Assembly (NCBI GenBank): GCA_029054245.1
Contig: JAIDFQ010000043.1
Location: 1-64,000, forward strand
DNA: 64,000 nucleotides
Direction of reading: 5' to 3'
DNA from: Lachnospiraceae bacterium
GTDB taxonomy: Bacteria > Bacillota > Clostridia > Lachnospirales > Lachnospiraceae
Shown here: positions 1 to 64,000 of the stretch, piece after piece
Position numbering within the stretch: the first letter of the stretch is position 1
Layout: each line of letters opens with the position of its first letter
Program-made: the position numbers and the translations under genes
Notes under the pieces: generated by a model
What the model saw: only the letters and a program-made list of their open reading frames with translations
Told to the model about the DNA's origin: nothing
Databases searched by the model: none

Positions 1-15
1 CATAATTAAACCTCC
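1..15 (-). promoter_or_regulatory. ribosome binding site and start codon of a gene leaving the window
   Basis: Read on the minus strand, GGAGG (positions 15-11) is followed by seven bases and then ATG at positions 3-1. A further minus-strand gene therefore probably begins exactly at the left edge, 24 bp after the end of the alpha/beta hydrolase gene, and may share its transcript. Nothing of its product can be seen. Confidence 0.45.
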
Positions 16-38
16 AAACTGAGTAATCTTATCTTACA

Positions 39-746
39 TCAGTTTGAAGGTTTACACAAACTTTGGGATACTCCCAAAAAGTCTTCGACTTCTTTGTTGA
101 ATGTAACGTATCTCTTATTTGCAATAAAGTGATTCCCTTTAATAATCGATAATTTCGCATTCGATATATTTTTTGCAATCTCTTTTGTATGGGATTCCCG
201 AATCATATCATTTCTGCCGCAAATCACGAGCGTAGGGGCTGTTATTTTTGACAATTCATTTCGTTCGATATTCGGATCATTGACCATTAATCCAAGCATT
301 TCTGCATTCTTTTTTGCTTCAGGCGATTTTGAAGCAAACCGCCTTGCTATTTTGTATCCTATTTCGATTGGCAGTTGTGTCGTTATTTTTACCCCTCTCG
401 GATTCAAATTTCCCCCATTTAATATCAATGCCTTTACCCTGTTTGGATATTTCATTGCAAATTTCATTGCTATATTTGCTCCGTCTGAAAATCCCAGAAT
501 AACTGCCTCTGAAATTTCAAGTTCTTCCATAAAATCGTATAAGTCACAGGAAAACTGCTCAATTGTAAAAGGTTTCGTACCTCTTGGCGATCTGCCATGT
601 CCTCGCGTGTCTAAAGCAATCACTCTGTATCTATTGCTAAAATAATCGATTTGATTCTTGAAATAGGAACCATTCTGTCCGTTGCCGTGCAAAAGGATAA
701 AAGGCTCTTTATTCCCTTTTTCTTGATAATATAAAGCGATATCCAT
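39..746 (-). CDS. alpha/beta hydrolase
   Basis: A 235-residue alpha/beta-hydrolase-fold protein, complete and of normal length for the single-domain family. The oxyanion-hole motif HGNGQNG lies at residues 20-26. The nucleophile elbow GFSDG puts the catalytic serine at residue 87. The acid is probably Asp180 (in CGRND) and the base His206 (in GNHF), giving a complete catalytic triad. There is no signal peptide, so it should act in the cytosol. The substrate cannot be told from sequence: relatives include esterases, haloperoxidase-like enzymes and carboxylester hydrolases. It may be cotranscribed with a gene that starts at the left edge of the window. Confidence 0.85.
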   Translation of the reverse strand: MDIALYYQEKGNKEPFILLHGNGQNGSYFKNQIDYFSNRYRVIALDTRGHGRSPRGTKPFTIEQFSCDLYDFMEELEISEAVILGFSDGANIAMKFAMKYPNRVKALILNGGNLNPRGVKITTQLPIEIGYKIARRFASKSPEAKKNAEMLGLMVNDPNIERNELSKITAPTLVICGRNDMIRESHTKEIAKNISNAKLSIIKGNHFIANKRYVTFNKEVEDFLGVSQSLCKPSN

Positions 747-1427
747 TGATGCTTCCCCGCAAAATTTCGATTGTTGAATTGTCCAACGCCATTATTTTAC
801 TACAAACACACACACAATTCCATTAAATTTTGCTTAATTTTCCCTTGCCGTATTCTTTGCAATCATCATCTGCCTTGCCGGTCCCTCTGCTCGGTGCTGT
901 TTTAAGATTTTTTCGCTCGTTAATTGCCGGGGATGGGTTGCGTGATATTGTGGGTGGGTATTTCTCTGCTTTAAGGAATAGGAGTTCATTTCATACGGTA
1001 ATTACCGTATGAAAAAAGACTATAACCGTTGCTGTCATAGCTTTTCAAGGATTGAGGAAGTCCCTTTGTTTACTTGTATTTGTTTGTCACTCCTCCGCAC
1101 TATCCAACATCATTAAGGTTCATAATGAGTGCTTCTAGTAAATATAGAGTAAAGCGCTCGCGTTTCCATGCAATCATTATATAAGTTTATGTGGGAAAAT
1201 CTATCCTAATATTTAGCGCTCATGTCTTTTTCATATTTTTTTCTATTTTGGATTTTTTCAAAGTGGAGAATTTGACATTATTTTTAGAACATAAAAGCAT
1301 TTCGATTATGGATTTTGACCTTTGAGTATTGAATTAATAGAGGAATTGGAAAAAAGATTTGGGTGGAAAAGAAGAAATTATTCGAAAATGATTCCGTTTG
1401 CATAATAGATTTTGTTGGAGGTGTGGA
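747..1427. other. gene-poor region with traces of decayed coding sequence
   Basis: I see no intact gene here. A 26-bp perfect palindrome lies at 989-1014. Near the right end, two short stop-bounded stretches in different frames read like protein. One, from about 1204 to 1321, ends in FLEHKSISIMDFDL. The next, from about 1322 to 1405, contains IELIEELEKRFGWKRRNY. They end 22 bp before the truncated permease gene at 1428. They could be the frameshifted 3' end of an ABC-transporter ATPase gene, but I do not recognise the sequence well enough to be sure. Confidence 0.35.
989..1014. repeat. 26-bp perfect palindrome
   Basis: The two 13-base halves, centred between 1001 and 1002, are exact reverse complements with core ACGGTAATTACCGT. 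No run of T follows on either strand, so it does not look like an intrinsic terminator. It resembles a dimeric regulator's operator, but no intact gene starts within 400 bp downstream. It may be left over from the decayed locus next to it. Confidence 0.6.
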
Positions 1428-1736
1428 ATGAAAAGGATAATGGCATATGTCATTTTAAATGTTAAATCATTGTTAAAGGATAAATTACCTTTTGCGTGGT
1501 CTGTTTTTTTGCCGCTGGTAATGTTTTACGTAGAAAAAGATCATATGAATCAGGAACAGGACTTAGCTTATTGGTGGATTTATATGATTCTTTGTGCGTA
1601 TTTTTATGGTGCAGGGCTTTATGCTCTTGAATTAAAGGAATCAGGATGTTTGCGGACTATTTTTTCCATATATAGTTCTTCCATAGTCAGTTTGAAGGTT
1701 TTTTCCATGATGAGAAATTTTAACCAGCGAGACTAA
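1428..1736 (+). pseudogene. truncated ABC-2 type transporter permease
   Basis: The start at 1428 is chosen because GGAGGTG lies directly upstream. The 102-residue product has the look of the N-terminal part of a small ABC-2 permease: a basic start, then hydrophobic segments at about residues 20-32 and 44-64, and the stretch YALELKESGCLRTIFSI just after the second. Such permeases normally have about 230 residues and six membrane segments. Here the frame runs into an unrelated tail (MMRNFNQRD) and stops after two. The rest of the gene is missing from the next 150 bp, which hold the PadR promoter. I read it as a remnant of a lost exporter. Family membership rests on pattern only. Confidence 0.5.
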
Positions 1737-1791
1737 TAGAGTTCATGAAGCATAAAATAAGTGAATGATATCATCATTATTAAAATCTTAC

Positions 1792-1841
1792 TTGACATAT
1801 ATATCAGATTGATATATTGTGTACGTATCAAATCGATATAT
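1792..1841 (+). promoter_or_regulatory. promoter and twin operator of the PadR gene
   Basis: A TTGACA -35 box (1792-1797) is followed, after 17 bp, by TATTGT (1815-1820). A perfect 8-3-8 inverted repeat, ATATATCA-GAT-TGATATAT (1799-1817), fills the spacer and overlaps the -10. A second, imperfect copy with the same half site (TATCA-AAT-CGATATAT, 1826-1841) lies 24 bp downstream, centre to centre. This arrangement fits autorepression by the PadR protein encoded 47 bp further on. Confidence 0.65.
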
Positions 1842-1887
1842 GAGAGGAAAGTTTTAGCGTATAGCATGTTAGAAAGGGAAAAAGACA

Positions 1888-2436
1888 ATGGCGGTAGAAA
1901 AGAAGATTGACTGTGTGATTTTGGGGTTGTTAAGCCATGAAGATCTGACGGGTTATGAAATTAAAAAACGAATGGATACTTCATTAAAGTATTTCTGGGG
2001 AGCAAGCTATGGCAGCATATATCCTGCGCTTAGCGATCTGGTTGAACGGGGACTGGCAGATAAGCGAGACGGAGCAGAAAATAAGCGGAATAAATTCGTA
2101 TATTCTATCACGGAAGAGGGAAGAAGCTATTTAAAAGCATGGCTTCAAGTTCCGGCAGAGAAAGATGAATTGCGCTATGAGACATTGCTTAAATTATTTT
2201 TCGGCAATGAAGGCGGCGCAAGGCAGGCAATGGCGCATATCAATGCTTTTGAGAAGAAGATAGAAAGAGAGCTGCCGTATCTTGTAGGAGCAGGAGATAC
2301 GCTTAAAAAAAATATAGATGTTGATGATACCCATAAATATTATCTTCTTACGGTTGAATTTGGTATAAAGACATATCGCGCTTATTTGGAATGGTGCGAG
2401 GAGGCGAAGGCAATATTGAGCAAGGAGGATAAGTAG
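1888..2436 (+). CDS. PadR family transcriptional regulator
   Basis: A 182-residue regulator of the PadR subfamily with the C-terminal helical domain (PadR/AphA type). The N-terminal winged helix covers about residues 8-85. It includes the typical opening ILGLLSHEDLTGYEIKKRMD, then the segment SYGSIYPALSDLVERGLADK, and the wing with YSITEEGRSYLKAWL. The remainder is the dimerisation domain. Such proteins usually repress a neighbouring transporter or stress operon and respond to small ligands; the ligand here is unknown. The next gene, a small membrane protein, starts 1 base after this stop codon, so the two are cotranscribed. The twin inverted repeat upstream suggests autoregulation. Confidence 0.9.
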   Translation: MAVEKKIDCVILGLLSHEDLTGYEIKKRMDTSLKYFWGASYGSIYPALSDLVERGLADKRDGAENKRNKFVYSITEEGRSYLKAWLQVPAEKDELRYETLLKLFFGNEGGARQAMAHINAFEKKIERELPYLVGAGDTLKKNIDVDDTHKYYLLTVEFGIKTYRAYLEWCEEAKAILSKEDK

Positions 2437-2437
2437 G

Positions 2438-2914
2438 ATGCTTGGACATTTGGGATTTTCCTATATAGGGCTGATATTCATCATTATGCTTCTTGTTCCA
2501 AATCTGATATGGACAAGAAAGCAGCCACAGGGTTACAGTGCAGAGAATGAAAATAAGATCCTAGTTTCGTTAGAGAGAATGGGGGAGGTGCTGACCACCT
2601 GCTGTGCCCTTCTCTTTTCTGATTTTAATTTACAAGAAGTTTCAAAATGGTGGTTGTGGCTTGCGATGTCATTTATTCTGATGATAATGTATGAGATATG
2701 GTGGATACGGTACTTTAAAAGCGAGCGGAAGCTGGCTGACTTTTATAGCAGTTTCTTAGGCGTTCCGGTGGCTGGTGCAACGCTGCCCGTGCTTGCGTTC
2801 TTTTTACTTGGCATCTATGGAAAAGTCATTTGGATGTTGATTGCAAGCGTGATTTTGGGAATAGGGCATATTGGTATTCATTTGCAGCATCAACAGGATC
2901 TTTTCTTCTCATAG
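2438..2914 (+). CDS. small integral membrane protein, partner of the PadR regulator
   Basis: A 158-residue hydrophobic protein with about five membrane segments (near residues 5-21, 43-60, 70-85, 105-125 and 129-150). A charged loop follows the first segment (WTRKQPQGYSAENENK), and another (RYFKSERKLADFY) follows the third. I do not recognise a named family with certainty. The start has AAGGAGG 11 bases upstream, inside the end of the PadR gene. Tight linkage to PadR suggests that this protein is the regulated target. Its last 25 bases overlap the end of the convergent symporter gene. Confidence 0.7.
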   Translation: MLGHLGFSYIGLIFIIMLLVPNLIWTRKQPQGYSAENENKILVSLERMGEVLTTCCALLFSDFNLQEVSKWWLWLAMSFILMIMYEIWWIRYFKSERKLADFYSSFLGVPVAGATLPVLAFFLLGIYGKVIWMLIASVILGIGHIGIHLQHQQDLFFS

Positions 2915-4290
2915 TCTTTCAGGGAATCAAGGGCATGCCGTGACAAAGGAACCAGAGCAATCATATTGAAAATCGTCATCAGACCAATTCCGATATCGCC
3001 CAAATCCCAGACAAAAGTATAAGCAGCCAGACCGCCGATAAAGAGCATGACAAGGGCAAGGAGCTTGTACAGTGTCTGGGACAGCCAGTTATCGCCGAAA
3101 AGGTATGCAATGTTTGGCCTTGCATAAAACAAAATACCGACAAAAGTGGAAAAACTGAAAAGCCAAAGGATAACGGCAATAAAGATGACACCGAACATCC
3201 CCAGATGATAATTCATGGCTGTCTGCAAAAGATCCATTCCGGCAAGTCCCTGGGTTAGGTCGATAGGGGTCAGAAGCATGATCATTGCCGAACAGCTGCA
3301 GATGACAATGGTATCGATGAATACGCCAAGTGCCTGAAGCAGCCCTTCCTTAGCGGGGTGGCTCACGTCTGCTGCGGCGGCTGCGCATGGAGCGGAACCG
3401 GAGCCGGCTTCGTTAGAAAACAGCCCCCGCTTAGCGCCATTCATAATGACTGCACCGAAGCCTCCGGCAGCAACCTGGCGAAGTCCAAAGGCTTCCGAGA
3501 AGATACGTTGGAAAACAGATGGAAGCTGACCGATGTTCTGAAGGATGATGAGAATTGTAATCAGAAAATATAAGCCCGCCATAATCGGCACGACAACATT
3601 CAGTACACGCACGGTAGCATTTTTGCGAAGGACAATGACTGCCGCAATCAGCACAAGAATGATTGTGGTGTAAAGAGGAGGAATCTGGAAGGCATTTTCA
3701 AAAGCTGAGGAAACAGAATTTCCAATGACCTGACTGATGCCGCACCAGCAAATCAAACCGGAAATGGCAAACAGGATGGCAATGACAGAACGTTTCCTGT
3801 GGCTGTCTTTTTTGATGAAAAGATGATGGATATAATAGGCGGGACCGCCTCTGTAGCCTCCGTAAAGGGGGTCTTTTTCTTTATACATTTGTGCAAGGGT
3901 GGCTTCTACGAATGCGGTGGAGGATCCTAAAAGGGCAGTGACCCACATCCAGAAAACAGCGCCTGCGCCGCCTAAAGAAATTGCAGCGACAACACCTACA
4001 AGGTTACCCATCCCCACGCGCGTTGCTGTGGAAATGATAAGAGCCTGGACACCTGAAATGGAACCCTTATGGGAAGAAATCTTCTTTTCCATGGAAATTT
4101 TGAGCATCTCAGGAAAGAAACGGAAGGGCAGAAAGCGGGTGCGGATGGTAAAATAGATTCCCGAAGGAATCAAAATCAGAACCAGCAATGAAAGTCCAAG
4201 AGAGCTTCCGCCGGGCAGTGGTATGGTAATCAGATCGCCCCATAAAAACTGATAAATTGTATTGATAATCTTTATAATGGTGTCCATCAC
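2890..4290 (-). CDS. AGCS family sodium/amino-acid symporter (alanine or glycine)
   Basis: A 466-residue membrane protein of the alanine/glycine:cation symporter family, full length for the family. Family signatures include LSLGGAGAVFWMWVTALLG and GSSTAFVEATLAQMYKEKD near residues 105-140, GGPAYYIHHLF, and the conserved FSNEAGSGSAPCAAAAAD segment near residue 290. About ten membrane helices are visible. It should import alanine, glycine or a related amino acid with sodium; which one is not decidable from sequence. The gene is divergent from a LysR regulator 107 bp away, a common arrangement in which the regulator controls the transporter. It ends inside the 3' end of the preceding plus-strand gene. 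Confidence 0.92.
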   Translation of the reverse strand: MMDTIIKIINTIYQFLWGDLITIPLPGGSSLGLSLLVLILIPSGIYFTIRTRFLPFRFFPEMLKISMEKKISSHKGSISGVQALIISTATRVGMGNLVGVVAAISLGGAGAVFWMWVTALLGSSTAFVEATLAQMYKEKDPLYGGYRGGPAYYIHHLFIKKDSHRKRSVIAILFAISGLICWCGISQVIGNSVSSAFENAFQIPPLYTTIILVLIAAVIVLRKNATVRVLNVVVPIMAGLYFLITILIILQNIGQLPSVFQRIFSEAFGLRQVAAGGFGAVIMNGAKRGLFSNEAGSGSAPCAAAAADVSHPAKEGLLQALGVFIDTIVICSCSAMIMLLTPIDLTQGLAGMDLLQTAMNYHLGMFGVIFIAVILWLFSFSTFVGILFYARPNIAYLFGDNWLSQTLYKLLALVMLFIGGLAAYTFVWDLGDIGIGLMTIFNMIALVPLSRHALDSLKDYEKKRSC

Positions 4291-4397
4291 AGAATTCTCC
4301 TTTGCATTTTCCCTACAATTAGTATATAGTAGAAAGCAGCATCTGTAAAACTGATAATAATGATAATGACAATCGAAAAAATAGATGGAGAGAGCAG

Positions 4398-5285
4398 ATG
4401 GATATCAGGAATCTGATTACGTTTATTTATGTGGCAGAACTAAATAGCTTTACCAAAGCGGCAGAGAAATTAGGCTATTCACAGTCAACAGTCTCATTTC
4501 AGATCAAACAGCTGGAAGCAGAACTGGATACGTTACTGTTTGAAAGAATCAATCATACGGTGGCATTGACTGAGAAGGGAAGAGATGTGCTGAAATATGC
4601 ACACCAGATCAATGAATTGACACAGAAACTGAAAGAAACGATGCAGGATGAAAAGCTGGTAAGCGGACATGTGCGCCTGGCGATGGCAGACTCCCTTTGT
4701 GGTTCTCTGCTAGGGGAAGGATTCCTTACTTTCCGCAAAGAATATCCGGGCATAACACTAAAGATTACAGCAGCAGTAACAGAAGAGATGTTCCGTTTGA
4801 TCAATCATAATGAAGCAGATGTGATATTAACGCTGGATAATCATATTTACAATACAGAATATATCATTGTCAGGGAAGAGAAGATGGGGATGCATTTTGT
4901 TGCAGGCGCTGAAAACCCTTTGGCGCAATTGGCGTCTATTTCAGTGGAAGAACTAGTTGGGCAGCCATTTATACTAACAGAAAAGGGGATGAGCTATAGA
5001 AGGCTTATGGATGAGAAATTAGCAGGCATGTCATTGGAAATCCAGCCGGTTTTAGAGATCGGGAGTGCAGGTCTTATATGCTCGCTTGTAGAGCAGGGAG
5101 TGGGAATCTCATTTTTGCCGGATTATGTGACAGATAAAGGAATTAGCAGTGGGAAAATGGCTTATCTGAATGTAAGTGATTTTGAAATCGAAATCTGGAA
5201 GCAGCTTTTATATCACCGTGATAAATGGGTTTCCCCCCAGATGGAGTCGGTTATAAAATATTGCGTGGACAGAGAGTTTTCGTAA
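4398..5285 (+). CDS. LysR family transcriptional regulator
   Basis: A 295-residue LysR-type regulator. The N-terminal winged helix-turn-helix (residues 1-60) contains the typical TKAAEKLGYSQSTVSFQIKQ recognition region. The rest is the periplasmic-binding-like effector domain (about 90-290) of the CysB/CbbR kind. The gene is divergently transcribed from the AGCS symporter. LysR proteins usually bind between such divergent genes and activate the neighbour when a coinducer is present, so an amino acid or derivative is a reasonable but unproven effector. The start has a GGAGAG element eight bases upstream. Confidence 0.92.
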   Translation: MDIRNLITFIYVAELNSFTKAAEKLGYSQSTVSFQIKQLEAELDTLLFERINHTVALTEKGRDVLKYAHQINELTQKLKETMQDEKLVSGHVRLAMADSLCGSLLGEGFLTFRKEYPGITLKITAAVTEEMFRLINHNEADVILTLDNHIYNTEYIIVREEKMGMHFVAGAENPLAQLASISVEELVGQPFILTEKGMSYRRLMDEKLAGMSLEIQPVLEIGSAGLICSLVEQGVGISFLPDYVTDKGISSGKMAYLNVSDFEIEIWKQLLYHRDKWVSPQMESVIKYCVDREFS

Positions 5286-5357
5286 AGTTGAGGGTTGTTG
5301 ACTTGTGCTTTCCTGTGATATGATGTTTTTATTAAAATACAAAGTTTGGAGAACAGT

Positions 5358-6638
5358 ATGGGTTCAGAACTGGTAAGTACGAAGGATATCTATAACGTGG
5401 TGCGCAGGACCTTGGAGGTCATGGATGCCCAGATTCTCTGGCACGGAGAAATCACGGGATATCTTTTTTATAATATATTAAAGGCAGAAGGTATTTATAC
5501 GGAGATGGATCTCGCGGAATATACGCTGATCGGTATGCTCCATGATCTGGGAATGATTAAGACAGGTTACGAGGGCGGCATCATCCAATGTGAGAGTACG
5601 AATGTCTGGGCACATTCCATCTATGGTTACCTTTTTCTTAAAAATTTATCACCGGTGGCTGATAAAGCTGAGATTGTATTATATCACCATCTACCGTATA
5701 AGCTGCATTCTCAAATAAAAAGCCGGTATATGAAGGTTACAGAATACTTGACGCTTGCGGATAAGATGGCTGTCTTTCTGCGGATGGGAGAGGACAAGGC
5801 AGAGCAGAGTATTTATATGCGTCAGGCACAAGGGGAGTTATCGGCAAAGGCGCTGGAATTGTTTCATATTGCGCAGACACGGTTCAATGTTCTTGGAAAG
5901 CTTAAGACCCATGAATATCAAAAGGAGCTGGAGGGGCTGTTTGACCGGATTTCCTTTACGGAGAAACAGAAAAGGGCATTTTTGGATATGCTGATTTATG
6001 CAATTGATTTCAGAAGCCAGCCCACTGTCATTCATACCATGTCCACCAGAACTTTTGCCCTAGAATTAGGAAGGATTATGCGGGTGCCGGCAGTGGATCT
6101 TAAGATTTTATACTACGGGTCGCTTTTGCATGATATCGGCAAGATTGCGATTCCTATATCGATTCTGGAGGCGCCGAGAAGGCTGACCGAAGAAGAGATG
6201 CAGATTATGCGGGGACATGTGGTAATGACAGATAAAATCCTGCGGGGGGTTATGGATGAGCGAATCGTGAATGTTGCCGCCAAGCATCATGAAAAACTGG
6301 ACGGTTCAGGATATCCCAAGGGAATTGGGGCATCTGATTTGTCGATGTTAGAGAGAATCATTGCAGTTGCAGATATATTGAGCGCTCTTTATGGAAAGAG
6401 AAGCTACAAGGAAGCATTTCCACCAGAAAAAATCAAAGGGATTTTGCTCGAGGATGCGGAGCAGGGGAAAATCTGCATGAAGGTGGTACAGGCAGCGCTT
6501 GGTCACTACAATGAAATCATCCGTACCTATGAAAAGCAGCGGGATGTAACCATGGAAAGGTATATGGAAATTGTAAATCAATATGACAACATTTACGAAC
6601 GATTCAAAGAATTTGATCAGGCAGAAATGACCGCATGA
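5358..6638 (+). CDS. HD-GYP domain protein, putative cyclic-dinucleotide phosphodiesterase
   Basis: The ATG at 5358 is preferred over an in-frame TTG at 5346 because GGAGA lies six bases before it. The 426-residue protein has two HD-type halves. The first is a simple HD domain (LHDLG at residues 61-65). The second is a full HD-GYP domain with LLHDIGKI (256-263) and HHEKLDGSGYP (310-320). HD-GYP proteins hydrolyse cyclic di-GMP or related dinucleotides with two or three metal ions; here all key residues are present in the second half. No sensor or receiver domain is attached. A TTGACT-like -35 and TATGAT -10 lie at 5298-5324, with short 15-bp spacing. Confidence 0.88.
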   Translation: MGSELVSTKDIYNVVRRTLEVMDAQILWHGEITGYLFYNILKAEGIYTEMDLAEYTLIGMLHDLGMIKTGYEGGIIQCESTNVWAHSIYGYLFLKNLSPVADKAEIVLYHHLPYKLHSQIKSRYMKVTEYLTLADKMAVFLRMGEDKAEQSIYMRQAQGELSAKALELFHIAQTRFNVLGKLKTHEYQKELEGLFDRISFTEKQKRAFLDMLIYAIDFRSQPTVIHTMSTRTFALELGRIMRVPAVDLKILYYGSLLHDIGKIAIPISILEAPRRLTEEEMQIMRGHVVMTDKILRGVMDERIVNVAAKHHEKLDGSGYPKGIGASDLSMLERIIAVADILSALYGKRSYKEAFPPEKIKGILLEDAEQGKICMKVVQAALGHYNEIIRTYEKQRDVTMERYMEIVNQYDNIYERFKEFDQAEMTA

Positions 6639-6709
6639 GAATCAGACGTAAAGAGAGCGTTTGTATAGATGACTTGTGCTTAGCTGATGGGAAAGGAATA
6701 AATGTTAAG

Positions 6710-7348
6710 ATGACAAAAGAAGAGCTGGCAATGGAAATCATTGAGCGATTAAAAAAAGAATATCCCGATGCAGGCTGTACCCTTGATTATAACCAGGCAT
6801 GGAAGCTCTTGGTAAGTGTTCGTCTGGCGGCACAGTGTACCGACGCAAGGGTTAACGTGGTAGTGCAGGATTTATATGCGGAATTTCCTGATGTGGAGGC
6901 ACTTGCATCGGCGGATGTGGAGGAGATAGAGCGGATTGTAAAGCCTTGCGGACTTGGACACAGCAAGGCAAGGGATATCAGTGCATGCATGAAGATTCTG
7001 CGGGATGAGTACCAGGGAAACGTTCCAGATGACTTTGATGCATTGTTGAAACTGCCCGGTGTAGGGCGTAAAAGCGCGAATCTGATTATGGGAGATGTGT
7101 TCGGAAAACCTGCCATTGTGACAGACACCCATTGCATCCGTCTCACCAACCGTATGGGACTTGTTGATGGCGTGAAAGAACCTAAGAAGGTAGAAATGGC
7201 GTTGTGGAAAATCATCCCCCCGGAAGAAGGCAGTGATTTTTGCCACCGCCTGGTCTACCACGGACGGGAAATATGTACCGCAAGAACGCAGCCCTTTTGT
7301 GAAAAATGTTGTTTAAAAGATATATGTGCCAAATGTGGAGTATCATAA
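6710..7348 (+). CDS. nth: endonuclease III (DNA glycosylase/AP lyase)
   Basis: A bifunctional base-excision repair enzyme that removes oxidised pyrimidines and cleaves the abasic site. The helix-hairpin-helix reads LPGVGRKSAN with the Schiff-base lysine in it, and the catalytic aspartate is in VTDTHC. Four C-terminal cysteines for a 4Fe-4S cluster follow, spaced C-X7-C-X2-C-X5-C, one residue longer in the first gap than in the E. coli enzyme. The start at 6710 matches the usual N-terminus and has AAGGA 12 bases upstream. An alternative ATG at 6635 overlaps the previous stop (ATGA) and would add 25 residues. The gene probably shares a transcript with the HD-GYP gene. Confidence 0.93.
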   Translation: MTKEELAMEIIERLKKEYPDAGCTLDYNQAWKLLVSVRLAAQCTDARVNVVVQDLYAEFPDVEALASADVEEIERIVKPCGLGHSKARDISACMKILRDEYQGNVPDDFDALLKLPGVGRKSANLIMGDVFGKPAIVTDTHCIRLTNRMGLVDGVKEPKKVEMALWKIIPPEEGSDFCHRLVYHGREICTARTQPFCEKCCLKDICAKCGVS

Positions 7349-7362
7349 TAAGGATGCAATAG

Positions 7363-7642
7363 AAAGCTTTTGTAACAGTTCATCCCACAGGGGCGGTGCA
7401 GCAGGGGCGACATGACACCTACAGAAAAGAATCGCTGCCGCTGACGTCGCGCCCTATCATTTCAAGTCTCGTCTACAAATCGGATTCCCCTGATATTCAC
7501 CAATTCTGTAAGTGAAATTGCTGATTTTTCGCCAGAGCCTTGAAACGATAGGGCGCGACGTCAGCGGCAGCGATTCTTTTCTGTAGGTGTCATGTCGCCC
7601 CTGCTGTACCGCCCCTGTGGGATGAACTGTTACAAGCTTTTA
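7363..7642. repeat. long palindromic element with 96-bp arms, MITE-like
   Basis: The stretch 7371-7466 is the reverse complement of 7539-7634 over 96 bases, with only two exceptions: a G/T wobble at 7398/7607 and an A/C mismatch at 7459/7546. The 72-base centre (7467-7538) contains a smaller repeat, ATTCAC...GTGAAT-like. The 8-mer AAGCTTTT stands in direct orientation at both ends (7364-7371 and 7634-7641), as a target duplication would. Because AAGCTT is itself a palindrome, this is suggestive only. There is no reading frame inside. As RNA it would fold into one very long hairpin and could end transcription of nth. Confidence 0.85.
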
Positions 7643-7662
7643 ATATATTTGCGCAAAAGGGG

Positions 7663-7710
7663 TTGACAGAGGATAAAAAAAATTTTATTATACATATGAA
7701 CAGTTGTTCA
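7663..7710 (+). promoter_or_regulatory. promoter and ArsR/SmtB-type operator of the metal-efflux operon
   Basis: TTGACA (7663-7668), 17 bp, TATTAT (7686-7691) is a near-consensus SigA-type promoter. Just downstream, over the expected transcription start, is the inverted repeat TGAACA-GT-TGTTCA (7697-7710). This resembles the operators of metal-sensing ArsR/SmtB repressors such as CzrA. Bound repressor would block initiation until metal is bound. The regulator gene begins 28 bp further on. Confidence 0.8.
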
Positions 7711-7737
7711 AATGAAAGAATATAATAAAGGAGGGCA

Positions 7738-8103
7738 ATGAAGTTGGCGATTCACGATGTAGAGTGCTGTGAGACGTTCCAGACCCACGAAGAGCTTCTT
7801 AAGATCGTGCATGCACAGATGCCGGATGAGGATGAATTGTATGATTTGGCAGAGCTTTTTAAAGTGTTTGGGGATTCCACAAGAATCAGGATTTTATATG
7901 TGCTCTTTGAAGCGGAAGTATGTGTGTGCGATCTGGCGCAGGCACTTTCGATGACGCAGTCGGCGGTTTCCCATCAGCTCAAGATCTTGAAGCAGGCAAA
8001 GCTGGTCAAGAGCAGGAGGGAAGGAAAATCTGTATTTTATTCACTGGCGGATGGTCATGTGAGAACTATTATTGCCCAGGGAAGAGAGCATATCAACGAG
8101 TAG
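7738..8103 (+). CDS. ArsR/SmtB family metal-sensing repressor
   Basis: A 121-residue winged-helix repressor. The HTH covers about residues 35-100, with the family motifs LAELFKVFGDSTRIRILYVL, then ELEVCVCDLAQ-like (EAEVCVCDLAQALSMTQSAV) and the recognition helix SAVSHQLKILKQ. The CVCDLA segment carries the cysteine pair of the ArsR/CadC alpha3 metal site. Candidate alpha5 ligands lie in the C-terminal end (DGHVRTIIAQGREH). It should repress the efflux operon that follows and release DNA on binding Zn, Cd, Pb or similar. The start has AAAGGAGGG six bases upstream. The HMA-protein gene follows after 20 bp. Confidence 0.92.
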   Translation: MKLAIHDVECCETFQTHEELLKIVHAQMPDEDELYDLAELFKVFGDSTRIRILYVLFEAEVCVCDLAQALSMTQSAVSHQLKILKQAKLVKSRREGKSVFYSLADGHVRTIIAQGREHINE

Positions 8104-8123
8104 AAAAGGAGAAAAGAGAGAAG

Positions 8124-8342
8124 ATGAAGAAAAAATTTAAACTGGAAGATTTGGACTGTGCAAACTGTGCTGCAAAGATGGAGGATGCAATCAAAAAGAT
8201 TGACGGCGTCAATGATGCCAATGTAAGCTTCTTGGCACAGAAGATGACCATTGATGCACAGGATGATAAGTTTGACGAAATCATGAAGGAGGTTGTCAGA
8301 GTCTGCGCAAAGGTAGAGCCTGATTGCCGGATTCTGTTGTAA
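8124..8342 (+). CDS. stand-alone heavy-metal-associated (HMA) domain protein
   Basis: A 72-residue protein made of a single ferredoxin-like HMA domain with the metal-binding loop DCANCAAKM (Cys at about residues 11 and 14). The start is set at 8124, with AAAAGGAG about 13 bases upstream. It lies between the ArsR gene and the P-type ATPase gene, which starts 10 bp after its stop. The ATPase has no HMA domain at its own N-terminus, so this protein looks like that domain encoded separately. It probably binds metal and delivers it to the pump or senses it. The aspartate before the CXXC is typical of zinc/cadmium-type domains. Confidence 0.88.
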   Translation: MKKKFKLEDLDCANCAAKMEDAIKKIDGVNDANVSFLAQKMTIDAQDDKFDEIMKEVVRVCAKVEPDCRILL

Positions 8343-8352
8343 GGGACGTATC

Positions 8353-10224
8353 ATGACGAAGAAACAGCAGAAAATGCTTGTCCGCATTATCCTCACTTTC
8401 GTCATCTTTGTGGGATTATTTATTTGCGAACATGCAGGATTACTGGACGGGATAGGAAGTACATGGATTTTGTTCTTGATTTATCTGATTCCTTATCTGG
8501 TGATTGGTTATGATATTATTTATAAGGCGGCAAGAAATATCAGCAATGGACAGGTATTTGATGAAAATTTCTTGATGATGATTGCTACTTTTGGCGCTTT
8601 CGGCGTTCGGGAATATTCAGAAGCGGTAGCTGTAATGCTTTTTTATCAGGTAGGAGAATTGTTTCAGGGATATGCCGTGGGGAAGTCCAGACAGTCTATT
8701 TCGGATATGATGGATATCTGTCCAGAATATGCCAATGTTGAAATAGAAGGAAAGCTAACGCAGGTTGATCCTGATGATGTGGAGATTGGAAGCGTTATCG
8801 TGGTGAAACCTGGGGAGAGGATACCCCTTGACGGAATCGTAATCGAGGGAGAGTCCCTGATCGATACTGCGGCGCTTACCGGTGAATCTGTGCCCAGAAG
8901 GGCAGCTGTTGGAGATGACATTATAAGCGGATGTGTCAATGGAATCGGTACCTTAAAGGTTAGGGTTTCCAAGGAATTTGATGATTCCACAGTGTCCAAG
9001 ATACTGGAGCTGGTAGAAAATGCCAGCAGCAAAAAAGCTAAGGTTGAAAATTTCATTACTCGGTTTGCAAAATATTATACACCAGTCGTAACCATCCTTG
9101 CCGTTGTTCTTACATTTCTTCCTCCGCTTATTTTAGGAGGCGGATGGGGAGAATGGATACGCAGGGCATGTATCTTTCTAGTTATATCCTGTCCATGTGC
9201 ACTGGTTATATCGGTGCCCCTTGGATTTTTCGGCGGAATCGGAGCTGCCTCCAAGATTGGTGTTCTTGTGAAGGGAAGCAACTATCTGGAAGCAGTTGCA
9301 GAGATGACCACCATTGTCTTTGACAAGACAGGAACCCTCACTAAGGGAGAATTCAAAGTGCAGGATGTGTTCCCGAATGATTGTACCAGAGAGGAGCTTA
9401 TAGAACTGGCAGCGTTGGGAGAGGTTTACTCCAATCATCCGATTGCAGGTTCCATTAAAGAGGCTTACGGAAAAGAACCGGATATGAATCGGGTAGGGCA
9501 GGCAGAAGAAATTGCAGGGCATGGCATTTGTGTCCCGATTGATGGAAAGAACGTACTGTTGGGAAATGAAAAGCTGATGGAAGATAAACAGATTCCCTAT
9601 TCCGCAGTAGAAAGCACCGGAACAATTGTTTATGCAGCATGTGAAGGCAGATATGTGGGCGCCATCGTGATTGCAGATTCTGTAAAAGAGGGCGCCAAAG
9701 AAGCCATTCAAAGCATGAAGCAGGTTGGTGTTAAAAAATGTGTCATGCTGACCGGTGACAGACGGCAGGCAGCTCAGATGGTGGCAAAGGAACTTGGAAT
9801 TGATGAAGTGTGCGCACAACTTCTCCCGGGAGATAAAGTTTCAAAGGTAGAAGAACTTTTAAATGCCCAGGGAGGAAAAGAAAAGCTGGCGTTCGTGGGA
9901 GACGGAATTAATGATGCGCCAGTACTTACCCGGGCAGATATCGGAATCGCTATGGGCAGCATGGGATCGGATGCCGCTATAGAAGCAGCTGACGTAGTAT
10001 TGATGGATGACGATGTCCGCAAGATTGCGGCGGTGGTAAGAATATCCAGAAAGACCCTCCAAATCGTAAAGCAGAATATCGTATTTGCCCTTGCGGTGAA
10101 AGCGCTTGTACTTCTGCTGGGAGCATTAGGTCTTGCCAATATGTGGGAGGCCGTGTTTGCGGATGTGGGCGTATCGGTTATTGCGATTCTAAATGCCATG
10201 CGTGCCCTAAAAATACAAAAATAA
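8353..10224 (+). CDS. cadA: heavy-metal-translocating P-type ATPase (Zn/Cd/Pb type)
   Basis: A 623-residue P1B-type ATPase that pumps metal ions out of the cell at the cost of ATP. The actuator loop TGES is at about residues 176-179, the metal-site CPC motif at 280-282, the phosphorylation site DKTGT at 324-328, the HP motif of the nucleotide-binding domain at 362-363 and GDGIND near 516-521. The CPC motif with the following helices fits the Zn/Cd/Pb subgroup rather than copper. The N-terminal HMA domain usual in this family is absent; the gene just upstream encodes one separately. It is regulated with the operon by the ArsR protein. Which metal is pumped is inferred, and the symbol denotes the subgroup. 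Confidence 0.9.
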   Translation: MTKKQQKMLVRIILTFVIFVGLFICEHAGLLDGIGSTWILFLIYLIPYLVIGYDIIYKAARNISNGQVFDENFLMMIATFGAFGVREYSEAVAVMLFYQVGELFQGYAVGKSRQSISDMMDICPEYANVEIEGKLTQVDPDDVEIGSVIVVKPGERIPLDGIVIEGESLIDTAALTGESVPRRAAVGDDIISGCVNGIGTLKVRVSKEFDDSTVSKILELVENASSKKAKVENFITRFAKYYTPVVTILAVVLTFLPPLILGGGWGEWIRRACIFLVISCPCALVISVPLGFFGGIGAASKIGVLVKGSNYLEAVAEMTTIVFDKTGTLTKGEFKVQDVFPNDCTREELIELAALGEVYSNHPIAGSIKEAYGKEPDMNRVGQAEEIAGHGICVPIDGKNVLLGNEKLMEDKQIPYSAVESTGTIVYAACEGRYVGAIVIADSVKEGAKEAIQSMKQVGVKKCVMLTGDRRQAAQMVAKELGIDEVCAQLLPGDKVSKVEELLNAQGGKEKLAFVGDGINDAPVLTRADIGIAMGSMGSDAAIEAADVVLMDDDVRKIAAVVRISRKTLQIVKQNIVFALAVKALVLLLGALGLANMWEAVFADVGVSVIAILNAMRALKIQK

Positions 10225-10241
10225 TAGTGAATGCAGATAGT

Positions 10242-10288
10242 AAAGCAGTGAAGTAGTTTTTTGATGAAAAAACGATTCACTGCTTTTG
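10242..10288 (+). terminator. intrinsic terminator of the metal-efflux operon
   Basis: AAAGCAGTGAA (10242-10252) pairs with TTCACTGCTTT (10276-10286), with an inner stem GTTTTTT/AAAAAAC. It lies 17 bp after the ATPase stop codon. The run of T after the stem is short, so efficiency is uncertain. Confidence 0.7.
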
Positions 10289-10341
10289 GCTTATATTAAG
10301 CAAAGTATGCTTCTTTGCGCTGGGAAGATTTTAAACTGGAC

Positions 10342-10390
10342 TTGACATGCAGAGTTTTGTTCAGCATAATGTAAATTGAACAATGTTCAA
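10342..10390 (+). promoter_or_regulatory. promoter and palindromic operator of the flavoprotein gene
   Basis: TTGACA (10342-10347), 17 bp, CATAAT (10365-10370) forms a good promoter. The perfect 7-1-7 palindrome TTGAACA-A-TGTTCAA (10376-10390) lies at the expected start point. It shares both TGAACA/TGTTCA half sites with the operator of the metal-efflux operon, but with a 1-bp rather than a 2-bp spacer. Control by the same ArsR protein is possible. Confidence 0.7.
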
Positions 10391-10402
10391 GGAGGATTAG
10401 AG

Positions 10403-11089
10403 ATGAAAATAACAATCATACACGGACAAAGCCATCAGGGTTCTACCTGCAATATTGCAAGGCTGCTGGCGGAAAAGTTAAACGGTCAGGTGGAAGAATT
10501 CTTTTTACCGAGGGATTTTGGAGAGTTCTGTATCGGGTGTACCGCATGTTTTGCAGAATCTGAAACAAAGTGTCCTCATTTTGAAAAGCTGTTGCCGATT
10601 ACAAAGGCAATAGACGGCGCAGATGTAATCATATTGGCAAGCCCAGTCTATGTATATCATGCGACAGGAGCGATGAAAGCATTTCTTGATCATTACGGCT
10701 GGCGCTGGATGGTTCATCGCCCGGAAGAGGCGATGTTTTCTAAGCAGGCGGTCTGTATTTCCACAGCTGCCGGTGGAGGTATGAAGAGCACAAACCGGGA
10801 TATGGCACATAGTACATTCTTTTGGGGCGTTGCCAAAACATATCAATACGGTGTTGCTGTGATGGAAACTTCCTGGGAAAGAGTCAGTGCGAAAAAGAAA
10901 CTGAAGATAGAAAAGAAACTGAATCTGCTGGCACAGAAAATCGTGAAAAGGCAAGGGCAGATTGAACCGTCCATAAAGACAAAGATGTTCTTTTATGTGA
11001 TGCGGCAGATGCAGAAGCACGGTTTTAACAAAGCAGATGCGGATTATTGGGAAAGAAAAGGCTGGACAAAGAAAAAACGTCCGTGGTAA
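10403..11089 (+). CDS. flavodoxin-family NAD(P)H-dependent FMN reductase
   Basis: The ATG at 10403 has AAGGAGG ten bases upstream; an in-frame TTG at 10376 falls inside the operator and is not used. The 228-residue product starts with the flavodoxin-like strand and FMN phosphate loop ITIIHGQSHQGSTCNIARLL. It has the CIGCTACF segment typical of the iron-sulfur-flavoprotein/WrbA-related reductases, and ILASPVYVYHATGAMKAFLDH around the flavin. Only two or three of the cysteines needed for a 4Fe-4S cluster are seen, so I do not claim a cluster. The role is probably redox or detoxification. The operator similar to the metal-efflux operon's suggests induction by metal or thiol stress. Confidence 0.82.
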   Translation: MKITIIHGQSHQGSTCNIARLLAEKLNGQVEEFFLPRDFGEFCIGCTACFAESETKCPHFEKLLPITKAIDGADVIILASPVYVYHATGAMKAFLDHYGWRWMVHRPEEAMFSKQAVCISTAAGGGMKSTNRDMAHSTFFWGVAKTYQYGVAVMETSWERVSAKKKLKIEKKLNLLAQKIVKRQGQIEPSIKTKMFFYVMRQMQKHGFNKADADYWERKGWTKKKRPW

Positions 11090-11123
11090 TGCAATACAAT
11101 AGACCTTGTGCTTGTATTTTTTC

Positions 11124-11157
11124 ATGATGCAAAAATGATGCAAGTGTGGTTTATAAT
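11124..11157 (+). promoter_or_regulatory. two phased ATGATGCA repeats and -10 box before the LysM-LRR gene
   Basis: ATGATGCA occurs at 11124-11131 and again at 11135-11142, exactly 11 bp apart. After 9 bp comes a perfect TATAAT (11152-11157). No -35 hexamer is recognisable at the expected place (11129-11134), so the promoter looks activator-dependent. The same 11-bp repeat, six times over, precedes the amidase gene at 17158. Confidence 0.75.
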
Positions 11158-11199
11158 AGGATACATCATTTGTATTGCAATAAAAAGAGGGGGCGGACT

Positions 11200-12891
11200 A
11201 TGGACAAAAGATTAGGGTGGACTGCGAAAGCCGCAATTTTTATGATAATGCTCTTAGGCATCTCAACAGACAGTCACGCATATTTTGGTCAAAATGAAGA
11301 TTATTATTTAACGGATGAGAAGCCCGAAGGCAGGGGAAGGGGACATTATCTTGAATTTGTCAGCGAAGAGACATACACCGTGAAATCTGGGGATACGCTC
11401 TGGAAAATTGCAGAGGATTATTGGGGAAATGGGACATATTATCAGAGAATATGGTCTGACAATGAAGATGTGGTCAGTATACCGGAGCATCTCATGCCCG
11501 GAATGGAACTGAAATTGGAGAAGACTCTTTACACAAAAGTAGGGATTGAGGATTATTTGAATCGTGATCAGTTCAGGCATGACCTCATTGTGGACAAAGA
11601 GGCGTTTGAGATTGAGGATGCATTTGGCAGGAAAGATTTTACACCGCCTTATTGTATTTATGTAAGTGTGCCTTATATGAATGACTTAAAGGAAGTGGAT
11701 CCATATGTGTACTGGGAGGAATTCAAGGAGGAAGTTTACAGATGCAGCAAGGAAATCTGTGGGGATCTGGTTTCAGATTTATCTTTTGAAAGATACCAGG
11801 TAACTGGGATAGGGAATCTGTGCGGCTATCATTTCACATTTGACGCAGGAGACAAGGAATATGTTATCATGGCTTATTTTTGTTATAACAGTACGACCAA
11901 AAGCGAAGCGTTTGCCTTGTGTGAGAAGGAATACTGCACAGAAGCGATACTTGAGTTGGTCAGGGGAAAAACTTGCTATGCGGCAGTGCGTTTTTTAGAT
12001 CCGGGAGTATATTACGTGAAGGGGCAGGACTATGTGGGTGCGGAAGAGTGGAACTATCCCCAGCTTCGGAATCCCTTTGTAAATGCCATGCAAAGACTCT
12101 ATTCGGGACCATTGGAGCAGGTGGAGGATTATCCGGATGATTACGCGATTGAATGGAGGGAGCCAGAATTTGAAAAGCTGGTGAGGGAAGAACTGGCCGG
12201 TTTGTGGCAGCTTACAGAGGAAGAAAAGCAGGCGTTCATGGAACGAGATGTGACAGCCAGCGATCTTGCCGGAATTGAGGAAATGGAGCTTTCTTACTAT
12301 TCCATTGAGCATGGCGGAGAGGAAGAATACCTGCGCGTGCGTCTGAACGGAAGTGCGGATAATGGAAGTGATATAACCTTGTACTCACCAGTGGAAGAGC
12401 GGCTGATGGGCACGTTGGAGGATTTAAGGCATTTCCGTGAGCTGAAAAGCCTAAATCTTATGCTGCGTGCCCCTTCTATCACGGATTTGTCCTGTATTGA
12501 AAATCTGACTAATTTAAGAGTATTGGATATGAATATCCATTCCGCCGATACAAAGGTAAAGGACGTGGATTTTTTGGGAAAACTGACCAATCTTCGTACG
12601 CTGCGCATGGGCGGATGGTATTGGAAAGCGGAATATAACGAGTACTTTGAAGGAATCACGGATCTATCCATACTCCGCAATTGTCCTCATCTTGCCTATC
12701 TGACATTGAAAGCAGGCAATGTGGAAAGCTATGACTTTTTGGGAGATTTGCCCGACATCTACTATATATATCTATCCGAAGTAAGAGGCGGGAAAAATAT
12801 AGTGCCGGAGGAGTCGTTGCTTCCCAATGCGTGTTTTATTGATATTTACGGAGAACAGGTGCGGTATGAAAACGGAGTAGGATATGATTAG
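11200..12891 (+). CDS. secreted LysM and leucine-rich-repeat protein
   Basis: The ATG at 11200 follows AGAGGGGG and begins a typical signal peptide (MDKRLGW, hydrophobic core about 9-21, cleavage near SHA). In the 563-residue protein a LysM peptidoglycan-binding domain covers about residues 58-107 (YTVKSGDTLWKIAEDYWG). A middle region of about 300 residues is not recognised. The C-terminal quarter has leucine-rich repeats of the internalin-like kind (FRELKSLNLML, NLTNLRVLDMN, KLTNLRTLRMG). It should sit outside the membrane, tethered to the wall. It is the first gene of the envelope locus and shares promoter repeats with the amidase gene. Enzymatic activity is not evident. Confidence 0.8.
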   Translation: MDKRLGWTAKAAIFMIMLLGISTDSHAYFGQNEDYYLTDEKPEGRGRGHYLEFVSEETYTVKSGDTLWKIAEDYWGNGTYYQRIWSDNEDVVSIPEHLMPGMELKLEKTLYTKVGIEDYLNRDQFRHDLIVDKEAFEIEDAFGRKDFTPPYCIYVSVPYMNDLKEVDPYVYWEEFKEEVYRCSKEICGDLVSDLSFERYQVTGIGNLCGYHFTFDAGDKEYVIMAYFCYNSTTKSEAFALCEKEYCTEAILELVRGKTCYAAVRFLDPGVYYVKGQDYVGAEEWNYPQLRNPFVNAMQRLYSGPLEQVEDYPDDYAIEWREPEFEKLVREELAGLWQLTEEEKQAFMERDVTASDLAGIEEMELSYYSIEHGGEEEYLRVRLNGSADNGSDITLYSPVEERLMGTLEDLRHFRELKSLNLMLRAPSITDLSCIENLTNLRVLDMNIHSADTKVKDVDFLGKLTNLRTLRMGGWYWKAEYNEYFEGITDLSILRNCPHLAYLTLKAGNVESYDFLGDLPDIYYIYLSEVRGGKNIVPEESLLPNACFIDIYGEQVRYENGVGYD

Positions 12892-12946
12892 CCGTAGGAA
12901 CCAACAGAAGGCTGCATAAAGCCAATGAACTTACAAAAAGTGTAGA

Positions 12947-12975
12947 TTGTGTGAATATTCTCCATATGCTATAAT
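12947..12975 (+). promoter_or_regulatory. putative promoter of the FG-GAP/two-component operon
   Basis: TTGTGT (12947-12952), 17 bp, TATAAT (12970-12975), 45 bp before the start codon at 13021. The phased ATGATGCA repeats found at the two flanking genes are absent, so expression here may be constitutive. Confidence 0.55.
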
Positions 12976-13020
12976 ATTCAAAGCACAGTCCATTACAAAA
13001 GAGAAGCCGGTGACGAAGTC

Positions 13021-14148
13021 ATGAAAAAAGGAATTCTATTTTTATCTGTATTATTGTGTAGCAGCATTCTGGTGCTGTCTTCGCCTTTCTCCGCCTGTAT
13101 CTATGCGGCAAGTGACGATATCTATAACAAAGCAGATACAGGCGATACAAAGGCGTTGGCGGAAGCTTATCGAAGCTACAGACAGCGGTTCTTACAGGTC
13201 AAAGACTATGCGGAAATCGGACCCGCAGGCTTTGATATCATAGAAGATCAGATATTTCCCATAGAAACAAAGAGTTTTGGACAGGTGTCCTTTGTTCCAG
13301 CGATGGATAAGGAGTATCACAGGCTGGCGTTGTTCTTTACCGATGAGGACGGTAGCGTTGTATATAAGACGGACCAATTGGAGGTCAATAGCCGCAATCC
13401 GGGGGAAATGAAGCAGCCCCTGCGGGAGCTTAAAGCGGTTTCCTTTCAGGAACTGAATGGGGACGGAAGGATGGATATCATCCTGATTACCACCTGCGTG
13501 AACGATAAAGGCGATTATGCAGGAAAATCATACAAGATCGGGGATGTCCTGTTTCAGAACGAAAAGGGATTTTATAGAGATTACAGGATTTCCGACAAGA
13601 TCAACCGATTCAGCATGAACAAAAGCGTGGAGAGTATTGTGGCGTTTGTAAGAGATGGATACTCTACAGAATTCCTCTATACGGCAGCGACCAGGCAGGA
13701 GCTTTTGGAGCATGGGTTTGTGATTGAAAAGGAGCAGTGTTATTACAGGCAGTTTGAGAAGCTTGGAAGGCTGGAGGTCGTACCGGGGACTTATACGATG
13801 GCAAATTTCGCCACATTTATGATTTACCTGATCAATGAGCAGGGATATATCGTGTGGAGTCTGCAGCCTATGGGAGATTTTGACAATCTGTATGCGCTCA
13901 AAGGTATTACCTGCCGGGATATTGACGGAGACGGAATGATAGATATGCTGGTGCTTGCCAAATATAGCTATGAGGGCAGCGGAAATGAAATGATTACAGA
14001 GTGTGATTACGCTATTTACTATCAGAGAACGGGTGGTTTTATTGAAGATAAGGATATCAAACTTAAGAACCCGTGCAGTGATGAAGATACTGTGGCCGGG
14101 CTTGTGGATCGTGCAAGGGCATATTGGGGGTGGAAGACAAAAGAATGA
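13021..14148 (+). CDS. exported FG-GAP/EF-hand-like protein linked to a two-component system
   Basis: A 375-residue protein with a clear N-terminal signal peptide (hydrophobic residues about 4-28, ending near IYAAS). Two segments resemble FG-GAP/VCBS blade or calcium-loop motifs: FQELNGDGRMDIILITT (about 144-160) and CRDIDGDGMIDMLVLA (about 299-314), each with a DxDGDGxxD-type loop. Otherwise it is unrecognised. Its stop overlaps the response regulator start (ATGA at 14145), so the three-gene signalling unit is translated in a coupled way. This suggests that it supplies or modifies the signal for the kinase outside the membrane; that is inference. The ribosome binding site is weak. Confidence 0.7.
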   Translation: MKKGILFLSVLLCSSILVLSSPFSACIYAASDDIYNKADTGDTKALAEAYRSYRQRFLQVKDYAEIGPAGFDIIEDQIFPIETKSFGQVSFVPAMDKEYHRLALFFTDEDGSVVYKTDQLEVNSRNPGEMKQPLRELKAVSFQELNGDGRMDIILITTCVNDKGDYAGKSYKIGDVLFQNEKGFYRDYRISDKINRFSMNKSVESIVAFVRDGYSTEFLYTAATRQELLEHGFVIEKEQCYYRQFEKLGRLEVVPGTYTMANFATFMIYLINEQGYIVWSLQPMGDFDNLYALKGITCRDIDGDGMIDMLVLAKYSYEGSGNEMITECDYAIYYQRTGGFIEDKDIKLKNPCSDEDTVAGLVDRARAYWGWKTKE

Positions 14149-14804
14149 TTAAAATATTGATTGTAGATGATGAAAGAGCGATTTGCGATTTGATTGATTT
14201 AAATCTGTCTGCGGCAGGCTATCACTGTACTTCCGTGCAGAATGGGCTGGAGGCAATTGATTTAATAGAGGAAGAAGTATTTGATTTGATTTTGCTGGAC
14301 ATCATGCTGCCTGGTGCAGATGGATATGATGTGATTGAATACATCCGCCCGTTAAAGATACCTGTCATTTTCATAACGGCAAAGCATGAAGTAAAGGACA
14401 GGGTAAAGGGACTAAAGCTTGGGGCGGATGATTATTTGGTAAAGCCCTTTGATGTGGTGGAGCTGGTGGCGCGGGTCGAGGCTGTCCTTCGCCGTTACAA
14501 TAAAACAGATAAGCTTCTTACGGCAGGAAATATTGTAGTGGATGTGGATGCAAGAAGGGTCCTTAAGGATGGAAAGCAGGTGGTCCTGACGAATAAGGAG
14601 TTTGGATTGCTGGTGCTGTTCATGCAAAATAAGAATGTAGCCTTATTCAGGGAGGCATTATATGAGAAGGTATGGGGAGATGAGTACATTGGAGACAGCC
14701 GTACGCTGGATCTTCATGTGCAGCGTCTTAGAAAGAAGCTGGGATGGGAACAGAATTTAGTGGCGGTATACAAAGTCGGCTATCGTTTAGAGGTACAGGG
14801 ATGA
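14145..14804 (+). CDS. OmpR/PhoB-family response regulator
   Basis: The ATG at 14145 is chosen from the four-base overlap with the preceding stop. The 219-residue protein has an N-terminal receiver domain with acidic pocket DDE (8-10), phosphorylation site Asp52 (LLDIMLPG), the conserved threonine at about 78 and lysine 100 (LVKPF). It is followed by an OmpR/PhoB winged helix (about 125-217, with LTNKEFGLLVLF and TLDLHVQRLRKKLG). Proteins of this class bind direct repeats spaced 10-11 bp. Such repeats lie in front of the LysM-LRR and amidase genes on either side. It overlaps the kinase gene by four bases (ATGA). Confidence 0.95.
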   Translation: MIKILIVDDERAICDLIDLNLSAAGYHCTSVQNGLEAIDLIEEEVFDLILLDIMLPGADGYDVIEYIRPLKIPVIFITAKHEVKDRVKGLKLGADDYLVKPFDVVELVARVEAVLRRYNKTDKLLTAGNIVVDVDARRVLKDGKQVVLTNKEFGLLVLFMQNKNVALFREALYEKVWGDEYIGDSRTLDLHVQRLRKKLGWEQNLVAVYKVGYRLEVQG

Positions 14805-16234
14805 AGTTTTCTTTGAAATTGCTGCTGTGGACGATGATCGTCATGGCAATTGCGCTTGGAATCAGCGGCTTTTATTTTGTCAATTATGTATTCGAGACTT
14901 CCCTGGAAAGAGAAGCGGGGCAGGCGCTTGATGAAAACAGTATTTTATGTTTTGCATTTGAGACGGCTGTTTTAAACGTGCCGGCGAAATATGATGTTCT
15001 GCAGGACAATACCGTAGAGCAGATAGCGGCAAATCTGGAATCAGGCGGACAAAACGCGAACCGCATGCTGCGTCTGTCCGATGAAGAAAAAAGTACACTC
15101 TATGCCAGCGGCGGGTTTGAGACGGATGACGAACTGCTGGCGCAGACAGATGCAGTCACAAAGACATACCGTACGATTCTCTTAAACGGCAGTTATTATA
15201 TTCAGACGGGCAGCGCCGTCAACGCCCTTGACAGGGTGTTGTATTTAGAAACACTGCGGGATGTATCAGAGGTTTTTAATGAGAGAAAATTGGGATTTAA
15301 AGTATATCAGCGTGTAACCATTATCATGCTGTTTTTTGGAACCATTATCATGCATCTGATTTCTTCCTGGCTGACCAAGCCTATCCGCCTTCTAACGAAG
15401 GCAACCAAGCGCATGGCGGCGGGGGATTACGACTACAGGGCAAAGCAGATCAGCGATGATGAATTGGGACGCCTGACCCTTGATTTTAATCAGATGGCGG
15501 AGGCACTGGAAGAGAATATCAACAAATTAGAGGATGAGATACAGGCAAGGGAAGACTTTGTAGGTGCGTTTGCCCATGAATTAAAAACGCCTCTGACTGC
15601 AATCATTGGATATGCAGATATGCTTCGCTCCCGAAAGCTGGATGAGGAAAAGAGTTTTTTATCTGCTAATTATATTTACACGGAAGGAAAGAGACTGGAA
15701 GCGATGTCCATCCGGCTTTTAGATATCATGGTGACCAGGCATGGGCAGGTGCAGTTCCAGGAGGTATCGGCGGAAAGCCTGTTTCTTTACGTCAAAGATA
15801 TGTTCAAGACGAATGAAAGCATGAAGTTTGAATATCACTACGACAAAGCCAATGTGTGGGCAGAGAGCAATATGATCATAACGGTTTTGATCAATCTTCT
15901 TGACAATGCCTGCAAGGCGTCCGATCCGGGCAGCGTCATAGAAATAAGCGGCAGGTCCGAAGAGAGCGGCTATCGTTTCGGGGTAAGGGATCATGGTATC
16001 GGAATACCGCAGCAGGAATTGCAGAAGATTACAATGGCATTTTATATGGTCGATAAATCAAGATCCAGAAGCAGAAATGGAGCTGGTCTGGGGCTTTCCC
16101 TGTGTACAGAGATTTTATCGCTCCATGACAGTAGTCTCGAGATCGAAAGTACGCTGGGAGAGGGAACGAGCATCAGTTTTATCCTTCCTGACAGAAGAAA
16201 GGAGGATGCAGCGAATGAAAAAGCCGACCATTAA
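14801..16234 (+). CDS. sensor histidine kinase
   Basis: A 477-residue membrane kinase. A first membrane helix lies at about residues 7-28, an external sensor region of about 140 residues follows, and a second helix is near 171-188. Then come a HAMP linker (KPIRLLTKATKRMAAGDYDYR), the H-box AHELKTPLT with phospho-acceptor His259, an N-box (LINLLDNACKAS) and G-boxes DHGIGIP and NGAGLGLSL. All catalytic motifs are present. The start at 14801 is four-base-overlapped with the regulator gene, its evident partner. The external region is not a recognised sensor fold. The gene overlaps the next one by 20 bases. Confidence 0.94.
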   Translation: MKFSLKLLLWTMIVMAIALGISGFYFVNYVFETSLEREAGQALDENSILCFAFETAVLNVPAKYDVLQDNTVEQIAANLESGGQNANRMLRLSDEEKSTLYASGGFETDDELLAQTDAVTKTYRTILLNGSYYIQTGSAVNALDRVLYLETLRDVSEVFNERKLGFKVYQRVTIIMLFFGTIIMHLISSWLTKPIRLLTKATKRMAAGDYDYRAKQISDDELGRLTLDFNQMAEALEENINKLEDEIQAREDFVGAFAHELKTPLTAIIGYADMLRSRKLDEEKSFLSANYIYTEGKRLEAMSIRLLDIMVTRHGQVQFQEVSAESLFLYVKDMFKTNESMKFEYHYDKANVWAESNMIITVLINLLDNACKASDPGSVIEISGRSEESGYRFGVRDHGIGIPQQELQKITMAFYMVDKSRSRSRNGAGLGLSLCTEILSLHDSSLEIESTLGEGTSISFILPDRRKEDAANEKADH

Positions 16235-17045
16235 GTATGCCTACTATATTTTTGCAATATTGGTCATGGTACTATCCATCTGGGGACCGGAAATGCTTGC
16301 AAGATACAGGGACCGGACGGTACTTGACAGAATCAATACACAGACTTCTGAGATGGAAGGAGAGGGCTACAGATATAAGCTTGATATCAATGAAAAGTTA
16401 TACATCCTCTCTCAGGCGCTGAACAGCCAGAGCCCGCCGGAAAGCGAACAGAATGCACTTACCAGGCTGGAGGATGAAACCAAGGAGTATCAGGAACTGG
16501 ATGGGACGTATGCTTTCGTGGTCAACCACAGGGGACCTACCGGAAGGGAAATAACGGATGAGCAGATTTTTAACACCTGTAATCAGACCATTGCAGCATT
16601 AAAGGATCTTGACATACTGCCGGATACGGTGAAAGCTGTAGGAGGAGGGGACTATGATGCTACACTGTACTCTGCAATTGATGTTTTAGAGCCGAGAAAC
16701 AATGTTGCAGTCTGGAAGGTGAGCCTTTCTACCAATGTGAAAAATGCGGATAAGAGCAATCATCTCATAGACGCCTATCTGGATGCAGATGACGGAAAAG
16801 TGTACGAATTTTATGCCCGGACAGATTGGGAATGGAAGGACATCGATCCTGACGCACTCATAGAAAAGTGGAGCGCTTATATGGGGCTTTCAAAGCCGCT
16901 TCCTTATGAGACGGAAAATCCGCTGTTGGAATCCACGCCCTATTACAAAAAGTATGTTTTTTCGGGGAATGGCGAGGGAACAAGCATCGTGACGATTGGA
17001 TTTTATGAGGGAATTAATGAGCTGTTTTTGAAAATATCAAAATGA
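16215..17045 (+). CDS. membrane-anchored extracytoplasmic protein of the two-component operon
   Basis: The start at 16215 has GGAGG ten bases upstream and overlaps the kinase gene by 20 bases. The 276-residue product has one N-terminal membrane helix (about 7-25, YYIFAILVMVLSIWGPEML), then a soluble domain expected outside. The segment VWKVSLSTNVKNADKSNHLI followed by DADDGKVYEFYARTDWEW resembles PepSY-like or YycH/YycI-like accessory domains in layout, but I cannot assign it. Position directly after a kinase suggests a modulator of signalling, like YycH/YycI for WalK. That role is inference. Its stop codon lies inside the first of the phased repeats of the next promoter. Confidence 0.7.
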   Translation: MKKPTIKYAYYIFAILVMVLSIWGPEMLARYRDRTVLDRINTQTSEMEGEGYRYKLDINEKLYILSQALNSQSPPESEQNALTRLEDETKEYQELDGTYAFVVNHRGPTGREITDEQIFNTCNQTIAALKDLDILPDTVKAVGGGDYDATLYSAIDVLEPRNNVAVWKVSLSTNVKNADKSNHLIDAYLDADDGKVYEFYARTDWEWKDIDPDALIEKWSAYMGLSKPLPYETENPLLESTPYYKKYVFSGNGEGTSIVTIGFYEGINELFLKISK

Positions 17046-17128
17046 TGCAGATTTGATGCAAAAATGATGGTAATATGATGCAAGAATGATGAAAAAATGA
17101 TGCACCGCGTGTGTATGCTGAATATAAG
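17042..17128 (+). promoter_or_regulatory. six 11-bp phased direct repeats and -10 region before the amidase gene
   Basis: Copies of an ATGATGCA-like octamer start at 17042, 17053, 17064, 17075, 17086 and 17097, an exact 11-bp period. The second copy starts TTGATG; the third and fifth end differently (GG and GA). A possible -10, TATGCT, lies at 17114-17119, 9 bp after the last copy, the same distance as at the LysM-LRR promoter. TATAAG at 17123-17128 is an alternative -10. No -35 box is seen. This looks like an activator-binding array for an OmpR/PhoB-class regulator. Confidence 0.82.
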
Positions 17129-17157
17129 CAGTAAAACACGAAAGGGGCATCATTTTT

Positions 17158-17985
17158 ATGTACGAGAGAAAAAAGGGCGGATGGAAAAACAGAAAGAAAA
17201 AGAATCGGGAGGCAGGTTTTTTGCAGGCAGCGTTGCTTGTGATTCTGACGGTGGGAATATGTACTTTTATGGAAATGGTAGCGCTGGCGGCACCGGCGCC
17301 GCCAGTAAATCTGCCTGTAAAGGGAAAAGAGAAAGAAGCGATGCAGACGTCTTGGATGCTGGAAGTAGCTGAAAATGTGCTAGTAGCGCAGAACTTAATG
17401 ATGGAAAAAGCACAGAAAGGGGAAGGACCGCTTATCGTGGTGGATGCAGGACATGGGGGTGAAGATTCAGGATGCCTGGGATTCGGGACTTATGAAAAGG
17501 ACATTAATCTTCAGATTGCCCTTAGAGTAAAGCAATGTTTGGAGAAAAGAGGATTCCGGGTCATGATGCTCCGGGAGACAGATGAATTTCTTGCAATAGA
17601 GGAGCGGGCAGAGCTGGCAAACAGTCATCAGGCGGATGCCTATGTGAGCATTCATCAAAATACATATGAGGGCAGCGATAAGAGCGTAAGTGGGATTGAA
17701 ACATGGTATGACGGAGCTGATACGGATAGGGATAACGAAAGGCTTGCAAGGCTGATCCATCAGCAGACCATAAAGAGTACCGGGGCAAATGAGAGAATGC
17801 TGTGGGATATAGCGGATTTGTATGTCACCAATAAGACGCTGATGCCAGCGTGTCTGATAGAAACAGGATTTTTGACGAATCAGAAGGAATGTCGCCTTCT
17901 TTCCACAGACGAATATCAAGAAAAAATTGCAGAGGGAATTGCGGAAGGGATTGAAATGTACTTTCAATCAGAAACAGATATGTGA
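17158..17985 (+). CDS. N-acetylmuramoyl-L-alanine amidase (Amidase_3)
   Basis: A zinc-dependent peptidoglycan amidase of the CwlB/AmiC family that cuts the bond between MurNAc and the stem peptide. In this 275-residue protein a very basic start (RKKGGWKNRKKK) precedes a hydrophobic export segment (about 21-45). The catalytic domain follows with zinc ligands His99 (DAGHGG), Glu113 and His166 (SIHQN) and the catalytic Glu235 (LIETGF). All four are present. It has no SH3 or other wall-binding repeat. Expression is probably controlled by the phased-repeat promoter upstream and so by the neighbouring two-component system. The ribosome binding site is AAAGGGG. Confidence 0.93.
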   Translation: MYERKKGGWKNRKKKNREAGFLQAALLVILTVGICTFMEMVALAAPAPPVNLPVKGKEKEAMQTSWMLEVAENVLVAQNLMMEKAQKGEGPLIVVDAGHGGEDSGCLGFGTYEKDINLQIALRVKQCLEKRGFRVMMLRETDEFLAIEERAELANSHQADAYVSIHQNTYEGSDKSVSGIETWYDGADTDRDNERLARLIHQQTIKSTGANERMLWDIADLYVTNKTLMPACLIETGFLTNQKECRLLSTDEYQEKIAEGIAEGIEMYFQSETDM

Positions 17986-18069
17986 TGAATAAAATATCCT
18001 TTTTTACCCATAATATGGATAGAATCAGCAGTCAGCTGGAAAACGTTTGGTTAAAAAGGAGAATGGAAT

Positions 18070-18669
18070 ATGGCAGTGGATTTTAAAAACAGTGAGACCA
18101 AAGATAATCTGATGCGTGCATTTGCAGGGGAAAGTCAGGCAAGAAACCGCTATACATTTGCGGCAGCCCAGGCAAAAAAAGAAAATCTGCATGTAATCAA
18201 GGAAGTATTTACTTATACAGCAAATCAGGAAAAAGAACATGCGGAAATCTTTTATAATCATTTGAAAGAGCTGTCAGGTGAGACCATCCATGTGGACGGC
18301 GGTTATCCGGTGGATATTACGGACGATATGACAAAGCTCCTGCGTATGGCACAGCACAATGAATACGAGGAGCACGATTCTGTATATAAAGCCTTTGGAG
18401 AAAAAGCAAAGGAAGAAGGATTCCATCAGGTTGCCAATTCCTTTTTCCTGATTGCGGAAATTGAAAAGGCGCATGGAGACCGGTTTGGTAAATTTGCGGA
18501 TCTTTTAGAGAAGGACAGGCTCTTTAAGGCAGAGCAAAAGACCAGCTGGATCTGTTTAAATTGCGGCTACATCTATGAAGGTGAGCAAGCGCCGCAAAAG
18601 TGTCCAGTATGCGAACATGATAGGGGATATTTCATCCGACTGGATGAATCGCCCTATGAGAGTAAATAA
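18070..18669 (+). CDS. rbr: rubrerythrin
   Basis: A 199-residue non-haem iron protein that reduces hydrogen peroxide in anaerobes. The N-terminal ferritin-like four-helix domain (about 1-145) contains the diiron ligands in AFAGESQARNRY, NQEKEHAEIF and EIEKAHGDRF. The C-terminal rubredoxin-like domain has two CXXC knuckles (CLNCGYIYEG and CPVCEH). This is the classical rubrerythrin architecture and length. It stands alone, with its own AAAAGGAG ribosome binding site and a terminator about 57 bp downstream. No PerR box could be recognised in the 84 bp upstream. Confidence 0.95.
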   Translation: MAVDFKNSETKDNLMRAFAGESQARNRYTFAAAQAKKENLHVIKEVFTYTANQEKEHAEIFYNHLKELSGETIHVDGGYPVDITDDMTKLLRMAQHNEYEEHDSVYKAFGEKAKEEGFHQVANSFFLIAEIEKAHGDRFGKFADLLEKDRLFKAEQKTSWICLNCGYIYEGEQAPQKCPVCEHDRGYFIRLDESPYESK

Positions 18670-18725
18670 CTATCCCTTATTTTATGGAACATCAATAAAA
18701 GTATTTGGGGAAGAATTTTTAGCAG

Positions 18726-18777
18726 CACGGGAATCAGTTTTTAATTATTTTATTTTAAAAATTGATTCCCGTGTTTT
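18726..18777 (+). terminator. intrinsic terminator after rubrerythrin
   Basis: CACGGGAATCAGTTTTT (18726-18742) pairs with AAAAATTGATTCCCGTG (18757-18773) over 17 bp with one G/T pair, followed by TTTTG. It is a strong, symmetrical hairpin. Confidence 0.85.
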
Positions 18778-18816
18778 GTAACCTTTCTAAGTTCATTTTC
18801 ATCTAATTAGTGTAAA

Positions 18817-18835
18817 ATGAAAACGATCGTTTCAT
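18817..18835 (+). promoter_or_regulatory. imperfect palindrome before the ECF sigma gene
   Basis: ATGAAAACG and CGTTTCAT flank a central ATCG-type core (18817-18835), differing from perfect symmetry by one extra A. It lies 31 bp before the sigma factor start. It could be a regulator site or part of an ECF-type promoter with a GAAAAC -35 element; the sequence alone does not decide. Confidence 0.35.
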
Positions 18836-18865
18836 AATGCAACAGGAAAAAGGAATTTATGAAAA

Positions 18866-19348
18866 ATGAATAAGGAACAGTTTACGACAGAGGTGCTTAA
18901 GGCAGAAAAAAGTTTGTACCATATAGCCAAATCTATTTTAGGAAATGATGAAGATTGTGCGGATGCGATGCAGAATGCAATCTTACATGCATTTGAAAAG
19001 TTACATACTTTGCAAAACAGTAAGTTTTTTAAGACATGGATTACCAGAATACTGATGAATGAGTGCTATCAAATCATACGTTCTAAAAAGGAGCAGATTC
19101 CTTATGAAGATTATTTTGAAATGCAGACACCGATAGAGCAGGAGAGTTATTCGGAGGTATTTGAGGCAGTGATGGAATTAGAAGCTAATTACAGAATCCC
19201 GCTGATCCTGTTTTATGTAGAAGGATTTTCCATAAAGGAAATCTGCCAGATTTTGAAACTATCGCAAAGTACGGCTAAAACAAGGCTTTGCCGGAGCAGG
19301 AAGCTTTTAAAAGAAAAGTTGATAGGAGTATATGGATATGAAAAATAA
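18866..19348 (+). CDS. ECF-type RNA polymerase sigma factor
   Basis: A 160-residue group 4 sigma factor. Region 2 covers about residues 10-80, including DEDCADAMQNAILHAFEKL and FKTWITRILMNECYQIIR. Region 4 is near 100-155, with the helix-turn-helix YVEGFSIKEICQILKLSQSTAKTRLCRSRKLLKE. It should direct RNA polymerase to a small stress or envelope regulon. The next gene overlaps it by 17 bases and encodes a membrane protein with a cytoplasmic N-terminus, very likely the cognate anti-sigma factor. No zinc-binding anti-sigma motif is needed in this type. Confidence 0.93.
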   Translation: MNKEQFTTEVLKAEKSLYHIAKSILGNDEDCADAMQNAILHAFEKLHTLQNSKFFKTWITRILMNECYQIIRSKKEQIPYEDYFEMQTPIEQESYSEVFEAVMELEANYRIPLILFYVEGFSIKEICQILKLSQSTAKTRLCRSRKLLKEKLIGVYGYEK

Positions 19349-20363
19349 AAAGTGGAGCAGTGAATTCCCGGAAGTGCCGGAATTTGTGCATCAGACAGTG
19401 CTTGACACCCTTGACGGACTGGACTGCGGAAAGGTCAAAAAGGTGAAACAGATGAAAAAACGTACTATAATTATTTTAGCAGCAGCAATGATTGCCATTC
19501 TTGGAACGACGGTAAGTGCATCAGAAATATTTAAGTGGAATGAAAAGGCAAACGAGGTATTTGAAGCGGATGAAGAACAGCAGAGAGAACTGGTAATGGA
19601 GCAGGTGGCGCAGGAAGAGTACCAGACAACTACGGACGCTGGGCTTACTATACGCGCAGTGCAGACAATCCAGGACGTGAACTGCTTCTATGCACTGTTT
19701 GAAATAACAGCAGAAGATGATTCCATACAGATTTCGCCGGAAAATGACATGGGAGTTCAGATTGATTACCATGGAAAGGAAAGCCCTTTTGGCATGCTTG
19801 GACGGGGGTTTGTGGAGGAAGGACGTCAGGAGATTTCTAACAGCAGGTATTATGAAATCTATGGGACAAAAGCAGATGCCGGAACAGAAGACTTAGATAT
19901 GACCATTCATTTTACCTCCCTGGACGCGCCGGGAGAGAAGGCATTAGCCGGCGACGCGATGATAAAGGGAGATTGGGAATTTTCACTCAATCTGCATGCG
20001 GTGGAGGCAACCCGATATGAGGTAAATAAGGAGTACCAGATTGCAGGATGTACGGTGATGGTTAAGGAGGTAGAACTTACGCCGATCAGCGTGAAGCTAG
20101 TCTGCGATGAAGCCGGTGCAAGGGAATTGGAAAAGACAGAGGGCGTTAATATTGATCAGGCTGACAGCTTAAGATCCCTGTTTATTAACGGAGTAAAATA
20201 TCAGGATGGCACTGTTGTGGAGGAAGAGGGGTATCAGGAACTTTCAGTTGGCTATGAAAATGGAAATTATGAAAAAACTGCCCGCTTTTCCCACGTGATA
20301 GATGTGGAAAATGTCAGTGCTCTGCTTGTAGGAGATAATAGGGAGGAGATCAGTCTGCCATAA
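19332..20363 (+). CDS. membrane-anchored anti-sigma factor, DUF4179-like
   Basis: A 343-residue protein with a short cytoplasmic N-terminus (about 1-35, WSSEFPEVPEFVHQTVLDTL), one membrane helix (about 38-56), and a large external domain. The external part starts as ASEIFKWNEKANEVFEADEEQ, typical of the DUF4179 family found beside ECF sigma factors in Clostridia. The N-terminal segment probably binds the sigma factor and holds it inactive until an external signal arrives. Start codons at 19332 and 19338 are both possible; both lie in the end of the sigma gene, giving translational coupling. The signal is unknown. Confidence 0.78.
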   Translation: MDMKNKKWSSEFPEVPEFVHQTVLDTLDGLDCGKVKKVKQMKKRTIIILAAAMIAILGTTVSASEIFKWNEKANEVFEADEEQQRELVMEQVAQEEYQTTTDAGLTIRAVQTIQDVNCFYALFEITAEDDSIQISPENDMGVQIDYHGKESPFGMLGRGFVEEGRQEISNSRYYEIYGTKADAGTEDLDMTIHFTSLDAPGEKALAGDAMIKGDWEFSLNLHAVEATRYEVNKEYQIAGCTVMVKEVELTPISVKLVCDEAGARELEKTEGVNIDQADSLRSLFINGVKYQDGTVVEEEGYQELSVGYENGNYEKTARFSHVIDVENVSALLVGDNREEISLP

Positions 20364-20401
20364 TAATTCCTAAATTTATTCTTAATACGGGCGGCAGACG
20401 A

Positions 20402-20431
20402 TTGACAATTGATAATTCCAGCGAATATAAT
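20402..20431 (+). promoter_or_regulatory. promoter of the VanZ-family gene
   Basis: TTGACA (20402-20407), 18 bp, TATAAT (20426-20431): both hexamers are perfect. It lies 74 bp before the start at 20505. Confidence 0.8.
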
Positions 20432-20504
20432 GAGTACTGTGGTCGTCTTATCTTTACATAGATAGCATCACTGGTTACAATTGTTGTCTGTATTGGAGCG
20501 GTAG

Positions 20505-21023
20505 ATGAAGAATAAGAAAAAAAAGAGACAGGGACTGGCGGCACTGGTCTTATGGATTGTATTTATTTTAATGATAGCAGGGATAACATTTATTTCTTTC
20601 CAGAATGGGGAGGCAACCAAGGAATTGGGAAGTCAGATTATGGATAAACTGACTCGGTTTCAGGCCGTGCCTGAAGTTTCTACGGGAGAAGAGATGGCGG
20701 CAGCAACTTATGGCATGAGACAAAGTGGCAGGGCATTGGTCTTTCTCTTGATTGGGATTGTAGGAACGATTACGATTCATGTAAGCTGCTATCGGTGCAA
20801 CTGGCTGATTAGGACAGGAATCACCGTCTTTATTCTGGCGGCAATTGCCTATTTTACAGAAAAATTAAAAATATACATTCCTACAAGGCATTACAGCTAT
20901 GAGGAAATGATGATAAGCATGGCTGCAGCGGGAGTGGGATGCTTAGCGGTATCCCTGATCATGCTGCTGGGCAGGATTTTAAAAAGCTTATCCCACCCAA
21001 AAGCTACCGGGCACTCTTTATAA
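20505..21023 (+). CDS. VanZ-family membrane protein
   Basis: A 172-residue protein with a basic N-terminus (MKNKKKKRQ) and four membrane helices (about residues 11-30, 75-94, 101-119 and 137-155). The conserved FISFQNGEATKELGSQI after helix 1 and the TEKLKIYIPTRHYSYEEMMIS segment before helix 4 match the VanZ family. VanZ confers low teicoplanin resistance in enterococci; most relatives have no known role, so resistance should not be assumed. The stop overlaps the end of convergent pyrI by six bases, within a shared hairpin. Confidence 0.8.
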   Translation: MKNKKKKRQGLAALVLWIVFILMIAGITFISFQNGEATKELGSQIMDKLTRFQAVPEVSTGEEMAAATYGMRQSGRALVFLLIGIVGTITIHVSCYRCNWLIRTGITVFILAAIAYFTEKLKIYIPTRHYSYEEMMISMAAAGVGCLAVSLIMLLGRILKSLSHPKATGHSL

Positions 21024-21040
21024 GTGCTCGGTATATTTTT
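21006..21040. terminator. shared terminator between the VanZ gene and pyrI
   Basis: ACCGGGCACT (21006-21015) pairs with AGTGCTCGGT (21023-21032) with one G/T pair, followed by ATATTTTT on the plus strand. Both converging genes end inside it. On the minus strand the tail is weaker. Confidence 0.7.
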
Positions 21041-21449
21041 CTTCACAATACTTGCAGCGGTAAATCTCTTTATCTTCGTCGGATAGTACGAAGATATGAG
21101 GAAGTCCCTGCTCAATGGAAGTGATGCACCTGGGGTTCTTGCAACGGATGACGTTCTTGATTTCTCTGGGAAGCAGCAGTTCCTTTTTTGATACGATCTT
21201 TCCGTCCTTGATGACATTCACGGTTATGTTATGGTCAATGAATGCCAGCACGTCAAGGTTCAGCATGTCAATATCACATTCAACCTTCAAAATATCTTTT
21301 TTCCCCATTTTGTTGCTTTTGGCATTTTTGATAATGGCAACGCAACAGTCCAGCTTGTCCAGTTGAAGATGATGATAAATGGAAAGGCTTTTTCCTGCCT
21401 TGATATGGTCTAAAACAAATCCTTCTTCAATTTTTCCTACATTAAGCAT
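21018..21449 (-). CDS. pyrI: aspartate carbamoyltransferase regulatory subunit
   Basis: A 143-residue regulatory chain that joins PyrB catalytic trimers and binds nucleotide effectors. The N-terminal allosteric domain (about 1-95) includes GFVLDHIKAGKSL and a hydrophobic ferredoxin-like core. The C-terminal zinc domain has all four ligands: Cys103, Cys108, Cys132 and Cys135. The gene lies 11 bp downstream of pyrB in the same operon. A regulatory subunit is found in enterobacteria, archaea and many Clostridia but not in Bacillus, which supports the clostridial assignment. Confidence 0.95.
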   Translation of the reverse strand: MLNVGKIEEGFVLDHIKAGKSLSIYHHLQLDKLDCCVAIIKNAKSNKMGKKDILKVECDIDMLNLDVLAFIDHNITVNVIKDGKIVSKKELLLPREIKNVIRCKNPRCITSIEQGLPHIFVLSDEDKEIYRCKYCEEKYTEHL

Positions 21450-21460
21450 ACGTTTCCTCC

Positions 21461-22378
21461 CTAATCTACCTGAATATTTAATAAAGTTAAAATGAGAGCC
21501 ATTCTTACGTAGACGCCGTATTGCACCTGCTTAAAATAAGCGGCTCTGGGGTCTTCATCCACTTCCACAGAAATCTCATTTACTCTGGGAAGCGGGTGGA
21601 GCACCAGCATATCAGATTTTGCCAGTTCCATTTTTGGCTTATCGAGAATATAGAAATCTTTTAATCTTACATAGTCTTCTTCGTTGAAGAAGCGTTCTTT
21701 TTGTACTCTGGTCATATAAAGCAGATCAAGTTCTGGCATGATCTCTTCTAGGCGGATTACTTCTTCGTAAGGAATATTGTTCTCCTTGAGCATTTCGGTG
21801 ACATAATCCGGCACCGTTAATTCCTTAGGGGAGATAAAAATGAACTTGATTCCCTCATAACGGACAAGGGCGTTAATCAGGGAGTGTACGGTGCGTCCGA
21901 ATTTGAGATCTCCGCAAAGACCGATGGTAAAGTGGTCAAGACGTCCTTTCATGGAGCGGATGGTCAATAGGTCAGTGAGTGTCTGGGTAGGGTGTTGATG
22001 TCCGCCGTCGCCTGCGTTGATGACTGGAATGGAAGACTTGCTGGCGGCTACCATAGGCGCTCCTTCCTTGGGGTGGCGCATGGCGCATATATCAGCAAAG
22101 CAGGAAATGACGCGGATGGTGTCGGATACGCTTTCACCTTTAGCAGCGGAGGAAGAATCTGCATCGGAAAATCCAATGACGCTTCCGCCTAAATTCAGCA
22201 TGGCAGATTCAAAGCTGAGCCTTGTGCGGGTGCTGGGCTCGTAAAAACAGGTGGCAAGCTTCTTCCCGCTGCAGGCGCGGGCGTACTTATCCATGTTTGC
22301 TTCGATGTCGTTTGCCAGGTCAAAGAGCTGGTTTAATTCCGCAACGGAAAAATCCAGGGGATTCATAAGATGTCTCAT
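21461..22378 (-). CDS. pyrB: aspartate carbamoyltransferase catalytic subunit
   Basis: A 305-residue enzyme of pyrimidine biosynthesis that condenses carbamoyl phosphate and aspartate. The carbamoyl-phosphate loop STRTR is at residues 49-53. [22 protein letters not shown] and the aspartate loop HPLPRVNEI follow in order. Length and motifs are normal. It forms an operon with pyrI downstream. A hairpin that looks like a terminator sits only about 20 bases before its ribosome binding site (GGAAGGAG), so expression may depend on read-through or antitermination. Confidence 0.97.
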
Positions 22379-22394
22379 AGTTTTGCTTCTCCTT

Positions 22395-22430
22395 CCATAA
22401 AAAATCGAAGAGAATATTCTCTTCGATTTT
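22395..22430 (-). terminator. hairpin between the nitroreductase gene and pyrB, terminator or attenuator
   Basis: The 30 bases at 22401-22430 are a perfect palindrome, with stem TCGAAGAG/CTCTTCGA inside A/T-rich ends. On the minus strand it is followed by a T run, then immediately by the pyrB ribosome binding site. It clearly can end the nitroreductase transcript. No separate pyrB promoter fits between it and pyrB, so it might also control pyrBI. Confidence 0.75.
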
Positions 22431-22977
22431 AGTTTTGAAATGATAATAGTTCCTCCACAGGTTTTCTCCTGGGAGCTGCAGGTTCTTCGTCGGGATATCC
22501 TACAGGAATAAGCGCTACCAGTTCTCTTTCTTCGGGAACGTTTAATAAAGAAGCAGCCTTTGCTTCGTCGAAGATTCCCATGATAACGCTGCCAAGTCCC
22601 TTTTCATAGGCAGCCAGACAAAATGTCTGTGCGGCAATTCCAGCGTCGAACATCTGCCAGGATGCGCCGCGGGGAGTAGAATAGGAGCCGTCACGCTCAA
22701 AGCCGCTTCTTCCCTTGATGTAGGTCACGGCGACTAAGAGAGGTGCCTGCGCAATGATTTCACCATTTTTGGGATATGCCGGCGTACATTCGGCAGCGAT
22801 TCTGTCCTTTAAATCTCCCTCAACTGCAATGTAGCGGGTAATTTGTGTATGCTTCCAGCTTGGCGCATAGGAAGCGGTTTCGATGATTTCAGAAAGTAAA
22901 GCGTGATCCACAGGCTGATCCTTGAATTTACGGATACTTCTGCGTTCTTTGATACAGTCTTTTGCAGTCATAAGCAC
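22429..22977 (-). CDS. nitroreductase-family flavoprotein
   Basis: A 182-residue FMN-dependent oxidoreductase of the nitroreductase superfamily. The N-terminal [14 protein letters not shown] motif contacts FMN phosphate. [17 protein letters not shown] and the C-terminal [12 protein letters not shown].. [10 protein letters not shown] segment are typical. The subunit is short, as in the minimal NfsB/FRP relatives. Substrates may be nitro compounds, quinones or flavins and cannot be told apart here. The gene ends in the hairpin that precedes pyrB. Its ribosome binding site is TAGGAG. Confidence 0.88.
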
Positions 22978-23152
22978 ACTCCTATCTATTTGTTTTTCAT
23001 TTTCATTACAATAAGCTGGCTCGCGAAGCGTGACAGCTTTTGTTTAACATAAGGATGTCTCACAGAGCGCGGCATCCATTGTTTATAACATCATAGCATA
23101 CGGGAGGGCTTCTTTCAATCAAATAATGGAGGAATGTGGGGAATAGTTCAAC

Positions 23153-23181
23153 TTGCAATATGGATGGGGATTTAGTATACT
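23153..23181 (+). promoter_or_regulatory. promoter of the PH-domain gene
   Basis: TTGCAA (23153-23158), 17 bp, TATACT (23176-23181). It lies 65 bp before the start codon, within the otherwise featureless 268-bp gap between the nitroreductase gene and the PH-domain gene. Confidence 0.6.
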
Positions 23182-23245
23182 ACGAAGTAGAAACAGCGGT
23201 GTTAAATTGGAACTTAGGAGAAGATTCCGGAAGGAGAAATAGATT

Positions 23246-23623
23246 ATGGCAACAGAATTTGTAGAAAGAAAAAGATGGTTGTTTTTAGGACTTCCGTTTA
23301 CCTTTACAAAATATATTGTTAAAGAAAATATGCTTACCATAGACAGCGGACTTTTGAAGAAAGTTGAAAACGACTGCTATATGTACAAAGTGCAGGATGT
23401 GGAACTGGTGACTTCCCTTGCAGAGCGGATTTTTGGAATTGGAACGGTTATCTGTTACACAGGGGATACGACTCACCCGAAGCTTATTTTATCTCATATT
23501 AAAAATGCAAAGGTGATTAAGAACTTCATTCTTGAGGCTTCAGAGCAGGCAAGGATGAAACGCCGTACACTCAATACACTGGATATCGGTGCAGGCGATT
23601 TTGAGGTGGATGATATGGAATAA
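23246..23623 (+). CDS. bacterial PH-domain protein
   Basis: A 125-residue soluble protein that reads as a single bacterial pleckstrin-homology-like (bPH2) domain: FTKYIVKENMLTIDSGLLKK, then YMYKVQDVELVTSLAERIFG and the closing helix HIKNAKVIKNFILEASEQAR. No membrane segment is present. Domains of this kind are common in envelope-related proteins but have no fixed function. The gene stands alone between its own promoter and a hairpin terminator. The ribosome binding site is AAGGAG, ten bases before ATG. Confidence 0.75.
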   Translation: MATEFVERKRWLFLGLPFTFTKYIVKENMLTIDSGLLKKVENDCYMYKVQDVELVTSLAERIFGIGTVICYTGDTTHPKLILSHIKNAKVIKNFILEASEQARMKRRTLNTLDIGAGDFEVDDME

Positions 23624-23626
23624 ATA

Positions 23627-23662
23627 CAAGGCGGTATGAGCAGAATCATACCGCTTCCTTGT
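23627..23662. terminator. bidirectional terminator
   Basis: GCGGTATGA (23631-23639) pairs with TCATACCGC (23646-23654), extended by AAGG/CCTT outside. It lies between the ends of two converging genes; the minus-strand gene's stop codon is in the right arm. The U-tract is modest in both directions. Confidence 0.6.
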
Positions 23663-24065
23663 TGCAGTTTTCTTTATCCGACAGAAGTTTTTCAAACAAA
23701 AGACCAACAAAAAACCAGTTGGGGAAATAATCCAGGCGGATTACCTTTTGGATATGCCAACGGGAGCCTTCATAATTCCAAGGGCACAATTTCCGGCTGC
23801 CCAGAAAGCGTCCCGTAAGATATTCACCGGCAAAGATGCATAGAGAGTAAATGCTGCCTCTTATGGAGAGAGGCATATTTTTAAGACGTTTAAAGATGGG
23901 CGCAAGCAGGCAGGCACTGCCATATATGGGAAACATCCAAAGTGAAGTCTGTCCCACAAGGCGCAGGTCTCTTTTTTGGAAAGAATGAAGGGCGGTAAAA
24001 GTGATTTCGAGGCACCAGCCAAGGAGCCCACATTTAAGAAAATTTTTTAAAAATGTTTTCATCAT
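23646..24065 (-). CDS. small membrane protein resembling the ABC-transporter type IV (PF06541) family
   Basis: A 139-residue protein with three or four hydrophobic segments. The features GLLGWCLEITFTALHS, then SLWMFPIYGSACLLAPIF and IFAGEYLTGRFLG...CPWNY follow the pattern of the PF06541 'putative ABC-transporter type IV' family (E in the first helix, PIYG in the second, EYLTG..WDY in the third). Members are of unknown function despite the name. It is convergent with the PH-domain gene. Confidence 0.65.
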   Translation of the reverse strand: MMKTFLKNFLKCGLLGWCLEITFTALHSFQKRDLRLVGQTSLWMFPIYGSACLLAPIFKRLKNMPLSIRGSIYSLCIFAGEYLTGRFLGSRKLCPWNYEGSRWHIQKVIRLDYFPNWFFVGLLFEKLLSDKENCNKEAV

Positions 24066-24120
24066 AGTATCAGTATGAGAAGAAAATACTGGAATTATAC
24101 ACAGGAAAGAAGTAATTGAT

Positions 24121-25479
24121 ATGGAAAATAAAAAAGATATGACTTATCAAGAGGTTATGGAATACATAGAGGGATTGAAGGTGTATGGCAGTGTGCCAGG
24201 GTTAGAGAATATCGAGAATCTGTGCGATAAGCTTGGCAATCCTCAAAAGGAGCTTTCTTTTGTCCATATTGCAGGAACCAATGGAAAAGGATCTGTACTT
24301 GCCTTTCTCTCAGAAGTGCTGAAAGCAGCAGGATACCGTACGGGCAGATATGTTTCGCCTACGCTGTTTGAATACCGGGAGAGGATCGCGGTCAATAACC
24401 GTCCAATCAGCAAAAAGGAACTTTGCACCCAAATGACGGTATTGAAAGAGATTTGCTGGGAACTTGTAGAAGAAGGGAAACCCCACCCTACCGCATTTGA
24501 GATTGAAACGGCGATGGCGTTTCAATATTTCAAAGAGAAGGAGTGTCAGATTGTCGTCCTGGAGACGGGGCTGGGAGGGCGTTTGGATGCCACCAACATT
24601 GTTACAAATACACTGGCAGCCGTATTTACTTCCATCAGCATGGATCACATGGGCGTTTTGGGAAAATCTCTGCAAGAGATTGCTGAAAATAAGGCAGGAA
24701 TCATGAAGCCTGGTGCAGCCGCGGTGGCGCTTAAGGGAGAACCGGAAGTAAATGACGTTTTGGAGAAAAAAGCATCACTTTTGGGTATTCCTTTAATCAC
24801 AGCTGATTTTTCTGATGCGTCAGGCATAAAACGAAGCTTGGCAAAACAGACATTTTCCTATAAAGAATACAAAAATCTCACCATTTCTCTTGTCGGCGCT
24901 TACCAGATTGAGAATGCGCTTCTAGCGGCAGAGACCATAAGAACGCTGAAAGAAAAAGGGTATAAGATACCGGATAAAGCGGTTTATAAAGGATTTGAAC
25001 ATACCTCTTGGCAGGGCAGATTCCAGATTCTGGCAAAGAGACCTTACTTTATTGCCGATGGCGCACATAACCGGGACGGCGCAAAGCGGCTTGCAGAAAC
25101 GATACGTTTGTATTTTACAAACAGGAAGATTATATATATAATGGGAATGTTGAGGGATAAGGAGCAGGATGAGATTTTGAAGGCAACCTGCCCTCTGGCT
25201 TCCCAGATCTTGACGGTGCCCACAAGGGGTGAGCGGGGGCTTTCTGCCTATGATCTGGCATGTAAGGCGAAGGAATATCACGATTATGTGACGGCGCTGG
25301 ACAGCGTGGAAGAGGCTGTGGAGATGGCATATCTTCTGGCGGATAAAGATGCGGTTATCATTGCCTTTGGGTCTTTATCTTATCTGGGCGGGCTGATTCA
25401 AATGGTGGAAAAAATAAATGCCCAAAAGGGCAGAAATGATATTGGGAGAGATTCACATGGTAAACAAAGAGAAAGTTGA
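24121..25479 (+). CDS. folC: bifunctional folylpolyglutamate synthase/dihydrofolate synthase
   Basis: A 452-residue Mur-ligase-family enzyme that adds glutamate to dihydropteroate and to folates. The ATP-binding P-loop GTNGKGS is at residues 52-58. [12 protein letters not shown] and the C-terminal domain motif [15 protein letters not shown] follow. Length is normal. It opens the folate operon. The last 23 bases overlap the folE start region. No riboswitch was recognised in the short leader. Confidence 0.94.
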
Positions 25480-26011
25480 GGAGGCAGTAAGGCTCCTTTT
25501 AGAAGGCATCGGAGAGGATTTAAATAGAGAAGGACTGAAAGATACACCGGCAAGAGTGGCGAGAATGTACGAGGAAATATTAAGCGGCATGGAGGATTCG
25601 CCCAAGGAGCATCTATCTAAAACCTTTACCGCCCAAAACAATGAGATGGTCATAGAAAAGGACATTCTTTTTTATTCCACCTGCGAGCATCATTTGATGC
25701 CTTTTTACGGAAAGGCACATATTGCTTATGTGCCTGATGGCAGGGTGGTGGGAATCAGCAAGCTTGCCCGTACCGTGGAAACTTATGCGAAAAGGCTTCA
25801 GATTCAGGAAAAGATGACGGCAGAGATTGCAGATGCAATTATGGAAAATCTAAAACCAAAGGGTGTAATCGTGCTGATAGAGGCAGAGCATATGTGTATG
25901 ACCATGCGGGGTGTCAAAAAGCCGGGAAGCCGTACCGTGACCATGGTTTCCAAAGGGATATGCAAGGAAGATGAGAGACTTACAAAAACATTTTTGGATT
26001 TGGTGAGATAA
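25457..26011 (+). CDS. folE: GTP cyclohydrolase I
   Basis: A 184-residue enzyme that converts GTP to 7,8-dihydroneopterin triphosphate, the first step of pterin synthesis. The zinc and active-site segment [18 protein letters not shown] has Cys76 and His79; the second zinc cysteine is in [16 protein letters not shown]. The start at 25457 was chosen because GGGAGA precedes it and the alignment begins there; an upstream ATG at 25418 is possible but lies further into folC. It is the second gene of the operon. Confidence 0.95.
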
Positions 26012-26023
26012 GGCGAAAAACAG

Positions 26024-26506
26024 ATGGAGCGCGTAAACAGGATTCTAACATGTAGTTTGTATCAGGAATATCTTAAAAAAAATAATCTGGCAGAGGCAGG
26101 GCGGCGCTTTTGCCATCATAATATGGGGCATTTTTTAGATGTGGCGCGGATTGCCTGCATTCTAAACGAGCAGGAAGCTTACGGACAGGATCGGGAAATA
26201 ATTTATGCGGCAGCCCTTTTGCATGACATTGGGAGATGGCAGCAGTATGCGTTCGGCATACCCCATGAGGCGGCAAGCGCAGACCTGGCGCCGGAGATTC
26301 TTGGTGAGAGTGGTTTTGATGGCGGGGAGTTAAGTATGATTCTGGAGGCAATCAAAAATCATAGGAATGTTGCGGTGAAAGAAGAAAAATCCTTATCAGG
26401 TCTTCTATACCGGGCAGACAAATATAGCCGTCCCTGCTTCGTCTGCGAGGTGGAAGAGGAATGTGACTGGAAAAAGGGAAAAAAGAATTTAAGACTAATT
26501 TATTAA
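26024..26506 (+). CDS. HD-domain phosphohydrolase in the folate operon
   Basis: A 160-residue HD-superfamily protein with a complete metal site: His36 (GHFLDVARI), His67-Asp68 (LLHDIG) and Asp132 (RADKYSR), plus His81. HD proteins hydrolyse phosphate esters, often of nucleotides. It lies 12 bp after folE and 43 bp before folP. In this operon the step from dihydroneopterin triphosphate to dihydroneopterin has no other candidate (no Nudix gene), so this protein may do it. That is inference from position; the family itself does not show it. The Cys-rich tail CFVCEVEEEC is unusual. Confidence 0.8.
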   Translation: MERVNRILTCSLYQEYLKKNNLAEAGRRFCHHNMGHFLDVARIACILNEQEAYGQDREIIYAAALLHDIGRWQQYAFGIPHEAASADLAPEILGESGFDGGELSMILEAIKNHRNVAVKEEKSLSGLLYRADKYSRPCFVCEVEEECDWKKGKKNLRLIY

Positions 26507-26549
26507 AATGGCATAAGGATTTGCAGCTGGAATAGAAGGAGAAACGAAA

Positions 26550-27389
26550 GTGAAGATTGGCGGACGTGAATTTGACTTGAAAAATCATACTTATATTATG
26601 GGAATCTTAAATGTGACGCCGGATTCCTTTTCAGACGGCGGTAAATACAACCGTTTAGACGATGCCCTGTTTCATGTGGAAGAAATGATTGGGGAGGGTA
26701 TGGACTTGTTGGACATAGGCGGGGAGTCTACCAGACCGGGGTATACGTTCGTGTCGGCAGAGGAAGAGACAGAACGGGTCGTACCGGTGATTGAAGCGGT
26801 GAAACGCCGGTTTGATGTGCCGATCTCGCTGGATACTTATAAGGCGGAGGTTGCGAAGGAAGGAATCAAGGCTGGTGCGGATATGATCAATGACATCTGG
26901 GGGCTGAAATACGATCCGGATATGGCAGGTGTCATTAAAAGGGCTGGCATTCCTTGTGTCCTGATGCATAATCGGAAGGAGGCAGATTATCATCAGTTTG
27001 TAGAAGACGTGATCATGGATTTAAAGGAAACGATTCAAATTGCAAAGAACAGTGGGATTAGGGATGAACAGATAGTCTTAGATCCAGGCATTGGCTTTGG
27101 CAAGACCTATGAACAGAACCTTAAGATGATTGGTTCGCTGGAGAGATTGTTGGAGCTGGAATACCCCATACTGCTTGGCGCCAGCCGCAAATCGGTAGTT
27201 GGTCTTACTTTGGATCTTCCTGCAGATCAGCGGATGGAAGGGACGCTTGTCACCACGGTCTTTGGCGTGGTGAAGGGGTGCTCCTTTGTGAGGGTACATG
27301 ATATAAAAGAGCATGTGCGTGCAGTGAAAATGGCAGAGGCGATTCTATTGTCAGGAGGCGCCGACCTGCCGAGAGGAAGATTTTGCTGA
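26550..27389 (+). CDS. folP: dihydropteroate synthase
   Basis: A 279-residue TIM-barrel enzyme that joins p-aminobenzoate to the pterin pyrophosphate; the target of sulfonamides. Signatures are GILNVTPDSFSDGG (residues 18-31), DIGGESTRPGY, DPGIGFGKTYEQNL and GASRKS. The gene starts with GTG at 26550, with AAGGAGAAA at the right distance; no ATG fits. The last 15 residues (GGADLPRGRFC) extend past the usual end. It is the fourth gene of the folate operon. Confidence 0.95.
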   Translation: MKIGGREFDLKNHTYIMGILNVTPDSFSDGGKYNRLDDALFHVEEMIGEGMDLLDIGGESTRPGYTFVSAEEETERVVPVIEAVKRRFDVPISLDTYKAEVAKEGIKAGADMINDIWGLKYDPDMAGVIKRAGIPCVLMHNRKEADYHQFVEDVIMDLKETIQIAKNSGIRDEQIVLDPGIGFGKTYEQNLKMIGSLERLLELEYPILLGASRKSVVGLTLDLPADQRMEGTLVTTVFGVVKGCSFVRVHDIKEHVRAVKMAEAILLSGGADLPRGRFC

Positions 27390-27402
27390 CAGGAGGATTT
27401 CT

Positions 27403-28254
27403 ATGGATAGAATTAGGATAGAAAATCTGGAGGTTTACGCGCACCACGGTGTGTTCCCCCAAGAGACACAAAAAGGGCAGATTTTTGTGATCAATGCCGT
27501 CTTATATACAGAATTAAGGAAAGCAGCAATGGCAGATGAATTGGCATTGTCCACCAACTATGGAGAGGTCTGCTATTTTATTGACGACTATTTGCGGGAG
27601 CATACATTTCTTCTGATAGAAGCGGCAGCAGAGCATCTGGCAAAGGAGCTGCTATTACACTTCCCTTTGATTGAGCGCATGGAGCTTGAGATTCAAAAAC
27701 CCCATGCACCCATCAATCTGCCCTTTTCCAGCGTATCCGTGAAGATAGAGCGAGGATGGAAACTTGTTTATTTGGGAATTGGTTCTAATTTGGGAGATAA
27801 GCAGGCGTATATTCAAAAGGGGATAGAAGGACTGAAAGAAAATCCCATGATCCGTGGCGTGAAATGTTCAGAGGTAATCGCTACGCCTCCTTATGGCGGC
27901 GTGGAGCAGGATGATTTTTTAAATGCTGCTATTGAATTGAAGACCTTGCTGACCCCTTACGAGCTTTTGGACTTTTTGCATCAGCTGGAGGCGGAAGCAG
28001 GAAGAGAGCGGAAAGTGCATTGGGGACCAAGGACACTGGATCTGGATATTTTGTTTTATCAGGATTTCCTGTCAAATGATTTAGTCCTTACCGTGCCGCA
28101 CCCGGATATGGAAAACAGGCATTTTGTATTAGCGCCTCTTAATGAGCTCTGTCCATGGTATAGCAATCCGGTTACAGGAAAAAGTGTGAGACAAATGTAT
28201 TTAGACTTGGTCCGCGGCGGGAAAAAAGGTGATAGGCAGGAGGAAGTGCAGTGA
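27403..28254 (+). CDS. folBK: bifunctional dihydroneopterin aldolase/HPPK
   Basis: A 283-residue fusion. Residues 1-118 form dihydroneopterin aldolase (IENLEVYAHHGVFPQET, active-site lysine in QKPHAPI at 98-104). Residues 121-270 form 6-hydroxymethyl-dihydropterin pyrophosphokinase (YLGIGSNLGDK, then HWGPRTLDLDILFY and HPDMENRHFVLAPL). The two steps are consecutive in the pathway. Such fusions are common in Clostridia and Lactobacillales. The stop overlaps the next small gene by four bases (GTGA). Confidence 0.94.
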   Translation: MDRIRIENLEVYAHHGVFPQETQKGQIFVINAVLYTELRKAAMADELALSTNYGEVCYFIDDYLREHTFLLIEAAAEHLAKELLLHFPLIERMELEIQKPHAPINLPFSSVSVKIERGWKLVYLGIGSNLGDKQAYIQKGIEGLKENPMIRGVKCSEVIATPPYGGVEQDDFLNAAIELKTLLTPYELLDFLHQLEAEAGRERKVHWGPRTLDLDILFYQDFLSNDLVLTVPHPDMENRHFVLAPLNELCPWYSNPVTGKSVRQMYLDLVRGGKKGDRQEEVQ

Positions 28255-28448
28255 ATAAAAAAGCAAAACGCCCTGTGGGGAGCTGTGAGCAGTGCAACAA
28301 TTATGTCTATGATGATGATTATGAGTGCTATACTTGCGAGATGGATTTGGATGAAGACGAAATGGCTAAATTTTTGTCTGACTCCTATAGGGATTGTCCT
28401 TATTATCAGCCTGCGGATGAATATTTGATTGTGAGAAAGCAGATGTAA
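28251..28448 (+). CDS. small Cys-rich protein, DUF6472-like
   Basis: A 65-residue acidic protein with two CXXC pairs (CEQC at residues 12-15 and CYTC at 25-28) and a further Cys at 44, suggesting a zinc ribbon. The ending YYQPADEYLIVRKQM resembles short clostridial proteins of the DUF6472 type, always small and of unknown role. ATG overlaps the folBK stop, so it is translated with the folate operon, of which it is the last gene. A terminator follows within about 65 bp. Confidence 0.7.
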   Translation: MNKKAKRPVGSCEQCNNYVYDDDYECYTCEMDLDEDEMAKFLSDSYRDCPYYQPADEYLIVRKQM

Positions 28449-28493
28449 GATTCAGACTTCGGGTTTCGATGTCTTTTCGTGTAATATGGATTT

Positions 28494-28583
28494 ATGCCGT
28501 GCCGAACGGCTCCTAAAATCGCCGTTCATGGCGATTTTTTCTAGGAGCTTTCTGTAAGTGAAACTGCCAATTTCTTACGGCAT
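28494..28583. repeat. structured intergenic element sharing a core with the 7.4-kb palindrome
   Basis: Outer arms ATGCCGT (28494-28500) and ACGGCAT (28577-28583) enclose two nested hairpins and the core TTCTGTAAGTGAAACTGCC. That core (28550-28575) is almost the same as 7504-7529 in the long palindrome. In both cases the core lies just before the right-hand arm. The element overlaps the last codon of the minus-strand DUF5050 gene. Confidence 0.6.
28509..28548 (+). terminator. intrinsic terminator of the folate operon
   Basis: AAAATCGCC (28515-28523) and GGCGATTTT (28530-28538) form a hairpin with loop GTTCAT and a T run. It is nested in a second stem GCTCCTA/TAGGAGC (28509-28515 and 28542-28548). 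Confidence 0.8.
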
Positions 28584-29612
28584 GGCTGCACTGCTAGCTT
28601 CAAGTGCGGCGGAAAACGGGGTGACGCTTACTGCGCCGTTCACAGGCGTGTGATAAACAGGGATGCTTTGACCGAATGCATTAAAATAGGCATAATTGGA
28701 TGTCAGGTGAATCTGTTCATAGTTGCCTTCTGCAACAATTTCGGGGTTGCTTCCGTCTAATTCCATGCGTTTTAGAGCAGGTTCCGTAGTGGAGTTTTTC
28801 TGGTAATAAATAAAGTGATCGCCTACGTTAAAGGTATCAACACGGTCGTTTGTTAATATTTCCACCGTATTATTGGAAAGAGAATAACGGCACAGGCAGT
28901 AGTCGGAAGAGATATCCATGTAATAAATATATCCATTGTGATAAGTAGGAAAGCATAGATTCCCCTCAAAAATGGTAGAGACAACGTCTGTCCTGGTATC
29001 AAGCGCGTAGAGATAATGATCCCTGCCGGTACCACTGAAGTAAATAATACCGTTATCACATGCCGCAGGACTGATGATTTCCTTGGATACAAGTGTACTT
29101 TCTGATTTATCCGTCTTTACTTTATATAACTGAGTAAAATCGGTATTGTTGTACCGCTGATAATAAATATAATCTCCTGTAAGCTGCATGGTGACGGCAG
29201 CGTTGCGGTCAAGGCATTCTGAATGGGAACCGTCGGATCTGGAACGGTAAACACCGTAAGTACGCACTACATAGCCCATACCGGTACCGCCTCCCTGCTG
29301 ACTATCCATATAATAATAAATAAAATCACCGCCTGTATTGATAGCGCTGGTCTGTGCTTCATTCAATTTCTTCAAGTCTGTCTCATCTGCATTCATGGAA
29401 TAAAGACATCCATTATCATAAGCATTCGCAAAAAAGACCTTCTCATTGCTTTCCGCGAAAAGACCGCCGTTATTTAAATTTCCCGCAGTGTTTCCCGTAA
29501 CAGAAATATCATTGGGAGGTATCTTTTCCGAAATGGAAGAGACGATAGTAAAACCTATTAACACGAATAAAATAATGGCTGCAACAAGCAGCACTTTCCA
29601 ATTCTTCTTCAT
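28575..29612 (-). CDS. membrane-anchored DUF5050 beta-propeller-like protein
   Basis: A 345-residue protein with an N-terminal membrane anchor (about residues 7-27, WKVLLVAAIILFVLIGFTIV). The rest is built from repeats of about 45 residues in which 'xxIYYxxxxxxxxLYxxxxDxxxxxxL' recurs (GDFIYYYMDS, DYIYYQRYNN, GIIYFSGTG, GYIYYMDISS, HFIYYQKNS). That is the DUF5050/TolB-like propeller pattern. The propeller should face outside. Function is unknown. The gene is divergent from pheA and ends within the structured element after the folate operon. Confidence 0.8.
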   Translation of the reverse strand: MKKNWKVLLVAAIILFVLIGFTIVSSISEKIPPNDISVTGNTAGNLNNGGLFAESNEKVFFANAYDNGCLYSMNADETDLKKLNEAQTSAINTGGDFIYYYMDSQQGGGTGMGYVVRTYGVYRSRSDGSHSECLDRNAAVTMQLTGDYIYYQRYNNTDFTQLYKVKTDKSESTLVSKEIISPAACDNGIIYFSGTGRDHYLYALDTRTDVVSTIFEGNLCFPTYHNGYIYYMDISSDYCLCRYSLSNNTVEILTNDRVDTFNVGDHFIYYQKNSTTEPALKRMELDGSNPEIVAEGNYEQIHLTSNYAYFNAFGQSIPVYHTPVNGAVSVTPFSAALEASSAAMP

Positions 29613-29719
29613 AAGAGTAATTCCTTTCGGTTATAAATATGTAAATCAATTTAATTATAATCAGCCTTATATTTTTCCGCAACAGAAAATTTTCGTTTTG
29701 ATTTTCATCTGTGGAGGTC

Positions 29720-29748
29720 TTGAATACAGTTTTCATTTATAATAAAAT
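29720..29748 (+). promoter_or_regulatory. putative promoter of the pheA operon
   Basis: TTGAAT (29720-29725), 17 bp, TAAAAT (29743-29748), 41 bp before the start codon. The region is very AT-rich and other -10-like hexamers exist. No T-box or leader hairpin was seen. Confidence 0.45.
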
Positions 29749-29788
29749 AATAGAAATATAATTTATAAAAGATTGGGAAGGTATACAG

Positions 29789-30919
29789 ATGAAGATGGAT
29801 TTGATGGACTTGCGAAGTCAGCTTGATGAGATAGATGCCCAGATTGTGGAGTTGTATGAGAAGCGGATGGATATATGCGGGCAGGTAGCGGAATATAAGA
29901 TAGAGAATGGGAAGAAGGTCTTTGACAAGGCAAGGGAAGAGGAGAAGCTGCGCAAGGTAAAATCCTTGACCCACAATGAATTTAACAGCCATGGAATCGA
30001 AGAATTGTTTGAGCAGATCATGTCGATCAGCCGTAAGCTGCAGTATCGGCTTTTGACGGAGCATGGGAGTACGGGAAGGCTGCCCTTTATCGGGGTGGAC
30101 CATTTGGACACCGGAAAGGCAAGGGTGGTGTTTCAGGGAGCAGAGGGCGCTTATTCCCAGGCGGCGATGATGCAGTATTTTGGGGATGAGGTGAACAGCT
30201 TTCATGTAGATACCTTTAGGGATGCGATGATTGCCATTGATGAGGGAAGCGCTGATTTTGCCGTGCTTCCGATAGAAAATTCTACGGCGGGGATCGTCAG
30301 TGAAATTTATGATCTTCTGGTGGAATTTGAGAATTATATTGTGGGAGAACAGATCATAAAAATAGAGCACTGTCTTATGGCGGTGCCGGGAACAAAAATA
30401 GAAGACGTTAAAACCGTCTATTCTCATCCCCAGTCGCTGATGCAGTCGGCGCGATTTTTAAAAGACTATAGCTGGCAGCAGGTCAGTATGCAGAACAATG
30501 CATTTGCCGCCCGCAAGGTGGCACAGGATAAGGACAGGGAACAGGCGGCGATTGCAAGCGCTTATGCAGCACAGCTTTATGGGCTTGAGGTGCTGGTAAG
30601 GGGGGTGAATCAGTCCAGCACCAATTCAACCCGTTTTATCATTGTTACCAATCAGAAGATCTTCCTCGAAAAGGCAGGGAAGGTGAGCATTTGTTTTGAA
30701 GTTCCCCATGAGAGCGGGTCTTTGTATCATATGCTCTCACATTTTATTTATAATAACCTGAATATGAACAGGATCGAGAGCAGACCGATTGAGGGCAGGA
30801 ACTGGGAATACCGATTCTTCATTGATTTCGACGGGAATCTGGCTGACAGTTCTGTAAAGAATGCATTGCGGGGGTTGCGTGAAGAGGCAAGAAACATGAA
30901 GATTCTGGGAAACTACTGA
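29789..30919 (+). CDS. pheA: bifunctional chorismate mutase/prephenate dehydratase
   Basis: A 376-residue P-protein that makes phenylpyruvate from chorismate. Residues 1-90 form an AroQ-type chorismate mutase (MDLRSQLDEIDAQIVELYEKR). Residues about 110-285 form prephenate dehydratase with GAEGAYSQAAMM, ENSTAGIV and STNSTRFIIV. The C-terminal ACT domain (about 295-376) contains the ESRPIEGRNWEY phenylalanine-binding segment, implying feedback inhibition. A gene for a DUF815 ATPase follows after 40 bp, perhaps in the same transcript. Confidence 0.95.
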   Translation: MKMDLMDLRSQLDEIDAQIVELYEKRMDICGQVAEYKIENGKKVFDKAREEEKLRKVKSLTHNEFNSHGIEELFEQIMSISRKLQYRLLTEHGSTGRLPFIGVDHLDTGKARVVFQGAEGAYSQAAMMQYFGDEVNSFHVDTFRDAMIAIDEGSADFAVLPIENSTAGIVSEIYDLLVEFENYIVGEQIIKIEHCLMAVPGTKIEDVKTVYSHPQSLMQSARFLKDYSWQQVSMQNNAFAARKVAQDKDREQAAIASAYAAQLYGLEVLVRGVNQSSTNSTRFIIVTNQKIFLEKAGKVSICFEVPHESGSLYHMLSHFIYNNLNMNRIESRPIEGRNWEYRFFIDFDGNLADSSVKNALRGLREEARNMKILGNY

Positions 30920-30959
30920 TAAGTGGATTCGGCGCAAAACACTTCGGGATGGAGGAAAA

Positions 30960-32270
30960 ATGAGGGAACAGGAGTTAATTGTATATAAAGATTTTCAAAA
31001 GGACGAAGGCAGGATTCTTTATGACATGGTCTGGCTTATGGAGCATTTTAAGGATACCTATTATAACAGAGAGGATATGGCAGGGCTTTTGTATGAGTGC
31101 ATCCACCGCTTGCTGGAGATGGCGGGGAACCATGGTTTTTATGGCAATCTGTGGCACTGCTATCTGTCTAATCTTTTGGTGAACAATGAGAACAGCTATA
31201 GCAGGGCATGTGAGATCCGGGGAAGCGTGGAGGGAACGATCAACCGGGCAGTGCTTCATGATATCGTTATTTTTAAAGAATTTTTTGATTATGATTTCTC
31301 GGAGATGGCAAGCACGCTTGGTGTGGAAGGGTTCGACTTGATTACGGATTATGTGTGCAGCGACAGTGAGAGTAAGGTATATAACAGCCGCATCAGGGAA
31401 AGAATCTGCTCCCTGGCGGTCAAGTTTACCAAAAACCATACGCCGGATGAGATGAAGGATACACTCACTGAATTTTATAAGGACTATGGAGTGGGAAAAT
31501 TCGGACTACATAAGGCATTCCGCGTGGTGCATGAAGGGGACGGCGTGGACATTGTTCCTATTCAGAACATTGCCCATGTGTATTTAGACGATCTGGTTGG
31601 ATATGAGATTCCCAAACAGAAGCTGATTGAAAATACGGAAGCCTTTGTGGAGGGAAGAAAAGCAAACAATTGTCTTCTCTTTGGTGATGCGGGGACGGGA
31701 AAGTCATCCAGCATCAAGGGAATCGCCAATGAGTATTATGATAAGGGGCTTCGCATCATAGAAGTGTACAAGCATCAGTTCCAGGATTTGAATGAGGTGA
31801 TTACCCAGATCAAGAACAGGAACTATAAGTTTATTATTTACATGGATGATTTGAGTTTTGAAGATTTTGAAATCGAATATAAATATTTAAAGGCAGTGAT
31901 AGAGGGCGGCTTAGAAAAAAAGCCTAAAAATGTGTTGATCTATGCAACCTCTAACAGGCGTCATCTGGTACGCGAGAAGTTTTCGGATAAAGAAGAAAGA
32001 AGAGATGATCTGCATGCAGGCGACACTGTCCAGGAGAAGCTTTCGCTGGTGTCCCGATTTGGTGTCACAATCTTTTTTGCAGCGCCGGATAAAAAAGAGT
32101 TTCAGAATATCGTAAAGGTATTGGCTGAGCGTTATCATGTAACCATGCCGGAAGAAGAGCTCTTGCTCGAGGCAAATAAGTGGGAACTTGCTCATGGCGG
32201 GCTTTCGGGAAGGTGTGCGCAGCAGTTTATCGATTATTTACTTGGAAAGAGGGGAAATTCATGTCAGTAA
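30960..32270 (+). CDS. DUF815 family AAA+ ATPase
   Basis: A 436-residue protein. The N-terminal half (about 1-200) is helical and unrecognised. The C-terminal half is the DUF815 ATPase with Walker A GDAGTGKSS (from residue 242), a Walker B-like IIYMDDLSF and sensor-type ATSNRRHLVREKF. Family members are of unknown function. The stop overlaps the next gene, a Ppx/GppA phosphatase, by 10 bases, so they are translated together. Linkage to polyphosphate enzymes is the only functional hint. Confidence 0.85.
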   Translation: MREQELIVYKDFQKDEGRILYDMVWLMEHFKDTYYNREDMAGLLYECIHRLLEMAGNHGFYGNLWHCYLSNLLVNNENSYSRACEIRGSVEGTINRAVLHDIVIFKEFFDYDFSEMASTLGVEGFDLITDYVCSDSESKVYNSRIRERICSLAVKFTKNHTPDEMKDTLTEFYKDYGVGKFGLHKAFRVVHEGDGVDIVPIQNIAHVYLDDLVGYEIPKQKLIENTEAFVEGRKANNCLLFGDAGTGKSSSIKGIANEYYDKGLRIIEVYKHQFQDLNEVITQIKNRNYKFIIYMDDLSFEDFEIEYKYLKAVIEGGLEKKPKNVLIYATSNRRHLVREKFSDKEERRDDLHAGDTVQEKLSLVSRFGVTIFFAAPDKKEFQNIVKVLAERYHVTMPEEELLLEANKWELAHGGLSGRCAQQFIDYLLGKRGNSCQ

Positions 32271-33802
32271 AAACATTTGCGGCGATTGATGTCGGCTCTT
32301 ATGAATTATCAATGAAAATTTTCGAGGTGTCGAAGACGAGGGGCATGCGGGAGATCGACCATATCAGGCACAGCATTGATATGGGGACACAAACCTACGG
32401 CACAGGCAAGCTTTCACATGACAGAGTGGAGGAACTCTGCCGTGTGCTTAAGGAATATTCTGACATCATGAAATCTTATCAGGCAGTGGACTACAAGGCA
32501 TATGGAACCAGTGCCATAAGAGAATCCAAAAACAGGGCAATCCTGCTAGACCAGATCGAGCAGAGAACCGGGATAAGGATTGACGTCTTGAGCAATTCGG
32601 AACAACGTTTTCTCGATTACAAGTCCATTGCCTTTCAAGGGGAAGGATTTCAGAAAATTATTGAAAACGGAACCGCGATTTTGGATATCGGAGGAGGAAG
32701 TATACAGATTTCCCTGTTTGACAATGATACGCTGGTATCCACTCAGAATATGAAGCTGGGGGTTTTAAGACTCCAGGAGCGTCTGCATCATTTGGATGCC
32801 AGCATCAGCCATTATGAGATGTTGATTGGGGAATTGGTGGAATCTCAGATTAATGTTTACAAAAAGCTTTATCTGAAGGATCGGGAAATCAAGAATATTA
32901 TCGTGGTGGATGATTATATTTCAGCCATTGTAAAGCGCAGGGAAAATGGCAGTGCCATAAGAGGATTTGCAGACAAAAAGACGCTGGATCAGTTCACCCA
33001 GAGCTGCCGGAGTAAGAGCCTTTCAGAATTGGCTAAATCGTTTGATACGCCTGAAGAAAATATGCCGCTTTTATTGATTTCCATGGTGCTTCTGCGGAAC
33101 ATTATGAATAATATGGGGGCGGAGCAGATATGGGCGCCCGGCGTGACCCTGTGTGACGGTATTGCATATGAGTATGCTGAGAAGAACAAAATCATATCAT
33201 CTGCACATGACTTTGAAAAGGATATCATTGCCTGTGCACAGAATATCAGCAAGCGGTACAGAGGCAGCAAAAAAAGGAGTGAGACGCTGGAGGGAATCGC
33301 GCTTACAATTTTTGACAGCACAAGGAAGATACATGGACTGGGTAAAAGGGAGAGGCTTCTTTTGCAGATATCCACTATCCTTCATGACTGCGGGAAATAT
33401 ATCAGTCTGGTCAATTTAGGAGAATGTTCTTATAGCATCATCATGGCGACGGAGATTATCGGGCTTTCACATTTGGAGAGGGAAATCGTTGCAAATGTGG
33501 TGAAATATAATCATCTGGAATTTGATTATTATGAAATCAGGGGAAGCTTAAGCGCTCTTGACAATGAGGCGTACTTAAAGATTGCCAAGCTGACGGCAAT
33601 TCTGCGTCTTGCAAATGGACTTGATAGAAGCCATAAACAGAAGTTTGGGAACATAAAGATTTCCTTAAAGGATGATGAACTGGCAATTATGGTGGATACG
33701 ACCGAAGATATCACGCTGGAGAAAGGACTTTTCGGCGCAAGAGCAGATTTCTTCAGGGAGGTGTACAACATAAGGCCAGTAATCAAAAGAAAACGTATGT
33801 AA
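32261..33802 (+). CDS. ppx: Ppx/GppA family exopolyphosphatase
   Basis: A 513-residue protein with the two ASKHA-fold halves of Ppx/GppA (AAIDVGSYELSMKI, then GTSAIRESKNR and the phosphate loop AILDIGGGSIQISLF) and a C-terminal HD-type domain (ILHDCGKYI, with HLEREIVANVVKYNHLEFDY). This is the long form that removes terminal phosphates from polyphosphate or pppGpp. The start at 32261 has GGAAAGAGGGG upstream, inside the ATPase gene. The polyphosphate kinase gene follows after 35 bp, making a synthesis/breakdown pair. Confidence 0.9.
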   Translation: MSVKTFAAIDVGSYELSMKIFEVSKTRGMREIDHIRHSIDMGTQTYGTGKLSHDRVEELCRVLKEYSDIMKSYQAVDYKAYGTSAIRESKNRAILLDQIEQRTGIRIDVLSNSEQRFLDYKSIAFQGEGFQKIIENGTAILDIGGGSIQISLFDNDTLVSTQNMKLGVLRLQERLHHLDASISHYEMLIGELVESQINVYKKLYLKDREIKNIIVVDDYISAIVKRRENGSAIRGFADKKTLDQFTQSCRSKSLSELAKSFDTPEENMPLLLISMVLLRNIMNNMGAEQIWAPGVTLCDGIAYEYAEKNKIISSAHDFEKDIIACAQNISKRYRGSKKRSETLEGIALTIFDSTRKIHGLGKRERLLLQISTILHDCGKYISLVNLGECSYSIIMATEIIGLSHLEREIVANVVKYNHLEFDYYEIRGSLSALDNEAYLKIAKLTAILRLANGLDRSHKQKFGNIKISLKDDELAIMVDTTEDITLEKGLFGARADFFREVYNIRPVIKRKRM

Positions 33803-33837
33803 GGGATAGGCAGAATAAAACGAGGAGGATTCGTACG

Positions 33838-35967
33838 ATGGGTAAAACCAGATATGATGATCCAGCGTTTTACAGCAACAGGGAGCTGAGCTGGATCTTG
33901 TTTGATAAAAGAGTATTAAGTGAGGCTAGGGATAAGAATAATCCGTTGTTTGAACGATTAAAATTTTTAAGCATTACAGCCTCTAATTTGGATGAATTTT
34001 TTATGGTCAGAGTGGCATCATTAAAGGACATGGTTAATGCGGATTATACCAAGCCGGATATTGCCGGAATGACGCCCACAGAGCAGCTTGAGGCGCTTAA
34101 TCAGGTGACCCATGAACTGGTAGCCCAACAGTATTCCACGTATAATCGGGCAATCATTCCACAGCTGTCTGTTAATGGTTTAAAGGTCATAGGGCGTCAT
34201 GAGGATCTGACAAACGAAGAGGCAGCGTTTGTGGATCAATATTACGAAGAAAATGTATATCCCGTACTAACGCCCATGGCGGTGGATTCCTCCCGCCCTT
34301 TTCCCTTGATTCGGAATAAGACGCTTAATATAGGCGCACTTGTGAAGAAGAAGGAGGGGGATGGTAGCCTTGAATTTGCTACCGTGCAGGTGCCGGGCGT
34401 GCTTTCAAGGATTGTGCAGATCCCGTCTGCTATCGATCAAGAGACGACGGTGATTCTGCTCGAGGAGATTATAGAAAGGAACATACACAAGCTGTTTCTC
34501 AACTACGATATTGTCTGTTCTTATCCTTTCCGTATTATGAGGAATGCGGATCTTTCGATAGAGGAGGACGAAGCGGAAGATTTGCTTCAGGAAATTGAAA
34601 GACAGCTGAAAAAGAGGCAGTGGGGGCAGGCAATCCGTCTGGAAGTGGAGGACGGAATGGACGAGCGGCTGCTTGATATCATAGAAAAGGAACTGCATGT
34701 GGCAAATGAGGATATCTATAGAATCGACGGTCCCTTAGACCTGACGTTTTTAATGAAAATGTATGGGCTTCCCGGTTTTGATCATCTTAAGGAAAAGGCA
34801 TATGCTAATCCCCAGCCGGTGGCGGATTTTCCGGCAGAATATGATATTTTTGATGTTATCAGACAAAAAGACAGGATGTTATTCCATCCCTATGAATCTT
34901 TTGATCCTGTGGTTGAATTTATCCGGCAGGCGGCAAGAGATGCTGATGTGCTTGCCATCAAGCAGACGCTTTACCGGGTCAGCGGTAATTCGCCAATCAT
35001 CGCCGCACTTGCCCAGGCGGCAGAAAATGGAAAGCAGGTTTCCGTGCTTGTAGAATTGAAGGCAAGGTTTGACGAGGAAAACAACATCGTATGGGCAAAG
35101 ATGCTGGAAAAGGCAGGATGCCACGTGATTTATGGATTGGTGGGCTTAAAGACTCACAGCAAGATTACATTAGTGGTGAGAAGGGAAGAGGATGGCATAA
35201 GGCGATATGTGCATCTTGGAACGGGAAATTATAATGATGCAACTGCCAAGCTCTATACGGATATAGGACTTTTTACTTGTTCGCCGTCCATTGGCGAGGA
35301 TGCAACAGCGGTATTCAATATGCTTTCCGGTTATTCAGAACCTCTTGGATGGAATAAGCTTTCTCTGGCGCCGCTGTGGCTCAAAGACAGATTCTTATTC
35401 CTGATTGGAAGGGAAAAGGAGAATGCCCTTGCGGGTAAGGGCGGACATATCATTGCCAAGATGAACAGCCTGTGTGATAAGGATGTGATAGAGGCACTTT
35501 ATGAGGCGGCAGCGGCAGGCGTGAAGATTGAGCTGATCGTTCGGGGGATTTGCTGTTTGAAGACATATCTTCCAGGAATTGGGGATAGGATCAGCGTCCG
35601 TTCCATCGTGGGGAATTTCCTGGAGCACAGCCGCATCTTCTTTTTTGAAAATGACGGCAAATCAGAATATTATTGTGCAAGTGCCGACTGGATGCCAAGG
35701 AACTTAGAGAGGCGTGTGGAAATCATGTTCCCGGTAGACCAGCCGCAGCTGCAGAAAAAGCTGATGACCATATTGAACATGCAGCTTCGGGATACAGTCA
35801 AGGCGCATATCTTGACAAAGGACGGCACTTATGAAAAAGTAGATAAGAGAGGAAAGGGATCTTTTAATTCGCAGCTGGAGTTCTGCCAGATGGCTGTAGA
35901 AGCAGCAAGGATGCAGAAGCAGCAGGTGAATAACAGAGTGTTCATCCCAGAGACGCATCATGAATAA
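33838..35967 (+). CDS. ppk1: polyphosphate kinase 1
   Basis: A 709-residue enzyme that makes inorganic polyphosphate from ATP reversibly. It shows the N-terminal YSNRELSWILFDKRVL, the head domain and two phospholipase-D-like C-terminal domains. His440 (KTHSKITLV) matches the autophosphorylated residue of E. coli (His435), and His459 (HLGTGNYN) the second one (His454), with the same 19-residue spacing. Complete. The start has CGAGGAGG upstream. Its end overlaps maf by eight bases. Confidence 0.96.
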   Translation: MGKTRYDDPAFYSNRELSWILFDKRVLSEARDKNNPLFERLKFLSITASNLDEFFMVRVASLKDMVNADYTKPDIAGMTPTEQLEALNQVTHELVAQQYSTYNRAIIPQLSVNGLKVIGRHEDLTNEEAAFVDQYYEENVYPVLTPMAVDSSRPFPLIRNKTLNIGALVKKKEGDGSLEFATVQVPGVLSRIVQIPSAIDQETTVILLEEIIERNIHKLFLNYDIVCSYPFRIMRNADLSIEEDEAEDLLQEIERQLKKRQWGQAIRLEVEDGMDERLLDIIEKELHVANEDIYRIDGPLDLTFLMKMYGLPGFDHLKEKAYANPQPVADFPAEYDIFDVIRQKDRMLFHPYESFDPVVEFIRQAARDADVLAIKQTLYRVSGNSPIIAALAQAAENGKQVSVLVELKARFDEENNIVWAKMLEKAGCHVIYGLVGLKTHSKITLVVRREEDGIRRYVHLGTGNYNDATAKLYTDIGLFTCSPSIGEDATAVFNMLSGYSEPLGWNKLSLAPLWLKDRFLFLIGREKENALAGKGGHIIAKMNSLCDKDVIEALYEAAAAGVKIELIVRGICCLKTYLPGIGDRISVRSIVGNFLEHSRIFFFENDGKSEYYCASADWMPRNLERRVEIMFPVDQPQLQKKLMTILNMQLRDTVKAHILTKDGTYEKVDKRGKGSFNSQLEFCQMAVEAARMQKQQVNNRVFIPETHHE

Positions 35968-36565
35968 GTTGATACTTGCATCCGCCTCACCGAGGCGGCG
36001 GGAGTTATTAGAGCAGATTGGCATGACGTTTGAAGTGATTCCAAGCGATATAGAGGAAAAGACGAAAAGTCATGTCCCATGTGAAATGGTTATGGAGCTT
36101 TCCAGCATGAAAGCCATGGATATTTTTGAAAAGCTGCCTTCCGAAAAAAGAGCTTCTGTGATTGTAGCAGGCGCAGATACAGTAGTAGCATTCGGGGACT
36201 GCGTTATGGGGAAGCCGGCTGACAAAGAAAAGGCGCAGGAAATGCTGTCACTTTTACAGGGAAAGACCCATCAGGTCTATACAGGGGTAACTTTAGTCTG
36301 GCAGGAAGAAGAGGGACACCCGCCGGCAAAATTCGTTTTCTACGAAGAGACAGATGTGAGCATGTACCCTATGAGCGAACAGGAGATTTGCAGTTATGTA
36401 GAGACGAAAGAGCCCATGGATAAGGCTGGCGCCTACGGCATACAGGGAAAATGTGCCGCGTTTATAAGGGGGATCTGCGGAGATTATTATAATGTGGTCG
36501 GACTCCCAATCGGCAGACTGTACCAGGAATTAAAAAAAATAAATGATAAGGATAGAAAGTCATGA
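35960..36565 (+). CDS. maf: Maf family nucleotide pyrophosphatase
   Basis: A 201-residue house-cleaning enzyme that hydrolyses non-canonical or m5U/UTP-type nucleoside triphosphates. The N-terminal LASASPRRRELLEQIG phosphate-binding motif, the catalytic-base region AGADTVV and the GKPADKEKAQEML segment are present. CAAFIRGICGDYYNVVGLP closes the protein. In other bacteria Maf affects septum formation. Overlaps with ppk1 upstream and the HAD gene downstream (ATGA) show that they are one operon. Confidence 0.94.
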   Translation: MNKLILASASPRRRELLEQIGMTFEVIPSDIEEKTKSHVPCEMVMELSSMKAMDIFEKLPSEKRASVIVAGADTVVAFGDCVMGKPADKEKAQEMLSLLQGKTHQVYTGVTLVWQEEEGHPPAKFVFYEETDVSMYPMSEQEICSYVETKEPMDKAGAYGIQGKCAAFIRGICGDYYNVVGLPIGRLYQELKKINDKDRKS

Positions 36566-37359
36566 TCAGACTGATTGTATCAGATATAGACGGAACATTG
36601 ATTCAGGATTCCACGCCGGATCTGTATCCTGAAATTGTGGAGACGATTAAGAAATTAAAGAAAAAGGGGATTATGTTCTGTGCTGCCAGTGGCAGACAGT
36701 ATGCAAGCATTAAAAATGTTTTCCGGGATGTGGCGGATGACATTGCGTACATTGCAGAAAACGGCGCACATATTCGTTATAGGCATGAAAATATTTCCGT
36801 AACGCCCATGAAAAGAGAGCACATAGAGGGAATCATGAAAATGCTGCGTCCTTATTATGGGGAATGTGAGGCGTATATCTCTACACCGAACGGTGGTCTG
36901 ATTGAAAGCAAGAACCAGGAATTTATTGATCTGATTACTTATGGATACCATAATACGTTCAGATGGGTTGAAGATGCACTGAAGGAGAAAGAAGAAATCA
37001 TTAAGATTGCTGTTTATCGTAAGGAGAGTATCCGCAATTTAGGGGAAAGTCTTTTTATACCGTCGTGGGAAAAACAGGTCAAAGCATGTATGGCAGGCGA
37101 GGAATGGGTGGACTTCATGGATCAGTCGGTAGATAAGGGAAATGGACTTGAATTTCTTGAAAAATATCTTGGTATCAAGAAAGAGGAGACGATGGCATTT
37201 GGGGACAATGATAATGACATCGGCATGATGCTGGCAGCAGGAGAAAGCTATGCAGTAGATACGGCAACCCAGGGGGTAAAGGAAGCGGCGGGGAGGATAT
37301 GCCCCGGATGGCGGGAAAAAGGCGTTTATCAGGTGATAAAAGCAAAAATTTTTTCATAG
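36562..37359 (+). CDS. Cof-type HAD phosphatase
   Basis: A 265-residue HAD-superfamily hydrolase of the Cof/IIB subgroup. Motif I is VSDIDGTLI (residues 6-14) with the nucleophile Asp8. Motif II is in CAASGRQ, and motif III/IV in KGNGLEFLEKYLGI and MAFGDNDNDIGMM. Typical substrates are sugar phosphates or FMN; specificity is not deducible. It starts in the maf stop (ATGA) and is the last gene of the operon. Confidence 0.92.
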   Translation: MIRLIVSDIDGTLIQDSTPDLYPEIVETIKKLKKKGIMFCAASGRQYASIKNVFRDVADDIAYIAENGAHIRYRHENISVTPMKREHIEGIMKMLRPYYGECEAYISTPNGGLIESKNQEFIDLITYGYHNTFRWVEDALKEKEEIIKIAVYRKESIRNLGESLFIPSWEKQVKACMAGEEWVDFMDQSVDKGNGLEFLEKYLGIKKEETMAFGDNDNDIGMMLAAGESYAVDTATQGVKEAAGRICPGWREKGVYQVIKAKIFS

Positions 37360-37362
37360 GTA

Positions 37363-37392
37363 TTGACTTAATATGGGGGAATACAGCATAAT
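37363..37392 (+). promoter_or_regulatory. promoter of the small acidic protein gene
   Basis: TTGACT (37363-37368), 18 bp, CATAAT (37387-37392), 38 bp before the start codon. Confidence 0.6.
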
Positions 37393-37430
37393 AATAGTAC
37401 CAATTAGATTTTGTCAAAGGAGAATGGGGT

Positions 37431-37697
37431 ATGCATGAATTTGATGATGCGGTATTGCAGTGCTTTTTAGACAATCAGGGACAATTGTTTCCGGAGGAAG
37501 ATGTAGCTTCCAATCTGGAGGAAGCAGAGTCATTTCTGGAGGAATGTCTTGCAGTGGTAGTGAATTCAATTGAGGAAGTGTGGGAATTTTTTGAAGAGGA
37601 AGGCATTGATGTGGATGGTGCCAGAGGAGAAGAAATTCTGGAAGCTGACGAAGTTTTTGACATTGGAGACGGAAGGTATCTGATTGTCGAAGGATAG
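37431..37697 (+). CDS. small acidic protein of unknown function
   Basis: An 88-residue, strongly acidic, soluble protein with about 30 Asp/Glu and very few basic residues. It looks largely helical (LEEAESFLEECLAVVVNSIE) with a C-terminal beta-like end (DIGDGRYLIVEG). I do not recognise a family. It has its own promoter, an AAAGGAG ribosome binding site and a terminator, so it is a one-gene unit at the left edge of the AT-rich stretch. Confidence 0.75.
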   Translation: MHEFDDAVLQCFLDNQGQLFPEEDVASNLEEAESFLEECLAVVVNSIEEVWEFFEEEGIDVDGARGEEILEADEVFDIGDGRYLIVEG

Positions 37698-37736
37698 GGT
37701 TAAAGGTTAATTGAATAATGAAGGGATTTGCTTACG

Positions 37737-37782
37737 AAAAGCTTTTAAAGCAGTATTTGTTTACTGTTTTGAAGGCTTTTTT
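37737..37782 (+). terminator. intrinsic terminator
   Basis: AAAAGC (37737-37742) pairs with GCTTTT (near 37775-37780); inside, AGCAGTA pairs with TACTGTT. A T run follows. It ends the small acidic protein gene. Confidence 0.65.
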
Positions 37783-37795
37783 GATTAATATAAGG

Positions 37796-37835
37796 GCAGC
37801 GGTTTTGAACAAGATTCAAAGCCGTTGCTTTATTT
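37796..37835 (+). terminator. second hairpin after the small acidic protein gene
   Basis: GCAGCGGTTTTGAA (37796-37809) pairs with TTCAAAGCCGTTGC (37815-37828), with two G/T pairs, followed by TTTATTTT. It is a clear intrinsic-terminator shape just 14 bp after the first one. The 120 bp from here to the XRE promoter hold nothing else I can recognise. Confidence 0.75.
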
Positions 37836-37960
37836 TGTAGAAAGCCAACCGATATAAGAAAATATTCATATTGAACTAAATTAAATGAGTGAAAATAGAA
37901 AATATTCTTATAAATAAAAGTAAAACGAATTGATTATAAGAAAATTTTCTTTACAATTTG

Positions 37961-37989
37961 TTGACAAACTATGATATGTTGGCTATTAT
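37961..37989 (+). promoter_or_regulatory. promoter of the XRE regulator gene
   Basis: TTGACA (37961-37966), 17 bp, TATTAT (37984-37989), 30 bp before the start codon at 38020. Confidence 0.75.
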
Positions 37990-38019
37990 AAAATAGAGAC
38001 CACAATATGGAGGAAATGA

Positions 38020-38589
38020 ATGGATACAGAGATATTGTATGCAAATATAAAAGAATATTGTGCGCAACTTGGGATAAGCATATCACAGTTAGAAAAGGAA
38101 TTGCATTTTGGAACCGGAACGATAGGAAAGTGGAAACAGTCTTTTCCGTCAATCGAGAAGGTAATAGCTGTAGCTGGATTTTTTCATGTTTCGTTAGATG
38201 AAATGTGCGGCTTGAAGAAGGAAAAAGAAGTATCAAAGCCGAAATTTATGAAAGGATTGATTCAAAAAACGCTGGATAATGAAATTATTTGGTATTTATG
38301 TTCCTATCATGATTTTATGAATCATAAATTCCATCCACCATTACACTACAGTGATATGGATGAAATATATGGGGCTAATTACAAGACGGGAAGTTTATAT
38401 ATTGGAAAAAAAGAAGATGCGTTATTACTATATATTTCAGTGGAAGATGAGAATTGCATGAAGCAAGACGAGAACATCCAACAACTGTGTGAATTATGGA
38501 AAATAATAAAAGATAAAGAGCTAGAGATACAGGAAAAAATAGATGAATATAAAAAAATGTTTTTCTGCGAACAATCAAGTATCGCCTAA
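38020..38589 (+). CDS. XRE-family helix-turn-helix protein
   Basis: A 189-residue protein. The N-terminal Cro/CI-type HTH covers about residues 1-65 (LGISISQLEKELHFGTGTIGKWKQSFPSIEKVIAVAGFF). The C-terminal 120 residues are unrecognised and contain charged helices (WKIIKDKELEIQEKIDEYKK). It could be a stand-alone regulator of the next genes or of a mobile element, but no phage gene is near. AT-rich composition sets it apart from the surrounding housekeeping genes. Confidence 0.82.
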   Translation: MDTEILYANIKEYCAQLGISISQLEKELHFGTGTIGKWKQSFPSIEKVIAVAGFFHVSLDEMCGLKKEKEVSKPKFMKGLIQKTLDNEIIWYLCSYHDFMNHKFHPPLHYSDMDEIYGANYKTGSLYIGKKEDALLLYISVEDENCMKQDENIQQLCELWKIIKDKELEIQEKIDEYKKMFFCEQSSIA

Positions 38590-38732
38590 GATGATATTTA
38601 AATTGACTTTATCGCTTTTGAAAAGTAACGGATTATTGAATTAGAAAATATAGAAATATTATAAAAGAGAAGATGCGGATGAAAAGGATATAAAAAATAC
38701 AGAGAGTATAGGAACTGAATGATGAAGAAATG

Positions 38733-38783
38733 AAAAGCCTGTGCGTAAAGTAGCTGTATTTTTGCTTTATGTATAGGCTTTTT
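38733..38783 (+). terminator. probable terminator after the XRE gene
   Basis: AAAAGCCT (38733-38740) pairs with AGGCTTTTT (38775-38783), with an inner AAAG/CTTT pair. The U-tract is partly inside the stem. The 38590-38908 gap has no gene otherwise. Confidence 0.55.
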
Positions 38784-38908
38784 GCTTGCACAAAGGCAGG
38801 AATCATTATGGATGATATATCAATGTTTTGGCAGATCGCAAATTAGATTAAGCGACTTATGAATTTCTCAATGTGTCGGTTAGAGACAAAGACTTGGAGG
38901 TATTCAGA

Positions 38909-39610
38909 ATGGAAAAGGGAAAAAACAAGTTTAATGTATTTGATATTATTAAGTTTTTGTTCCCAGTTGGTCTGCTTGGAACATTTGCGCTGTATTGCTA
39001 TAACAATTATCTGATATCTCCCAAAATAGTATATACCTATGGTAGAGAAACGGATACTTTTTCCGTGCAGTCTGATTTCCGTGGAATTTCGATGTGTGCT
39101 TATCCTCAAATGTTAATATGTTATGATGATTATGTGATTCTTGTGACTCATTTAGACAAGTATTATGATCAAGAAGTTGTACATTTTGAGGACAAAGTGG
39201 GATGTGCAGAAAAAATAAACCAGGCGTATTCTGATAAACTTATGCAATATATTCGAGAGTCTGTATTAGCAAGACTAAAAGAGTCCCATAGCGAAGATGC
39301 GATGAAAGAAATCAATGAAAAATTTGAAATATATATTAGTTTAATTGGTGGAGTACAGTATGAAAATCAATTAGGCAATAGGGTTAAAAAATATTGCATC
39401 ATCGAAAATAATGGACTTGTTATAGACTATAAGTATAATGCGGAAGAAATTGCAAATAGGTTGTTTGAAAATGAAATTGTACTTAGCGATAATGTAAATG
39501 CAATAGAGGAGAATGCAGAAATCAGTCAAATGATTGAAGTTGTAACAAAAGAGGTTGCTCAGTTGTATGAAGGGGATTATTCAAGTAATTTATCGGATTT
39601 GGAACAATGA
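38909..39610 (+). CDS. unrecognised membrane-anchored protein
   Basis: The ATG at 38909 has TTGGAGG eight bases upstream; an in-frame GTG at 38873 is less likely. The 233-residue product has one N-terminal membrane helix (about 16-36) and an external, mostly charged domain of about 195 residues ending in acidic helices (NAIEENAEISQMIEVVTKEV). No known domain was recognised. It overlaps the next gene by 44 bases. Both are AT-rich and unlike the neighbouring genes in base use, suggesting acquisition. They may form a two-component membrane complex. Confidence 0.65.
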   Translation: MEKGKNKFNVFDIIKFLFPVGLLGTFALYCYNNYLISPKIVYTYGRETDTFSVQSDFRGISMCAYPQMLICYDDYVILVTHLDKYYDQEVVHFEDKVGCAEKINQAYSDKLMQYIRESVLARLKESHSEDAMKEINEKFEIYISLIGGVQYENQLGNRVKKYCIIENNGLVIDYKYNAEEIANRLFENEIVLSDNVNAIEENAEISQMIEVVTKEVAQLYEGDYSSNLSDLEQ

Positions 39611-40778
39611 TGTTTTTGGTTTTATTTTAAGATTATCAATTGCCGGATTATTGTTATATGTGATAACGCTTTTGACATTATGCTTCGTTAACCGTTTTCT
39701 TTTTTTTCATAATTGCAAAAAGGCAGCGAAGGTTTTAAGAAATGTTTTAAAGTGCAAAAAAGCGCATATGCTTATTACGGTCATATTGGGGGGAGGTTTA
39801 TTGATTTCTCCTTTGATTTGTCTGTTTGATTTGTCTATGGCACAAGAACAGGAGTATATTTATATTCATACAGAGTTGGCAGAGCAAAAGGATATAAATC
39901 GACTTTTTCCAAAAAGAATAAGTGAGAGTGAAAGTGATGCATGGAAAGAATCAGAGAGTCTTTTGAAGCTTCATGTTGAAGAAGGCTTTTTAAATGCAGA
40001 AATATCAAAAGGAATGTTTAAATATTATAAAGATTTGTTTTCAAAGATTTATGGTGGTACAAAAATAGAATCAGATGAGGGGACAGAAGTATTAGAAAAG
40101 CAAAATGAAGAAATGAAAACATATTTTTCAATAAATAATGGATACCTATCAGAAGCCCGTGGGTGGAAAGATCAATATGAATCGAACGGCGATTCGGCTA
40201 GCTTATATCAATATGGAAGGGCATTAAATGATGCGGCTATGACAATTGGTGAAATACCTTTTATGGTTATGCTTGAAATAGCAGCAGATGCGATATCCAG
40301 CGAGGAAAAGTTTTTATCCTATGATGACAGAAACATAAATGGCGATGAGCCGATTATAATAAATGCTGAAAATGTATCCTTGATGAATGGAAAACTGTAT
40401 TTATATATTGCAATCCGTGCGGAAGCAGGAGGAGAAGAAGAAAAGAGCTACATAAATTGCTTTTTGGTAGAGGCGTATACATGTATCGAACAGGGACGAT
40501 TGCAAATTGATACGGATGATGAATTGTATGCACTGCTTACTTATTATTTGGGGAATATAGGAGAAACAATGCTTTGGAAAATTCCTGTAAACGATAATTT
40601 GTATAAGGTAATAGGAAATGAGGCTTTAGAAAATTATGAAAATGCTTTGGAACTAATAGAAAATAATCCTGATTTCTATATAAAAGAAGATAATATGGAA
40701 AAGAATATTAACGATGGAATAGCGACATTAAATCAATTAGGCTTTTCGTTGGAGGAAGAAACTAAGCGTAACAGATAG
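39567..40778 (+). CDS. unrecognised two-helix membrane protein with large external domain
   Basis: The ATG at 39567 is chosen over an upstream TTG. The 403-residue product has two hydrophobic segments (about 17-46 and 70-87). A long soluble region then has a helical, solenoid-like look with recurring acidic and aromatic positions (LYQYGRALNDAAMTIGEIPF, LLTYYLGNIGETMLWKIPV). No named domain was identified, although the spacing recalls TPR-like repeats. It overlaps the previous gene by 44 bases, so the pair is translated together. Confidence 0.65.
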   Translation: MKGIIQVIYRIWNNDVFGFILRLSIAGLLLYVITLLTLCFVNRFLFFHNCKKAAKVLRNVLKCKKAHMLITVILGGGLLISPLICLFDLSMAQEQEYIYIHTELAEQKDINRLFPKRISESESDAWKESESLLKLHVEEGFLNAEISKGMFKYYKDLFSKIYGGTKIESDEGTEVLEKQNEEMKTYFSINNGYLSEARGWKDQYESNGDSASLYQYGRALNDAAMTIGEIPFMVMLEIAADAISSEEKFLSYDDRNINGDEPIIINAENVSLMNGKLYLYIAIRAEAGGEEEKSYINCFLVEAYTCIEQGRLQIDTDDELYALLTYYLGNIGETMLWKIPVNDNLYKVIGNEALENYENALELIENNPDFYIKEDNMEKNINDGIATLNQLGFSLEEETKRNR

Positions 40779-40865
40779 TCTGGTTATCAAATTTTTAAGT
40801 AAAACGATTGAATTGGGAAATAGATTCCTGTAAAATGAAAACATATCAGAAAATGGAGGATATTC

Positions 40866-41798
40866 ATGGAACAAAATCACAACACCAGACAGATTATCAT
40901 TTACCTATTAATTACTTTTGGCTTAACGTACAGTGTGGAAATCTTTTTGATCAGACCGATGGTGGGAAGCGCAGATATCGCACAGGCATATTTTGCCCAG
41001 ATCATGGTGGCGGCGGTTATGTTTCTGCCAGCAGTGGGTGCCTTGATTACACGTCTTGTAACAAAGGAAAAGTTCAGTAAGGATAATCTGATGCTTTCCC
41101 TGCGTTTAAAGAAAAATCTAAAGTATTACGGGCTTGCATGGTTTGGATTCGTTCTGCTTATTATTTTAGGGGCAGTATTGTACTTCCTTCTTTTCCCCAA
41201 GCAGTTTGATGCAGATATGGGATATGTCAAGGCGCTTTTTGAGGCACAGAGAAACAGCGCCGGAATTACCATAGATGCAGAGCAGATTAAGCTTACAATA
41301 ATCGTGCAGATTTTTATGGGGATTTTTCTTTCCCCCTTTTTGAATTTTATTCCCTGCTTTGGGGAAGAGTGGGGATGGAGGGGCTTCCTCCTGCCTAAAA
41401 TGCTTAAACGATTCAAAGTAGTGCCTGCGCTTTTATTAAGCGGAGTGATATGGGGATTGTGGCATGCTCCTCTGACGGTGTTGGGGCATAACTATGGAGT
41501 GGGGTACAGAGGCTTCCCATTTTTAGGAATCTTTGCTATGTGCCTGTTCTGTATTGTGATGGGAATCATTCTGTCCTATGTCACGATCAAGACAGGCAGC
41601 TGCATACCGGCAGTCATAGGGCATGGGACGTTAAATGGATTTGCAGCTGTGAGCATTTATTTCACATCCCTGCAGAATCCATACAATGTTTTTTTAGGAC
41701 CCGCCCCCACGGGACTAATCGGTGGTGCAGGTTTTATCATAGTGTCAGCAGTGTTTCTATATCTATTATATAAGGAAGAAAAACAAAAAAATAGCTGA
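40866..41798 (+). CDS. CPBP family intramembrane glutamic endopeptidase
   Basis: A 310-residue membrane protease of the CAAX/CPBP (Abi) family with about eight helices. The catalytic EExxxR motif is in CFGEEWGWRGFLLPKML, and the histidines are in GVIWGLWHAPLTVLG and AVIGHGTLNGFAA. Relatives process prenylated proteins or small peptides, and some protect against the producer's own bacteriocin. No bacteriocin gene is seen nearby. The start has TGGAGGA upstream. Composition is closer to the core genome than in the two genes before it. Confidence 0.9.
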   Translation: MEQNHNTRQIIIYLLITFGLTYSVEIFLIRPMVGSADIAQAYFAQIMVAAVMFLPAVGALITRLVTKEKFSKDNLMLSLRLKKNLKYYGLAWFGFVLLIILGAVLYFLLFPKQFDADMGYVKALFEAQRNSAGITIDAEQIKLTIIVQIFMGIFLSPFLNFIPCFGEEWGWRGFLLPKMLKRFKVVPALLLSGVIWGLWHAPLTVLGHNYGVGYRGFPFLGIFAMCLFCIVMGIILSYVTIKTGSCIPAVIGHGTLNGFAAVSIYFTSLQNPYNVFLGPAPTGLIGGAGFIIVSAVFLYLLYKEEKQKNS

Positions 41799-41804
41799 AC
41801 CCTA

Positions 41805-41833
41805 TTGCAATTCGGATAACAGGGTGCTAAAAT
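41805..41833 (+). promoter_or_regulatory. promoter of the rimP-nusA-infB operon
   Basis: TTGCAA (41805-41810), 17 bp, TAAAAT (41828-41833). Transcription would start near 41840, upstream of the hairpin at 41863 and about 85 bases before rimP. Confidence 0.6.
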
Positions 41834-41862
41834 ACAATAGAATCAATCATAATTACTAATCT

Positions 41863-41891
41863 AGAGTGGACTTCGCGGTCCACTCTTTTTT
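41863..41891 (+). terminator. intrinsic terminator in front of rimP, possible attenuator
   Basis: AGAGTGGAC (41863-41871), loop TTCGCG, GTCCACTCT (41878-41886) and a run of T form a strong, textbook terminator. It may simply end the CPBP gene, but the promoter at 41805 lies before it. Transcripts of the nusA operon would therefore have to read through it. Confidence 0.85.
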
Positions 41892-41924
41892 AAGGATAGC
41901 AGCATAACAATAAGAGGTGAATGC

Positions 41925-42401
41925 ATGTCGAAGAGAGAAAACTATGAATTAAGGACGGAAGAGCTTTTAAAACCCATTGCGGATGCCAATCATGTAGAGA
42001 TTTATGATGTTGAGTACGTGAAGGAGGGGAGTGATTGGTATCTTCGATGTTATATTGACAAGGAGGGCGGTGTAAATATCAATGACTGCGAAGCGGTGAG
42101 CAGAGCACTGTCAGATGAACTGGACAAAGCAGATTTTATCGAGGATGCCTATATTTTTGAGGTGAGCTCTCCGGGACTTGGGCGTCAGTTAAAGAAGGAT
42201 AAGCATTTTCAGAAAAGCCTTTTGAGCGAGGTGGATGTAAAATGCTATAAGCCGGTAAACGGATCCAAGGATTTTACGGGAATACTGAAGGCGTTTGATG
42301 AAAATACGATTACGCTTGAAATGGATTCAGGGCAGAAGAAGGAAGAAGTTATATTCAATAGAAAAGACATTGCAGCAGTGAGACTGACACTGGATTTTTA
42401 G
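41925..42401 (+). CDS. rimP: ribosome maturation factor RimP
   Basis: A 158-residue 30S assembly factor. The N-terminal alpha/beta domain (LLKPIADANHVEIYDVEYVKEGSDW..) and the motif INDCEAVSRALSDELD are present. EVSSPGLGRQLKKDKHF leads into the C-terminal Sm-like domain. First gene of the operon whose order rimP-nusA-rnpM-L7Ae-infB is the usual one in Firmicutes. Ribosome binding site AGAGGTG. Confidence 0.95.
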   Translation: MSKRENYELRTEELLKPIADANHVEIYDVEYVKEGSDWYLRCYIDKEGGVNINDCEAVSRALSDELDKADFIEDAYIFEVSSPGLGRQLKKDKHFQKSLLSEVDVKCYKPVNGSKDFTGILKAFDENTITLEMDSGQKKEEVIFNRKDIAAVRLTLDF

Positions 42402-42440
42402 GGAGCCCGGAGAGATAAGGGCAGAAAGGGATAAGGGAAA

Positions 42441-43634
42441 ATGAACAAAGAATTAATGGAAGCACTGGATATTTTAGAGAAGGAGAAAGAAATCAGCAAA
42501 GAGACACTTTTTGAAGCAATTGAAAATTCGCTGATTACAGCCTGCAAAAACCACTTTGGAAAATCTGACAATATAAAAGTGGAAATTGACAGGGAGACTT
42601 GTGATTTTCTATGCTATGCAGAAAAAGAAGTAGTAGAAGAGGTAGAAGATGCCTGCCTGCAGATATCCCTCGAGGATGCACAGGAAATCAAATCTGATGC
42701 GGCGATTGGAGATATCATTCATGTGGAGATTAAGTCCAAGGAATTTGGTCGTATTGCAACCCAGAATGCAAAAAATGTCATTTTGCAGAAGATCCGCGAA
42801 GAGGAAAGAAGCGTCATTTATAATCAATATTTTGAAAAGGAGAAGGATATTGTAACCGGCATCGTGCAACGCTATATTGGCAGGAACATCAGCATAAACC
42901 TAGGTAAGGCAGACGGCATTTTAAATGACAGCGAGCAGGTTAAAGGAGAAGTGTTCAGACCAACAGAGAGAATCAAGGTGTATATACTGGAAGTCAAAAA
43001 TACGCCTAAGGGACCAAGAATTTTGGTCAGCCGCACCCATCCGGAACTGGTAAAGCGTCTCTTTGAAGCAGAGGTTACGGAAATCAAGGACGGTACGGTT
43101 GAAATCATGAGTATTGCCAGAGAAGCAGGAAGCAGAACCAAGATGGCGGTAAGATCCAATAACCCCAATGTCGATGCTGTGGGTGCCTGCGTTGGTTTAA
43201 ATGGCGCCAGAGTCAATTCTATCGTAGAAGAGCTGAGGGGAGAGAAGATTGATATCATCAATTGGGACGAAAATCCTGGTAACCTGATTCAGAATGCACT
43301 TTCACCGGCAAAAATTGTTGCGGTATTTGCAGATCCAGATGAGAAGACGGCGAAGGTTGTGGTTCCCGACTATCAGCTTTCCCTTGCAATTGGCAAGGAA
43401 GGGCAGAATGCAAGACTGGCGGCAAGATTGACCGGATATAAGATTGATATCAAGAGTGAGACACAGGCAAAGGATGCTCCGGGATTCCGCTATGAAGACT
43501 ATATGGATGAATATGACGAGTATGATGAGTACGATGAATATGGCGGAGAATACGAAGAAGGCGATTTGCAGGAGTATGCAGAAGAAGGCAGTGGCGAAGA
43601 TTATGAGGAAGCTGCTCCTGATATGATAGAATAA
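42441..43634 (+). CDS. nusA: transcription termination/antitermination factor NusA
   Basis: A 397-residue RNA-polymerase-binding factor. N-terminal domain (about 1-130), S1 domain (about 135-200, [20 protein letters not shown]), and two KH domains with [18 protein letters not shown] and [19 protein letters not shown] follow in order. The C-terminal 45 residues are very acidic with a repeated Tyr-Asp-Glu pattern ([15 protein letters not shown]), longer than in Bacillus NusA. It is known to autoregulate its operon in E. coli by termination, which makes the hairpin before rimP notable. Confidence 0.95.
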
Positions 43635-43645
43635 GGAGGGATTTT

Positions 43646-43915
43646 ATGGCAAAAAAAATCCCTATGAGACAGTGCGTAGGATGCGGAGAGATGAAGAACA
43701 AGAAAGAAATGATGCGTGTCCTTAAGACTCCCGAGAATGAAATCGTGCTGGATGTAACCGGAAAAAAGAATGGAAGAGGCGCTTACCTTTGTAAGACGGC
43801 AGAATGCCTGAAAAATGCACATAAGAATAAAGGGTTAGAGCGGTCTTTCAAAATGAGTATTCCAAATGAAGTTTATGATAATCTGGAAAAGGAGTTTGAT
43901 GCTTTTCATGAATGA
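43646..43915 (+). CDS. rnpM: RNase P modulator RnpM (YlxR)
   Basis: An 89-residue YlxR-family RNA-binding protein. PMRQCVGCGEMKNKKEMMRVL at the N-terminus and the GRGAYLCKTAECLKNAHKNKGLERSF segment are diagnostic. In Bacillus subtilis the homologue binds RNase P RNA and modulates its activity. The start has AAGGAGGG upstream. It overlaps the L7Ae-like gene by eight bases. Confidence 0.94.
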   Translation: MAKKIPMRQCVGCGEMKNKKEMMRVLKTPENEIVLDVTGKKNGRGAYLCKTAECLKNAHKNKGLERSFKMSIPNEVYDNLEKEFDAFHE

Positions 43916-44213
43916 TAAAATATTATCTCTTTTAGGTCTGGCTGCGAGAGGAAGGAATTTAGTCAGCGGAGAATTTTCCACTGAAAAGGCGGTCAAGCAG
44001 GGCAAGGCGGCGCTGGTGATCGTAAGCAGTGAAGCTTCTGATAATACAAGGAAAATGTTCACCAATATGTGTACCTTTTATAAGACGCCTATTTATTTTT
44101 ATGGGACCAAGGAAGCGCTTGGAAGAGCAGTCGGGAAGGAAATGAGAGCATCTATAGCAGTTACAGACCAGGGAATGGCAGAAAACATAATAAAACGTTT
44201 GGAAGAGGCATAG
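43908..44213 (+). CDS. L7Ae/YlxQ-family ribosome-associated protein
   Basis: A 101-residue protein of the L7Ae/L30e/YlxQ RNA-binding family, beginning at 43908 in the end of rnpM. It reads LLGLAARGRNLVSGEF, AVKQGKAALVIVSSEASDNT, then the segment YFYGTKEALGRAVGKEMRAS. Relatives bind kink-turn RNA. It lies in its standard place before infB. An upstream in-frame ATG at 43866 would add 14 residues but lies deep inside rnpM. Confidence 0.9.
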   Translation: MNDKILSLLGLAARGRNLVSGEFSTEKAVKQGKAALVIVSSEASDNTRKMFTNMCTFYKTPIYFYGTKEALGRAVGKEMRASIAVTDQGMAENIIKRLEEA

Positions 44214-44235
44214 GAATTAAGACGGAGGTAATAGA

Positions 44236-47163
44236 ATGGCCAAAATGAAAGTGCATGAAATAGCAAAGGAATTGGAAAAGCAAAGCAAAGAAATCATTGC
44301 TTTTCTGCAAGATAAAGGAATTGAAGTAAAGGCACCCCAGAGTTCTATAGAGGAAGACGTGGTCGAAATGGTTAGGAAATCCTTTAATAATGGTTCTGCT
44401 TTAAAGAATTCAGATAAAAGGGACTCGGCTTTAAAAGGAGAGTCGGCGGGAAAGACAGAGCCAGCGCCATCAAGTAAGGCGGAAGAGAAAAAGGTATTAG
44501 ATTCAGGAGAAAAGGCGGAAAAGTCAACGGTGGAAGAAAAAAAGAGCACAGATAAAGAAAATAAAGAAGCGAAGCCTGTTCAGAATGCGGGAGAGGCGCC
44601 TAAAAAGAAAAAGAAAATTATATTTGTAAGCAATCCGCATAACAGCAATATTCCGGGACAGCGTCAGGGAAATAATGACAGACGTCCTGGGCAGGGAAAC
44701 AAACCTGGTAATGGGAATCGCCAAAACCAAAATCAAGGAAGGCAGCAGCAGGAGACGCGGCATAAAATTATCCGTCCGTTAACAGCGCCTTCCATGCCGG
44801 AGACCACCAAGGTTGACTTCAAGCAGAATGCGAGAAGGATGGAGAGTGAAAGACTGGCGGCAAAAAATGCACAGGCAGCTCAGGCAAAAGCTTCCGTGGA
44901 AAACACGGAAAAGCAGGCGCCTGTTCAGAAGGAAAATAATGTGCGTCAGGCACAGGCATCGCCTAAAGAGGAAAGGTATCAGAAAAATGAGAAAACTTCG
45001 GGAAATCCTGGAAACAATCAAGGCGAAAGGAATGAGAGGAACAACACCCGCAGACCTGAAGGCGCTAATCGTCCAGCTGCTTCGGGCGGCAGGAATGATT
45101 TCCGGGGTAATAACACTGATCGGAATCATAACAGACCTGGCAACAATAATAACCGAGGTGAGAGAGGCGCTCAGGGGCAGGACAATCGATTTAAGCGTCC
45201 CGAAAAGCCGGGTAAGAGTTTTGCTCCGGAAGCCCCCATTAAGGATGAAAAGCGTAGAGATGATGAAAAACGCAGGATGGGTCAGGAGAGAGATAAGAAA
45301 TCCAGGAAAGACTTTATCTACGAAGAGGATGAGGCAGCAGTAAAGAACAAAAATAAAGCGGGCAGATTTATTAAGCCTGAAAAGAAGATGGAAGAAGTTG
45401 TGGAGGAGCAGATTAAGGTCATCACGATTCCAGAGTCCCTTACAATTAAGGAGCTGGCGGATAAGATGAAGCTGCAGCCTTCTGTCATCATTAAAAAGTT
45501 GTTCCTGCAGGGACAGATTGTAACAGTCAATTCTGAAATATCCTTTGAGGATGCTGAGAATATAGCCATTGAATACGAGATCATCTGTGAAAAGGAAGAG
45601 AAGGTAGATGTTATTGAAGAATTGCTGAAAGAGGATGAAGAGGAAGAAGAAAAAATGGCAAAACGACCGCCCGTTATCTGTGTCATGGGGCATGTTGACC
45701 ATGGAAAAACTTCCCTTCTCGATGCAATCCGTAAGACAAATGTGACGGATAAGGAAGCCGGAGGTATTACACAGCACATAGGTGCGTATACTGTAAATGT
45801 TAATGGTCAGTCCATTACTTTTCTTGATACGCCCGGACATGAGGCATTCACGGCGATGCGTATGCGTGGCGCCAATTCCACGGATATCGCAATTTTAGTG
45901 GTGGCAGCGGATGACGGCGTTATGCCGCAGACGGTTGAAGCAATCAACCATGCCAAGGCGGCAGGAACAGAAATCATTGTTGCAGTGAATAAGATCGATA
46001 AGCCAGGCGCCAACATCGACAGAGTTAAGCAGGAAATGACAGAATATGAATTGATTCCGGTTGATTGGGGCGGAAGTACAGAATTTGTCCCTGTATCTGC
46101 TAAGTCGGGAGAAGGCATTGAAACACTTCTTGAGACGATTCTGCTCACAGCAGAAATTATGGAGCTTAAGGCAAATCCTGACAGACAGGCAAGAGGTCTT
46201 GTAATAGAGGCAGAGCTGGATAAGGGACGTGGTCCAGTGGCGACTGTATTGGTGCAGAAAGGTACCCTTCATGTAGGGGATTTCATTTCTGCAGGTGCGA
46301 GCCATGGCAAGGTGAGGGCGATGATAGACGACAAGGGAAGAAGGGTAAAAGAAGCGCTTCCGTCTACTCCGGTAGAAATCCTTGGTCTTTCTGATGTGCC
46401 CAGCGCTGGAGAAGTATTTATTGCCCATGAAAATGACAAGACAGCAAAATCCTATGCAGAGACTTATCTTGCACAAAATAAGGAAAAGATGCTGGAGGAA
46501 ACAAAGGCGAAGATGTCTCTTGATGATCTCTTCAGCCAGATTCAGGCAGGAAATCTGAAGGAACTGAACATTATCGTAAAAGCAGATGTGCAGGGCAGTG
46601 TGGAAGCGGTTAAGCAAAGTCTTATGAAGCTTTCTAATGAAGAAGTAGTCGTAAAATGTATTCATGGCGGTGTAGGCGCCATTAATGAATCAGACGTATC
46701 CCTTGCCTCTGCATCAGCAGCAATTATTATTGGATTCAACGTCCGTCCTGATGCTATGGCAAAGACCATTGCAGAGCGTGAAGGCGTTGATATCAGACTC
46801 TACAAAGTCATTTATCAGGCAATTGAAGATATTGAAGCGGCTATGAAGGGCATGCTGGATCCTGTTTTTGAGGAGAAGGTGATCGGTCATGCAGAAGTAA
46901 GACAGATTTTCAAGGCTTCGGCGGTAGGAAACATTGCAGGTTCTTATGTGCTTGACGGTATGTTCCAGAGAGACTGTAAGGTACGCATCACAAGAGAAGG
47001 CGACCAGATCTACGAAGGTGCACTAGCTTCTTTAAAGCGTTTTAAAGATGATGTGAAGGAAGTAAAGGCAGGATTTGAATGCGGTCTTGTGTTCGAGGGA
47101 TTCGATCAGATGCAGGAGCTTGACATTGTAGAGGCATATATTATGGTGGAGGTTCCCAGGTGA
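44236..47163 (+). CDS. infB: translation initiation factor IF-2
   Basis: A 975-residue GTPase that places initiator tRNA on the 30S subunit. An N-terminal IF2 helical domain (1-50) is followed by a long Asn/Gly/Arg/Glu-rich disordered linker (about 60-380) and a second IF2_N module ([20 protein letters not shown]). The G domain has GHVDHGKT at 485-492, DTPGHEA and NKID. Domains II-IV follow to the C-terminus. The protein is long because of the linker. An antisense open frame of 353 codons over the linker is a composition artefact. Confidence 0.97.
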
Positions 47164-47525
47164 GAAAAAACAGTATGAAAAATACCCGGATCAACGGGGA
47201 GGTGCAGAGAGTTCTGGCAGAAATCATAAGAGGAGACCTAAAGGATCCGAGAGTGGGTCCTCTTACCTCTGTGGTTTCGGTGGAAGTTGCACCCGATTTA
47301 AAGACTTGTAAGGCATGGATCAGCGTTTACGGAGATGAAACCATCCAGAAGGATACGTTGGAAGGGCTCAAAAGCGCGGAAGGCTATATCAGAAAAGAAT
47401 TGGCAAGAAGGGTCAATTTGCGAAATACGCCGGAAATCCGTTTTATTGTGGATCAGTCCATTGCTTACGGAGTAAAAATGTCCAGACTGATCGATGAAGT
47501 AAATCGCAGTCAGGAAGAGCAATGA
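47160..47525 (+). CDS. rbfA: ribosome-binding factor A
   Basis: A 121-residue KH-fold protein that helps 30S maturation. [25 protein letters not shown] and the segment [10 protein letters not shown], then [21 protein letters not shown] are the family features. The GTG at 47160 overlaps the infB stop (GTGA) and has GGAGG seven bases before it; an ATG at 47175 is an alternative. Operon position is standard. Confidence 0.94.
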
Positions 47526-47556
47526 AATTAAGTAGTTATGGCAGTTGGAGAGTATC

Positions 47557-48504
47557 ATGGATATATATGAAGAAGTAAAAGATGCCGCAGTCATTGGCAT
47601 CAGCGGACATATAAGACCCGATGGAGATTGTGTCGGGTCTGTTATGGGGCTTTACCTGTACCTTAAGAAGGTATGCCCTAAGGCGAAGGTGGAAGTGATG
47701 CTGGAAAAACCGGCAGATGTCTTTGCCTGCATCAAGGGAATAAATGAAATACATACAGATTTTGCCGCCGATGTAGAAAGCTTTGATGTTTTTTTTGCAC
47801 TAGATGCAGCAAAGGATCGTCTCGGGGAAGCAGAAAAATATTTTGACGGGGCAAAGAAAAAAGTGAATATCGATCACCATATCAGCAACAAAGGCTGCGG
47901 AGACGTGAATTATATCATGCCGAAGGCGAGTTCTACCAGCGAATTAATTTATGATTTGATTGCTGATAAATCATTGCTGGATGAGGAAATCGCCAAAGCA
48001 TTATACATAGGAATCATTCATGACACAGGTGTGTTCCAGTATTCTAACACCGCTCCCTCAACCTTAAAGGCGGCGGCAGAACTAATATCTTTCGGTTTTG
48101 ATTTTTCCAGACTGATTGATGAGACCTTTTATGAAAAGACTTATGTGCAGAACCAGATTCTTGGCAGGGCACTCCTTGAGAGCATTTTATTCATGAACGG
48201 AAAATGCGTCGTCAGTATGGTTGATAAAAAAACTATGAGTTTTTATGAGGCGGAACCTCATGATTTAGAGGGCATTGTAAGTCAGCTTCGCAACACCAAG
48301 AAAGTGGAGTGTGCCATCTTTATGTATCAGACAGATACGCTGGAATACAAAGTGAGCCTGCGTTCTAACGGAAAAGTGGATGTGGCGAAGGTGGCAGCCT
48401 TCTTTGGAGGCGGCGGTCATATAAGGGCAGCGGGAGTCACCATGCGGGGCACGTTCCATGATATTGTCAATAATTTGTCCGCGCAGATTGCGGCGCAATT
48501 GTAA
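47557..48504 (+). CDS. nrnA: DHH-family nanoRNase/pAp phosphatase
   Basis: A 315-residue phosphoesterase that degrades 2-5-base oligonucleotides and pAp. DHH domain motifs are ISGHIRPDGDCVGSVMGLY, DAAKDRLGEAE and NIDHHISN. The C-terminal DHHA1 domain ends in GGGGHIRAAGVTM. The start at 47557 has TTGGAGAG upstream. A gene of this type between rbfA and truB is common in Clostridia. Confidence 0.92.
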   Translation: MDIYEEVKDAAVIGISGHIRPDGDCVGSVMGLYLYLKKVCPKAKVEVMLEKPADVFACIKGINEIHTDFAADVESFDVFFALDAAKDRLGEAEKYFDGAKKKVNIDHHISNKGCGDVNYIMPKASSTSELIYDLIADKSLLDEEIAKALYIGIIHDTGVFQYSNTAPSTLKAAAELISFGFDFSRLIDETFYEKTYVQNQILGRALLESILFMNGKCVVSMVDKKTMSFYEAEPHDLEGIVSQLRNTKKVECAIFMYQTDTLEYKVSLRSNGKVDVAKVAAFFGGGGHIRAAGVTMRGTFHDIVNNLSAQIAAQL

Positions 48505-48563
48505 AAGTGGCCGTAAGGCTGAATGGTTGCATACTATGAAGAGCATAAAGGAATGTTGATAAA

Positions 48564-49466
48564 ATGTACCATGGAATTATAAACGTATATAAAGAAGCTG
48601 GCTATACATCACATGATGTGGTTGCAAAGCTTCGGGGCATTTGCAGACAAAAAAAAATTGGTCATACAGGAACCCTTGACCCAGATGCGGTAGGGGTTCT
48701 TCCTGTATGCCTTGGAAACGGCACAAGATTATGCGATATGCTGACGGATGGGCAGAAGGAATATATTGCCACGCTTCGGCTTGGCATTATGACAGATACG
48801 CAGGACAGTTCGGGAAAGGTTCTGGAAGAGAGAGAAGTATTGGTTCCGCCTTCAGAGGTAAGAGATGCCATTTTATCGTTTCAGGGTGAATCCATGCAGA
48901 TTCCGCCCATGTATTCGGCATTAAAGGTAAATGGAAAAAAGCTTTATGAGCTTGCCCGGGAAGGCAAGGAGGTGGAGCGGGCAGCGAGACCGATTACGAT
49001 TTATGAAATGGAAATCTTAGAAGAAGCGCACCCAGAGTATGTTATGAAGGTGAAATGTTCTAAGGGCACTTACATCAGGACATTATGTCATGACATTGGA
49101 GAAAAGTTAGGATGCGGCGGGGTAATGACGAAGCTGATCCGGTCAAGAGTGGGAGAATTCGGAATTGAAACAGCGCTTACGCTTTCCCAGCTGCAGCATT
49201 TATCTGATCAGGGGATGCTTTCACAGGCAGTGATTCCTGTGGAGAAAATGTTTTTGGCTTATCCGGCGTTTACAGTAAAGGAAAGCGCTTTTAAGGCAAT
49301 TCAAAATGGAAATCAGCTGAAAAAGAATGATTTCAAGGAGGAAGCAGCACAGATTTTGGACGGACAAGAAATACGGGTATACAGCCATCAAAATATTTTT
49401 TTTGGTGTATACCGCTACGAGAAGAAGCGGGAGCTATTTTCGCCGGTTAAAATGTTCTTCGTCTGA
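48564..49466 (+). CDS. truB: tRNA pseudouridine(55) synthase
   Basis: A 300-residue enzyme that makes pseudouridine 55 in the T-loop of tRNAs. The catalytic aspartate is Asp39 in GHTGTLDPDAVGVLP. YSALKVNGKKLYELAREG and the RNA-contacting CSKGTYIRTLCHDIGEKLG segment follow. A C-terminal PUA-like part covers about 225-300. Length is normal. The gene is 59 bp after nrnA and 18 bp before ribF. Confidence 0.96.
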   Translation: MYHGIINVYKEAGYTSHDVVAKLRGICRQKKIGHTGTLDPDAVGVLPVCLGNGTRLCDMLTDGQKEYIATLRLGIMTDTQDSSGKVLEEREVLVPPSEVRDAILSFQGESMQIPPMYSALKVNGKKLYELAREGKEVERAARPITIYEMEILEEAHPEYVMKVKCSKGTYIRTLCHDIGEKLGCGGVMTKLIRSRVGEFGIETALTLSQLQHLSDQGMLSQAVIPVEKMFLAYPAFTVKESAFKAIQNGNQLKKNDFKEEAAQILDGQEIRVYSHQNIFFGVYRYEKKRELFSPVKMFFV

Positions 49467-49484
49467 CAAAGCAGGTAACGAATC

Positions 49485-50402
49485 ATGAAAATAATTCACG
49501 ATACAACGGAATTTTATATAGAGCAGAAGACTGCTGTTGCAATTGGGAAGTTTGATGGCATTCATAAAGGGCATATAAAGCTCCTTTCCCATATTTTAGG
49601 TCAAAAGAAGCAGGGGATGCAGGCGGTGGTTTTTACGTTTTACCCCTCTGCCTCTGTTTTTTTTGGACAAGGATCGTCGGCTGAACTGACGACGCGGGAT
49701 GAAAAAAGAAAGCTGTTCGAGCATTTGGGAATCGATATTTTGATTGAGTTTCCGCTGAACAAGGAAACCGCCGCTACAGATCCGCAAGTTTTTATAAAAA
49801 AGATTCTTGTGGAGCAGATGCATGCAGGCTATATTGCAGCAGGTGAGGATCTGTCATTTGGATATAAAGGAAGCGGAAACAAGGAATTGCTGATAAAGAT
49901 GGCAGAATCTCTTGGCTATAAAGTAGAAATCATCGATAAGATTTTTCATGCAGATAGAGAGATCAGCTCTACTTTTGTAAGAGAAGCAGTGGAAAGTGGA
50001 GATATGATTCTTGCCTGTCAGCTGCTTGGCAGGCATTACAGCTTTGAGGGAAAAGTACAGGCGGGAAACAGGCTGGGAAGAAGACTTGGGATGCCGACCT
50101 TAAATCTCTATCCGGTGACGGAAAAACTTCTGCCGCCTAAAGGTGTTTATTATTCCAGGGTACTTTACGAGAACTGTGTTTATCCGGGAATTACGAATAT
50201 CGGGTATAAGCCCACGGTAAATTCGTTAAAGGAAGTCAGCGTGGAGACGTACCTTTATGACTTCGATGGAGATATGTATGGAAAGCAAATTGTAACAGAA
50301 TTATTACAGTTTAAGAGACCGGAACAAAAGTTTGAAAATGTGCAGGAACTGAAAAAGCAGATGGAAAGGGACATTGCAGAGGGAAGACAATTCCATGATT
50401 GA
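49485..50402 (+). CDS. ribF: bifunctional riboflavin kinase/FAD synthetase
   Basis: A 305-residue enzyme that makes FMN and FAD from riboflavin. The N-terminal adenylyltransferase domain has VAIGKFDGIHKGHIKLL and, further on, the YIAAGEDLSFGYKGSG and SSTFVREAVESGD motifs. The C-terminal kinase domain has GNRLGRRLGMPTLNLYP and GITNIGYKPTV. Both domains look active. Its stop codon overlaps the -35 box of the promoter for the next gene. Confidence 0.96.
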   Translation: MKIIHDTTEFYIEQKTAVAIGKFDGIHKGHIKLLSHILGQKKQGMQAVVFTFYPSASVFFGQGSSAELTTRDEKRKLFEHLGIDILIEFPLNKETAATDPQVFIKKILVEQMHAGYIAAGEDLSFGYKGSGNKELLIKMAESLGYKVEIIDKIFHADREISSTFVREAVESGDMILACQLLGRHYSFEGKVQAGNRLGRRLGMPTLNLYPVTEKLLPPKGVYYSRVLYENCVYPGITNIGYKPTVNSLKEVSVETYLYDFDGDMYGKQIVTELLQFKRPEQKFENVQELKKQMERDIAEGRQFHD

Positions 50403-50458
50403 CAGCCAAAGGATTGCTTGTTATAATGACCATGTTAGGTTTGTAACAATTTTGTAAC
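50399..50458 (+). promoter_or_regulatory. consensus promoter with a WalR-type box before the NlpC/P60 gene
   Basis: TTGACA (50399-50404), 17 bp, TATAAT (50422-50427) is a perfect SigA-type promoter. The direct repeat TGTAAC-AATTT-TGTAAC (50442-50458) matches the WalR/YycF consensus TGTWAH-N5-TGTWAH exactly. It lies downstream of the -10, about +8 to +24, where binding would be expected to repress rather than activate. Confidence 0.75.
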
Positions 50459-50478
50459 AACTTTGGGAGGATCAATTT

Positions 50479-51540
50479 ATGAAAAGACAGATGATATGCG
50501 GTGTCTGTATTCTTACATCCTTAATGACGCTGGGAAAACCTATGGATACATTTGCAACGGAACTAAGTGGTGAGAAAACAATAACGGCATTCGACGATAC
50601 AGAAGAATTATTGACAGCTGGAGCGGGGGATCTGTTTCTTTCATCGCTTACGAAAGTAGAATACCTTGAAATTGCCAGGAATGCAGAGGGTGCGCTTTGG
50701 GGATACACCCATCTTGGCATCTGTAATGTGGAAGAAAACAATTTAAATATTAGGCAGGAGCCAGATGAGTCAGGTAAGCTGGTAGGAAAATTGCCAAAGA
50801 ATGCTGCCTGTGAAATCATAAGCAGTGAAAACGGATGGGCACATATTACTTCTGGCAAAGTGGAAGGATATGTAAAGGAAGAATATCTGCTTACCGGCTT
50901 TGATGCCAAAAAGAAGGGCGAGGAGCTGGCATCTGCGCTTGCAGTGGCAACTGCGGATGGGCTGAACATCAGGGAATATCCAAGTACGGATGCAGAAATC
51001 GTAACCCAGGTGGCAGCAGGAGAAGCGCTGGACATCGTAGAGATTCAGGATGACGGATGGATCCGGGTTTATCTGGATGATGAAGAGGTTTATGTATCCA
51101 GTGATTATGTAGAAGTGAAGTCTGACTTGGAAACTGCTATCACCATGACAGAGCTTCTGTATGGTCAGGGTGTTTCTGATGTCCGTGTAGATATCTGCCA
51201 GTATGCGAAGCAGTTTTTGGGAAATCCTTACGTATGGGGAGGTACAAGCCTTACGAACGGTGCAGACTGTTCTGGCTTTGTTCTCAGCGTATTCGCGAAA
51301 TATGGCGTTTCCCTGCCGCACTCATCCAGAGCACAGGCAAACATGGGAACGAGTATTAATGCGTCTGAACTGCAGCCGGGCGACTTGGTATTTTACGCAA
51401 AGGGCGGAACTGTCAATCACGTAGCGCTTTACATCGGCGGAGGGCAGGTAATCCACGCCAGCAGTCCCAAGACAGGAATTAAGATCTCATCCTACAATTA
51501 CAGAACGCCATACAGGATGGTTCGCATTTTACAGGATTAA
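50479..51540 (+). CDS. secreted NlpC/P60 peptidoglycan endopeptidase with SH3 domains
   Basis: A 353-residue exported protein. Signal peptide (about 1-25). Two bacterial SH3 domains (about 80-137, NNLNIRQEPDESGKLVGKLP; and about 155-215, DGLNIREYPSTDAEIVTQV) bind the wall. The C-terminal NlpC/P60 domain (about 230-350) has the catalytic triad Cys264 (GADCSGFV), His314 (NHVALYIG) and His326. It should cut stem peptides in peptidoglycan. The leader contains a WalR-type box, as in the Bacillus hydrolase genes lytE and cwlO. Confidence 0.93.
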   Translation: MKRQMICGVCILTSLMTLGKPMDTFATELSGEKTITAFDDTEELLTAGAGDLFLSSLTKVEYLEIARNAEGALWGYTHLGICNVEENNLNIRQEPDESGKLVGKLPKNAACEIISSENGWAHITSGKVEGYVKEEYLLTGFDAKKKGEELASALAVATADGLNIREYPSTDAEIVTQVAAGEALDIVEIQDDGWIRVYLDDEEVYVSSDYVEVKSDLETAITMTELLYGQGVSDVRVDICQYAKQFLGNPYVWGGTSLTNGADCSGFVLSVFAKYGVSLPHSSRAQANMGTSINASELQPGDLVFYAKGGTVNHVALYIGGGQVIHASSPKTGIKISSYNYRTPYRMVRILQD

Positions 51541-51565
51541 AAAAGGATTTGCACGAAAATAGCTC

Positions 51566-51594
51566 TTTACAAGCAGCATGAGCTGTGCTATGAT
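51566..51594 (+). promoter_or_regulatory. promoter of rpsO
   Basis: TTTACA (51566-51571), 17 bp, TATGAT (51589-51594). The transcript would begin near 51601, leaving a leader of about 85 bases. Confidence 0.6.
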
Positions 51595-51617
51595 AACCAA
51601 GTGTGAGATTCAGCCGT

Positions 51618-51654
51618 TGCTCAGAACTATGGACACTCCGACCAGTTCTTAGCA
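51618..51654 (+). ncRNA. structured leader of rpsO, candidate S15 autoregulatory element
   Basis: TGCTCAGAACT (51618-51628) pairs with AGTTCTTAGCA (51644-51654), an 11-bp stem with one mismatch and a 15-base loop. It lies between the rpsO promoter and its ribosome binding site (GAAGGAGG). S15 is known to bind structured leaders of its own mRNA in several bacteria; this one is proposed from position and shape only. Confidence 0.45.
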
Positions 51655-51685
51655 TCAGGCGTTTAAAAAAGAAGGAGGAAACACA

Positions 51686-51952
51686 ATGATTTCTAAAGAA
51701 AAGAAAACAGCGATTATGAAAGAATATGCAAGATGTGAAGGTGATACAGGTTCACCGGAGGTACAGATTGCAGTTTTGTCAGCAAGAATCCAGGAGCTTA
51801 CAGAGCATTTGAAAGAGCATCCCAAGGATAATCATTCCAGAAGAGGTATGTTCAAGATGGTAGGTCAGAGACGTGGTCTTCTTAATTATCTGAAAGATAA
51901 AGATATTGAAAGATATCGTGCTTTGATTGAGAAACTGGGACTTAGAAAGTAA
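51686..51952 (+). CDS. rpsO: 30S ribosomal protein S15
   Basis: An 88-residue primary 16S rRNA-binding protein. [50 protein letters not shown] is split across helices 2 and 3, and the ending [12 protein letters not shown] is typical. It sits between its own promoter and a terminator, upstream of pnp, as in most bacteria. Confidence 0.98.
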
Positions 51953-51965
51953 AGATGGCAGTTTT

Positions 51966-52005
51966 AAGGCGGAGCATACCGATTGGTTTTACTCCGCTTT
52001 TTTAT
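51966..52005 (+). terminator. intrinsic terminator between rpsO and pnp
   Basis: GCGGAG (51969-51974) pairs with CTCCGC (51992-51997), followed by six T. The pnp transcript must start after it or by read-through; a distinct pnp promoter is not obvious in the 50 bp that remain. Confidence 0.8.
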
Positions 52006-52055
52006 TTCAAGGAGTCATTTAAAATGACTGGTAAGATAAGAAAAGGAGAGAGAAT

Positions 52056-54146
52056 ATGTACAAGACGTTTTCAATGGAACTTGCAGGTCGTACTCTCAAG
52101 GTAGATATCGACAGAGTGGGCAAGCAGGCAAACGGATGCGCGTTCATGCAATATGGCGATACCACTGTATTGTCGACGGCGACCGCATCAGACAAGCCAA
52201 GGGAGGGAATCGACTTTTTCCCTTTAAGCGTAGAATATGAGGAAAAATTATACGCAGTAGGCAAAATCCCGGGCGGATTCAATAAAAGAGAGGGTAAGGC
52301 TTCTGAAAATGCCATCTTGACAAGCCGTGTCATTGACAGACCTATGCGCCCTTTGTTTCCTAAGGACTACAGAAATGATGTTACTTTAAACAATATGGTT
52401 ATGAGTGTTGATCCTGCGTGCCGCCCGGAACTGGTGGCCATGCTGGGAGCAGCAATCGCAACCTGTATTTCTGATATTCCCTTTGACGGTCCCTGCGCTA
52501 TGACGCAGGTAGGCATGGTGGACAGAGAGCTGGTGATCAATCCTTCCCAGGAACAGTGGAAGAATGGAGATTTAAATCTGACAGTTGCATCCACTTCAGA
52601 GAAAGTTATTATGATCGAAGCAGGTGCAAATGAGATTCCGGAAGAGCAGATGATCGAAGCAATTTATAAGGCACATGAGATCAACCAGACGATTATTGCA
52701 TTCATCAATCAGATTGTAGCAGAAGTCGGTAAACCGAAGCATACGTATACAAGTTGTGCGGTTCCCGAGGAGCTTTTTGCGGCCATCAAAGAAATTGTGC
52801 CCCCTGCTGAGATGGAGGAAGCTGTCTTTACAGATGAAAAGCAGGTACGCGAGGAAAATATTAAGAACATAACGGAAAAGCTGGAAGAGGCATTTGCAGA
52901 AAATGAAGAATGGCTGTCTGTTCTTGGGGAAGCGATTTATCAGTATGAGAAGAAGACTGTGCGTAAAATGATCTTAAAGGATCACAAGCGCCCTGACGGA
53001 CGAGATATTACACAGATTCGTCCCCTTGCAGCAGAGGTTGATATTATTCCCAGGGTGCATGGCTCTGCAATGTTTACCCGCGGACAGACACAGATATGTA
53101 ATGTATGTACGCTGGCGCCCTTGTCTGAGCAGCAGAGGATTGATGGTCTGGATGAAAACGAAGTGAGCAAACGCTATATGCATCATTATAACTTCCCTTC
53201 CTATTCTGTAGGAGAGACAAAGCCTTCAAGAGGACCGGGAAGAAGAGAGATTGGTCACGGTGCATTGGCTGAAAGAGCCTTGATTCCGGTACTTCCTTCT
53301 GAGGAAGAGTTCCCTTATGCGATTCGTACCGTGTCGGAAACCTTTGAGTCCAATGGTTCTACGTCTATGGCATCCACCTGTGCATCCTGTATGTCTCTGA
53401 TGGCTGCAGGCGTACCGATTAAGAAGATGGTTGCAGGTATTTCCTGTGGTCTGGTTACAGGGGATACAGATGATGATTTTGTACTCCTTACGGATATTCA
53501 GGGGCTGGAAGATTTCTTTGGAGATATGGACTTTAAGGTGACAGGTACTACAGAAGGCATTACCGCGATTCAGATGGATATCAAGATTCACGGTCTTACC
53601 AGACCAATCGTGGAGGGAGCGATTGCAAGATGCCGCGAGGCAAGGTTATTCATTATGGATAATTGTATGAAGAAGGCGATTGATGCACCCAGACCAGAAG
53701 TTGGACCTTATGCGCCGAAGATCATCTCCATTTCTATTGATCCTGAAAAGATTGGCGATGTAGTAGGGCAGAGAGGCAAGACCATCAATGAGATTATTGC
53801 ACGTACCGGTGTGAAGATCGATATAACAGATGATGGAAATGTATCTGTATGTGGCACGGATGCGGTCATGATGGACAAGGCAGTAGAATATATCAAGACC
53901 ATTGTCACCGATTACCAGGAGGGACAGATCTTTAAGGGAATCGTGGTGAGCATTAAAGAATTTGGCGCTTTCGTTGAGTTTGCACCCGGCAAGGAGGGAA
54001 TGGTTCACATTTCCAAGATTGCAAAGGAAAGAATCAACCGTGTAGAGGATGTGCTTACTCTTGGCGATAAGGTAACAGTCGTATGCCTTGGCAAAGACAA
54101 GATGGGCAGAATGAGCTTCTCCATGAAAGATGTTGCACAAATCTGA
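52056..54146 (+). CDS. pnp: polynucleotide phosphorylase
   Basis: A 696-residue 3'-5' phosphorolytic exoribonuclease. First RNase PH domain (about 10-140), helical domain, and the second RNase PH domain (about 310-540, RPDGRDITQIRPLAAEVD, then MVAGISCGLVTGD) come in order. A KH domain (GDVVGQRGKTINEIIARTGV) and a C-terminal S1 domain (FKGIVVSIKEFGAFVEFAPGKEG split over its strands) complete it. Full length. Ribosome binding site AAAGGAGAG. Confidence 0.97.
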   Translation: MYKTFSMELAGRTLKVDIDRVGKQANGCAFMQYGDTTVLSTATASDKPREGIDFFPLSVEYEEKLYAVGKIPGGFNKREGKASENAILTSRVIDRPMRPLFPKDYRNDVTLNNMVMSVDPACRPELVAMLGAAIATCISDIPFDGPCAMTQVGMVDRELVINPSQEQWKNGDLNLTVASTSEKVIMIEAGANEIPEEQMIEAIYKAHEINQTIIAFINQIVAEVGKPKHTYTSCAVPEELFAAIKEIVPPAEMEEAVFTDEKQVREENIKNITEKLEEAFAENEEWLSVLGEAIYQYEKKTVRKMILKDHKRPDGRDITQIRPLAAEVDIIPRVHGSAMFTRGQTQICNVCTLAPLSEQQRIDGLDENEVSKRYMHHYNFPSYSVGETKPSRGPGRREIGHGALAERALIPVLPSEEEFPYAIRTVSETFESNGSTSMASTCASCMSLMAAGVPIKKMVAGISCGLVTGDTDDDFVLLTDIQGLEDFFGDMDFKVTGTTEGITAIQMDIKIHGLTRPIVEGAIARCREARLFIMDNCMKKAIDAPRPEVGPYAPKIISISIDPEKIGDVVGQRGKTINEIIARTGVKIDITDDGNVSVCGTDAVMMDKAVEYIKTIVTDYQEGQIFKGIVVSIKEFGAFVEFAPGKEGMVHISKIAKERINRVEDVLTLGDKVTVVCLGKDKMGRMSFSMKDVAQI

Positions 54147-54211
54147 TGTGTGCATATTAAAGATTTTTAAAATCAAATAGCAGACGTCCGCGCTTAGCTG
54201 GATGAAAGATG

Positions 54212-54249
54212 AAAACCGGAATTTCTGTAATAGGAAATTCCGGTTTTTG
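54212..54249 (+). terminator. intrinsic terminator of pnp
   Basis: AAAACCGGAATTTC (54212-54225) pairs with GAAATTCCGGTTTT (54234-54247) over 14 bp, followed by T. Strong hairpin. Confidence 0.85.
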
Positions 54250-54277
54250 GTATATCTTGGACAAATCATCATATATT
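54250..54277 (+). promoter_or_regulatory. candidate sigma-E promoter of the spoIIIA operon
   Basis: CATATATT (54270-54277) matches the sigma-E -10 pattern CATAYAHT. GTATATC (54250-54256), 13 bp upstream, is a partial match to its -35. In Bacillus the spoIIIA operon is transcribed by sigma-E. The leader would be only about 13 bases long, which is tight. Confidence 0.4.
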
Positions 54278-54296
54278 GGGATAAGAGGTGAATGCA

Positions 54297-55262
54297 ATGA
54301 CAAAGAGAGAAGAAATCATACGGATATTTCCTGAAAATATGAAACCAAGATGGGAGCAGGCTCTTTTGCAGGTGGACAAACTACAGGAAATCCGCCTTGG
54401 CATTGGACAGCCGGTCAGGCTTATAACAGCCACAGGGGAGCGGTTCTTGTCGGGAAAAGGAAATGTGGGCAGGGATTGGCAGGATGCATGGTATATGACA
54501 GAGCGGGATATGGAAGCGATTCTAAAGAATATATGCCGTTATTCTATGTACGCGTTTGAAAATGAAATACGGCAGGGATTTCTGACGGTATCGGGCGGGC
54601 ACCGTATTGGAATGGCTGGACAGGTAGTCCTAAACGAAAATGGCATGATTCGGAATATGACACATATCCGTTTCATGAATATCAGAATCTCTCATGAAGT
54701 GATTGGAGCCGCAGATGAGGTCATGCCTTTTCTTTATGAGGAAAATCGTTTTTTGAACACACTCCTTGTATCTCCGCCAGGATGTGGGAAGACCACCCTG
54801 CTTCGGGACATTATCAGACAGGTGTCAGAGGGAAATGCTTATGGAACAGGCAGACAGGTAGGCGTGGTGGACGAGCGGTCAGAAATTGCGGGGAGCTTTA
54901 TGGGGATTCCGCAGAATCATGTAGGTTTTCGCACGGATGTGTTGGACGGAAGTCCTAAGGTACAGGGAATGATGCTTCTGATGCGTTCTATGGCGCCGGC
55001 TGTGGTGGCAGTGGATGAAGTCGGCGGGAAGGAGGATTTAAGGGCACTGCACCAGATTCTGCAAAGTGGGAGCAGTGTGGTTGCGACCATGCATGGGGAT
55101 ACTATGGGGGATGTACAAAGCCATATGAATCATTCAGGTATTCTCTTTCAGAGATACTTATTTCTTGAAAAGCAAAAAGGAGTCTGCCAGATCAGGGAAA
55201 TTTATGATCAGAATCAAAAGAGGATAATTGGTGTAAGGGGTGAAGGGAAATGCTCCGCGTAG
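54297..55262 (+). CDS. spoIIIAA: stage III sporulation protein AA (ATPase)
   Basis: A 321-residue ATPase related to type II/IV secretion ATPases. Walker A GCGKTT is at residues 162-167 (SPPGCGKTTLLRDII), and Walker B/DE in AVDEVGGKEDL. The N-terminal part has the family's IRLGIGQPVRLIT and FENEIRQGFLTVSGGHRIG. It powers or assembles the SpoIIIA-SpoIIQ channel between mother cell and forespore. The ATG at 54297 has AGAGGTG six bases upstream. First of eight consecutive spoIIIA genes. Confidence 0.96.
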   Translation: MTKREEIIRIFPENMKPRWEQALLQVDKLQEIRLGIGQPVRLITATGERFLSGKGNVGRDWQDAWYMTERDMEAILKNICRYSMYAFENEIRQGFLTVSGGHRIGMAGQVVLNENGMIRNMTHIRFMNIRISHEVIGAADEVMPFLYEENRFLNTLLVSPPGCGKTTLLRDIIRQVSEGNAYGTGRQVGVVDERSEIAGSFMGIPQNHVGFRTDVLDGSPKVQGMMLLMRSMAPAVVAVDEVGGKEDLRALHQILQSGSSVVATMHGDTMGDVQSHMNHSGILFQRYLFLEKQKGVCQIREIYDQNQKRIIGVRGEGKCSA

Positions 55263-55765
55263 CAGGATGTATACTGGCGGTCATTGGATGTGCCGGCTTT
55301 GCAGGAAATATATGTATAGAAGCGGCGAAGCGTCTTTTGCTGCTGAAAAAAATAAAGAGTATTTATGAGACCATGAAATATTATATCTCTTATCAAAAGG
55401 CAACCATACCGGAGACCTTACGGAAACTGGCGGAGAAAGAGAATGAACCGTTTGCGGCAGCTTTTGCGCAAATTGATGAAAGGGTATGCGTAAAAGGAGA
55501 AAATCTTCCGTCAGCGTGGAAGAACTGTATGGGAAAGGTTTTGGAAGAGCTTCCTTTGACAAAAGCAGAGAGGAGGCTGATTATGGACTTTCCGAACAGC
55601 CTGGGGTTTATGGAGGAAAATGCACAGGCGGGAGCATTAGACGAACTGCTTAGGGAAATCAATTTACATATTGAGGAAATTGAAAAGGAACACAAGAGTA
55701 AGAATAAAATGATCATGAGTCTTGGAGTGGCAGCTGGAGTATTGATATCCATTCTGCTTCTGTAG
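55250..55765 (+). CDS. spoIIIAB: stage III sporulation protein AB
   Basis: A 171-residue protein resembling type II secretion GspF components. An N-terminal membrane segment (about 2-22) is followed by cytoplasmic helices (YISYQKATIPETLRKLAEKE) and a C-terminal membrane helix (MIMSLGVAAGVLISILLL). It overlaps spoIIIAA by 13 bases and is part of the channel complex. Confidence 0.93.
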   Translation: MLRVAGCILAVIGCAGFAGNICIEAAKRLLLLKKIKSIYETMKYYISYQKATIPETLRKLAEKENEPFAAAFAQIDERVCVKGENLPSAWKNCMGKVLEELPLTKAERRLIMDFPNSLGFMEENAQAGALDELLREINLHIEEIEKEHKSKNKMIMSLGVAAGVLISILLL

Positions 55766-55785
55766 CGAAATTACATGGAGGGAAT

Positions 55786-55980
55786 ATGGAGGTAAGTCTG
55801 ATTTTTAAAATAGCGGCAGTTGGCATTCTGATAACCATTTTAAGTCAGATCTTAAAACACAGCGGAAGGGAAGAGCATGCTTTTCTGATTTCTCTGGCAG
55901 GATTGATTTTGGTGCTCACGTGGATTCTGCCGTATATTTATGATTTGTTTGTTATGATACAGGATTTGTTTGGCTTATAG
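55786..55980 (+). CDS. spoIIIAC: stage III sporulation protein AC
   Basis: A 64-residue membrane protein with two helices (about 5-22 and 32-58). ILSQILKHSGREEHAFLISL between and into the second helix is the conserved family segment. Size is normal for SpoIIIAC. Confidence 0.94.
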   Translation: MEVSLIFKIAAVGILITILSQILKHSGREEHAFLISLAGLILVLTWILPYIYDLFVMIQDLFGL

Positions 55981-56000
55981 TAGAAGAAATGGAGATTATC

Positions 56001-56387
56001 ATGGAGATTGTAAAAATCGGAGTACTTGGCGTGGCAGGGGTGATGCTGGCCCTGCAGTTTAAGTCGAACCGGCCAGAATATGGATTTTATATAGGAGCGG
56101 CGATTTGTCTTTTGATTTTTACGTTTTCCATAAGCGGTCTGGAAGCGCTTTTGGGAAGGGTGAAAGAGCTCCAGAACTATTTAAGCGGAAGCGGGGATTA
56201 CATTGGATTTTTATTTAAAGCGGTTGGGATAACGTATGTTTGTGAATTTTGTGCATCCATCTGCAAGGATGCCGGGTATGGTGCAGTTGCAGGTCAGATT
56301 GAAATTTTTGGCAAACTTTCCGTATTGCTTATGGGTATTCCTGTTCTTACAGCAGTCATTGAAAACATCAACGCAATAGCAGGATGA
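56001..56387 (+). CDS. spoIIIAD: stage III sporulation protein AD
   Basis: A 128-residue membrane protein with three to four helices (GVLGVAGVMLALQFKSNRP, FYIGAAICLLIFTFSISG, and the C-terminal LLMGIPVLTAVIENINAIAG). The start at 56001 has GGAG six bases upstream; ATG at 55989 in the same frame is the alternative. Family and operon position agree with SpoIIIAD. Confidence 0.92.
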   Translation: MEIVKIGVLGVAGVMLALQFKSNRPEYGFYIGAAICLLIFTFSISGLEALLGRVKELQNYLSGSGDYIGFLFKAVGITYVCEFCASICKDAGYGAVAGQIEIFGKLSVLLMGIPVLTAVIENINAIAG

Positions 56388-56397
56388 GGAAGAGATA

Positions 56398-57561
56398 ATG
56401 AATAGGGTCAAAATCATGATTTTCCTTCTTATGGGAATGATATTTTTTTTTATTTTTCCTCCCATGCAGGTAAATGCCAGTGAATATACGGATGCGGCAT
56501 CAGAGTTTGATTACATAGACAGCTGGCTTTCATCAAATGAGCTAGATGCCATTAATGAAGGAATGGACAGCCTTTTCCCAGGAATAGAGGTTGATGCAAA
56601 GCAGCTTCTTTCGATGATTATGAACGGTCAGGCGCTGGAGGCATTTAAAATGCTTACTGGTCAGATAAAGGAGAGTTTACAGGGAGAATTGTCAGGACTA
56701 AGACAGGTTTTTCTTTATATTCTGGTACTGGGGGTGGTATCAGCGCTCTTTTCAGAATTTTCAGATTTGTTTGCAGGGCAGCAGATGGCACAGGCAGGGT
56801 TTTATTTCCTCTATCTTTTTCTTATGGTTATTTTGACGAAGGTATTTCTTTTTGTATCTGAAATCGCTTCTGAGACTATGGAAAGTATTGTGCTGTTCGT
56901 GAAGCTGTTCATCCCTACTTATAGTATTGTGGTTGGGACAGCCCAGGGAACGGCATCGGGGGTCTATTATTATCAGCTGATGCTGATGGTTGCATATCTG
57001 GTGGAAGGGTTTTTAAATGCCGTGTTGATACCGTTTATTTACAGCTATGTCATGCTGGCGCTTTTAAACGGATTGTGGACAGAGGAGAAGCTGACATTAT
57101 TGCTTGATTTTATTGAAAAAGGGATTTCACTGGCGCTCAAGATTGCCATGGGTGCCGTCACAGGGCTTAGTCTGGTGCAGGCGGTGATCGTGCCGGTGGC
57201 TTCCGGTCTTAAGATTTCCGCTATGCGAAAAGCAATTTCTGCCATTCCGGGCATAGGAGGGGTGACAGAAGGGGTGGCGGAGCTGGTTTTAGGTTCAGCG
57301 GTCCTAATTAAGAACAGTATGGGTGTGCTTTTGCTGGTTTTGTTATTTGGCGCATGTCTTATGCCGCTATTAAAGATATTGATTGTAACGGGAGCCGTGA
57401 AGCTTGGAGCAGCCGTTACAGGAATCGTTAGTGATAAGAGGGTATCGTTATGTGCAGACCGAGTGGGAGGGGGATGTCTTCTGCTTTTAAGATGTGTGTT
57501 TACTTCTGTTATTTTATTTATCATTGTTATTGCGGTGGTATCTTACACGGTTTCATTTTAG
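56398..57561 (+). CDS. spoIIIAE: stage III sporulation protein AE
   Basis: A 387-residue polytopic membrane protein. A signal sequence (about 4-24) precedes an external region (YIDSWLSSNELDAINEGMDS) and six to seven helices. AIPGIGGVTEGVAELVLGSAVL near residue 285 is the conserved core. It is a main membrane part of the SpoIIIA channel. Confidence 0.95.
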   Translation: MNRVKIMIFLLMGMIFFFIFPPMQVNASEYTDAASEFDYIDSWLSSNELDAINEGMDSLFPGIEVDAKQLLSMIMNGQALEAFKMLTGQIKESLQGELSGLRQVFLYILVLGVVSALFSEFSDLFAGQQMAQAGFYFLYLFLMVILTKVFLFVSEIASETMESIVLFVKLFIPTYSIVVGTAQGTASGVYYYQLMLMVAYLVEGFLNAVLIPFIYSYVMLALLNGLWTEEKLTLLLDFIEKGISLALKIAMGAVTGLSLVQAVIVPVASGLKISAMRKAISAIPGIGGVTEGVAELVLGSAVLIKNSMGVLLLVLLFGACLMPLLKILIVTGAVKLGAAVTGIVSDKRVSLCADRVGGGCLLLLRCVFTSVILFIIVIAVVSYTVSF

Positions 57562-57571
57562 GAGGCGGAAG

Positions 57572-58129
57572 ATGGTTGGGGTAATTAAGGAAATATGTAT
57601 TTTTATCATCATAGCCCAGGCAGTCCTATTTTTCGTGCCAGGTAAAGTATATGTCAAATATGTCAGGATCTTAGTCGGAATCATTATGATTCTGCGTATG
57701 ACAGAGCCTATCTTTGCGGTTGTCCTTGATGATGAAAAACAACAGGAGATACAAGGAAGGATACAAATGCTGGAAACTAAGATAGAGGCGGAAAGTAAAA
57801 AAATGGAAGTGGAAGAAAATGATGCAGGAATCTATGAAAGTATTGAAAAGGAGTTAAAATCGCGGCTTGCGCATTGTGAAAGTGAGTATGAGATTGTGAG
57901 TGTTAACTTTTCGGAAGATATCTATTCCGGTGCGGAATATAGCGGTACAGGGGAACTTATTATAACAGTTTCAGAAAAAAGAGGATCATCAAAAGAGGCG
58001 ATCCGAATCGAACCTGTGATAATAGGAGAGAGGGAAGAATCTGATTTTAGAGGGGAAGAAGAACTTAAGAACATGTATGGAAGTTGTATCGGGGTGGACG
58101 CCGACAGAATCAGAATCGTTTTCTATTAA
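57572..58129 (+). CDS. spoIIIAF: stage III sporulation protein AF
   Basis: A 185-residue protein with two N-terminal membrane helices (about 5-22 and 31-51) and a soluble ring-building-like domain (about 60-185). The start at 57572 has GGAGGCGG upstream. EPVIIGEREESDF and the end MYGSCIGVDADRIRIVFY are typical of the family's C-terminal part. Confidence 0.92.
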   Translation: MVGVIKEICIFIIIAQAVLFFVPGKVYVKYVRILVGIIMILRMTEPIFAVVLDDEKQQEIQGRIQMLETKIEAESKKMEVEENDAGIYESIEKELKSRLAHCESEYEIVSVNFSEDIYSGAEYSGTGELIITVSEKRGSSKEAIRIEPVIIGEREESDFRGEEELKNMYGSCIGVDADRIRIVFY

Positions 58130-58142
58130 TAATCTATATCAG

Positions 58143-58829
58143 ATGAGGCAGATGGCACAAGGCAAGGAAAGGCATGGTTATGATATGCAGGAAAAAGGCA
58201 GCGAAAAAAAATTTAGATTGAAGTTTACGAAGGATCAATTTTTGATCGTGCTTCTTATGGGAATACTGCTTATGGTAATTGTCTGGCCGGTAGAAGACAA
58301 AAATAAAAAAACGGAGACAAAGTCCGGTCAATGGGACAGTGAAAGTGCTATACTGAATCAACAATCCAATCTCATTCAAAGTTCTGGTACAGGACAGAGT
58401 GTCACTCAGGAGGAGGATGCACTGCTTTTCTATGCATCCTGCCTGGAAAGATCCTTAGAAGAGCTGCTTGGCACCATGGATGGAGTGGGGAAAGTCAGAG
58501 TCATGGTCACCCTGGCAAGCTCGGGCGAGGCTGTTGTGGAAAAGGATGTGAATACAGTCAGGCAAGGAACGACGGAGGTTGATTCTGCTGGTGGAAGCAG
58601 GAACACAACAAACATCAACGATAGCGAGGAGACTATTTATCAGGATGGGCAGCAGGGAAACGGCGCCCCTTACGTAAAAAAAGTTTTATCGCCCCGGGTG
58701 GAAGGTGTTGTGGTGTCAGCCCAGGGAGGAGGAAATGCCAATACTGTACAAAATATAACAGAAGCAATTCAGGCATTATTTGGAATTGACGCACATAAAA
58801 TTAAAGTAGTTAAAATGATATCACAGTAA
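58143..58829 (+). CDS. spoIIIAG: stage III sporulation protein AG
   Basis: A 228-residue ring-forming channel protein. A membrane helix (FLIVLLMGILLMVIVWPV, about 37-54) precedes an external domain with the ring-building motif (LEELLGTMDGVGKVRVMVTL) and the conserved VEGVVVSAQGGGNANTVQNI. In Bacillus it forms a 30-subunit ring. The start is uncertain: ATG at 58143 has no ribosome binding site, while ATG at 58185 has AAGGAAAGG 14 bases upstream. Confidence 0.9.
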   Translation: MRQMAQGKERHGYDMQEKGSEKKFRLKFTKDQFLIVLLMGILLMVIVWPVEDKNKKTETKSGQWDSESAILNQQSNLIQSSGTGQSVTQEEDALLFYASCLERSLEELLGTMDGVGKVRVMVTLASSGEAVVEKDVNTVRQGTTEVDSAGGSRNTTNINDSEETIYQDGQQGNGAPYVKKVLSPRVEGVVVSAQGGGNANTVQNITEAIQALFGIDAHKIKVVKMISQ

Positions 58830-58844
58830 GAAGGAGAAACGGAT

Positions 58845-59591
58845 TTGAAAAATATGGTGAAGAAGAATCAGATTATGATTACGGCGCTGGCAATCATGAT
58901 TGCAGTTGCAGGATACCTGAATTTTGCCGGCAGCAGAATTACGGAAGAGGAGATTATGACGGCAGGATCTGATACAGTCGTTGCGGATGAACAGTCTGTT
59001 GCGGAAACGGATGTGGCATCATTATTTGAAATATCTGATGAGGACATGGAACAGGCAGTATACGGTGAGATTGAAAGTCTGGATTCTGATGTAGTGCTTC
59101 AGCAGGAAAATTATCTGGATGAGACGATGGACGAAGTGATGGCAGAGAATATGCCGGTGGATGTGGCACAGGGCGTAGACAATCAGCTTTCAGAAGGAGA
59201 AACCCCGGGAGAGGCAGTATTTACATCCTCAGCAAGTTTAAATACGCTTTCAGGGGCAAGACTATTAAAAGAACAGACCAGAGCCAAAAATAAGGAAACG
59301 CTGCTGGAAATCATCAATAATGTAAATATCAGTGAGGAACAGAAGCAGGAAGCAGTGGATAATATGATTGCGATAACAGATGTGGCAGAAAAAGAAACAG
59401 CAGCAGAAATCCTATTAGAGAGCAAAGGGTTTGATGATGTGGTGGTGAGTATAACAGACAGTACGGTTGATGTTGTGGTAAATGCGGCGGAACTTACGGA
59501 AGCACAACGTGCACAGATAGAGGATATCGTTATCCGTAAAACCGGTGTGTCGGCGGATTCCATCATTATCAGTACTTTAACGGACAACTAA
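58845..59591 (+). CDS. spoIIIAH: stage III sporulation protein AH
   Basis: A 248-residue protein with one N-terminal membrane helix (about 9-26) and an external YscJ/FliF-like ring-building domain (about 140-245: REQ-type helix, ETAAEILLESKGFDDVVVSI, DTVDVVV-like strand). It meets SpoIIQ from the forespore side. The gene starts with TTG at 58845 because AAGGAG is eight bases before it; ATG at 58854 is too far. Last gene of the operon. Confidence 0.93.
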   Translation: MKNMVKKNQIMITALAIMIAVAGYLNFAGSRITEEEIMTAGSDTVVADEQSVAETDVASLFEISDEDMEQAVYGEIESLDSDVVLQQENYLDETMDEVMAENMPVDVAQGVDNQLSEGETPGEAVFTSSASLNTLSGARLLKEQTRAKNKETLLEIINNVNISEEQKQEAVDNMIAITDVAEKETAAEILLESKGFDDVVVSITDSTVDVVVNAAELTEAQRAQIEDIVIRKTGVSADSIIISTLTDN

Positions 59592-59622
59592 GAATAAATA
59601 GATGCTATATTTTAAAAAATGT

Positions 59623-59695
59623 GGTATCCTATTACAGGAGTATACGGGGAGCACCTGATGGATGTGTTTTAATGTCATAAAAAGAAAGGGATACC
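59623..59695 (+). promoter_or_regulatory. long-range repeat that could mask the leader ORF's ribosome binding site
   Basis: GGTATCC (59623-59629) is complementary to GGATACC (59689-59695). The right arm overlaps AAAGAAAGGG, the ribosome binding site of the 17-codon ORF at 59699. The pairing is short and the loop long, so this is tentative. Confidence 0.3.
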
Positions 59696-59698
59696 CTG

Positions 59699-59752
59699 AT
59701 GAAAAGAGCTTTCAATTTGTTTGGGCAGTGTGGGAACAGGGATCGAAGATGA
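59699..59752 (+). CDS. possible 17-residue leader peptide upstream of prfC
   Basis: ATG at 59699 is preceded by AAAGAAAGGG at good distance and opens a frame encoding MKRAFNLFGQCGNRDRR, then TGA. It ends inside the 5' arm region of the folded leader before prfC. Leader peptides of this size often couple ribosome position to RNA folding. There is no direct evidence of translation. Confidence 0.35.
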   Translation: MKRAFNLFGQCGNRDRR

Positions 59753-59814
59753 TACGGTTTATGGCTAAACCAGGAACAGGCATATGATCCGTGACAATAT
59801 AGACCACTGTTCCC
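59732..59814 (+). ncRNA. structured mRNA leader before prfC
   Basis: Three nested stems can form. P1 is GGGAACAG (59732-59739) with CTGTTCCC (59807-59814). P2 is GGATC (59740-59744) with GATCC (59786-59790). P3 is GGTTTA (59756-59761), loop TGGC, TAAACC (59766-59771). P2 stacks directly on P1 on the 5' side. The 280-bp gap between spoIIIAH and prfC has no gene, and I do not recognise the fold as a known riboswitch. Confidence 0.45.
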
Positions 59815-59870
59815 CTATGCTCTAAGATCAGTTCTTTAAGATACAATAGAATTATTTGGAGGAAGAATAC

Positions 59871-61463
59871 GTGAATCAATATGAACAGGAAATAAACAGA
59901 AGAAGGACTTTTGCGATTATTTCCCATCCAGATGCCGGAAAGACGACGCTTACGGAAAAATTTCTTTTGTACGGAGGCGCTATCAATCTGGCAGGAAGCG
60001 TGAAGGGAAAAGCAACTGCAAGACATGCGGTATCTGACTGGATGGAGATCGAAAAGGAAAGAGGTATTTCAGTCACTTCCTCCGTACTACAGTTCGAGTA
60101 CGGCGGTTTTTGCATTAATATTCTTGATACGCCAGGACATCAGGATTTCTCGGAAGATACTTACCGTACATTGATGGCAGCGGACTCTGCCGTGATGGTA
60201 ATCGATGCATCTAAAGGGGTAGAGGCACAGACGCGTAAATTATTTAAAGTCTGTGTCATGAGGAAGATTCCTATTTTTACATTTATCAATAAAATGGACA
60301 GGGATGCAAATGACACATTTGAACTTCTTGATGAAATAGAAAAAGAGCTGGGAATTGCGACCTGCCCCATAAACTGGCCGATTGGTTCGGGTAAGAATTT
60401 TAAAGGGGTTTATGACAGGGACAGGCAGTGTGTCATCACTTATTCCGACACGGAGAAGGGAACGAAAGAAGGAGAGGCAAAAGAAGTATTGGCAAAGGAC
60501 ACAGATAAACTCTGCTCGGCAATTGGAGAGGAGGCGGCAGGTCTTCTTGCAGATGAGATAGAGCTTTTAGACGGCGCAAGTGCGGAGTTTGATTTAGAGT
60601 TGGTACGAGCAGGAGAACTGACACCCGTATTTTTTGGCTCTGCCCTTACGAACTTCGGTGTGGAGTTCTTTTTACAACATTTTTTAAAAATGACGACAAC
60701 GCCTCTGCCTAGAAAAGCGGATGTTGGTCTGGTATCTCCCACAGAGCAGGAGTTTTCAGCATTCGTATTTAAGATACAGGCAAACATGAATAAAGCGCAC
60801 AGAGACAGAATTGCATTTATGCGAATCTGTTCCGGTAAATATGAGGCGAGCATGGAGGTTAAGCATGTACAGGGAGGAAAGGTCATGCGTCTTTCCCAGC
60901 CTCAGCAGATTATGGCAAGTGAAAGAAAGATTCTGGAGGAAGCTTATGCAGGGGATATTATCGGTGTATTTGATCCGGGGATTTTTTCTATCGGAGATAC
61001 GCTGTGCATGCCAAAGGAGCAGTTTCAGTATGAGGGGATTCCTACTTTTGCCCCAGAGCATTTTGCAAGGGTGAGGCAGGTGGATACGATGAAGCGGAAG
61101 CAGTTTGTGAAAGGAATCACCCAGATTGCGCAGGAAGGTGCAATTCAGATTTTCCAGGAATTCAATACAGGGATGGAGGAAATCATAGTAGGTGTGGTAG
61201 GCGTGCTCCAATTCGATGTATTAAAATATCGTCTGGAAAATGAATATAATGTGGAAATCAAGCTGGAGAATCTGCCTTATGAGCATATCAGGTGGATTGA
61301 AAATAAGGAAATTGATTTAAATAAACTTATAGGCACATCTGACATGAAAAAAATAAGGGATCTTAAGGGAAATCCCCTTCTCTTATTTATCAATGCCTGG
61401 AGCGTAGGAATGACACTAGATCGAAACGAAGGATTAATATTATCAGAGTTTGGACGTGATTAG
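59871..61463 (+). CDS. prfC: peptide chain release factor 3
   Basis: A 530-residue translational GTPase that recycles class I release factors. G1 SHPDAGKTT (residues 18-26), switch regions ERGISVTSSV, G3 DTPGHQDFSEDTYRTL and G4 NKMDRDAND are present. The domain II/III arrangement is of RF3 rather than EF-G. The start is GTG at 59871 with GGAGGA seven bases upstream. It directly abuts the next gene. Its leader is unusually long and structured. Confidence 0.95.
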   Translation: MNQYEQEINRRRTFAIISHPDAGKTTLTEKFLLYGGAINLAGSVKGKATARHAVSDWMEIEKERGISVTSSVLQFEYGGFCINILDTPGHQDFSEDTYRTLMAADSAVMVIDASKGVEAQTRKLFKVCVMRKIPIFTFINKMDRDANDTFELLDEIEKELGIATCPINWPIGSGKNFKGVYDRDRQCVITYSDTEKGTKEGEAKEVLAKDTDKLCSAIGEEAAGLLADEIELLDGASAEFDLELVRAGELTPVFFGSALTNFGVEFFLQHFLKMTTTPLPRKADVGLVSPTEQEFSAFVFKIQANMNKAHRDRIAFMRICSGKYEASMEVKHVQGGKVMRLSQPQQIMASERKILEEAYAGDIIGVFDPGIFSIGDTLCMPKEQFQYEGIPTFAPEHFARVRQVDTMKRKQFVKGITQIAQEGAIQIFQEFNTGMEEIIVGVVGVLQFDVLKYRLENEYNVEIKLENLPYEHIRWIENKEIDLNKLIGTSDMKKIRDLKGNPLLLFINAWSVGMTLDRNEGLILSEFGRD

Positions 61464-62717
61464 ATGAAGATGAAAAGATGCATAGTACTGGTACTTATTT
61501 GTTTTTTGACATTTGCAGGATGTTCTTATCCAGTGAATCAGGACAAGCCGGAAAATAATATAGCAGAATCTGACAGCCGGGATGGGAAGGCAGAAAGCGG
61601 CGGAGCATCTGTCATTGCTGGGGAAGAAACACAGGAAACTGATGCCGATGAGGTAGAAAGTATTTCTGGCATTTTGCAGGAAGAAGCTGCTTTTATCAGA
61701 AAGCAGCAGATGGGACTTTTTCATTATGAAAAATTAAGTGATGAGGAGCAGGTCGTATATGCAGAAATCTTAAAGATTCTGCAGGATTTTGGAGACAATG
61801 TATCTTTATCCTGTACAGAAACGGACATGATTGAAAAGGTTTTTCAATGTGTATTAAATGATCATCCCGAAATTTTTTATGTGGATGGCTATACATTTAC
61901 CAGGTACACATTGGGAGATGTGGTCAAAAAAATTACCTTCTCAGGTACCTATAATGTTTCAGAGGAGGATGCGGCGTTTAAGGAGGAACAGATTGCGCAG
62001 TATGTAAAGGAATGTTTAGCGGGGATGGATGGTGAACTGGACCAATACGGAAAAGTAAAATATATTTATGAATATATTATCAATCAGACAGAATATGATG
62101 CAAAAGCCCCGGATAATCAGAATATTTGTTCCGTATTTATCACGCGCAAAAGTGTCTGTCAGGGATATGCCAAGGCGACGCAGTATCTGCTAAGGAGAGC
62201 CGGGATTGAAGCAGCGCTGATTATGGGAAGAGTTTCAGAAGGAGAAGGACATGCATGGAATCTGGTGAAGCTGGATGGGAAATACTATTATGTAGATACT
62301 ACATGGGGAGATGCATCTTATCAGATTGTGGAGGGAAGCAGCGAACAGATGGCTGAAAGCATTCCGCCTATTAATTACGATTATCTGTGTGTTACAACGG
62401 AGCAGCTGGAGAAGACTCATGTCATTGATTCTATCGTAGAAGTGCCTGTGTGTGATTCCATGGAGGATAATTATTACGTTAGGGAAGGACGTTATTTTAC
62501 CGAGGTCGATGAAGAAAAGTTAAAGGATGTATTTAAAGCGGCGTATGAACAGGAAATCACTTATGTGACACTAAAATGTGCGGATGATACTGCCTATGAA
62601 GCGATGATCAGGCATCTGATAGAGGAGCAGGGAATATTCAGCTATTTAAGCTCCCAGGAAGGAACGGTGTCCTATGCTGAAAACAAAGAACAGTTGAGTC
62701 TTAGCTTCTGGCTTTAG
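61464..62717 (+). CDS. lipoprotein with transglutaminase-like domain
   Basis: A 417-residue exported lipoprotein: lipobox FAGC with lipidated Cys20. An acidic linker (about 25-75) leads to a helical part and a transglutaminase-like core with catalytic triad Cys232 (SVCQGYA), His263 (GHAWNLV) and Asp278 (YVDTTWGD). Bacterial members are often proteases or peptide cross-linkers of the cell surface; the true reaction is unknown. Its ATG follows the prfC stop directly. Confidence 0.88.
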
Positions 62718-62820
62718 GAAAAGGAGGATTTTATTTTGGACGGGGCTATGCAAAAAGCGGAATTTTTGATATGATAAACATTAACAGGCTTGCAATAAAT
62801 GGAGAGAAAGGAACGTTATT

Positions 62821-63207
62821 ATGGAAAAAACTTTTGAACAGAATACCTATGTGTTACAGGAGGACGAGGACCTGGGTACAGTAAAGATTGCTGATGATGT
62901 AGTGGCAATGATTGCAGGTCTTGCTGCAACGGAAGTGGATGGCGTTGCTGCTATGGCAGGAAATATCACCAATGATCTTATGAGCAAGATGGGCGTTAAA
63001 AATCTTGCTAAAGGTGTGAAAGTGGAAGTGTTTGGCAAGCGCGTAAGAGCTGAATTGGCATTGATTATTGAATATGGATATAACATTCCGGCTGTTTCCC
63101 AAAGAGTTCAGGACAAAGTGAAATCAACGATAGAGAGTATGACAGGTCTTGAAGTTTCAGATGTAGATATCCGCATTGCAGGTGTCAATATGTTGCGAGA
63201 GAAATAG
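62821..63207 (+). CDS. Asp23/Gls24 family protein
   Basis: A 128-residue protein of the Asp23/Gls24 (YqhY) family. [24 protein letters not shown] at the N-terminal half is split over the conserved helix and strand. [21 protein letters not shown] and [13 protein letters not shown] follow. In Bacillus, yqhY lies between accBC and nusB, the same position relative to nusB as here; it influences acetyl-CoA carboxylase there. The acc genes are not adjacent in this window. Confidence 0.92.
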
Positions 63208-63224
63208 GCACAGGGTGGAATTAT

Positions 63225-63623
63225 ATGAGCAGAAGAGAAATGAGGGAGCAGATTTTCAAGCTGTTGTTTCGTGTGGAATTTAATCCTAAGGAAGAAATGG
63301 CGCAGCAGGAGGCATTCTTTTTTGAGGACGAAGAAAATGCTGCGACAGAGGAAAATAATGCACAGATTAGTGAGAAATTTAATAAAATCATCGATAAAAT
63401 AGAATCTATTGACCAAGCTTTAAATGATAAGGTGCAAGGGTGGAATACAGAGCGCATGGGAAAGGTGGATCTTACCATTTTAAGACTTGCGGTCTATGAA
63501 ATCACATATGATCAAGAAATCCCCACAGGCGTTGCAATTAATGAAGCAGTGGAATTGGCTAAAAAATTTGGTCAGGATTCTTCACCATCCTTTGTCAACG
63601 GTGTATTGGCAAAGTTTGCTTAG
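63225..63623 (+). CDS. nusB: transcription antitermination factor NusB
   Basis: A 132-residue all-helical factor that binds boxA RNA with S10. [18 protein letters not shown] at the start and [32 protein letters not shown] over the C-terminal helices are diagnostic. A short acidic insertion ([13 protein letters not shown]) lies after helix 1. It precedes xseA, as in many Firmicutes. Confidence 0.95.
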
Positions 63624-63634
63624 GTGTGCAGAAG

Positions 63635-64000
63635 ATGCAGAATGTTTATACGGTTGGACAAGTAAATTCATATATCAGAAATATGTTCGCGCAGGATTTT
63701 TTGCTGAATGAGCTGTCTGTTAAAGGTGAGGTCAGCAACTGCAAATATCATTCTTCCGGGCATATTTATTTTACTTTAAAGGATAAAAAAGGAACGATTT
63801 CCTGTGTTATGTTTGCAGGGAACCGTTCCGGTCTTGCATTTCGGATGATAGAGGGGATGCAGGTGGTTGTAAAGGGCGCCATCGATGTGTATGAAAGGGA
63901 CGGTAAGTATCAGCTTTACGCCAAGGAAATCATACAGGATGGGGCAGGCGAGCTCTATGAGCGCTTTGAACAGTTAAAGCAAGATTTGCTTGAGCGCGGG
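63635..64000 (+). CDS. xseA: exodeoxyribonuclease VII large subunit, 5' part
   Basis: The first 122 codons of xseA, cut by the window's right edge. The N-terminal OB-fold domain is visible (VYTVGQVNSYIRNMF, VKGEVSNCKYHSSGHIYFTL, then FAGNRSGL and VVVKGAIDVYERDGKYQLYA). ATG at 63635 is the likely start; GTG at 63626 would add three residues. No small subunit gene can be seen yet. Confidence 0.92.
   Translation, partial: MQNVYTVGQVNSYIRNMFAQDFLLNELSVKGEVSNCKYHSSGHIYFTLKDKKGTISCVMFAGNRSGLAFRMIEGMQVVVKGAIDVYERDGKYQLYAKEIIQDGAGELYERFEQLKQDLLERG

Follow-up and report, generated by a model that had tools for sequence, protein, structure and literature searches.

The locus and its repeat arrays

The window, by which we mean the whole stretch of 64,000 nucleotides that was analysed, carries a gene cassette with a two-component system and two arrays of 11-bp direct repeats, one before the gene of an exported LysM-LRR protein and the other before an amidase gene. 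The features are the following.

11124..11145, + strand: two-unit array (one presumed dimer site) before the LysM-LRR gene, found in the sequence and by pattern scans
11152..11157, + strand: -10 box TATAAT of the two-unit promoter, starting 11 bp after the last TGATG
11200..12891, + strand: gene of a LysM-LRR exported protein, predicted start, presumed target (Pfam LysM 7e-10, LRR_4 1.1e-08)
13021..14148, + strand: exported FG-GAP-like protein that opens the conserved cassette (80 of 80 loci; PF13517 below cut-off)
14145..14804, + strand: OmpR/PhoB-type response regulator, presumed array binder (Response_reg, Trans_reg_C; co-occurrence)
14801..16234, + strand: sensor histidine kinase with HAMP, HisKA and HATPase_c domains, predicted start (Pfam; 80 of 80 loci)
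16206..17045, + strand: membrane-anchored protein, predicted start, last gene before the array (80 of 80 loci)
17042..17107, + strand: array of six 11-bp direct repeat units, presumably three dimer sites, upstream of the amidase gene, found in the sequence and by the tandem-repeat scan, conserved in 70 of 71 loci
17105..17145, + strand: stem-loop whose left part contains the -10 box, a terminator-like hairpin in relatives, weak in the window itself
17114..17119, + strand: -10 box TATGCT of the amidase promoter, beginning 11 bp beyond the final TGATG of the array, with no -35 box at the usual distance
17158..17985, + strand: exported N-acetylmuramoyl-L-alanine amidase (Amidase_3, Pfam 2.9e-53), presumed target

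The units of the amidase array start at 17042, 17053, 17064, 17075, 17086 and 17097, in exact 11-bp steps, and those of the LysM-LRR array at 11124 and 11135. The original prediction of phased 11-bp repeats at these starts, with a response regulator gene between the two arrays, is confirmed in the sequence. Its description of the units as eight copies of ATGATG has to be relaxed: all eight share TGATG, mostly within TGATGCA, but the unit at 17053 starts with TTGATG and the one at 17064 reads ATGATGGTAAT and does not fit ATGATGNANNN. The TGA of the first unit in the six-unit array is at the same time the stop codon of the upstream gene (16206..17045). The predicted gap of 9 bp to both -10 boxes is found when it is counted from ATGATGCA, and corresponds to 11 bp counted from the last TGATG; as was also predicted, inspection by eye reveals no -35-like hexamer at the usual distance at either promoter.

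The six-unit array tops the 29 rows of the tandem-repeat scan of the window (score 76, period 11, 6.0 copies). With up to two mismatches, ATGATGNANNNATGATGNA has 8 matches in the window, against a mean of 2.14 and a maximum of 6 in 100 shuffles; six of the eight fall in the two arrays, and the other two, at 3812 (1 mismatch) and 56384 (2 mismatches), look like chance. The earlier statement that the window holds no further copy is thus right at full match, but the genome outside the window has more copies.

The regulator belongs to the OmpR/PhoB family by its two domains (PF00072, 5.9e-30; PF00486, 5.7e-21). Its assignment to PhoB (TIGR02154, score 197.8 for a cut-off of 296.2), to WalR/YycF (NF040534, 182.7 for 340) or to MtrA (NF040689, 194.2 for 300) was rejected. 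The kinase scores 190.3 with the WalK model, below the cut-off of 725, and the Amidase_3 protein scores 151.2 with the CwlD model TIGR02883, below the curated cut-off of 221.55. The protein encoded at 16206..17045 has no family match in Pfam or NCBIfam.

Conservation of the arrays and the hairpin at the amidase promoter

A search of the Lachnospiraceae with the regulator gave 140 confirmed candidate loci, and the best 80 of these, 930,797 bases in total, were compared. The cassette made of the FG-GAP-like protein, the regulator, the kinase and the membrane protein is present in all 80. Exact runs of TGATG with a period of 11 reach six copies 21 times in these loci, whereas no run longer than a pair is seen at any other period between 6 and 25, the harmonic period of 22 excepted. 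The amidase gene could be located in 71 of the 80 loci, and its upstream region was scored for an array of ATG cores (out of 6) accompanied by a TANNNT box at the same spacing. The array score is at least 3 in 70 of the 71 loci and at least 5 in 51 of them, and only 7 of 1694 other slices reach 3. The units of the Acetatifactor-type loci are degenerate at their first two bases (for example GTATG, AGATG, TTATG and ATATG), with the phase and the spacing kept. The conservation expected of the repeats at orthologous loci is therefore borne out for the amidase array, while the site at 11124 and its LysM-LRR gene are local.

In the 69 loci where 3 kb or more of sequence precedes the regulator, this region contains no LysM-LRR match, the other 11 loci being too short to tell; a single remote match (23%) occurs elsewhere. 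In the nearest relative, L009, whose regulator is 99% identical, the two-unit array and its TATAAT box are kept (L009:4673-4717) and the LysM-LRR gene is absent, so that the promoter directly precedes the cassette. The gene would have been either gained in the lineage of the window or lost in L009. LysM-LRR-like genes, grouped by protein similarity, carry arrays of their own elsewhere, in the same genome (L090) and in relatives (L181 and L199). Furthermore, 20 of the 80 loci, 19 of the Acetatifactor-type group plus L009, have one pair of units at the start of the regulator's operon, 1.15-1.35 kb ahead of the regulator gene and often with a decayed unit upstream, a position that suggests self-control in these loci. 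The cassette promoter of the window itself (before 13021) has no array.

A second element accompanies the amidase promoter. Downstream of the array, a stem-loop with z <= -3 is found in 36 of 70 loci, against 3 of 140 control stretches. The -10 box is paired in 33 of these 36 loci, which include L074, L065, L079 and L052, and a T-run follows the hairpin in 28 of the 33. To judge from these features, the hairpin resembles a terminator that would serve the upstream operon and enclose the amidase promoter; transcripts begun at this promoter would lack the left arm, which holds the -10 box.

Sites, targets and promoter geometry across genomes

In the 3.85-Mb genome to which the window belongs, two units followed by a -10 box occur at 8 exact places, and with up to one mismatch at 21 places, against 2 for the reversed pattern; at the latter tolerance, three or more units are found at five places, to which a near-match overlapping a two-unit site is to be added. 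The two arrays originally described are two of the eight exact sites found in the genome, and that view of the system was too narrow. The four-unit pattern, with up to two mismatches, is found in 38 of 194 genomes, the present one included. Within the genus it is found in 30 of 37 genomes and the reversed control in none; outside the genus it is found in 8 of 157, and the control also matches in 5 of these 8. The matches outside the genus are mostly of low complexity (G045 and G121, for example), with the exception of G067, G082 and G051. Exact promoter matches number 81 in nine regulator-positive genomes of the genus (reversed control, 1) and 5 in eight regulator-negative ones (control, 2). 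Four of these 86 places were not parsed (G021:C129, two of G016:C61 and one of G007:C40) and one G051 site was added, which gives 83 sites whose first genes fall into 38 groups by protein similarity.

The first gene after the site encodes an N-terminal hydrophobic segment in 73 of the 83 cases, against 22 of the 61 ORFs of the window (Fisher 8.8e-11), the measure being a crude hydropathy cut-off applied to automatically chosen reading frames. The contrast is weaker with the ORFs of the 80 loci (52% of 773 with a segment), which repeat the same envelope cassette. The genome scan thus places the sites mostly before genes of exported or membrane proteins, as the original prediction had anticipated for envelope genes. 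Pfam was run on representatives of 20 of the 38 target groups: eight have a match above the curated cut-off (LRR_4; LysM; Sulfatase; VIT and VWA; MBOAT; WG repeats; DUF5050; DUF3298), three only below it (two LRR_5, one PdaC), and nine have none. Among the ten first genes without a hydrophobic segment, one is a regulator homologue itself (L234), and the one at L192 encodes a protein that we take to resemble a RarA-type ATPase. On contig C9 of G019 (2-25 kb; L215, L216 and L217), four near-identical two-unit promoters (TGATGCAAAAATGATGCAA...ATTAAAAT) lie within 23 kb, and three of them precede proteins with an N-terminal hydrophobic segment, which points to a cluster of regulon members.

The geometry of the promoters is strict. 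In the 42 arrays of at least four units that were picked without any -10 requirement, a TANNNT box stands exactly 11 bp after the array in all 42, and no other offset from 0 to 30 holds such a box in more than 6. The low-complexity L115 was removed by hand from this set, and L112, L130 and L131 did not come under the four-unit rule, the box being at 11 bp in the first two and no TANNNT box being present in L131. In keeping with the promoter architecture described originally, the arrays occupy a constant position, the one that a -35 box would otherwise take. As for L131 (G036:C138), its TGTGATGCAAA repeat keeps the same 11-bp phase, stands before a presumably PadR-like gene and is probably a different thing.

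The number of units was counted with a position matrix whose false-positive rate is 0.9% per unit at the chosen cut-off. Among 81 sites, L233 and L236 being left out because they look like chance (both are kept in the 83-site export count), 25 have two units, 3 have three, 38 have four, one has five and 14 have six. The count is even in 77 of the 81, with parity p values that are too small because related sites are treated as independent. The groups of targets are wholly even in 33 of 36 cases, and the differences within a group are mostly of two units (2 and 4, 4 and 6). A plainer rule, allowing one mismatch or the ATG core, gives 66 even and 7 odd counts for 73 non-amidase sites. The matrix misfits the Acetatifactor-type arrays, and 21 of 70 amidase promoters are read by it as a single unit; by the core rule, these 70 promoters have six units in 45 cases, four in 10, eight in one, two in 4, five in 2, three in 5 and none in 3. 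Most of the seven odd amidase arrays end at a unit that resembles a decayed one (such as GTTTGCAAAAA), less clearly so in L069, so that evenness holds less strictly at the amidase promoters. The eight-unit array, again even, lies upstream of the amidase gene in L084. An even number of units fits head-to-tail binding by dimers.

The quality of the -10 box varies with the number of units. Its mean match to TATAAT is 5.64, 4.66 and 4.07 out of 6 for two, four and six units, respectively (two against four or more units, p 1.1e-6). The trade-off is not smooth, since the four odd-count sites all have TATAAT. These data bear on the sign of the control. The regulator might repress, by blocking the polymerase at promoters whose activity would otherwise depend on an extended -10 box; the overlap of the array with the -35 region agrees with this, as does the preference for T (0.74) and G (0.57) immediately in front of the -10 box. 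We consider this improbable, because dependence on an activator fits better with the missing -35 hexamer and with -10 boxes that become poorer as the units become more numerous.

The short unit, the low-complexity look-alikes outside the genus (G045 and G121) and the repeat without a -10 box in L131 could also evoke functionless slippage of tandem repeats, or coding and low-complexity repeats. This explanation is contradicted by the conservation of place, phase and -10 spacing, by the even counts and by reversed controls that are close to zero in the genus; we leave it hardly any probability and reject it. The repeats are real conserved promoter elements, and the OmpR/PhoB-type system that acts on them is most likely the adjacent one.

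The regulator and a model for its regulon

The consensus of the array unit is TGATGCAANNN. The arrays have the form known for operators of the OmpR/PhoB family, in which units of about 11 bp are repeated directly in the vicinity of the -35 region, and do not match the WalR operator TGTWAH-N5-TGTWAH; we infer the identity of the binder from the company that the arrays keep. Of the 37 genomes of the genus, 29 have an orthologue of the regulator (80-100% identity), and four-unit arrays are found in every one of these 29. Eight genomes lack the orthologue, their best paralogues being at 41-45%, and only one of them, G007, has such arrays (Fisher 7.8e-7). Sites in related genomes are not independent of one another. 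The pairing of the arrays with this regulator, proposed originally from its position between them, is thus upheld by their co-occurrence. The two four-unit matches of G007, where no orthologue is detectable, count against it. In G012, which also has no detected orthologue, a convincing two-unit promoter precedes a lipoprotein-like gene (L230, G012:C61); it could be a remnant or belong to a transferred gene.

The recognition helix gives a second, weaker link. Of the 21 homologues compared at 55-61% identity, 8 share the HVQR-type helix with the window protein and 13 have other helices. On the strand of the regulator and within the fetched stretch, 4 of the 8 and none of the 13 have the paired motif together with a -10 box; it lies at -44 in L242, at -59 in L249 (weak), at -140 in L234 and 3.1 kb downstream in L241. 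L243, also of the HVQR type, has the paired motif on the opposite strand. The reversed control gives 0 matches in the 230,925 bases of the whole comparison. This comparison is post hoc, and L234 was fetched since its array was already known; the p value is 0.012 with L234 and 0.031 without it (3 of 7 against 0 of 13). Three orthologues at 75-79% outside the genus, with the same helix type (L261-L263; G049, G058 and G069), have no site in the regulator stretch and no four-unit array. L234 itself (G051:C47) encodes a homologue of 59% identity whose own start is preceded, at a distance of about 140 bp, by the paired motif and TATAAT, a layout pointing to self-control outside the genus.

The genome contains 61 matches to the regulator, and the arrays might serve another of its many OmpR/PhoB-type proteins, the adjacency then reflecting only that the amidase is a target; the arrays of G007 without an orthologue would agree with this. 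Yet paralogues at 41-45% are present in all eight regulator-negative genomes and seven of these have no four-unit arrays. Moreover, the paired motif is near none of seven paralogues of the genome in the stretches searched. Control by a paralogue thus seems quite unlikely, and we consider it very probable, from the comparison of genomes, that the arrays are operators of the regulator encoded at 14145-14804, built in 22-bp dimer steps and activating an envelope regulon.

In the model we propose, the regulator would be phosphorylated by the neighbouring kinase and would then bind the 11-bp direct repeats (TGATGCAANNN) head-to-tail as dimers, each covering 22 bp, possibly in a cooperative manner. 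The gene-proximal dimer would occupy the place of the missing -35 box and recruit the RNA polymerase to the -10 box located 11 bp after the last TGATG, by analogy with PhoB at the pho boxes. The promoters would stack one, two or three such dimers, and those with more dimers would be expected to depend more strongly on the regulator, given their poorer -10 boxes. The regulon would be composed mostly of exported proteins, lipoproteins and membrane proteins, the amidase beside the regulator being the member that can be followed across genera. We lean, with some reserve, towards an undescribed envelope regulon of the Lachnospiraceae with quantised operators, in which whole 22-bp dimer sites are gained or lost, to give 2, 4, 6 and in one case 8 units, and a larger number of dimers is offset by a weaker -10 box, so that each target has its own activation threshold.

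Several elements of this model have precedents. The PhoB operator takes the place of the -35 box, and WalR has cell-wall targets in Bacillus. In the excerpts of the published work considered here, the pho box of E. coli consists of two 11-nt direct repeat units bound head-to-tail by PhoB (PMC4415409); its unit is CTGTCAT and ours TGATGCA, and the present arrays extend to six or eight units. WalR/VicR (YycF) recognizes the direct repeat TGTWAH-N5-TGTWAH (PMC4168254), alike in its 11-bp period and different in its half-site. The operators of Streptomyces PhoP are likewise made of 11-nt direct repeat units, of which pstS has two and pitH2 has four (PMC7866108, PMC4415409); the unit is another one and the regulon is that of phosphate. 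In the case of E. coli ArcA, the sections of PMC3798270 concerned describe arrays in which two to five direct repeats follow one another, their centres mainly 11 bp apart, with 66, 27 and 14 equally spaced sites of two, three and four repeats, and 74 operons directly repressed for 11 activated. Three-repeat sites, for which binding of a dimer plus a monomer or of two dimers is left unsettled in that paper, outnumber four-repeat sites there, whereas odd counts make up 4 of 81 here. RR_1586 of C. difficile, an OmpR-family regulator with a direct repeat of an 11-nt unit whose regulon was sought by comparative genomics (PMC6222199), differs, according to the excerpt, by its unit DRTTAAGNWWW, the single pair of its consensus and its many transport genes. 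None of the titles among the literature matches listed deals with the present regulator and the motif strings led to no paper, in a coverage that leaves out most subscription papers. Tandem 11-bp operators are therefore already known from PhoB, PhoP, WalR and ArcA, and the new elements are the envelope regulon, the nearly always even arrays and the trade-off with the strength of the -10 box.

In conclusion, a two-component system that is unnamed but widely conserved in gut bacteria gains a likely binding code, a regulon and a promoter logic that can be tested. The natural series of promoters with two, four and six units and graded -10 boxes offers a way to investigate how the copy number of an operator sets the threshold and the steepness of a response. 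The even number of units would be the genomic footprint of dimer binding and, if this is true, the evolution of operators in dimer-sized steps would be readable directly from genomes.
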